DNA of 64,000 bases, taken from Gadus chalcogrammus. Taxonomy: Eukaryota > Chordata > Actinopteri > Gadiformes > Gadidae. Numbering within the stretch: the first letter of the stretch is position 1; each line of letters starts with the position of its first letter. Where the stretch lies: assembly GCF_026213295.1 (NCBI RefSeq), contig NC_079420.1:13180374-13244373 (forward strand), written 5' to 3'. Position numbers and translations under genes: made by a program. Shown piece by piece: positions 1-64,000 of the stretch. The notes under the pieces were generated by a model, which was given only the letters and a program-made list of their open reading frames with translations, ran no database searches and had not been told where the DNA came from.

Positions 1-1197
1 ATGACACAGCGGAGGCCTCAGCGTTCAGAATAATCTCCCTTCAAGTATCCCCACAAAAAGTAAAAAAGGTAAATGCCACCTGAATGAGTTCCTCCCTGTT
101 GTCAAACTCTGTGACCAGAAGGTTCTCTCCGTCGGAGAGCCTGGTGAGGGACACGCAGAGCCTCCCGGAGGCCCAGAGGTGGGCATCGGGGGGCAGGTAG
201 CGGAGCAAGGAGTCCTGCACCCCCCCCAGGAGGCTGAACGCCGGGTGGAGGACGCTGAGCTGGTGCCTGCGCGCCGCTAGAGCCATGGACATCACATACT
301 CACAGCAGGTCTCTGCGCGCACGCACGCACGCACACACACACGCACACACACGCACACATGCACACACACATACATGCACACACACACAGTGTTATTGAG
401 GCACAGGACTATGAACTTAACGATCTACTGGACTTTGCACCTAATACTATTCTGCTCTGCATTTGTGTAAATGAACCTGAAGCAAAACAATTTTTGTTCC
501 AAACAATTGTTTCTCAACCGATGCATCAGGTGCTCCTTGAGCCAAAAAGGGTTTAAGGAGAAACAAATACATACAGTATATGACATACATGACAAAAATA
601 CATATGCATACACATACCGGTACATGTACATAGAATGGGTCCCAAACGTAAGTGGTTGGACCTTGACATCAAAATAATCATTTTTTCATCACAACAAGCC
701 CATTTTATGGCAAATAACATTTCATGTGATCTTTCCCATAAATTGATTAATTTAACCATTTATATGTATTCATTGTATTTAACCAAGTTATATTCTAGAA
801 ATTGAATCTACTCAATAAATCACAACTATTTAAAATATTGTTTGATCTAATTTTTAATACTATTAAAATCTATTTGCAGAAGCAACATCCATTGCATTTA
901 ATTTCATTTAAAAAAAAAAAAATTACCGGTGATGTAATCCTTTCATCCTTTTCCATTTATAAATATCTAAAATTATAGGCTGCAAACACACACACACACA
1001 CAAAGAAACTCACCAATGGGAATTCCAACCACGAGACTGGCTGCGACTAAACAACCCGAAGACGCGCCACCGATCTTCGACGCACGGCGAACCAGATGCG
1101 GCGCGTGCTCCAGAATACAGCTCAAGGCTCCCAGGTAATAAAGACTACTGAAGCCACAGCCAGCAAAAGAAATGTTCCACTCCTCTCCTTTAAACAT
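1..1197 (-). CDS. Patatin-like phospholipase, PNPLA2/3 type, 5' part (runs off window)
   Basis: The first two coding exons are visible: 1014-1197 and 80-312; the rest lies left of the window. Exon 1 starts at the ATG ending at 1197 and carries the patatin oxyanion motif GCGF and the nucleophile motif GASSG (Ser46). It ends with donor GTGAGT in phase 1. Exon 2 starts after CGCAG, is 233 nt long, and contains the HPAF and [10 protein letters not shown] segments of this family. Exon lengths and phases match the complete lipase gene upstream (exon 2 is also 233 nt), so the two are tandem duplicates in the same orientation. Family members are triacylglycerol lipases or acyltransferases on lipid droplets, with a Ser-Asp dyad. 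The Asp exon is outside the window, so catalytic competence cannot be judged. The downstream intron holds CA-rich simple sequence. Confidence 0.82.
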
Positions 1198-1843
1198 CTT
1201 GTCTAAGTGGTCGATCATCCTGCAACACAAACTCCACAGAAAATTCCAGGCAAATAAAACGTTTAAAACCACTCAAAACTTCCTATCCAATAGTGTAACA
1301 GGCATCCTTTGCCTCATATGCCCTTCACACAGGTTTAAAAACACCAGCGCGATATTGCACAACATACGAGGCTCACGAGTCAGAGTTCAAAATAGACACC
1401 GTGGGTCCAGGTCAGGTCAGATACTATGTGCACATAAGGAGACCCACACATGGCATCTCTTCCTGGCATGAGCTGCATCTTATCTACAGCCAGGTATCTC
1501 CCTGCCTGTTTTGATTTACTTATCTAAAACCATAAAAGCACCGTCTATTAATGTTAACTGGAAAGCCTTTATTGAGAAGATAAGGAATGAAGTGTAAATA
1601 AACAGCAGAGGTTAAATGTATTAAGTTTGAAAAATACTTTTAGATTTTCTTTAAAAAGCAAACTTTTTAAAAAGAATCATTTTTATCATAAAGTTAGTAA
1701 TATCTGCCTTTCTGGACACTGGAGACATTTTGGAAATAAGTAATAAAAGAAAGTATTTGATGTGGGATTTAAATAATAATTAGACAAAATGGACCACAGG
1801 ACCATTTGGACCAGCATAAGAACTTTATTTATTCACACATTAC
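1198..1843. other. Intergenic spacer between tandem lipase genes
   Basis: This AT-rich spacer holds the promoter side of the downstream lipase gene and the 3' end of the upstream one. I see no gene and no clear TATA box. Confidence 0.6.
1824..1833 (-). terminator. Polyadenylation signal of upstream lipase gene
   Basis: Overlapping AATAAA hexamers on the minus strand begin about 10 nt after the stop codon at 1844, implying a very short 3' UTR unless a further signal is used. Confidence 0.6.
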
Positions 1844-4800
1844 TTATTCATTCATATCCTCTGGTCCCATGTCCGGGGGCCCACCCCCCATGTCTGACTG
1901 CCTGGGGGCCGACCCCTTCTCAGACCCCATCTGTCGGAACCAGCCCACGGCACGGCCCAGGCCTGAGCCCCACCCAGCCCCCTGGTGGTCTGCCGGGCCG
2001 AGGGGGGGTGTCGGCGGGGGCGTCAGGGAGAGCTGGTGGAGCTCTGCCGAGATGTCCCAGCTGAGGGTGTTGTTATTGGCGGGAATGGGAGTGGCCTCCG
2101 GGGTCAAAGGGCAAACAAACTCTTCCCCACTCTGGTTGAGGGCGATCAGTTCAGAGGGCCAGCTGGTGTCCCTGGGTGGAGGCGTGTCCCTGGAGGAAGG
2201 AGAGGGCAGACCTCTGAGAGGGAGACTGGATCTTACTGGGGGGGGGTATAGAAGACTGCTGGCCATCGACTCATTGGGTAGTAGGGCTATAGCGGCGCTG
2301 TTGGTTGGCTGGTAAAGGGCACTACAATGGTGACAAGTTCAACCCAATCAGATAAAGGCCAATGTTCCTTGATGCCATCTGCCCCTGGCAGCCGGCATCA
2401 ACCCGTCTCTTAAGGGATTCCTCCCCAAGTAAGCACAACCAATTTGGGAGCTTGCCATTTGACACATCGTCAAATGTTGAAGCGATACGTTTATCTCTTA
2501 GATTAGGGAGACTTTTAATAGCATGTTATGTAGTTAATCATTCACAATCTAGGATACACAGATCATTTTTATCAGGTCAACAGTCAGAATTTGATGTTGT
2601 CGGGAAAGGATAGATCTTAACCATCAACGTCCTTATTTAGAGTGCACAGCTGTAAATCAGCTGCAGCTATTCATTTTGTATCTGTTAAGAATCTATTGAC
2701 CACTTGTTTAACTGTTTCATTTTTATGAACGACAATCTACATGATCCTATTCCTTATGTTGATGGAGTTGAATTTTTTTAACTGACGAGTAAGAAAATAC
2801 TGTTTACTATCAAGATTAATTGCATGTCCAAAGAGGTTCCTCCTTGTAGAGGTATCTCGGGTGACGAAGGTGGACGTTGACACATTCTATTCCAGTGACC
2901 AGTAAAATTAGCCACTGGAATGTGTAAGCACTGCAGCATGGCGTCCTCCAGGCTTCTTATAATCTATCTTGGTATCAAGTCATGTATACGGCCATTATGC
3001 TTGTTAGGCATTGATTTCATAATCCAATGTAAATACTGCCACGTACACACAGAGAAATTGTTATAAAGTCCAAGCTCCCCTTTATAAAGTCTGCATCTTT
3101 CTATTACACACTATGGAAAGCATGTGAGAATTAAGTTTAATCAAGTAAAATATAGACATTGAATAGATGTTTCAATTGATCAAATTAAATATAATAAATG
3201 TCTAAACTGAATGAATAAATGTTTACATTTATTGATTGTGTAAAATGTTTTGGATGTTTTGGATAAATGATGTTGGACATAAACCAAAGCAGTGGATGGT
3301 TTATGCTCCTGAACCACCGGGTCGGGCACTACCCAGGAGCAAACATGCTCGCTGGGTTGATACTGAACATGCTGCAGAAGCCACTACCGAGAGCATGTGC
3401 AAGTGCAAAGACAGTCGACTGTGCTGGTCATGGTTAGTATGTATGGTATGTATGGTGTGTGGTCTACTGATCGGCTGCTCTTGTCTATGTCCAACCCTGC
3501 TGGTGTTTGATTGACAGGCTGCATTTACATATCGAGAATCGTCAATGTGATAAAAAGGTTTATAGAATAGCAACAATTGATAAATGGATAAATATTTAGT
3601 GAAATATTTTACAAGACAAAAATATGAATTAATCATTTATTCCATAAATTTAAACATTATTCAATTCCATTTAACCAATTTATCATTTTTTAAAGATTCG
3701 ATATTTGATTTATCTTATTTTCTCCAGGGTACAAATGGCGTTACATCGCGGCATCACCTAGCCGGGGAATCAGACGAATCTGAGAGCTAATATTTAATTT
3801 GCTCTGGTATATTCCCCCTCCACTCCACAGATTTCCAGTATACTGGCCTGCGTCGGGCAAATCACAACCGTTTATCAAATATTGGGCAGTTATGGTTTAT
3901 TGTGCTTATTGGTGCTTGTAATGAATATGGAGCTGACCTGTTCCGGATTAATGCACTTTGGTTAAATGGTGGCGATGTCAGGCTAGGCAACAGCCAAACC
4001 GACAAGAGAAAAAAAATGATGCAAAATGATGCAACTGCTTTGCAACAGGTATAAGGTCAAAGGGTAAAGACCTACGTGAGGGGGTCACCCTGCTCCCCGC
4101 TCTCCGCTGGGCTGTGGCGACGCCCTGCCGTTCCATACAGCCAGCCCGGTCCCCGGGGCAGCTCTGGGATCCAGTCCGCTACTCTGCAACACACTTTCAT
4201 TGATGCAGCAGTGCATTCGTTTACGCTCACCATGAATCTGGGAACCCTAAGGCGTTCATTTTGCTTTAACGCTAATTAAAAAGGGGACATATTATACCAC
4301 CAGGTGTGAGTGTGATTAGCCTTACCAGCCGTCTCGAAAATCTGCCCCGTATGACATCACTAGCGGGCGTGTCCAACTAGATCTGTCCTGGATAGATCAG
4401 TCTACCAGCCTGCCCAGTGGACTGAAGTAAACATTGCTCATCCATCCAGCACAGATCTAGGTGGACACGCCCACTAGTGATGTCATACAGGGCAGATTTT
4501 GGAAACGGCTTCTAAGGCTCATCACACTCACACCTGGTGGTATAATATATCTCCTTTAATGCTCCTCATTTCCGGATTTTGTTCCTACTGACGTTGATTT
4601 TTGAGATTTGTGACGGCTGTGCGATTATTGCTCGGGTTCTGCCTTGTGGGGAGATGGCCAACAGGTTTGGAAGTGATTCTCTTAACGGTGGCAGGTGAAG
4701 AGGTATGTAATAAAGTTTAAACTGCTGATCCGTTAGATATGGATTGCCTCATTCTGTTATTATCCCCTCCTCGGCCAGAGCCTTGTCTTTGACCCTCACT

Positions 4801-6728
4801 GTGAGTTGATGTCACCTTCTCCCTGCCCTCGCCCCCCTCCCTTCCAGAGACCTGTCCCTTCCCCTGCACTGCTATTGAGGAGCCCTTCGCCCTGCCAAAG
4901 CCCCGTCTCTGACCCCCACCTTGTTTTAGTGATTTCCTACATGGTGCTTGGCTGTGTCATTGCCGTTCGTCTTCCCATACGAGAGCGAGCGTGTGCTGGG
5001 GAGACAAACTCAAAATTCAATTTCCTTGAGGGAGTCATCCTAAAAGGATCAATAAAGCCAAGTCTAAGTCTAAATCCAAGTCAAACCGACAAGGCGTCAT
5101 GAACCAGCAGTGTTTACTAGGAAAGGGCCTACCTGTTGACCAGCATGAGGGCCGAGTCCATAGGCAGAGCGTAGGGGATGCGAAGGTAGGAGGCTATGTT
5201 GCCATGCACCCGCTCCCTCACCTGGGACAACATGCTGCCACGGGCATGCTTCTCCCTACACCCCTCACACAGCGCTGGGACACACACAAGGTTCAAGGTT
5301 AAGGGATTACAATCGGTAGCATTGTACATTCCCCATCTTGTTTTTAAACCCACAATCTCGTTTAGGTTGAAAAGATTCTGTGCAAAGCAATAACAGAACA
5401 AATAATGAATACTAAAGCATATCTATTCATTGCCAAATAGAGCGATGGCTTTGGCATGGCATTTCATTGTGCAATAGCAATGATGTTTCCCAACAAATTT
5501 GGCAGCAAAATTATAAACGTTGCTTACCATCAGATTTCTACTCTGGGTTACATGAAGATGGTGTCTATTCAGGGCAACATTTGGATGTTTGACTGAATAT
5601 AAGATGAACTTTACCACTGCAAATTTAAAAAATAATTCTGATTTGAATACATTTTGTGGCATGTAGTCTTTCTCATTGTGTTTTCTCTTCAGACATTGTA
5701 GGACAAATAATAACTATCCAAAACTGCTCTGCAAAATAAAAACTAACAACCTGCTGCTGTATTTCTCACAGCCATACTTGTTTTAAATCAATTGTCCTCT
5801 CCTGAAGAAATTATCCTCTTGTAAAGATTCCTGAGACTCTGTAGGGTACAAAATATACCAAATACTTAACACTAAAAAGATCCATGTACATTTTGGAGGA
5901 TATGTTGTGGGTCAGGAGGATCAACTCATAGTGCTTCTGAATCAACTGCTGTGGAGCTCCTTTCATTTCCACAGGCCTGGAACAAAACAAACGGTATTCG
6001 CAGACCCCCCCCATCTTACCCCGCTTGATGTCCAGAGGCAGGTTCTCTATGAGCTGCGGCCTCAGCCACGAGTGGCCCTCCTTACGGGAGCTCAGCTCTG
6101 GCCCCTCACTGGGACCGGTCTCCGGGGTGGAGGGGTTCCCCAGATCACAACACGGTGTGCTGACTGCCAGACCAGCCAGAGGAGCCTCGCTGGGGACCAG
6201 GCCTGCAATGGGGAATGATGTTTGGTCATGAGCATCAAAAGGAACGCTGCAGGACTGGCAACAATGGGTTCTACCATCTCGGCTGCCATCAGTTTTCTAC
6301 CAAACACAAAAAACACACCAAAAGTTAACCCTTACTCAATCACACCTAAACCTGACTCAAGCTAATTGAGCAATTCAAGGTCAACTTGAGAGCTACCGTT
6401 GTCTTGAAGGAAGCGCAGGGCGTCCAAGTATCCATTGTCACAGATCTCAGCCATGCCCTGCAAAACAAAAGACACATTGATCCCGGTTCTCTACCTCAGG
6501 TGGGTGGCATTGGGGGGACTCCTTGACCATACTTTTAATGGGACATCAGATCACAGGAACAGCGGCTTCAGAAGCACTGTGAGGCGTGGATCCTCCTGAC
6601 ACACCACATATCCTCCAAAATGTACATATGTCTTTTTAGTGCCAAGTATTTGATATATTCTGGACCATCAGATCACATGTTCCAAACCCTCTGATAGGGA
6701 AGGGAACGGTAGGAGAGGGTGTGTGTGT

Positions 6729-6759
<31 letters not shown>

Positions 6760-8471
6760 GATCTGACCTCCGGATCGGGGGGGAAGAAGCTGCTGGCGAC
6801 CCGGTAGCAGTTCTGTGAGTTGACGTGGATGCTGACGTTGTTGAAGCGCACCTCGTGGAGCCTGAAGGCCGAGCGGGGGCACACATCGCTCTCGCCGGCG
6901 AAGGCGGAGAAGGTGACGGTGTTCCTCCGGTGACAGTTGGGCAGGTTGTCGCTGACGGCTCCGTCCACGTAGCGCTGAGGATCACAACCCAGGGATCAAC
7001 ACACCAGGAGAAAGACACGTATGCAGGAGCCAATGAGCATTTAACACGACTGCTATCAATTCCTGTCTTCTCACCACTCCCCGATACGTGGGTGGGATGA
7101 GCCCGCAGTAGAAGGGGATGAAACAACTGCATAACACCGCCTGAGAAGCAAAATGAAAAGACGCATTAATATTGTTCATTAGGAGGATATAGTCCACGTG
7201 TAACTATAAACCAAGTGAGATGGCATCTTCTGGTGGGTGTACCTGGATGAGTTCTTCTCTGGTGTCGAACTCTGAGGCGATGACGTTCTTCCCGTCAGAC
7301 ACGCGGGTCAGAGACACACACAGCCTCCCCGAGGCACGCAGGTGGGCGTCGGCGGGCAGGCTCGCCATCAGGGAGTCACGCACCAGCTGCTGCATGTTGA
7401 ACGCCGGGTGCAAGGGGCCCAGTTTATGTTTCCTGGCATCCCGGGTCATGGACATCAGGTCCACACAGCTCATCTCTGTGGAGCCCAACACATAAGATGA
7501 CGGACACATAAGGGACCCTCATCACATGCCTGGAAGAGATCCGGAGCTGGTTGAGCAGGAACTTCCTGAAACTCAATGGAAACAAGACCGAGGCCCTGCT
7601 CATCGGATCCAAATCCACCCTCACTAAATCACAACACACCCCAGCTCCACTCATAATTATCGATGGATTCCCACTCTCCTCCAAAGTCAAGAGCCTCGGC
7701 GTCATCCTGGACAACACCCTCTCATTCGCACCCCATATTCACAACATCACCCGGACTGCATTCTTCCACCTCCGCAACATCGCCAGACTCCGCCCATCAC
7801 TGACCCAATCCAGCACTGAAATCCTAGTTCACTCATTTGTCACATCACGCATAGACTACTGCAACGCCCTCCTAACCGGACTCCCCACCAAACTCATCAA
7901 CAGACTGCAGATCATTCAGAACTCAGCCGCCCGGATCATCACCCGCACCAAATCATCTGACCACATCACCCCTGTCCTCATTCAACTTCACTGGCTCCCA
8001 GTACACTACCGTATCCAATACAAAACCCTACTCCTCACCTACAAAGCTCTCCACAACCTAGCCCCCAGTTATCTCTGCGACCTCCTCCAAGAATACACTC
8101 CCTCCCGCTCAACCTCTGCTGGACTACTATGTATCCCCACATCACGACTCACTACATTGGGTGCCCGGTCATTCAGCTGTTCAGCACCCAGGCTCTGGAA
8201 CTCCCTCCCCCCCCACACATAAAACAGTCAGACACCATTACAACCTTCAAGTCACAACTCAAAACTCACCTGTTCAAACTCGCACACAACGTCTAACTGA
8301 TCACTGTTTTGATTGTTTTTTTGTTTTGTCTTGTTTTTGTTTTATTTATTTCTTATTGCTTATGTTTATTTATTTATTTTTTCCACAATGTCTTGTTTTT
8401 TTTAAAAATGTATGATGACTATGCTCTGTACGGTGACCTTGGGTGTCTTGAAAGGCGCCTCTAAATTAAAT

Positions 8472-8518
<47 letters not shown>

Positions 8519-11500
8519 AGGGAACTTGAGGGAGGCAGTTAAGTTTGTGGCAGACATGCAACTGAATATCATGAGCTTTTTTTAAATAATATGAAATCAT
8601 GGCGCTGTAGGCTTACGTCACTATTTTACACTTCGATTAAAAAGTAAAACTCAAATATTATTGAATTAAATGAATGCAGACGATATTTTGGTGCAAAGGA
8701 CATAGGACAAGGCTAAATTAGGTCAAGCCATCTGTCCATTTGTGGCGCATTTCATCGCTCATTCACAAAAACAGTAGCCTACTTGCTTTGAAAAGTAACT
8801 CTTGTAGCAAGAGGTTGTATATTGCTTTTTCGTGACTTTGCTGTAGCAAAAGTGGCACACCTTATTCTTCCTGATCCTACGACTAACCCAAAAGAGCTTG
8901 TAAGTCTGCCTATTCCGGTAGACCCCCATGGGACCTATGAGATCGTAAATATGAATGGTTTTCAACAGAGAGAAAGTAATTATTTTCTGGCTCCATTCTA
9001 TATAGTCCCTGGATTACACATATTTGTGGATTTAAATGATAATTTTTCATGCAAAGAAAACTAAACATTTTCATGAAGAAGTTTGATAATGTTAGGTTTT
9101 TTCCAAGGGGAGGATAACGAAAGAGGTGAAAACCATTATAAGTTGAGGCATGTGGAGAGTTTCAGTTATGCCGATGGGGAGATTGTCGGTCTTGTCCACG
9201 CCAGTCGCAGGGAGCGTGACGTCACATACAAGACCTGTCCTCTGTGGCCTGAAAAGGGGGGTCATGGTCAACTGGAGCTTGGTGCACCTCTCTGGACCGA
9301 GTCCAGCTGATCAGGTTTTACACTGGCCCATCAATCCACTAACGGCTATGGTTAGGTTTAGGGGTCCGGTTGATGGTTAGGTTAAGGGGTAAGGGTTATG
9401 GTTAGGTTAAGGGGTAAGGGTTATGGTTAGGTTAAGGGGTAAGGGTTATGGTTAGGTTAAGGGGTAAGGGTTATGGTTAGGTTAAGGGGTAATGGTTATG
9501 GTTAGGTTTAGGGGTCCGGTTGATGGTTAGGTTAAGGGGTAAGGGTTATGGTTAGGTTAAGGGGTAAGGGTTATGGTTAGGTTAAGGGGTAAGGGTTATG
9601 GTTAGGTTAAGGGGTAAGGGTTATGGTTAGGTTTAGGGGTCCGGTTGATGGTTAGGTTAAGGGGTAAGGGTTATGGTTAGGTTAAGGGGTAATGGTTATG
9701 GTTAGGTTTAGGGTAAAGGGTAAGGGTTATGGTTAGGTTAAGGGGTAAGGGTTATGGTTAGATTTAGGGGTCAGGGTAATGGTTAGGTTTAGGTTTAGGG
9801 GTAAGGGTTATGGTTAGGTTAAGGGGTAATGGTTATGGTTAGGTTTAGGTTAAGGGGTAAGGTTAGGTTAAGGGGTAAGGGTTATGGTTAGGTTAAGGGA
9901 TCAGGGTTATGGTTAGATTTAAGGGGTTAGGGTAGGGTTATTTGTAGGTTTAGGGGTCAGGGGAGGGTTATGGTTAGATTTAGGGGTCAGAGGAGGGTTA
10001 TTTGTAGGTTTAGTGGTCAGGGTAGGGTTATTGGTAGGTTTAGTGGTTAGCGTTATGGGTTAAGGTTAGGGTTATGGTTAGGTAGAACGGAACCGTGGCT
10101 TCATAGATGCTACTCGAACATGCGCTAACAAGTTTGAGTTGGGGCGGGGCTGGACCTCAGCCGGGGGTGCAGCTGGACCTAGAGGCGGAGCTGGACTAGG
10201 CAAGCTCCACCCATTGGCTCTGCAGCCCTTCAGATAAAAAGGACTCAGGAGGTAGATCTGCAGTTGGATCCTAACCCTCGGTCGAATAGCTTGCAGAAAC
10301 TCGACAAATCCAAAATGAACATACCAGTTATCGATTTTAGTCTGTACAACCTGGGAGAAAATAGTGTTTTAGACGAGCACCTTGTCGACTTGGGCAGGCG
10401 ATTAAAATCCTCATTTACAGAAATTGGTTTTGTTTATCTGAAGAACACTGGGATTACACCAGAAGAGGTAAGCGCAAGCCTCGGAAAATATTTTGCTGAG
10501 CATCACAAACTTTGTCACGGATATTTCATACAAATTGAGGGAACTATTGAAAAGAAAGCAAAAATATGCAACATTATCACAACATACATTAGAAATAAGC
10601 TCAAAACATGTAAAAAGGGGCTATTATTTATAATCTTAAAGTGATTTTTAACTTCATAAACAGAGTGTATTAGCCTGTTCGTCTGGCGGAAACAGAGTTC
10701 TCTATGACACGAAAAGGATTTGCTCAATAGAGTATTCTGTATCTATGTTATGGTGGTTTTTGCAAAAATATAGATTCTTTTTTTTATTATTTGTGCGGCT
10801 GTGAAAAAATAAATTAAAGAAAGGAGTGTATGTGATCACATTATAATCGTTCTATTCTTCGACCTGTAATTTATATATTGCTGCATTTACTTAGTAGTTG
10901 ATCCCTAAATATCAGCAGGAAAAGTGCATCACAGCTCGAAATTAAAAGCTGTTTATTTGGAATATCATTGATAAAGTGTGTGATACTAAGCAAATTAAGA
11001 GTGTTAAAAATCGCCAGATGTCTAGCTTTTACATCAAGACTAATCTGGAAGCAATCTGTTCTCCTTTCAAGGAGCCTTTTCTGTTTTGCAAAAGAAAAAA
11101 GATAGAAACCAAAATAAATAAGTACTGTGTTTTACCATTTGACCCAGAATCATGGGTCATTTGACACAACCTAGAGTGTAATGAACTCTACTGCTGGGTT
11201 AAATGTGACATGCATTGGGTTATTTCAGAATGCTGGGTTGTGAAATGTGGAGTGAAATAAATCTATTGCGGGATTAATATTGACCATACACTGAGTAATT
11301 TACTGTCTCCTTTCCTTGCTACTTATCATTGTTGTGTAATTATAATAATTTCCCATAATCACACGATTAAAAAAAAAGGCCAATGTTAATAAATGAATGA
11401 AATTATTTTATCGAACCGTTTTTTTTACAGCTCAAAGTCATACTATGCATGTTTTTTAATTCATTCCAAAAACAATTTAAATGTACCGCTCAAACAAATG

Positions 11501-14500
11501 CCTGACAAAACCATCAAGCTCCATGAATACATTTGAACCTCCCTGAGGCCAATACCGGGGCCTGATAGAAACGCTGGTTCATACACTGTATAGGACAGCT
11601 TCTTAAAGCTTAAGAAGCTGTCCTATACAGCTTTAAGAAGCTGCATAGGATAGCTTCTTAAAGCCCAAATCCAGAAGAACGCGTGAGGAGGGGATGCCCT
11701 CTCCTGGGACCGGTTTACCCAAGCACAAAGGTTAACATTTAGATGACACTGAGGAAAGGTAGAGTGGCTAGACAATACAAGAAACAGGAAACAAAGCTTT
11801 AGATGACTAAAAGGAAACAACATATGGATTTTTCCATCACATGGGTCAAGGGTCAAAGGCTCTTATTGATAAGGCACGGCTATGTCCCCCTTTATGACAA
11901 CCTGAGGAGGTGATCTCGATAGCTTACCACCATCTGGTTAACCAATACTATTGTGTTGTATTGGGGAGCAGAGTTGTTCTCAGCCTCCTGAGCCCTGTGT
12001 GCCACAGTATAAGAAGTCCTCGGTTTGGACAATGCATTGGACTTCTCCTTGAGAGCCGCTGGGCCACTCCCATCTGAGGCCTCGGGGGATTGCATGTTAG
12101 GCCTCGGATTATTTTATTTTTATTGCGTAAATAAATTAAATGGTTATCACTATCAGCTATCGCTACAGCTATTGTTAGAGTTAACGTTACCTAACTAACA
12201 TGGTCAAGAAAAAAAATCTTGCTAGTTAATACATGTCATAGAATAAATACCACAACCCCCCATGATCCCAGATTGTATTTCTAAAGTGAAGTCAGCATAT
12301 ACGAATTAGGAAACTACTTCAACGGGCGGTCGGCTGGGCGGCCTCACTAAATGCATGGCTTTTTGTGTTTTAAGGTTGAACAAGTTATGGACATCTCCAA
12401 GACGTTTTTTCTCCAACCAGTGGAGTTGAAGTTTCCTTTCCGCAGCGAGACTTTTTCTAATTGTCGTTACCATGGCTGGATCTCTTCAGAGACTGAAAGG
12501 TGGGGGGATACTTACTACAACTCAAGCCTACTGGACTGTGATTCTTTCAATTGTATTACGAATGTTCTAACATACAATTATGACAGCTTGAATCCAGATC
12601 GTCCGGGAGATTTAAAAGAAGCATTCAACGTGGAGACTTTCTGTAATGATATAGTAAGCACCTAACATCTACAAAGTCACAGGAAGGCCTCAAACAATAC
12701 ATTGGTGACAATATCCAGAAGTCCCTACTAATGGTGTGGACTCTCCTCTACCCGCCTAGCATTGGCCCTCGCCTGCGTTCGAGGACAGACAGCTCTCTTT
12801 CTACCAGCGGTGTCGGGAGCTGTCTCTGCGTGTGCTGAGGGTGATGGCCATCAGTCTGGGTCTGGAGCCAGAGGTTTTCCTCCATGCTCACCGCCACATA
12901 GGAGGTGAGATGTCAAAATAATAATTAAAGTATTCCAATGCGAGCGTGTGAGGTTTAGACTGGAGTAGCGAGGTTACAAATGAACGGGGCATCTGTTACT
13001 TGTTCTTGCCACAAATAGTGACTTTTATGGCACAGACAAAAGCGACAAATATTTCCGCTTCAGACCTGATTGAGATCTCTGCAATAATTACTTCTTCATC
13101 GGTCTCGTCTTTAAACCTCAGCCAGCAGATAAAGCCGGTGCTTGAATTGGAATCAAACAGGTGCTAGTACTTTCAAACAGCCTCATGCAGCGCTGTTTTT
13201 GGGTGCTGCTCATCCATGTTTTGGTCATTGTTTAGTTTATGTGGTGACAGAGTTGTGTTGGAACTCCCACAGTGTTTCTCATGCGAGATGTGGAAAAACA
13301 AGTTTTCATTAGCCTAGGATACGGTGTATTTACGTTTATTAGATTCGTTTTTTTAGATTACTACAACTACTCTCAACAAATCATGCATTCGGATGTACAA
13401 ACCCCATACTACTACTTTATTCCAGACGGCATTCTTCTGGACAAAATTCAGAGACTGAAAGTTATTTTGGAATCTCTATTCTTACAATCATTGATAATGC
13501 TTCCATCTCTGATCAGCATAGCATATCTCATATCTCATATCATTGAAAATGCTTTCTCAGTTGGCTCCTTGTCCCAGAAGACCATCTCTGCTCAGCGTAG
13601 CATATCTACCAACACACACACACTTTCCTTCACATGAATGTCAAGATTAACGTTATCAAAATCAGCTTGACTTCTGAGGACCACTTTGTTTTGGCATCCA
13701 AAGACATTTCTGTAGCTAGCTCAGGTAAGCCCATAATACTGCTGAGCTTCAGAGCGGGCTTTATAAACTAAATATTAACTGCTTCAGATAAGATACTAAT
13801 GCACATTGGCAGCCCTAAGCTTCCGTAGCTCATGGCTTCTGTAGAAGTCTGCTCAAAAACAGAGGCACATTCATTTATCCAGAAAATGAAAAAATAACTA
13901 CAGCGTGTTCCTAGCTTTCCCAAACAAAAATGGTGTACGATGGGTGGGATGGATGAGCAGTCTGGGTTTGTACTGTCGCAGGTGAGAAGAACAGGAGCAC
14001 CCTGCGCTCTCTATATTACCCACCAGTCAACAGTGAGCTGGTGAAGGAGGGCCAGCTACGCTGTGGGGAACACTCAGACTACGGCAGCATCACCCTGGTC
14101 TTCCAAGGCCAAGCTGGAGGCCTGCAGGTACACCATCCATCACCTCACCACCCGAATGGGGTAATGCCCATCTAACAGTTTTGTCAAATAGCCAAGGGCA
14201 GAATCGCTATTGTTAACAAGAGGAAAACTGAAAGAAACAAGCAACAATTTTACACAAACATACACCTACACACAACCCTGCACTGGGCCAGCTGATTAAC
14301 AAGGTTTGTATCATTTGTGTTACGAAGCAAACACATGATTGACGTAAAATAATTTGGAGGGCTCAAAGTCACAGACATTCATCATCAATTCAACACTGTC
14401 AGAAAAAGATATGAAAAGTTGTAATTACAAAAATAGAATTTCATATCTAGATTTGTATGTGTTTTTTTTGGAGGGTAAAATTTGTTTTCAGCCTTGATCC

Positions 14501-15812
14501 GTTTTCCTACAGGTTCTGAGTCCTTCAGGTGAGTACATCCCAGCACCCTGCATACCAGGAACGGTCCTGATCAATATCGCTGATTTGATGCAGCGTTGGA
14601 CCAGCGACCACTTCATCTCGGCTGTGAGTTTGTCTTTAACATTTAAAATTCAGTTTTGTTTGAATTCCCAATTTTCATTTTGCTGGTTGGCGAGCAGCTG
14701 CACGCCACCTATATAAAACCACGGCATCTATATGGCAAATTTAGATTACTTTTCTTTCAAGGAACCATTAGACTATTAAAGTTTACAAAATAAGTTTACA
14801 CTTTCACAAGAGACAGTGTCACGCTATACAAGATTAATCTGGAAGATGTCTGCTATATCTGTCATAAGAAAAAAGAAGAGAGTATGTATTGCCAAACAAA
14901 TCCACACAAGCCCCATTTCTTTCAATTAGACCTACTTTCGACCTCAAGCATGTAAGTATTGACTGACATGTGTGTTTCATTGATAAATATTCCTTTTCAA
15001 GCCATTTTAAAACCTTTTGATAACTCGTCTTTCAGATCCACCGGGTTCTGCTTCCCCCTGCCGGTGACTACAATACTCGTCAATCTCTGGCTTTCTTTGT
15101 AGCGCCAGACGACGACTACCTCATCACCTGCTGCGACGGCTCGACCAAGTACCCCGCTGTTACGGCAGGGGACTATTTAAACTATCGCATAAATGATCTT
15201 CTTGGGAAGAAGTGAACATTTTCCATTGTTGCCAATTTATACACGTTTGTTGCATCACTGTCACATTTAATTTAATTCAAACAGTTAATGAAACAAAGTT
15301 TGATTTATATTTGTATTCTTATTGTTTGCGTAATCGTTAGTTTATTGCATGAAACCCCGTGTAAATAATGCCACTATAATGTTAAAACATTTGCCTTCGA
15401 AATTGAACATGTTTGTCTTTCTCTTAACTGATGGGGGCGGTGTTGCGAACTAAATATATTGAAAGGGAAAGCTTCCTAACCTCATTAAACTGTAAAGAAT
15501 AATACTTTAATAAACTGCAATGAGAATGAATTATAGCTTGTATACATCGCCTATGGAGTGCCAGAATGTATTCACGTTAAAATGTCGTCACTGGACTTAT
15601 CCGGCAAGGAAAGAAAACCACTCACCTAGGGGGGTTCCGATGGTAAGAATCATTGCCATCAAAGCACCTGCAGACGCCCCGTAGATTTTGGACGCACCTT
15701 CAAAAAACTGAGGAAATCGTTCGACAATACAACTGGCGGCCCCAACATAATAAATCCCCATGAACCCACACCCGGCAAAGGAGATGGACCACTCTTTGTT
15801 CAAGTCAAACAT
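1844..15812 (-). CDS. Patatin-like phospholipase (ATGL/adiponutrin family), complete
   Basis: Nine exons: 15626-15812, 7243-7475, 7075-7140, 6768-6974, 6397-6457, 6020-6202, 5133-5274, 4076-4183 and 1844-2297. They total 1641 nt, giving 546 aa. The patatin domain has oxyanion motif GCGF, nucleophile GASAG (Ser47) and the DGA motif (Asp166). The Ser and Asp numbers coincide with those of human ATGL. Exon 6 is a poorly conserved linker. Exons 7-8 match the family segment ending in a WLP-like motif, here ADWIPELP. The last exon is Pro/Ser-rich and resembles no paralogue closely, so I do not choose between pnpla2 and pnpla3. The expected role is neutral lipid hydrolysis or acyl transfer at lipid droplets. 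Intron 1 (8.1 kb) contains a complete antisense dioxygenase gene. The exon 8/9 junction (donor GTAGGT, acceptor CAACAG) is the least certain. Confidence 0.85.
2298..4075. other. Last intron of lipase gene
   Basis: No coding exon or recognisable repeat was found in this AT-rich intron, apart from a short GTATGGTATG tandem near 3437. Confidence 0.5.
4276..4559. mobile_element. Fold-back MITE flanked by TTAA
   Basis: A 284-bp element starts and ends with TTAA. Its two halves are imperfect inverted repeats of about 110 bp each; both begin with an AAAGG-type end followed by ATATTATACCACCAGGTGTG. The centre is a short loop around 4390-4440. TTAA target duplication fits piggyBac- or Kolobok-type non-autonomous elements; the superfamily is inferred only from the TTAA. 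It sits in intron 7 of the lipase gene. Confidence 0.8.
5010..5085 (+). repeat. Possible LINE 3'-tail fragment with TCTAAG repeats
   Basis: A stretch reading TTTCCTTGAGGGAGTC, then GATCAATAAAGCC, then AAGTCTAAGTCTAAATCC looks like the 3' end of a fish non-LTR retrotransposon with a short tandem tail. No coding remnant is attached. Confidence 0.35.
6719..6761. repeat. (GT)n plus G-run beside lipase exon 4 donor
   Basis: About 11 GT units run into about 18 consecutive G. The tract ends only a few bases from the exon 4 donor at 6767. Confidence 0.9.
7510..8516 (+). mobile_element. 5'-truncated L2-type non-LTR retrotransposon
   Basis: An open frame (about 7512-8222) encodes the C-terminal part of a reverse transcriptase and its tail. 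Recognisable segments are [61 protein letters not shown] and RLWNSLP, typical of the fish L2/Maui clade. The element ends in an (ATT)n tail at about 8473-8516, the usual 3' terminus of that clade. The endonuclease and first RT motifs are missing (5' truncation). It sits in intron 1 of the lipase gene, antisense to it. Its left end is only about 35 nt from the exon 2 acceptor. Confidence 0.88.
8517..9339. other. Lipase intron 1, no feature seen
   Basis: No coding similarity or repeat family was recognised here. Confidence 0.5.
9340..10083. repeat. Telomere-like G-rich minisatellite
   Basis: About 745 bp of degenerate tandem units built from GGTTAG, GGTTTAGGGG, GGTTAAGGGG and TAAGGGTTAT. The commonest unit is 25 bp, GGTTAGGTTAAGGGGTAAGG plus GTTAT. 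Higher-order spacing is set by a GGTCCGGTTGAT variant (near 9361, 9510 and 9632). All G-rich strands point the same way. It resembles, but is not, the vertebrate telomere hexamer. It lies immediately 5' of dioxygenase copy A and inside the antisense lipase intron. Confidence 0.92.
10141..10241 (+). promoter_or_regulatory. Core promoter of dioxygenase copy A
   Basis: A GC box (GGGGCGGGGC, 10141-10150), an inverted CCAAT box (ATTGG, 10213-10217) and a TATA-like GATAAAAAG (10233-10241) are spaced as in a class II promoter. Transcription would start near 10262-10270, about 50 nt before the ATG at 10315. This is inferred from motif spacing only. Confidence 0.6.
10315..15215 (+). CDS. Fe(II)/2-oxoglutarate dioxygenase, IPNS-like, copy A
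   Basis: Seven exons: 10315-10467, 12375-12499, 12587-12653, 12760-12904, 13982-14127, 14513-14623 and 15036-15215. They total 927 nt, giving 308 aa. The N-terminus (IPVIDFS, then [14 protein letters not shown]) is the DIOX_N-type start of isopenicillin-N-synthase/ACC-oxidase-like enzymes. The iron ligands are His194 and Asp196 (EHSDYG) and His251 (IHRV). The 2-oxoglutarate-binding RxS motif is Arg264/Ser266 (TRQS). All are present, so an active oxygenase is expected; the substrate is unknown. No signal peptide is seen, suggesting a cytosolic protein. The gene lies entirely inside intron 1 of the antisense lipase gene. The plant/fungal-style family is unusual in vertebrates, and I assign no symbol. 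The ATG at 10315 is chosen because copy B shares it and no upstream in-frame ATG exists nearby. Confidence 0.88.
10468..12374. other. Intron 1 of dioxygenase copy A
   Basis: AT-rich intron with a perfect palindrome (listed separately). No coding exon was seen. Confidence 0.6.
11588..11628. repeat. Perfect 19-bp-arm palindrome
   Basis: The arm GTATAGGACAGCTTCTTAA (11588-11606) is followed by a 3-base spacer and its exact reverse complement (11610-11628). Two further degenerate copies of the AGCTTCTTAAAG motif follow up to 11663. Confidence 0.9.
12905..13981. other. Intron 4 of dioxygenase copy A
   Basis: No gene is visible. A plus-strand open stretch around 13272-13637 has no recognisable similarity and is flanked by no consistent splice sites. 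The last ~100 bp are nearly identical to the same intron end in copy B. Confidence 0.5.
15509..15514 (+). terminator. Polyadenylation signal of dioxygenase copy A
   Basis: AATAAA lies about 295 nt after the stop codon and about 110 nt before the antisense lipase exon 1 donor, so the transcript probably ends inside the lipase intron. Confidence 0.55.
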
Positions 15813-16058
15813 AATTCACCAATTTAAAATAGGCTACTAGGCTACTTGTTAACTCAATCCTTCCATTCGTGATTTGAGAAAATGTATAAAGCCTAATTAT
15901 TTATGTTACCTTATCCACTGTTTGATAGTTTGGACCTTCCACGTGTGTAAATTGATTTTGTTGTTGATAAGTAGACATTTTCCTATAGGTCAATACAAAT
16001 CACGTGGTTTAGTGGAGCTCACAGGTGTCTAATTGGACCTGATAAAATCACATAATAA

Positions 16059-16221
<163 letters not shown>

Positions 16222-16333
16222 TTAATTATGTTTATTGAAATTTGCCGAGAACAATGTAGGTTGAAAAACTCGACTAGGGCAGCTAGGTGGCGACTGTGAC
16301 GAAAAGCGTCGAAAAAAGCCGTACAAATCAGGG

Positions 16334-16841
16334 CGGTGTTACACCGCATTCTGCGACCCACCGAAAAGTGTGACCCCAGGGGGCACTGTTGTACATTTTG
16401 TGCATTGGGTGCATTATAACAAAAACATAAATAAAACACAAGATCTCCCCCCCATCGGTGGGTCTTTCTTTTCTTGATACTAACATTAATTCTAAACAGA
16501 ATTTTACACAGTAGCCTATAATAGGAAATGATCAGAGGTAAATCAGCGTAATTTAACACTGACTGTAGCTTTTTATTGGTAAAGAAGCAACGGTGAAGGA
16601 CCGTAGGCTACTAAACGCCCTATCCATTGTATGGGTCTGTAAAGTGCTAATCAAATCAATCAAATGTATTTACTAAGCACCTTTAATAAAAAGGTAATTG
16701 GTTTGGGGGGAGATCTTATATGTTAAATATGTTTTTGTCATGCCTGTCTACGCTTCAAACTCGTGCATATTGCAGAAAATATACAACAGCGCTCCCTGGG
16801 GTCACATTTTTCGGTGGGTCGCAGAATTCGGTGTAACACTG
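16334..16841. mobile_element. hAT-like MITE, about 508 bp
   Basis: Terminal inverted repeats of about 70 bp run inward from 16334 and 16841. Both contain TGTTACACCG, then TCTGCGACCCACCGAAAA, then TGTGACCCCAGGG. The ends read CGGTG and CAGTG. The flanking 8-mers AATCAGGG and GCTTAGGG agree at 5 of 8 positions, so a decayed 8-bp hAT-type target duplication is possible. No transposase frame lies inside. Confidence 0.75.
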
Positions 16842-16994
16842 GCTTAGGGGCTGCAGCTGCATGTTATTGGAGGACGTCAGTGACCGCGATTGGGCGTACG
16901 GGACAAGCATAGTAGAAGGTGTAGACTACGTGAAATAAACCAGCTGTTGAACCCATTTCATTTTAATATTTCGTAGAAACTCGACGAATCCAAA

Positions 16995-20286
<3,292 letters not shown>

Positions 20287-21578
20287 ACCTTGGCCATGGC
20301 TATCGCCTAACTATGAGGTCAGCTATCTATGCATAAACCAGACAGCCTACTGTGTGTGGAAAGTAAACGGTTAAGTCAAAGATAAGCTGTTGCTTAGAAG
20401 CTTTCATTAACTAGAGCATCAATGTTGATCCAGTATGCAGCACCTCACTTATTTGAAGTAGCAGAATGCAGGACACAAGCAAGGCTAGCTGGCCTGAAGC
20501 TATGATGGCTAACTAGCTAGTTAACTTTACATGTAAACACTATTTGACAACAAAGAGACAGGCCAGGCTGAGAGTTGGCTTCCCTAAATTCAATTCTTTA
20601 ATTCATATTTTTTACATTGATACAATTATTTGGCTTAAGAAGTCACGTTTTAAAATGCACATCTTTAACAAATGAATCTTACAACTATAGAAATTAAAAG
20701 CATGTAAAATAAGAAAATAAAAAGGCCTTATAGCAGACCTTGGCTGTGTTTCTTTTCCTTCCATTTTGTTTTATTTGTTATCATGATTACTCTTGCTATA
20801 TTTTCATAATAACATGCATTCATTAAAACCCAGAGTAAAGTATCTTAAAGCAACATAATATGATGTTATCAATAAGGTCTAAGCAATCCTCCAACATAAA
20901 ACAGGTCAGACAGAATAGTGAGAGACAGATCAGTATAAGAAGAAGAATGCCAAAAAGATAATGGCAAAACACGCTAGAATTATTTGTAGAAAAAAAAGCC
21001 TAAAGCAGAAGAAAACACAGAAAAATGAGAGAGGAGAATAGAGAGTAGTTGAGACAGAAGAGAATAAAGAGGAGAACAGATAAGAACAGAAAGAAGCACA
21101 ACTGAGAAGAGCAGTATAGACATAAGAAAAGAGAGGGGGGGGAGAGTGGAGCACGGAGAAAGAGGAGTCACTTTAGATCCGTTCAAACACATTGACCACA
21201 CACAAAATATTTTTTTTTAAATTTGCTGTTTTAATAAAAGTTTTATGAAATTTTCACGTGGTTTCAGAGGCAGCCACAGGTGTCTGACGGACCACAGATT
21301 GTTTTTACCTACTTACAAATTTCCCCCGTCATTAAGATTTAAAATATGAATAGGCCTATACACCATATTTATTTATGAATGTATTAATTTACTGGATAAC
21401 ATTTATCCACATTGGTTTTGTTTCGTTTATTTATTTTTTACTTCACTCAGTGCTTGATCATTGTCCAACATTACTTTTGATTAGATTAGATTATTTAGGA
21501 TTAGGCGTGATGGTCACCTAGCAACGTCAAACCTAGAAAGATTTCCCGTGAGAAAGGAGCTTCATACGAAGGCACGCC
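20287..21578. other. Intergenic, dioxygenase B to fbxl13
   Basis: AT-rich, with AATAAA at 20716 as a candidate poly(A) signal for copy B and a purine-rich GA tract at about 20915-21170. No gene was seen. Confidence 0.5.
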
Positions 21579-36750
<15,172 letters not shown>

Positions 36751-37441
36751 GATAGAATCATGCACCACTTCAGATATCCGTTATGCTGTGCCTGCAGCAG
36801 GGGCGTGTCCACTGGGTCACATTGAGAAGGCCCTGTGTTGTGGAGGTCTGGTGGCCCCCCCATGTTATTATGGGACAAACCCACAAATTACATTTGAGCA
36901 TTTTATTTTTTTTTACGCTATTGTCAAAAGCTACTTCTAATAAGTGTATGCAACAATGAGTACATAAGAATTAACAACATAAGCAAAATAACTGCTTTTA
37001 AGTACTACACTATAGAAACCAGAATGTTTTTTTTGTTAGTCTCAATTTTCTTTCCTCAGTCAACATTTGTCAACATTTGCTTTACATTGTGATAATACTT
37101 ATATAAAATGTTTCAGTGACAGTATGTTTATTCTTTATTATTACAATAGTTACACATTACAATACATTCTTAAGTAATTCTTCTTGACGATCCTTTCCTC
37201 ACACACAAACACACAAATTCTGTCAAGTCCATCATTGTAAACCAATGTTCATAAACTGACGTCACAACTCTGCACTCGGACTTCGCCAATGACTCCCAAC
37301 TCCAGCCCAGGTTTATTAAATACCTCAGCAATGGACCAATCAATGACCAGGATGCTGATGATTGAGTTGTGTCTGCTGCCAGACTGCATATAAATAGAGG
37401 TCCTCTTGGCTGTGGGGCAGCCCCCTTACGAGGCTCTTGCC
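36751..37441. other. Convergent 3' flanks of fbxl13 and fam185a
   Basis: No gene is seen. Minus-strand AATAAA hexamers at 37128-37139 are the likely fam185a poly(A) signal. No clear fbxl13 signal was identified. Confidence 0.6.
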
Positions 37442-40230
<2,789 letters not shown>

Positions 40231-41126
40231 TGCCAAGGGCAGACAGGGTTCCACCACATGTAATATTACGTATACCCTTCTTCTAGACCACAAATGATAT
40301 CTTAATCAATCAAACACGCATTAAACAAGCTAATGATTATCAACGCATCTCAAGTTAAAACAGGCATCTCAAAGTTAAAACAAGCATACATATGCCCATG
40401 TTTAGATCTTTAACTGTTTGGTAATCTTGAATGGAACCATGGAATGGAACGCATGTTTTTCCGGTCCCCGAAACGCAAAGACTGCTGGGAAACGGAGTCC
40501 TATACGATTGACAAGAAGCCGCTGCAGCTATTAAAACAAATTAAGCATTGAATATGCGGTTGATTTCAGATAGTTTCGATTCCACTGTGTTGAAGCAATA
40601 CATAAATAAACGAAAAACTCATGGACTACTATATTTTTATTTATATCATAATAAAATAAATGTATAAAAAGTGTAGGCCATAAATCATCATTCATAAATC
40701 ATTTAATACATCAAAACATTCCAGTAATTCAATTCAGCAGTCTTACTTATCCTCAGAGAATAACCTGAGGTTTGCGTCCGTCCGTATTTACTGACAAATG
40801 TTCAATTTCAGTTCTCCATTACAAAAATCCACCCCCGAAAGCATTTCTTTACATAACATTAAAATGAAAATAATATTTAATCCATGAGAAAAATAAAGTA
40901 GACTAAATACTTACAAAATTCAGTTTATACTCGTTATACAGTGCACTTAAACCTTTGAAATACCCTATCATGCCAGGAGGGGGAAGCATTGTATCGACTG
41001 TGTTGGATGAAAAATGTAGGTGTATGATATAGGCCCTTTTAAATCACCTAATATAGCCATAGCTTGTTGAAGAAATTTGTGGTAGAAAGGTCGTACTTTA
41101 AATCTTATAAAACGATTAGGCCCATT
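40231..41126. other. Intergenic, fam185a 5' flank and fgl2 3' flank
   Basis: AT-rich spacer holding the fam185a promoter side and the fibrinogen-like gene's 3' UTR. No gene was seen. Confidence 0.5.
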
Positions 41127-44100
41127 TCACAATTCATGCCCTTTGGGTCTGATCATCATTGTAACCGTTTTAAAGGACTGCCTATCATTAGTCAGATAAT
41201 ACTCTGTTGAAATGTTATGCCATGTCCCCCAAAAAATCCCATCTCTGACCCCTTTATACTTTCCTACATAATATCTTCCGTTGAGGTTGGCTGCCATGCA
41301 GGCATCAAACCACCACCCTGAGCTGTAGTACGCCCCGCAGTTCCCAGACGGGTATCGGTCATTGTCTCTGTCTAGGGTGGTGAACGCCTTGTTGTTGTGG
41401 TCGTAGTTTCTGCTGAACCTAAGGGCATCGCCCGCGGACCCCGAATAACCCCCTACGGTCAGGCGGTAGCGCTGCCTCTCGCTCGCCACCCTGAATTTCC
41501 CGTACTCGGCGTGTTCTCTCAACCCTTCGAAGTCCTCCAGCTCCACTCGGAGAACCATGTCCCTGGCCCGCGTCAACAAGTGGATCTTCTCATTGCCCAG
41601 CCAAAACTCTCCTCCGTTCATTTCCCCGAATCCCTCGCTGTACTCGACCCACGTCCGGTTGAAGCTCACGCTACCGTCCCGGCGTCGTTGAATGACCGTC
41701 CAACCTCCACCTTGGTGCTCCATGTCGCAGAACACGGGGAAGGTGCTCAACCTGGGGTCAGGGGTCACCAGGTGGAGGCCGGTTGTTTGATCCCCTCTGT
41801 TGAGATGTTCGGAACAGTCCCTGGGTGCCCTGGGTACTATAGGTCAGGAATACAAATCACTCCAAAATTATTTACCAAGATACATTAAGGGGGAAGGGCG
41901 CGAGAGAGATAGAGAGGGAGAGGAGAAATGAGAGGAGAAATAATGGGTCTGCAAAGGGTCAAAATTCCTTTATACATTAAAAGCCCAAAGCTACCCTAGG
42001 TCGTAAAACGGCTTACACAAGTTCATTAAATGGATATCCACTGGTCTGAAGTCCAATGAACTGGTTTGCTTGGGCCTGAGCAACTTTGAGTTGTTACTTT
42101 GTTTGTCATTGGCTGCAAGCTCGAAACTGGACTGAGGAGGGCCCGGTTAAAGGATGCCTTACAGCTGTTTAGTCTGAGTCAGCCAGAGCACTGTTGGATT
42201 CCTGCACGTTTCTCCCGCTGCTCAGAGATGTGGTAAACACATGGGCAAATTAAAAAATCTCCAACATTAAGTGGTTTGATTTTATAGTAATTCTACAGAA
42301 AATGCAATCTACAATCTACAGAAAATGATGAATACAGACATTTTTGTTATTATCGTTAATTATAATAAACATGAAACATGTAACAATGACTCTTCTTCTT
42401 TTCTAGAATATTTTCCAATTATCCAAAGGGATAATTGGACAATAATTTAATTGTTATAGTTTCTGATGTTGTATCATATTTTAATATTACTTTTGAAATA
42501 TATCAGTATATTCAATTGGCACTCACAAATATGTATGTGTGTGAATATATATATATATATATGTCATAAGTGTCTAGGTCATTATCTTATTAACAGTTAG
42601 GCTGATTAACATGATTTCATGATTTCCACTGTTTCCTATGCAAGCTACTATTCCATCTGGTACAAAAACACATTAGATACTGACCAAAATAAGTGTTGCA
42701 GTTAAAACCATCTTCACTAGGATTATATTCTTGTTAATTATACATACGCTTTGATGATGGGAACATCGGGTGCCGGCCATCTGTTGAGTGGGGCTTTTTC
42801 CCTCCCTGCTTGAGGCTGACCTTTGGAGGAGTCTTTTCCATGAGCTCATTCTGGGGCTTTACATGCAGGCTGGCATCGGGGAACGCCACCACCTGGTTGA
42901 TTTTGACCCGCATTTCACGTGTACTGGGAGTAGTTGACGGAATGGGGGTGAGGGTGAGCCCTGGGTTGGTGCGTCCTGGACTGGGCGGGAGGGCAGGCCG
43001 GGGCAAAGGGTGAGGGGTGTCTGGGCTACGGAGTTCTGGGTTACGGAGTTCTGAGCTACGGAGTTCTGGGTTACGGAGTTCTGGGCTACGGAGTTCTGGG
43101 TTACGGAGTTCTGGGTTACGGAGGTCTGGGCTACGGAGGTCTGGGTTACGGAGGTCTGGGTTACGGAGGTCTGGGTTACGGAGGTCTGGGTTACGGAGGT
43201 CTGGGTTACGGAGGTCTGGGTTACGGAGGTCTGGGTTATGGAGACCTGGGTTAATGCCGCCTCCGATAGTGACTCGGTTACTGTCACCTGTGTTAGTGTG
43301 GCCTGGGTTAATGCCACCTGTGTTAGTGTGGCCTGGGTTAATGCCACCTGTGTTAGTGTGGCCTGGGTCACGGCGGCCAGGGTTAGTATGGCCCGGGTTA
43401 CTAGATTCTCCTAGGTTAGTGTGGCCTGGGTTACTCTGGACTGGGTTATCGTCACCTGGGTTACTGTTGCCTTGGTTACTCTGGCCTGGGTTATCGTCAC
43501 CTGGGTTACTCTGGCCTGGGTTATCTTCACCTGGGTTACTTCGGCCTGGGTTACTGTGGCCTGTGTTAGTGTGGCCTGGCTTAGTGTGGCCTGGGTTAAT
43601 GTGGCCTGGTGTATTGTCAGCTGCGTTACTGTGACCTGGGTTGCTGTGGCCTGGGTTAGTGTAGCCTGGGTTAATTGTCTCTTGTATACTTTGACCTGGG
43701 TTACTATCACCTTTGTAACTGTCACCTGGGTTATTGTATCCTGGGCTTAGGGTGGTGATTCGTCCTGGGATATTGTGTCCTAGTTTGGTGATGATTGTAG
43801 GGCTGGTCCAAGGCCATGAGTTGGAATGTCCTGGGTTAGGGGTGGTCTTGGACCCTGGGTTGGTAGCTCCCGGTCTGGGGGTGGTCTTGGACCCTGGGTT
43901 GGTATCTCCCGGCCTGGGGGTGGTCTTGGACCCTGGGTTGGTACCTCCCGGTCTGGGGGTGGTCTTGGACCCTGGGTTGGTATCTCCCGGCCTGGGGGTG
44001 GTCTTGGACCCTGGGTTGGTACCTCCCGGTCTGGGGGTTGTCTTGGACCCTGGGTTGGTATCTCCCGGCCTGGGGGTGGTCTTGGACCCTGGGTTGGTAC

Positions 44101-47100
44101 CTCCCGGTCTGGGGGTGGTCTTGGATCCTGGGTTGGTATCTCCCGGCCTGGGGGTGGTCTTGGACCCTGGGTTGGTACCTCCCGGCCTGGGGGTGGTTTT
44201 GGACCCTGGGTTGGTACCTCCCGGTCTGGGGGTGGTCTTGGACCCTGGGTTGGTATCTCCCGGCTTGGGGTTGGTCTTGGACCCTGGGTTGGTACCTCCC
44301 GGTCTGGGGGTGGTCTTGGACCCTGGGTTGGTATCTCCCGGCTTGGGGGTGGTCTTGGACCCTGGGTTGGTTTCTCCCGGGCTGGGGGTGGTCTTGGACC
44401 CTGGGTCGGTACCTCCCGGCCTGGGGGTGGTCTTGGACCCTGGGTTGGTACCTCCCGGCCTGGGGGTGGTCTTGGACCCTGGGTTGGTATCTCCCGGCCT
44501 GGGGGTGGTCTTGGACACTGGGTTGGTATCTCCCGGCCTGGGGGTGGTCTTGGACCCTGGGTTGGTATCTCCCGGCCTGGGGGTGGTCTTTGACCCTGGG
44601 TTGGTATCTCCCGGGCTGGGAGTGGGAATGGTCCCGGGTCGTGGGTTGGTTTGTCCCGGGCTGAGAGGGGGGATGACATTCTCTATGGAGCTGTTAGCAG
44701 ACACATCGGGCTGTTCTGTTGTGTCTGAGCTAGCTGTTGCGTTTGGTTCTGTAGATGCTATCAGAGGAACGTTATCTTCAGGTATGTAGTTCAGCCTTGG
44801 GCTAGTAGTTGATTGGGTAGTTGCCTTTGATTTGAAATCGGAGACTGTCACCCCCTGTGCATAATGACTAGTGGAGGTCTCTGGGCTCTGTGTGCAAATA
44901 CGCATTTTCCCGGTGGAAACTTCCATGTTGCCTTGGGATGATTCCACATCAATGCGGACAGGAATGGCAGTGGGTCCGATCCTTTTCACTTTGTCAGAAC
45001 TCATTCCTGTGTCGTGTGGATTAAGTTTTACTACAGGTCTTGGTTTGAACCTTGCTGGTATTTCGGGATTATGTCCATCACTTCCGTCTGTCCTGGGTCT
45101 GTGTGGAGGCTTCTCTTTGGGGACTTTGTCCGACCCTCTCTTGGCTTTTGGATCAGGTTTGGGATATGGCGGTGCTGTCACATGATCAAGATTATGATTG
45201 GGGCCTATTAGTGACCGGCCTTGATTATATTCTGCATCAACTAGTATTTGCCGATTTGGTTCGGTGACAGGTGCAATTGATCCTGAATTATATATCGACT
45301 TTTTGGTCGATAAAAGGATTAGATCTGGGTCAGCATCCGGATCAGGCGAAATATCTTTACCAATATCAGACTCTAATACACTTCCCGGCTTACGTTTTGG
45401 TGTAGAACTTTTTAAATCTTTTTTATGTTGTGGTCCACGGCTTAGTTTAGGACTTTGGTTAGGCTTAGTTCCTTTGTTATTTTGGGGCTTTTTATTTGTT
45501 GAATGGTCGATATCAGGTTTTTCTTTTTTGTGGTCAGATTTTGGCCTTTGGTTTGAGGTCAAATTAGTTGTAGAATGATTCAGATGAATTTTTGGATTCT
45601 TAGACGGAGGCTTAGGCTTTGGATGGGAGGCTGGCTGTAAGCCCAGAACAGGCTTGGTGTTGACTGCAGACTTTTTGCCAGAATTAGATAGTGTGTTGGA
45701 ATCTAGATCAGTGGGAGCCGGCCTTGTGCGTTTCCTTTCCATCTCTCCCTTAGGGAAAGGGATTTTGTCTTTCTTATTATCAGAGGATACTTTTTTTGGA
45801 TGTCCCTGTTTAGGTTTTGATTGTTGTTTGGGCTTTTGATATACTTTGGCCCTTGATCTGGTTTCAATTTTAAGAGGGTCTTCACTGTAGTAGTGAAAGG
45901 ACTTGTGGTGGTGGTCTTGTAATTCAAGACAGTGGGCAAACTATGACTAGAGTAAAAGGGTGTCAGAACCTCAAATGCTGAACCAATGCTATTGTAGGAG
46001 CTAACCTGTGGCTTCAAGGTGGAAGTGGCTACAGTCCCTGGCTGTCCAGTTCTCCTCATTGAGCTAGCTGCCGATGTGGTCATGAGCAACCATTCCTTGG
46101 TCTTCAAGTCAGTCTCAGTGCCTGGGATCGTCCCTTCTTTCCTTGGTGTCTGGATTCTTAGTCCTGGTTTTGTTTCGGATGTGGACCGGTTTGCTTTAGT
46201 TTTGTAGGGAGGAAGATCCCCTGGCTTGTGAAGTAGACCCGGGCCTTGATTCGCTGGTCCAGATCCAGGTGTCCTAGTCTCAGGTTTATGTTGAGTTATT
46301 AGTCCATATCGAGGGGTCTTTGTTTCAGGTGTAACATGATTCTGTATTTCAGATCTAGGTGTCCAAGTCTCAGGTTTACGTTGAGGGACTAGTCCAGATC
46401 TAGGTGTCTTAGTCTCAGGTTTACGGTGAGGGACTAGTCCAGATGTAGGTGTCCAGGTCTGAAGTTTACGGTGAGGGAGTAGTCCAGATCTAGGTGTCTT
46501 AGTCTCAGGTTTACGTTGAGGGACTAGTCCAGATCTAGGTGTTTTAGTCTCAGGTTTACGTTGAGGGACTAGTCCAGATCTAGGTGTTTTAGTCTCAGGT
46601 TTACGTTGAGGGACAAGTCCAGATTTAGGTGTTTTAGTCTCAGGTTTACGTTGAGGGACTAGTCCAGATTTAGGTGTTTTAGTCTCAGGTTTACGTTGAG
46701 GGACTAGTCCAGTTTTAGGTGCCTTAGTCTCAGGTTTACGAAGAGGGACTAGTCCAGATATAGGTGTCCAAGTCTCAGGTTTACGGTGAGGGACTAGTCC
46801 AGATCTAGGTGTCTTAGTCTCAGGTTTACGTTGAGGGACTAGTCCAGATCTAGGTGTCTTGGTCTCAGGTTTACGTTGAGGGACTAGTCCAGATCTAGGT
46901 GTCCAAGTCTCTGGTTTACGTTGAGGGACTAGTCCAAATCTAGGTGTCTTAGCCTGAGGTGTACGTTGAGTGACTAGCTCAGATCTAGGTGTCTTGCTGA
47001 CTTTCTGTCCTCTCAGCCCTGTATTATCACCCTCTTTTTTTTCCTCCTTCAGCTTCTCTCCAGCCCCCTCTCCTCCACTCTTTGTTGTATGTTCATCCTT

Positions 47101-48144
47101 GTTCCTCCCAGTGACGTCATCTAGCTTTGGTTTGTCATAGTTTCTCTCCCGTCCCGTTTCTTTCTCTTGGCGGTGTGGCGGTGTGTTGGTCACGGTACGG
47201 TCCTCTCTCGGCCGCGCCTCATCCCTCTCCCAGACCTTGCCCGAAGGCTTTCCTTCTTTCTGCATCTCATTTGGATCGCTCCACAGATGCCCACCATTCC
47301 CTGTAGTCCCCATTTCCTCCCTGTCTTTGTCATCATCCCTCCTCATATTCTTCAGCATTTCCTTTCCTTGGACGGATTCTTCCTCTTTCTCAGTTTCTAC
47401 CTCTTTTCTTCTGTCTTTCTCTTTGCCAGCTATCTTTCCCCTCACCTCATCCTCTCTGCTGCCAGCTGGGGCGCTTATCTCTCTAAATGTACTCCGGTCG
47501 ACAGCCTGTCCTGTCTGTCTGCTGTTATCTACACCTTTATTTCCCTTGTCTCCTTCCTCACTTCCTTCTTTCTCTCTCTCTTTCTTAACGATTTTATCTA
47601 TCCCTCGCTGGTCTACTATTTTCTCTCTGCCTCTGTCCTCCAACGCCTTTTCCCAGCCTGGGTCTGTGTTTCCAGACACCCAATCTTCCACCTTGTCCAT
47701 TCCCCACTCTTCCCTCGTCCTATTCCTTGTCTCTGAAACTCTCGCCAAGCTCTGCTGTGGGTGGTTATCCTTACCCCTCTCTCGGTCCCTCGGTGTCGCC
47801 TCCTCTCCTCTCTCATTCTGGTTCCCTGTACAATCCCCACAGCTCCTTCTGAGCTGATCCACTGTGTCCTTCAGCCTCTGGATCTCCTTCACAATCTCGT
47901 CCAGATCCTTCAGCTGTTTGGGGAGCTGAACAGTGAGGGGCGGCAGGTGAACCCAGTAGGTGCACGTGTCCTGGTCCTGTCCACAGGTGCCCGCGGGGGT
48001 CAGAGTCACAGCACACGGGCCTTCAGCTCCCATAGTCCAGTGGAGGGCTGCCGGCTCTTCGTCCCAGCCTGCCGTGGTCTGTTGCAGGTAGGACACAAGA
48101 GTGAAACAGTATATGCAGAGTGCTGCTGCTGTTCGCCTCATCAT
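41127..48144 (-). CDS. fgl2: Fibrinogen-like 2 homologue with giant repeat insertion
   Basis: The start ATG at 48144 opens a signal peptide (ALCIYCFTLVSYL). The FGL2 N-terminal block follows: HLPPLTVQLPKQLKDLDEIV, a short coiled coil, then CGDC at 102-105, matching the CxxC that cross-links mammalian FGL2. A repeat region of about 1,600-1,700 residues then runs to 42748: Glu/Lys-rich, 15-residue repeats, Lys/Pro-rich, 13-residue repeats, pentapeptides. A phase-1 GT-AG intron (donor GTATGT, 41837-42747) joins exon 41127-41836, a complete C-terminal fibrinogen domain (CDMEHQGGGWTVIQRR, DNDRYPSGNCGAYYSSGWW, GIFWGTWH, MMIRPKGHEL). Human FGL2 is about 439 aa; this protein would be about 2,000. The reading frame shifts by -1 between 45948 and 45703. 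Either a one-base error in the A7 run at 45791-45797, a 137-bp intron (45749-45885) or frameshifting is needed. Both repaired lengths fit the downstream exon phase. Confidence 0.82.
41837..42747 (-). other. Intron before the fibrinogen-domain exon
   Basis: AT-rich, with a short (AT)n at about 42547-42562. Donor is GTATGT, acceptor is CCTATAG. Phase 1 continuity gives SSK-L-PRAPRDC. Confidence 0.85.
43017..43250 (-). repeat. 15-bp coding minisatellite (NPDLR/NPELR pentapeptides)
   Basis: About 15 head-to-tail copies of a 5-residue unit, NPDLR drifting to NPELR, SPELR and SSELR, inside fgl2. The unit length is a multiple of 3, so copy-number change keeps frame. Confidence 0.95.
43251..43745 (-). 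repeat. Degenerate NPGHT/NPGQS pentapeptide array
   Basis: Glycine-proline pentapeptides such as NPGHT, NPGHS, NPGQS and NPGDD make up this 0.5-kb part of the fgl2 repeat region. They are more diverged than the flanking arrays. Confidence 0.85.
43828..44625 (-). repeat. 39-bp coding minisatellite (NPGSKTTPRPGGT), about 20 copies
   Basis: Twenty near-identical 13-residue units with sense NPGSKTTPRPG(G/D)T. The G and D variants alternate in an ordered way over the 5' half of the coordinates, suggesting a 78-bp higher-order unit. The unit is rich in Thr and Pro, like a mucin stalk. Confidence 0.95.
46250..46990 (-). repeat. 45-bp coding minisatellite (SGLVPQRKPETKTPR), about 16 copies
   Basis: Sixteen 15-residue units with the consensus SGLVPQRKPETKTPR, degenerate at both array ends (RFGLVPQ..., SEIQNH..., YGLITQ...). 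The array lies in the upstream frame of fgl2, before the frame shift. Confidence 0.95.
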
Positions 48145-51100
48145 GTCTGCAGTACGCAGACCAATATAAGAAATGGATAGGGAGAGACAGAGGGACAGGA
48201 GCGTAGAGATGAAGAGGGTTGGTGGGGAGGGGGGTGCTGAGAGTGTGGGAGGATGCAGAAAAAAGAAAACACCCACCTCTGTTTGTGAGAGTCTGTGATA
48301 GTATGAAGGAAGGTTGGGGAAGCAGAGAGAGAAAGAAGTGGGGAAATAGAGAGGGGTGTGTAGACATGATAAAATTGCGTCAGAGAGTGTAGGATGAAAG
48401 TAAAACGATTTTAAAAATTGGACAATCAAATCTGTTGAAAACAAGTTGTAGTTTGATATACATTTATTGATATATTTCAGGTAAGACACAAGATTTAATA
48501 TTTAAACAAGATGTGGCATATATTTTAAACGTATCTAATTCTTACCAATACCCTAGTATTTATCAGACTAATCAAAGAGCATAATGGTGTAATACGTTCT
48601 CATTCCATGATGTCATATTAAACCCATATTATAGCTCATTGTTAATCACGTCTGTTTGCAGTATGTGACAGTGCTTTGGCAGGCCCGTCCCACGTTTCCT
48701 GTCAATAAGTTGCAGACATATGAGGATCAGATGCGATGGGTCAAAATATGCATTGGAAGCACAATATCGTCGGCTTGGTGAGGAGCCAAGGGTATGTTGT
48801 GGTTTTCTCTTGGGAGATATGAATATAATGGTCCTTATTCATTGTGGGGGTGGTTGTTGTTCTGCTTGTAGATAGAGACACCGTGAGGAAGCAGGATCAT
48901 CTGTAGTGACTCTCTCTGAGACATCTGCCACTCAGATTCAACAGCAAGTCTGAGCTCATTTGCCATCTTATTAAACATACTTTTCAGGGACTTTTAAAAC
49001 CCACATTTGCCGTGACCAAAATAGCAGCTCTCTCATCTTTAAATGCCACTCTGCCAGACTTTGGAAGTAAAGAGACCATCCTGCGAAATGACACACTGTA
49101 TGGTTAGGTCTAAGGTGGATTGTTCAAGATAATCCATGCATTGCATAAAAACCAAAGACTCATCAAGGTTATAATTAAGTGCTGGATAACAGACATTGGT
49201 TTATTTCATTGTTTGATTGGCTGTCTCCACATGACAAAGGAAAACATGGATAGAATAGAATAATAAATTCATAATGAATTGCAAAAATGTCCTATTTATA
49301 TATACAAAGATTGTAAGAGCTAATATTTTGATCACATCTACCCCACTCAGAGCAAATCCAAGTGCAGAGATCCTGTTGCTTACAATACAAAAGGTGGCTC
49401 TGTATAAGTTCACATCTGTTTATATCTGTAACAGCAGTCGTAGCTTGGTGTTGCGCCACACTGTTCAGGCAGTGGTCCGCTTTGACGTTGGCCAACTGTT
49501 GCCAGGGACGGGAAATAACCCAGGCGCTCACCTGCCATCGGGAAATAGTGTGAGAGAAATGTTTACACCCGCAAGAGACTTGTGTCGAAAAAGCTAGGCC
49601 ACGGTGATTGATTATTACCGAAGAACATCTCCACTAAGTATAATCTCCAAGGCATTAGCCGGTCCGCCACAACAACACACCCACCGACAGAGTGTTCTGC
49701 TGAGGTCATGGGTACGTGAAGTGCCCTTCAGAGCTCCACATTACCACGGCCGTTGAGAGGTGGATGGCAGCAGACTCTGAGCTGGCGTTTTACGATCCGT
49801 TCCACTGCATTGTGAGAGGAGCGCACGGTGTTGCATTTGATAATGTCATCTCTAATGGAGCCATCCATTTATGGGCAACTACTTTTTTTGAAGTCCTCTT
49901 GTGAAACAATGTTTTGAATAAGCGCAGTAGGCTCCTCCGGCCCACTAGCTACCAAGTCTTGTGTAAACACGCAACGCTTTTTCCATGGCGGGTTGAACAA
50001 ACATCTGAGCATCAGTCTGACTGTCTGGGCTCTCCGCCGCCCCCCCCCCCCCCCCCCCCCCCCGTCTCCATGCACATCATGCAGCGCAGCCCTCTTCTCC
50101 TCCTCGAGTCTGGGGAGAGCATAGGTGTCCCGTTCCCTGGTGGACCAGAGTCAGCACATGTGCTATAGCGTCGCTAACACACAGAGCTGCATCAGACAGG
50201 CTAAAAGGGTTATTATCGGAATCAGAATTCAGATAAAAAAGATCATAGTTCTTAGAGGGGGAGATTTATTTCTTTAGTAGTCGAATTTAATAAACTTAAT
50301 CTCACACAGACATACATGCCCTCTACATTTCATAAACCCATAAATTGGCCATTAGTTTAATATTTTTCTGTAGATAATTAGACGTTACACATATCTAACA
50401 CATCAAATCTATCAAACGGAGAGGGACCAAGTGTCCCTCACATCTGGATGGAATTTGAGACGGTCATCAGCAGATAACATGAGGTCCAGTTTCTCTTCCA
50501 AAAGACTGGAGTTCATTAACAATTTGTTGTTCGATAATTCTTGACACACAATTTGGTCAAGGATGGATAATAATTAAATGATGTGTTCGTTTAAGTCACC
50601 CCTTGGAATGGCACGGAACAGGACCTGTCATCAAAAGGGGTCTTTGCCCCCTCAGTTGTATTTTTTGCCCCTCTGTTTAAGCTAATGTATCTATAGAAAG
50701 ATAGCAAAACAACAGTTAGTGGCGGAGATACATTTGACTATCGCTTAGGCTGTTATTACAAAACAAAAGCCTTTAACAGCTGATTCCACACGCCTCCCCC
50801 TGCTATCCCCATGGTGATAAATAACGAAAATGTTTAGCACTCTGCTAGTGCTATATAGACGCTTTGATTTATAGCAAAAAAAATTGGGGATTTTGAAACT
50901 GTAGCCTTATGCTGTTGTTATTTAGCCTTTCCGAGGCTATGCGTGGTCAATCCAGCAATTATATTTTATGAAAAAAAATGCACCTTCTCAAAATGAAGTC
51001 ACTCAATCCTGGCGCAGGGCCAGCATGGGACGCTTGAGGATCTAGGAATCAAGAGAAGTGATGGGTATAACTTTGAGGAACATCTTTGCATGTGCTTGTG

Positions 51101-52236
51101 CGTGCGTGCCTCCTTGTGTGTGCGCGTGAATGCGTTTTATCTCCCGTTTTACATTAGCAGTTTACCCTTATTTTACCCTAAACGCACATGAGATACGACA
51201 AATGGAAAACAAAGTTCCATCTGTTAACAACTTGCCGTAATAGTTGGTGCATTGCAAGATAAGCGCTCCCATCCTACCATGGCAAAGTCCACGGGCGCTC
51301 AGATCCGGTGAATTTACAGAGTTTGTGCATCCCCGTGTCCGCGCTGAGCTTTCCCGCGCAAACAAAGTTGCAAATACTTGCGCGTCTAGATCGCATTTTA
51401 GAGAAACAATGCCTCTAAATATTATTTCATTTATCGATAGGCTACTATTTACCTATATAAAACTAACATACAAAAATAAAAATTGCTTGCTAGTTGAATG
51501 TCTCATTATCAATATTAGGTGTCATACACACACACACACACACACACCGACGACATGAATAAATAGCTATTTTAGAGCAAGCCACTCTCAGCCCGGCTAA
51601 ACTATGTACACAAAAGTTGTCAATATTTGGCAGGCAGCGTTTTCCACGGGGAGTAAGTAAATATTTGTGATAACACCATCACACATTTAGTATTTGGGAA
51701 CGAAACAGCCGACTAGTGCGATAGATATAGATAAATAATAGGTGACTTCCGTGTAAAACAAATGAGAACGTAATTTCACCACTATACTACCACCTAGTGG
51801 TATGTTTGAGCGATATTAAACCGTTTTTGTTACACTTATCATCGTGTAGCCCGTTAAAACATAGCACACGATACGATTCAAACATAACCTTGAAGCTCTG
51901 ACATTAATTAACCAACCATTTGAACGGAGACCAATTTGGCCTATTCCGCCTGGATCTATAGTTCGCCTTCATCGCAACAATGAATAACAGCGAGGCTGTT
52001 ATGTCACATTAAATCAAATTAACCGACCAGCTCCTGTTTGCTGTTATGTTGTATCACTATCGATTCCCACGGCAACGTTTCCTCTCATAATATAGTAAAC
52101 AATTGACTAGGTTAATCTCCCTCCCCCATCCTGCGCACTGATACCTGCGTCCTCCATAGCAGAGAACACGGAGCCCCGCCTCGCACGTCTCTCACGCACT
52201 AGTTACGTCTGACCGTAAAAAATAGAAACTTCCAAG
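48145..52236. other. 4.1-kb intergenic region, fgl2 to rsbn1l
   Basis: This divergent spacer holds both promoters. A run of about 23 C (50041-50063) and a short (CA)n (51528-51547) are the only clear repeats. Two plus-strand frames near 49716 and 51244 lack recognisable similarity. Confidence 0.55.
50041..50063. repeat. Poly(C) tract
   Basis: About 23 consecutive cytosines, able to form G-quadruplex or i-motif structures. Its length in the assembly is probably unreliable. Confidence 0.9.
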
Positions 52237-55200
52237 ATGGCTGAGTCCGTGGACTCCATGCATTTCGCAGCAAATAGCAAAACAAATTCCCCTAAACCCT
52301 TGATACCTAAACGGCCGCCCGAGAGCAGGCCACAGTCTTCCAGTGATATTTACTCACCACCCTCAAAGAAAGTCCGAATCGAGGAGAAGAGCTTGAAACA
52401 CAAGAAACTAAACGGAGATGTCTGCGCAGGGGAAAAACACAACGGGAAGCAGAGTTATGGAAGCCCAGCGAAATGGAGTTTCGGCCCGGCCAAGGCGAGC
52501 AACTCCAGCGCGCCAGCTCCCGCTCGAAAAATATTCAAGATCAGCAACTTCCTTGCATCGCCCCATAAAGTAAAAAAGGCAAAAGATAAACGGCATAAAG
52601 ATAAGGACCAAACCTTACAAACGCAGAGTTCCCCTATCGCTATGGAGAAAGTGAGCCCTGCTAGTTGCCATACAAAGACGGAGAACGGTGACGTGCAAGT
52701 GTTTAAAAAAGGTAGGGGAATACGAAAATAATCATTTAAACATTATCACCAGTTGCATTAGAATGTTATTAGTGAGGTAGTTGGAAACAAAATGTCACAT
52801 TAATAAAGTTAGTTAATATATCGTTAGAAAGCTTGATATAGCCCAATGTTGTTAGGCCCAGTAGCACACGTGGGGGTGTTTGGGCTTCAGTTAACGGTAG
52901 TTTGCCATTGATTACATTGCAATTTACTGTTGTTCTCTCTCTCTCAGAACATCGCGTTAAAGACAACGAAAGAGACAAGAAAAAAGAGAAGGATAAGGAG
53001 TTAAATCATAATTTACCTGTGAATGACATTGGCAGTGAGAATGGAGAAGTGATTTCACAGCAGAAAGGTATGGATAACATGCAAACTTCCAATGTATTTA
53101 TTTTATGTATATCAATCATGTAGATATTTTGTATAGTAATAGCATAGTTATTCCCATAGTAACAAGGCGTTGCATTAATGTGAAACATACTGTACCTATT
53201 CTGTTCTCAGAGCCTGTTGAGTCGAAGGAGATACTTCAACCCACGTCGGAAGAAGAGATGCTGCTTAAGAAACTGAAGAAGAAGAAGAAAAAGAAACACA
53301 AAGATGGTGAGCGGGAGAAGACCAGGCACAGTCGCCCTAAAATGTACCACCGGTCGAGTCAGACGGTTTGTGCCGGTGTCTCTCTTGAATTACCAGACTT
53401 CCTAACCAAGATCAACGGAAACAGCAGCAATAGCTTACGGCACAACACAGCCGCCCCACACCAAGACCACCTCCTGGACTCTGCCCTGGCTCCCACTGCC
53501 GCCATGGCGCAGGAGAGGCTGGGCTTCAGCCCTCCTCTTCAGTGTGCCCCATCGTCATCACCGGTCCTGGAAGGCTTGGAATTTGCCCGTCTGATCCACG
53601 TGGAGCAGCAGGCGAACGGAGGGGCGTCGGTGGCGCACACCTACACAGAGCACCTGGCCCACCTCTCCCCGGCTGAGATGCAGCGCTTTGCGCAGGAGTT
53701 TGTCACGCTGTCCTTCAGCGAGGACCAGGACCAGGCGGCACACTTTGTCATGGGAATCATTCACGGAGCAGCGTCCTACCTCCCAGACTTCCTGGATTAC
53801 TTCTCCTACAATTTCCCCAACTCGCCGGTGAAGATGGAGGTCCTCGGCAAGAAGGACATCGAGACGACCACCATGGCAAACTTCTGCTCTCAGGTGAGTG
53901 TTTGTTGTTGTTGTTGTTTGGGTTGGGAGCTTTGCTGTCTACAGGAGGACCTGAAAGCACCTATGTTAAGAACTTCTATCACAGTAACAATCTCAAAGGG
54001 CTTCCGGGCAACCCCTTTACACCCCCAAAGGTTAGGGAAAACTACCAGTATGCAAGTGAGGAAACCATGAGAAGAGGCATCCCTCCTTCTCGGGAAGGTC
54101 GTGAGCGCAGTAGGTGCCAGAGGGGCTGAACTGTTGTAAACAACATGGAGCAGCCGGGTCACAGACAAGAACATGCAGCTACAACCACCACAGGGGACTT
54201 CATCAGCACAGCACAGCCCTAGAACAGAGCTAAGAGCTGGAGACCGGGAGAAGCAGCACCACAGTGTGAGATGTGATGATGAAGAGCACAGGGAGCCTGT
54301 AGGGAGCCAATATCCGTCAGGAGCAGCAGTTGGCTATAGCTGGCATACAGGTCGCTGAAATCTTGAACGAGGAGGGGAGGGTCACTGCAAGGGGCCAAAT
54401 CAGATGTTACAAAAACAAACCTCTTAAGTCAACCTGACTGATTACAGCGGGACAACGTGATTGACAAGGCGCTCCATAAGGGAGCACTCGTAGACAACTT
54501 TTCGGATTGATAAGGCCCTGAGTTGTTAACATCAACAACAACAACAACAACATTATCACAAACACTGATATGCATCCATCCCTGCTTACAGATATAGCAC
54601 TGCTATAACGCTGGGCCAGACTTTCATCCCAAGGATGAAACACGCATTATTTTTTTTTTACCTTGTTAACTAATTTCCTTCCAAACATACTGTTTTGATC
54701 TGACAAAGTCTGTGATGGTGTGCATACCATTAGAAATGCTAATACAGTCAATGACATCATTGGGACGTCCTCCAAATACTCCCACCAAATACAAATCCTG
54801 ACTGTTGAATCAACACACCTGGCTCATTGGTCCTACTCCCTACATGGAAATTTGTCACGTTAAAAAATAAACAATGCCGCTTGTGCATGGTGTGGGCTGG
54901 TGTCTTAACGTTTAACAAAGAATGGTTCAGCATTTAACCATATGTGTCGTGCTAAGGCTTATGGTGACAACAACCATGCTCTACAGAACCAATGATGAAA
55001 ATAACAAGATGTCAACTTTTGAAACTTTCATGTGAGAGAATTTCTGTCTTACTATTTCGATAGTAAGGCTAATATATGTGGATAGAAAGTGGTACAAATC
55101 GAGGACTCGCAAGTGATTATTTATTTACACAATCATTTAATAACCCTTAGGCACCATCAACGTATAATAAACACACTTTCTAAAAAAAAAAGAGGCAAAG

Positions 55201-58200
55201 AATAAAATGCAGACTGAGCGTTGTGTGGCAGTGGCCACTAGTAGAGTGCAAAGAGCTGTCGAGGTCCGCAGAATGAATGTCTTTCCGACTGGGTCACTGT
55301 GCCGTCCCGCCTCAGCTGTCTCTTGTGTTCCCGTGGGGCAGGTGAAGCGGACCTACTCCCAGGGAACGTACCGCGCAGGGGCCATGAGGCAGGTCAGCCT
55401 GGTGGGGGCTGTGGACGAGGAGGTCGGGGATTACTTCCCAGAGTTCATCAGCATGCTGGCGGACTCCCCCTTCTTGGAGGTTTGTGCTCTTTAACGTCTC
55501 GACAGAGTACGGGACGCGCCCACACTGATAGCAGCTGCTAGGGTTGTGCTGAAAAAGGCCGCTGGCGGTGAGCCTTCCAGATGCAGACGTCCAAGAATAA
55601 ACACTGACAGCAAACCATTTATTTTTGAAAACCTTAGTAGGACAATTGCATTACCACCTCTAGGTATGAATGCACGATAGGTATCGGTCCAAAACACGAT
55701 GTGCTGGTAATGGGATATTTGTATTGAATTATGTAATGTTTTGTTCCCATAATTAATGCACCTGAGTAAACCACACGTCGTAGGCTAGATCAGGGAGCAA
55801 AACATGTCTGCAAACATGTCGTCGCTGATTTGGTTATTCACTGTCACAGAGGACGACAGCATGAAGGTTATTGCCAACACATGTTCAGCTAGGGTTCAAA
55901 GAGGAGGGAAAAAGTGTAACATTTTTTACCAGAGATGCAAGAAATACCCCAAAACTTTCGCCCAAAGTACACATTGAAGGCCAGTTGAACCTTCATGATG
56001 CACAGTATGTGCATTATGCCCACACCAGCGCTCCACTCGCCATACGGTGGTTCACTTGCTTTTCCGAGTTGTAGAGCTAGCGTGATAATCCCTATTAAGT
56101 GATTTGAATGTTATACCCATTGGGGAACAAAATATGGCTCTGTAGGGAAGCGCTCCTGACAGACAGCTTTTCTTAAAAGGCCGGTCTCATCGCTAGGAAC
56201 ATAGGACTTATACTGTTGATCGCACCTAAAGTTCCCAGCAGCAGATTGCTGTTAATGGGAACTTGAATATCTGTTGTTTTATCTTTCTAACAATATGCAA
56301 CTGCATGAATTTATTTTTGGACCATTTAATTATGCATCAATCATGTTTCAAACTTGCTTTACAAATACTCGTTTAATTGAGTACACGTTTGCACAGTTGA
56401 ACATGATGTTGATGTAAGTGCTTTGCATTGTCAACTGCAACAGGTTGTTTATCATTATAAGTGCTTCTGTTGGTTGGTCACAAACCACAGGTTATTAACT
56501 TTCCGGTATTGGCCATGAGAAGCAGTTAATTATCGGTTATTGGTCTCGGTTGAAACAAGTCCATATCGTGGATCCCTACTTATAAGAGATGATGGTTTAT
56601 GTACTTCTTTCAACTATTTAACTATACTCTTAACACTGTCTAATACTGTTCTCAAAACTACACTAAGGGTTACTGTACTGCAATATTGTACTTGGTAGGT
56701 AATTGTGTAGCTACTGCATCAGACATGTCAAGTTTCCATGGCTGTGTGAATGTGTGGTGCTATGTATATGATCTGTGGCTTGTTGTTGACGTTTCTGCAG
56801 AGGACACTGCCCTGGGGCACCTTCTCAAGCCTCCGTCTCCAGAGCCCCACGGAGAGCGACGACGGGCCCATCATGTGGGTCCGACCTGGAGAACAAATGA
56901 TCCCAATGGCAGACATGCCGAAGTCCCCCTTCAAGAGGAAAAGGTGGGCAATTAACGATTTGACAAGCTGTCCAACCGGTCTTTGAATAAGTTATGAATA
57001 GAGTTGAGGTTATTTGTGCTCAGCTGCTTTCCTATAGGATGTCATCAAAGCCATGATAGGATAAATAATACAATTGATCTCATCTTGTGTCATTCTTGTA
57101 CACTCTTGAACATTCCTGGCTTTCCTTTGAACATGTGTAGCAGATCCACCAATGAGATAAAGAACCTGCAGTACCTGCCGCGGGCCAGCGAGCCCAGGGA
57201 AATGCTTTTTGAGGACCGGACCAGAGCCCACGCCGACCACATCGGCCAGGGCTTCGAAAGACAGACCACAGCCGCCGTGGGCGTCTTAAAGGCAGTCCGC
57301 TGTGGAGAGGGGTAAGTGCCTGATGCCTTGCCCAAAGTGAACCCCTGTGTTTATGTGGATTTTTTTTGTGGCAGGGATCTTTTGAGTCTTACCCATGTTG
57401 GTTTTTCATACAGCGGTGATGGGCCGGCCCGGATCACCAAAGATGTGGTGTGCTTCCATGCCGGAGATTTCCCTGATGTGGTCATGAGGCTACAGCTCGA
57501 CCTCCATGAACCGCCGCTGTCTCAGGTAGGCCTCACAGCTCAACCTAGTAGCATCTTATTTGCCACACTAACCGCAGGGTACACCTCAAGGTGCCTTATT
57601 CAGTCCCTCCAGGATTTCGCGGGCCTCTTTTGAGATTGTTGCGGCCTAAAATGCCTGATGTTGTGTGAGCTTTTCCAAAAAGTTGCGATTAAAGTTGCAG
57701 TGTTTTTAATGTTTTTGTTGCGATTACAGTGCGAGAGGAAGTGAAAGTTGCGATAAAAGTTGTGATTTTCTGCACAACTTTTGCTGCAATTTTCCCAGAG
57801 TAATTTGTTAAATATTAAGTTATTACTGAAAAAAACATTAATTAACAGAAGAAAAACACTGAGAAATGGTCCTATGAATAATTGATTCTTTTCGCGCTGG
57901 CTATTGACTTGGATGCAACTGCCTGTGTCATAGTGATAGCCTCTTCGTCTGACGTCCTTCCTGAAGTTCTGTAGTTATGTTTCGCGGTGGCAAAATGCTT
58001 ATCAATGGAAGATTTCCACTTATGTACCACCACAATATTGCATGCAGTGCAAAATAATTTCCCACCGCTTTCATGTAGAATACCAGGATACTGCTTTTAC
58101 AATTTACAATTAGGGCAGTTAGCAGACGCTTTTATCCAACGCGGCTTACATCGTTAAATATACACATTGACACACAGACGGCAGAGTCAACCATGCAAGG

Positions 58201-60875
58201 CAACAAGCCAGCACGTCAGGAGCAGTTAGGGTTAAGTGTCTTGCTCAGGGACACATCAACACCTAGTTAGGAGGAGCTGGGGATTGAACTAGCAACCTCT
58301 CGGTTACAAGACAACTGCTCTACCTCCTGAGCTAAGCCATCCCCTTTTCGTAATCTCTGCAGTTATTTTGGAATCCAATTGTGAAACCTTGGACGCCCAC
58401 ATGATGCATGAATGCTTGAATCACTTGAAGTAGTAAACACGGAAGTAAGGCGGAAGGTAGTTTGTCGACGTCAGTTCAAGACGCCACTGATTGGTCAAAT
58501 TTGCGGGAAAGTTGCGTTGGTTGGTTAAAATTCCGACACCGCACTTAATTCGCAGTGATTGGTTGATGTTGCGTTGAAGTTGCAAATCGCAGCATCGCGA
58601 AATCCTGGAGGGACTGCTTATTGCAACGGATGTCCGTTGAGCTCCCCCTCCTCCCAGCGGTTAATATCCCGGTGTTGTCTGTAGCCTACAATGTGGTCAA
58701 ATTAGTTTCCTCTGCTACTCTCGTCCCCCTCCACAGTGTGTGCAGTGGATCGACGATGCCAAGCTGAACCAGCTGAGGAGAGAGGGAATACGCTACGCTC
58801 GCATCCAGCTCTACCACGACGACATCTACTTCATACCCAGGGGAGTGGTCCACCAGTTCAAAACGGTGTCGGCCGTCTGCAGCCTAGCCTGGCACATCCG
58901 CCTCCGGCAGTATCACCAAGAGGAAGAGGAGGAGAAGGGGGAAGATGAGACGCTCACGCCGACACGGTCGCCGCTTCGACTCGATGAGGAAGAGGACGAC
59001 GAAGATAATGACGATGATGGCGAGGAGGAGGAGGAGGACGACGACGACGACGACGAGAGAGATAGGACAAAGGACTGTCACGCTCGTTCGAAGATGTCAC
59101 CAGACTTTGGTGACAGAAGAAGAGAGGGCTGGAGGGACCCCTCTTCGCAAGGACACACGGGGGTCTACAAGGAGGAAGAGGTGGAGACGGACGGGAAGCC
59201 GCCAGCAGACGACTGCTCGCCCACGCCCAGTCTAGACCTCATCAAGAAGGAGAGGGAGGATGGTCTGCTTGCAGAGAGCCTAATGGAGGTTACACCCAAA
59301 AAGGAGAATGGGGAGGGGGTTGGGGGAGGCCAGGGAGAGGCCAGGGATGCAGCCACTCGGACACTATATAAAGGGGTAGTAGAGGAAGGAGAGGCTGGTG
59401 CTCCCTGGACGCTACAGCACATCAAAAAAGAGCAAGATGTGATAGAGGAGAGGCCGCAGAAGCCTACTCTCAAAGAGGAGAGGCCGCAGAAGCCTACTCT
59501 CAAAGAGGAGAGGCCGCAGAAGACTACTCTCAAAGAGGAGAGGACGCAGAAGCCTACTCTCAAAGAGGAGAGGACGCAGAAGCCTACTCTCAAAGAGGAG
59601 AGGACGCAGAAGCCTACTCTTAAAGAGGAGAGGCCGCAAAAGCCTTCTCTCAAAGAGGAGAGGCCGCAGAAGCCTACTCTAGCAGAGGACAGGCAGCAGA
59701 AGCCTACTCTGGCAGAGGACAGGCAGCAGAAGCCTACTCTGGCAGAGGACAGGCAGCAGAAGCCTACTTTCACAGAAGATAGGCCGCAGAAGCCTACTTT
59801 CACAGAAGAGAGGCCGCAGAAGCCTACTCTGGCAGAAGAGAGGCAGCAGAAGCCTACTCTGGCAGAAGAGAGGCTGCTACAAAGCCCGGGTGTGAGAGAG
59901 AAAGCTAGAGAGGATTGTACAGGCACTTGCGTACCATCAACACCAGTCAGAAAGGATAAGGAAAAGGTAAGGGCCAAAGATAAAGAGGAGAGGGAGAAGG
60001 GGAAAGACAGGGAGAAGAAGGAAAAAGAGAGGGGGAAAGAGAAGGAGCGGGATAAGAAAGACAGGCCCAAGGACCGGGAGAGAGACAAGGAGAGGGTCAG
60101 GGAGAGGGAGAAAACCAAACCTGTGGGTGTGACCTTGACACACCCACTGATCCAAGTCAAGAAGAAGGAGGAGGACGGGACGCGAGAGGGCAGTGGTCAC
60201 TCAACGCTCCCCTTTCAGAAGGAGGACAGGGGGTCCAAAGAGCCTGAGTCGGCCTCCAAAGCGCCGTCTCAGGTCAAGAGAGACAAGGAGCATGACAAAG
60301 AGCGGCCCAGCGCTCCGCCTCACACCAGGCCGGAGAGGGAGGACTCTAAAGAGGGCAGCTTGCATCGACACAAGCCCTCCCACGGGAAGAAGGAGAAGAG
60401 CAGCCACAGGGAAGGGAAGGACAGCCAAGCCCGGAGCAAGACGGCCAGAGAGGACGGAAAGCCAGGCCCCCTCAAACAAAGTCACGTCAAGAAGGAGGGA
60501 AAGAAGGACAAGGAAATCAACAACAAGGAAGAGCGAAAGAAGACCAACGCCGCTCAGGGTTTTGCTCCGCCGCCCGACCACAAACCCACACCACGAACAC
60601 TCATCACCTTTGACCTCTTCAAGCCTATGGACGCTCACCAAACGCTGCCTGTGTCCTACACAGACACGCGAGTCAAGAGTCACCATCACGGTGAATCGCG
60701 AGGCACGTCCGGCTCCAGGTTCGGAGCGGACAGTCGGACATTAACGCCCTCAAAAGTACCCAAAGCTAAGGACCCAAAGCAGGCGAAAGCCACGCCGAAC
60801 TCTGAGTCCCAGCTGTTGTTAAAACAGCCCCTTAAACCACACACCCCCCAAACCCAGAAGGACTTTTTAATATGA
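52237..60875 (+). CDS. rsbn1l: Round spermatid basic protein 1-like, with extended tail
   Basis: Eight exons: 52237-52711, 52948-53067, 53211-53893, 55342-55479, 56801-56943, 57144-57311, 57414-57525 and 58737-60875. They total 3978 nt, giving 1325 aa; human is about 846. The N-terminus is basic and low-complexity. The conserved RSBN1 core spans about residues 310-650: [106 protein letters not shown]. Family members are JmjC-like nuclear proteins related to C. elegans DPY-21, an H4K20me2 demethylase. Beyond the core, exon 8 adds an Asp/Glu run, fourteen 10-residue repeats and a Lys/Arg/Glu-rich domain. Exon 6 has a TAGCAG tandem acceptor; the second AG gives the family sequence. Synteny with tmem60 favours rsbn1l over rsbn1. 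Confidence 0.93.
53894..55341. other. rsbn1l intron 3
   Basis: No gene or recognisable mobile element; a short (CAA)n lies near 54533-54551. Confidence 0.5.
55480..56800. other. rsbn1l intron 4
   Basis: AT-rich intron; no feature was recognised. Confidence 0.5.
57872..58402 (-). pseudogene. CGGBP1-like zinc-finger pseudogene (transposon-borne)
   Basis: A candidate ATG at 58402 opens a short frame. The SINE inserts at about 58345-58093, and the zinc-finger part follows down to a stop at 57872. The frames on the two sides of the SINE do not join cleanly, so there is at least one further lesion. CGGBP1 is known to derive from a hAT transposon, which fits the terminal repeats here. The zinc-binding Cys and His residues are still present. 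Confidence 0.65.
58093..58345 (-). mobile_element. tRNA-derived SINE nested in hAT-like element
   Basis: Read on the minus strand, the head is tRNA-like. It has A box TAGCTCAGGAGG (58323-58334), anticodon-loop-like CTTGTAA and a B-box-like AGTTCAATCCCC (58279-58290). The body follows, then a tail GGATAAAAGCGTCTGCTAAC with TGTAAATTGT, typical of L2-clade-mobilised fish SINEs. The anticodon position reads TGT, suggesting a tRNA-Thr ancestor. A possible AAAAG target duplication flanks it. Confidence 0.78.
59445..59864 (+). repeat. 30-bp coding minisatellite in rsbn1l ([10 protein letters not shown])
   Basis: Fourteen tandem 10-residue units, consensus [10 protein letters not shown], grading to [10 protein letters not shown], at about residues 850-989 of rsbn1l. 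The repeat is frame-preserving and highly charged. Confidence 0.95.
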
Positions 60876-62663
60876 ATGTCTCAGCGTTTGGTTGTCTTTC
60901 TACTGTACAACTTCGCCAAGGCTGTGTGGAAGTGTCATTTTTTTTAACCGCACCCTTCCTTCATATATGATCATGTTCTAAAATCTGTTTGGCCAAAGGA
61001 CACATTCCATTGGATAGCTCACACCAACAGTCACTATGGTGATCTGAACAGAGGAGGTACTTTAAATGGGTGCTGAAGCAAGAATGTAAGTTAAATAGCA
61101 ACATTTTCTGTTGGTTGGCGAATGTATGTAGGCTTTTTTAATCAGTGACCCATCAACTGTTAGGTACTCAACCAGACCGTCTGCAAACATCTGGTCTTTC
61201 TCTTCTGCTATAGGAAACCCCAATGTTTGAAACACTTCATGCCCCTGATAGGGATTTTTTTTTTTACATATTGCTGTAGTCTTACCAGTTTTTAGTTTAA
61301 ACACTTTGAAATGTTTTCTGACTGGATTCACTGACTCACAGGGCTGTAAATACTACTGTACAGTATAGATGTATTAGCATTAAGGTGAGAAAATGTATAC
61401 AGATATTGCATATATTTTTTGTAAGATGAGTTTTATTTTCCATAGAACTTATTTATATCATTTACTGTCAGTTTTTATTTGAAACCAATGTACGTGAGAA
61501 TTTTGTAAATACATTTTATTTCCTAAGGTAAGACTTGGTAGTGTGATTTATACTCCAAAACTCTCAATAAATGGTTCAGAATATTTTGTGTGCATTCTTT
61601 GTGTTAAGACAAGTTTTAAATCGTAGAAGGACCATGGTATTTCCAAGATGAAGGAAAGATTGAGAGCCTAATGCCGGCTTCTCCGACGACGCTACTCAAT
61701 GCTACAACCAGTATGTTTTTAAAATGCCTTTAGGGGTAGGAACGTTTGTTTTTTTTTGGCCAGTGATGATTCCAAATTCTGAGTATCTCAGGTTGCCAGA
61801 TATTAAATAAAGGGGCACCGTTTGTGCAGCATTGGACGTAAAACAAACTAAATGTATCCAGATATACTAGATTTGACGCAAGCAAAAAAAGCCTGGTAAA
61901 AACCGGTCGATCGAGATCTGGCGCTGCAATTGATAGATGGAGAAAGCTTAGAACAGAAGGCTTTCAAGACCGATGCAGCATGAACTTGTTTATAATATGC
62001 AAACAATAAATTGCAAGTGTATTAACTCATCTTACAATGTAGGACTCGTCGCTCATCAGTGTCGAAATATAATTGCTCTCGTACCAAATTATATTGCAGT
62101 CGTGTAGGCAGTGTAACTCAACCTGGCAACCTGCTTGAGTCTCGGCAGGAGGGGGGCGGAGACAACTCTTCAAATGATGAATTTGGACTGCAGTACCCAT
62201 TTTGGGCGTTCGATGTCAATGTTACATCTACCATTAATATATCATGCAGAAATCTGAGAAAAGGCAATATTCCAATGATGTATATTAAGTTCTTGTTTCC
62301 TCCATGTGACGTTTCAGTCCCGTTTGGTGTATGCTAAAACGACTCCCGAAATACATAAGATGCATACATCGATTTGTCGACACAATAATCAAGTCAACTG
62401 TTTTAAACAGTGTATTTGGTAAAGCACGTACAAAAATGGTATGTAGTGTACCAGTTCTCAGATATGTGAAGTGCACCACATAAAATGAACTGACTTTTAC
62501 GAAAATGGTTTGTAACAATGAATGAATAAAAATAGTTGTGCAGTGTAACAAAGTTTCCCTTCAAGCATATCTTTAGTGGTTAAAAAACAAACAAAAAAAA
62601 ACTCCAATCTTCATCCTCAATTTGTCCTGGAGGAAGTGAAATATGACCCTAGTAGTCCATTCC
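60876..62663. other. 3' flanks of rsbn1l and tmem60 (convergent)
   Basis: Contains the rsbn1l 3' UTR with AATAAA at 61566-61571. I see no additional gene. A plus-strand frame at 62059-62337 has no recognisable similarity. Confidence 0.6.
61566..61571 (+). terminator. Polyadenylation signal of rsbn1l
   Basis: AATAAA about 690 nt after the stop, followed by a T/G-rich stretch (TTTTGTGTGCATTC) as expected downstream of a cleavage site. Confidence 0.65.
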
Positions 62664-63068
62664 TCATTCCCTTCTGTAGTGGAACACGCTGTGACCCAGT
62701 TCTACTAACGCCCCAACCAACAGGGTCCAGAGAGGTATGCACACCACGCTCAGCCAAATGTCCGTGAGCTTCTCCAGGCGGGAACACAGCGCCAAGCAAA
62801 AGCCAAGTTTCAGCAGCAGTGCTATGAGGTACCACATTGTGCGCGGCAGGTTCTGATGTCCATCTCGCGGGTTCAACGCTTGTTTACAACGACCTGCCAT
62901 CCTCGCGACCAGCATGAGGATGAGAATCGCGTCAAAGGTCCAAATGGGAAGGAATATGAGAAACCAGTTCCAGTCGATATTAGAGTCCAGCTTGAGAACC
63001 AGCATGATGAGGAAGACGAGGGCAAAAAACCAACTCAGCAGCACCCGCTGGACCAGGGACATTTTCAT
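62664..63068 (-). CDS. tmem60: Transmembrane protein 60
   Basis: A single-exon gene of 134 aa; human TMEM60 is 133. The N-terminus MKMSLVQRVLLSW matches human MRMSLAQRVLLTW. Four hydrophobic segments are visible: FFALVFLIMLVLKL, WFLIFLPIWTFDAILILML, WYLIALLLKLGFCLALCS and LSVVCIPLWTLLVGALVELG. The MAGRCK loop between segments 2 and 3 is conserved. It is a small multi-pass membrane protein of unknown function. Its position tail-to-tail with rsbn1l is the same as in human 7q11.23. The second methionine (two codons in) is a possible alternative start. Confidence 0.95.
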   Translation of the reverse strand: MKMSLVQRVLLSWFFALVFLIMLVLKLDSNIDWNWFLIFLPIWTFDAILILMLVARMAGRCKQALNPRDGHQNLPRTMWYLIALLLKLGFCLALCSRLEKLTDIWLSVVCIPLWTLLVGALVELGHSVFHYRRE

Positions 63069-64000
63069 TTACGGCGGGCCGTCTGTGTCCAATAGGCCAA
63101 GCAAGGAAACCTGTTTTGAAATGGTGCAATTAATCACATTTGAATAGCAGTGCAAAAATATTGTTAATGCCAATCTCAACGTCCCCATGACACCTACAAC
63201 ACATGTTTATTTGACAATATGGACTAATGCAGAAAAAATATAAACTAAACAAATGCAGATATTGCATGCATATCTAGGACCACGTACATGACACTCAAAA
63301 GACACACGCACACGTTTAAATTAAAGTTTGCAATAATGAACACGGCATTTACGGACTCTACTAAGTTAAAACGTTAAAAACCAAGCGGGTACGTTAAAAA
63401 CCAGTCGGGTTTCCAGCCTGATCATGCCATGCTGTCAACCTTGTTCAGTTGCTGTGACGTCACCGATACCAACGTCAAGGAAATCGGAGGTCGGAAATTA
63501 CCTATACCGATTTCTACGTTTAACAACGTAACAATGTTCTTAATTGTACTAAACGCAGTGTTAGTAAGATTATATACTCAAGAATAACTATCTATAATAG
63601 CAGTCGCGTTGGCTTTGTATATGACCACAAACGAGTAAACGATACGAGTAAAAGTTTGAATATGTGTTATCCTACCACGTCAAGTGACTCTCAAATAGAT
63701 TATACGAAAGCATACAGTCTGAATGATCCACTGTACCCCACCTGCTGACTTTCAGTGCGTTAATGCAAAATGTGGTAGCGGTACCAACCAATACATACAT
63801 GGGTACCAACTAGAGCAGGAAGGCAGGGAAGATCACGAACGCGTTGGAGAAGTGGAAATGCAACTGCGACGTAACATGTTCCGGCGGTATTTTCAAAGTT
63901 AAAGCATAGGTCCTCGACTTCTTTTATTGGTGGTCTAACCATTTTATTGGTCGTCTAGCCAACGCGCAATTGCTGCCATCTACTTTTTATTCAAAGAATA
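63069..64000. other. Upstream region of tmem60
   Basis: No coding region was supported. Two inverted CCAAT motifs (ATTGGTGG and ATTGGTCG, about 63926 and 63946) near the right edge suggest a promoter, perhaps for a divergent gene beyond the window. A short tandem ACGTTAAAAACCA repeat lies at 63369-63405. Confidence 0.45.

Follow-up and report, generated by a model that had tools for sequence, protein, structure and literature searches.

The Two FGL2 Ends and Their Connection

The window (the whole stretch of walleye pollock, Gadus chalcogrammus, DNA analysed here, 64,000 nucleotides) contains an FGL2-like N-terminus and a fibrinogen domain separated by long tandem arrays, and the question arises whether these parts make up one gene and, if so, what its middle is. 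As proposed in the first-pass annotation, both ends are present: the N-terminal signature (HLPPLTVQLPKQ...SCGDC) occupies aa 1-105, and the fibrinogen domain is complete (Pfam PF00147, E 1e-84, profile positions 2-221 of 221). The two exons listed in Table 1 are spliced in phase at GC/GTATGT and CTATAG/ (exon 1 ends at 42748, exon 2 begins at 41836), reading ...PSSK-L-PRAPRDCSEHL across the junction, which is the same in database proteins of pollock, Arctogadus and Boreogadus. In the latter two genera the N-terminus and the fibrinogen domain are found on one protein, which bears out the view that a single gene is involved.

Table 1. Features of the FGL2-like gene (positions in the window)
Feature	Positions	Strand	Remarks
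Exon 1 coding part, ATG at 48144	42748..48144	-	2 frames in pollock assembly; donor GC/GTATGT
FGL2 N-terminus, aa 1-105: hydrophobic leader, LPPLTVQLPKQ, coil, CGDC	47830..48144	-	
Charged block rich in Glu/Gly/Arg/Lys, aa 106-381	47002..47829	-	
Candidate in-frame optional intron within exon 1, 2,186 bp	44734..46919	-	jump matches Boreogadus model P0004
15-residue-unit array (KTPRSGLVPQRKPET type)	46257..46995	-	45 bp period, 16.4 copies
Ser/Pro/Lys/Thr-rich linker without strong arrays, contains frame break	44626..46256	-	approximate limits
Frame-break site, GATCAAGGGCC	45848..45858	-	1 base fewer than implied by Arctogadus
13-residue-unit array (TNPGSKTTPRPGD type)	43839..44625	-	39 bp period, 20.2 copies
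Pentapeptide array, degenerate, NPGHT type	43276..43745	-	15 bp period, 31.1 copies
Pentapeptide array, LRNPD type	43019..43253	-	15 bp period, 15.7 copies
Conserved stretch preceding fibrinogen domain, STREMRVKINQVVAF...	42748..42940	-	approximate limits
GT-AG intron, phase 1	41837..42747	-	junction same in P0004, P0005, P0006
Exon 2, fibrinogen C-terminal domain and stop	41127..41836	-	PF00147, E 1e-84

The joined reading comprises 2,035 aa, of which 1,699 aa are insert; the insert reported earlier is real, though its size had been put too low, at about 1,600 residues. It forms the Thr/Pro/Lys-rich stalk that had been described, with four tandem arrays whose periods (45 bp, 39 bp and twice 15 bp) are all multiples of 3. 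It contains a single Cys and no CxxC, and the second Cys pair of FGL2 (human 184 and 187, involved in chain joining) is, as noticed previously, missing from it. No Rfam matches were obtained within the window.

Exon 1 did not turn out to be the one open frame that had been described. It consists of two overlapping frames, ORF1 (48144-45706) and ORF2 (45940-42737), and comparison with Arctogadus P0005, which has the same parts in an uninterrupted reading of 1,844 aa, places the loss of one base at the site given in Table 1. Taken at face value, ORF1 encodes 764 genuine residues and then 49 out-of-frame residues up to a stop, and does not reach the fibrinogen domain. ORF2 joined to exon 2 is identical to the walleye pollock database protein "mucin-2-like", a model that starts downstream of the frame break and lacks the FGL2 N-terminus. 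When 2000 Markov-sampled sequences were inspected for each of three pieces, none was open over the charged part (828 bp) or the ORF2 linker (1,173 bp), and 8 were open over a shorter linker piece (408 bp).

The Insert in Other Fishes

The relatives studied were the 120 listed of 387 matches, obtained in a search that admitted no proteins shorter than 680 aa. Both FGL2 ends are present in 95 of the 120, and in this set, limited to long proteins, every one of the 95 has an insert, 398-1,838 aa long and located at the same position. A cod-only insertion is ruled out by this distribution. Since the insert is widespread in teleosts and the gene is probably of the fgl2b type (see below), we do not regard the gene as a mammal-like FGL2 that was modified locally, the view suggested by the first-pass annotation. 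Across 96 rows, including the window, the fraction of Pro, Thr and Ser is 0.24-0.38, and that of charged residues is likewise 0.24-0.38.

The margins of the insert are conserved. By BLAST without low-complexity masking, parts of the charged block, as far as about aa 400, find matches outside gadids, and the middle (about aa 400-1,650), which in gadids is made of 15-, 13- and 5-residue arrays, is unmatched outside gadids by unmasked BLAST with composition-based statistics. When these statistics are switched off, nearly the whole insert matches, which indicates that the likeness is one of composition. An earlier conservation scan had used BLAST with low-complexity masking, and masking alone could empty the middle. 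The suggestion that array length may vary holds between species, since 13-residue units, counted by one pattern, number 20 in pollock, 11 in Arctogadus and 25 in Boreogadus.

The ratio pN/pS between array copies is 1.00 for the 15-residue units, 0.63 for the 13-residue units (0.53 in one shifted frame) and 1.13 for the degenerate pentapeptides, while copies of the LRNPD array show no synonymous changes. There is thus no clear purifying selection on the units. Gadid genomes are described as repeat-rich in general (PMC5241972), a circumstance that counts against our preferred reading of the stalk.

Ahead of the fibrinogen domain, a RELRVKINQ-like motif occurs in 88 of the 120 listed relatives and a CxxxC pair in 29; none has both. 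Protein P0126 has both ends within 437 aa, and its AlphaFold2 model, which is poor overall (mean pLDDT 51.5), predicts a helix at 52-79 and stays below pLDDT 50 all through 81-202, with the RVKINQV motif not structured in this model.

Possible Splicing within Exon 1

The first-pass annotation had allowed that the two ends might belong to different genes or that the repeats might be spliced out. The ends belong to one gene, and part of the insert could be removed in frame, as in the Boreogadus model, so that the second doubt is only partly settled. By exitron-like splicing, the bulk of the 15-residue array and linker would serve as an optional intron within exon 1. Pollock would then chiefly make a protein of about 1,306 aa whose stalk is shorter, and the frame break would be cut out with the intron. 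The Boreogadus gene model indeed jumps at VPQ/PNSDTTEQ, and pollock has matching GT-AG sites (intron from 46919, exon resuming at 44733) whose use keeps the frame and gives 1,306 residues; Arctogadus annotation, however, runs straight through, and introns of this kind are invented by gene predictors to bypass frame breaks. The donor sequence occurs nine times in the 15-residue array, always in the same phase, but the sequence ahead of the candidate acceptor is not pyrimidine-rich, and reads mismap in repeats. Isoform pairs of Perca and Etheostoma differ by the removal of 221 and 198 residues within the insert, while a third pair examined, from Sphaeramia, is not a clean removal. Weighing these points, we consider such splicing unlikely as an account of the main pollock product.

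The Frame Break

Less likely still is decay of the gene, whereby the one-base loss would be real and common in pollock, the truncated protein (764 genuine and 49 foreign residues) would be without a fibrinogen domain, and the gene would be in the course of being lost there. The break in the assembly does not lie within a long single-base run, and the pollock database model begins after it, as decay would have it. On the other hand, all sequence downstream is open and in frame with exon 2, single-base assembly errors are common, and the fibrinogen domain is 98.3-98.7% identical to those of Arctogadus and Boreogadus, although these are close species and the time elapsed may be short. Programmed -1 frameshifting at a 7-A run (45790-45798), which has the A_AAA_AAG form and sits in the overlap of both frames, can be dismissed as the link between them, since Arctogadus is already in the second frame ahead of this run (RAKVYQKPKQQSKPKQGHPKK) and so puts the change at another site. 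We regard the pollock frame break as either an assembly error or an allele, the gene being otherwise in working order.

Identity of the Gene and Its Proposed Function

Within the pollock genome, the N-terminus (aa 39-105) has a sole other match, an FGL2-like copy on C19, at 51%. The coil piece of this copy ends in STCTTQC, no comparable arrays are present in the half that was scanned, and it looks like a conventional FGL2. A FReD tree of 17 rows, drawn without an external root, is compatible with an outgroup position of the C19 copy. The name fgl2b is borne by several cyprinids, loaches and a characin among the matches listed, many others being named otherwise, and by eye the neighbours of the pollock gene are presumably RSBN1L and TMEM60. 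The missing second Cys pair argues for a diverged paralogue and not a standard FGL2. We conclude that the pollock gene is probably an fgl2b-type paralogue of FGL2. In place of the latter half of the coil region, a single giant exon would encode a disordered tether of great length in which Pro, Thr, Ser and Lys are abundant. In the literature searched, fgl2b does not occur as a whole word, fgl2a does, and no paper treating the insert was found among titles and abstract starts.

The fgl2b protein would be secreted, and its N-terminal CxxC and coil would link the chains. With its mostly basic blocks and its openness to O-glycosylation, the tether may let the fibrinogen domains range widely and bind several targets at once, comparable to the reach and flexibility that the repeat connector confers on the fibrinogen alpha chain, and we infer a long multivalent ligand. 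Selection would then preserve the length and composition of the tether more than its sequence. As a tentative extension, teleost fgl2b could form a class of its own among secreted proteins with a fibrinogen domain, one in which only the length and composition of the tether are maintained and lineages have repeatedly rebuilt it from fresh tandem arrays. Array length might then adjust both the reach of an immune or wound-associated ligand and its valency, and might differ from one individual to another.

In databases, an immune-regulator paralogue that is widespread in teleosts seems to be filed as mucin-2-like, titin-like or proteoglycan 4-like, names that would arise because its longest part is low-complexity sequence, and the pollock model there lacks its N-terminus. 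Provided that the predicted protein is made, fishes supply a natural series, with tethers of about 400 to 1,800 residues between the same two ends, in which the effect of tether length on a fibrinogen-domain ligand can be tested. The gene also illustrates clearly how the middle of a coding exon can be replaced while its ends remain in place.

Comparison with Known Systems

Gel-forming mucins have von Willebrand D and cystine knot domains, and proteoglycan 4 has somatomedin B and hemopexin domains. The proteins whose names many relatives bear resemble the pollock protein in their repeats rich in Pro, Thr, Ser and Lys, possibly O-glycosylated, but no mucin or proteoglycan 4 domain was found in a Pfam scan of P0001-P0003 at E 0.1, and we take these names to rest on low-complexity likeness. 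Pfam also returned Pentapeptide_2 (E 3.2e-7), a match set aside as likeness of five-residue repeats. Searches of the PDB gave nothing useful for the N-terminus; the fibrinogen domain matched FGL1, ficolins, angiopoietins and others.

With mammalian FGL2, the pollock protein shares the leader, the LPPLT.QLPKQ coil, the first CxxC and a C-terminal fibrinogen domain with four Cys in matching spacing. These lie at 1807, 1836, 1966 and 1979, with spacings of 29 and 13 as in human FGL2, where the pairs are given as 206-235 and 364-377 (PMC5356913). It differs in its 1,699 extra residues (2,035 aa in the joined reading versus about 439 aa, the first-pass figure for mammals), in having no second CxxC and in having no recognisable second coil. 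In alignment with human FGL2, a pollock Gln presumably sits where the human protein has Ser89. With the human position so placed, this site holds no Ser in any of the 45 of 124 rows placeable by pattern (39 Q, 3 E, 2 R, 1 H). Ser89 is stated to be required for FGL2 prothrombinase activity (PMC5356913).

The fibrinogen alpha chain differs from the pollock protein, which has an FGL2 N-terminus, a far longer connector and one giant exon. In the long alpha form, the fibrinogen domain follows the connector. The human alphaC-connector is described as containing ten 13-residue tandem repeats, whose number and period vary among species (PMC8745514). Common to both proteins is a coil followed by a disordered connector with tandem repeats, a parallel that may extend to the way they work.

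Structure of the Pollock Gene and a Frame Break in Exon 1

The two exons of the FGL2-like (fgl2b-type) gene of walleye pollock are separated by a GT-AG intron that keeps phase. The FGL2 signature and CGDC lie within residues 1–105 of the joined protein (both overlapping frames of exon 1 plus exon 2), and 1,699 residues, 339 of them Ser or Thr and a single one (at 1084) Cys, are inserted between this N-terminus and the fibrinogen domain. The first-pass annotation had claimed an FGL2 with a repeat insertion of about 1,600 residues; the feature is real and was correctly located, but a frame break in exon 1 had been overlooked. The pollock gene is an unusual form of a known family.

Features of the window; limits and charges of the insert blocks are from an earlier frame join, from which the final one differs by ~20 residues past aa 764
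Feature	Position	Strand	Remarks
Exon 1	48144 (ATG) to 42748	minus	
Exon 2	41836 to 41127	minus	full fibrinogen domain, PF00147, E 1e-84
Charged block of insert	aa 106–381		net charge -6
Array, 15-residue units	aa 382–626		net charge +39
Ser/Pro/Lys/Thr linker	aa 627–1155		net charge +30
Array, 13-residue units	aa 1156–1436		net charge +27
First pentapeptide stretch	aa 1437–1633		net charge -5
Second pentapeptide stretch	aa 1634–1709		net charge -1
Last linker before fibrinogen domain	aa 1710–1804		net charge +9
RGD (LNRGDQ) opening the fibrinogen domain	aa 1813–1815 of joined protein (exon 2, 41127–41836)		
30-bp array, 14.4 copies	59444–59874	+	in frame in 736-aa ORF 58665–60872
ORF matching Pfam Tmemb_185A	62667–63068	-	E 3.1e-11
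TAAGGGTTATGGTTAGG-type array	9340–10068		periods 25 and 75 bp

Exon 1 consists of two overlapping frames, ORF1 (48144–45706) and ORF2 (45940–42737), and ORF1, translated literally, encodes 764 genuine residues followed by 49 foreign ones. The Arctogadus glacialis protein P0005 is open across the break region (...LLKLKPDQRAKVYQKPKQQ...); since it reads through this sequence, the window is one base short at GATCAAGGGCC, 45858–45848. The cause may be an assembly error, an allele or decay. The pollock database protein P0006 ('mucin-2-like', 1,234 aa) matches ORF2 (from MERKRTRP onward) and exon 2 without a difference; its model begins downstream of the break and is without the FGL2 N-terminus.

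Part of exon 1 could also be an optional intron, as implied by the Boreogadus model (P0004), which skips directly from VPQ to PNSDTTEQ. In pollock, the counterpart sites would start the intron at base 46919 and resume the exon at 44733, keeping the frame and yielding a product of 1,306 residues in which the break is bypassed, and isoform pairs of Perca and Etheostoma differ by 221 and 198 residues absent within the insert. The Sphaeramia pair, however, shows a less simple difference, and the data are compatible with an annotation artefact as well as with real splicing.

Elsewhere in the window, the 30-bp array is a second coding array, lying in an ORF that resembles RSBN1L; the Tmemb_185A-matching ORF resembles TMEM60, and such neighbours would fit the FGL2 neighbourhood in other vertebrates. 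The TAAGGGTTATGGTTAGG-type array coincides with strong GC skew (0.659 at 9001–10000).

The Insert in Relatives

A search with the ORF1 product (P0002) among candidates of ~447–1,422 aa retrieved one match, P0004. The fibrinogen part of P0004, searched against proteins of ~680–2,166 aa only, matched 387 of 858 candidates, and 120 listed matches were studied (counts are of proteins, not species, several being isoforms of one gene). By BLAST, the FGL2 N-terminus was found in 95 of these and was absent from 25, including P0006 and a differently built sea anemone protein, P0007. All 95 listed relatives with the N-terminus, within the size range searched, carry an insert. Over 96 rows (these 95 and the window), its length is 398–1,838 aa (median 1,125.5), and no CxxC was found in it.

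The pollock protein was scanned for conservation against non-gadid relatives, 117 of which, among the 120 listed, had any match. In an unmasked scan that used composition-based statistics, the number of matching proteins drops from 86 to 18 over aa 1–400, is 0–2 over aa 400–1,700 and reaches 38–117 in the last linker and fibrinogen domain; with masking, aa 200–1,725 are unmatched except by one protein. When composition correction is off, ~70–95 proteins match along the whole length. Since whole-length matches appear only in that case, the insert middles share composition and not alignable sequence. The striking part is the insert itself, common across teleosts and anonymous in its middle.

Directly before the fibrinogen domain, 88 of the 120 listed relatives have a RELRVKINQ-like motif (REMRVKINQ in pollock), while in 29, the rows of carps, loaches, characins and catfishes, a CxxxC pair takes its place; the two never occur together, and three rows are devoid of either. 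Among the 68 listed rows with the N-terminus and without CxxxC, the first ~100 insert residues contain two Cys in 49, one in 10, none in 5 and three in 4.

An N-terminus search limited to proteins of ~173–551 aa gave three matches among 61 candidates. P0124 and P0125 have the FGL2-type N-terminus, the fibrinogen domain being absent. In P0125 (Coryphaenoides), whose gene model is possibly wrong, an FGL2b N-terminus is followed by TQATVTQV-type pentapeptides resembling the window pentapeptide array in another frame. The third, P0126 (437 aa), a 'fibroleukin' labelled Lepidogalaxias salamandroides, has both ends and a short insert with TNPRSK repeats. Its fibrinogen domain is 89–90% identical to those of three gadids and 65–80% to those of five other teleosts, and a tree groups it with gadids (100/99). 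Judging by its gadid-like repeats and high identity, it looks like a gadiform protein. Either its label or its model may be wrong, the latter because its first residues match window 49448–49537, a stretch beyond the gene.

The pollock genome contains one other FGL2 N-terminus match, on contig C19 (51% over aa 39–105). Its frames comprise LPPLTIQLPKQ...SCQGC, a coil piece ending in STCTTQC and, split into three, a fibrinogen domain; we infer its exon limits and the name fgl2a. Only simple tandem repeats were found in the scanned half (L012) of this copy.

Tandem Arrays

Strong tandem arrays were detected in 15 of 121 rows, P0007 being one of them, with periods from 10 to 57. Among the rows examined, TNPGSK units are confined to three gadid proteins and the window, and the 13-residue unit is present 20 times in pollock, 11 in Arctogadus and 25 in Boreogadus. 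The pN/pS between array copies is 1.00 (15-mer), 0.63 (13-mer) and 1.13 (degenerate 5-mer); given these values and partly similar ones in shifted frames, selection on the exact units is not clear. Atlantic cod is reported to have an unusual tandem repeat load, in 17,800 coding regions of 7,372 genes, with 12% of these repeats heterozygous in the sequenced fish (PMC5241972). The pollock arrays fit this background, and a special cause is unnecessary.

Comparison with Known Systems

An RGD opens the fibrinogen domain in six of the 124 rows (those of the window, P0006, Arctogadus, Boreogadus, P0126 and the rockfish protein P0019); many other rows have RGE or RGK instead. Ser89 is reported as required for mammalian FGL2 prothrombinase activity (PMC5356913). 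Its place is occupied by Gln in pollock and by Ser in none of the 45 placeable rows (of 124); with no Ser there, prothrombinase activity would not be expected. After injury, fgl2a is described as a target of IL-10 in zebrafish macrophages (PMC9489698); nothing on fgl2b was found in the literature searched, the word 'fgl2b' itself being absent there.

Human FGL2 forms tetramers with chains linked via Cys 94, 97, 184 and 187, and single chains are reported to be stronger immunosuppressants than oligomers (PMC5356913). The pollock gene retains the first Cys pair and lacks the second pair with its coil. We infer the function of the gene overall as follows: chains would be joined at the N-terminus, and the fibrinogen domains would be far-reaching and loosely held. 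A parallel for the insert can be drawn with the fibrinogen alphaC-connector, whose ten 13-residue repeats, differing in copy number and period among species, add to fibre flexibility (PMC8745514).
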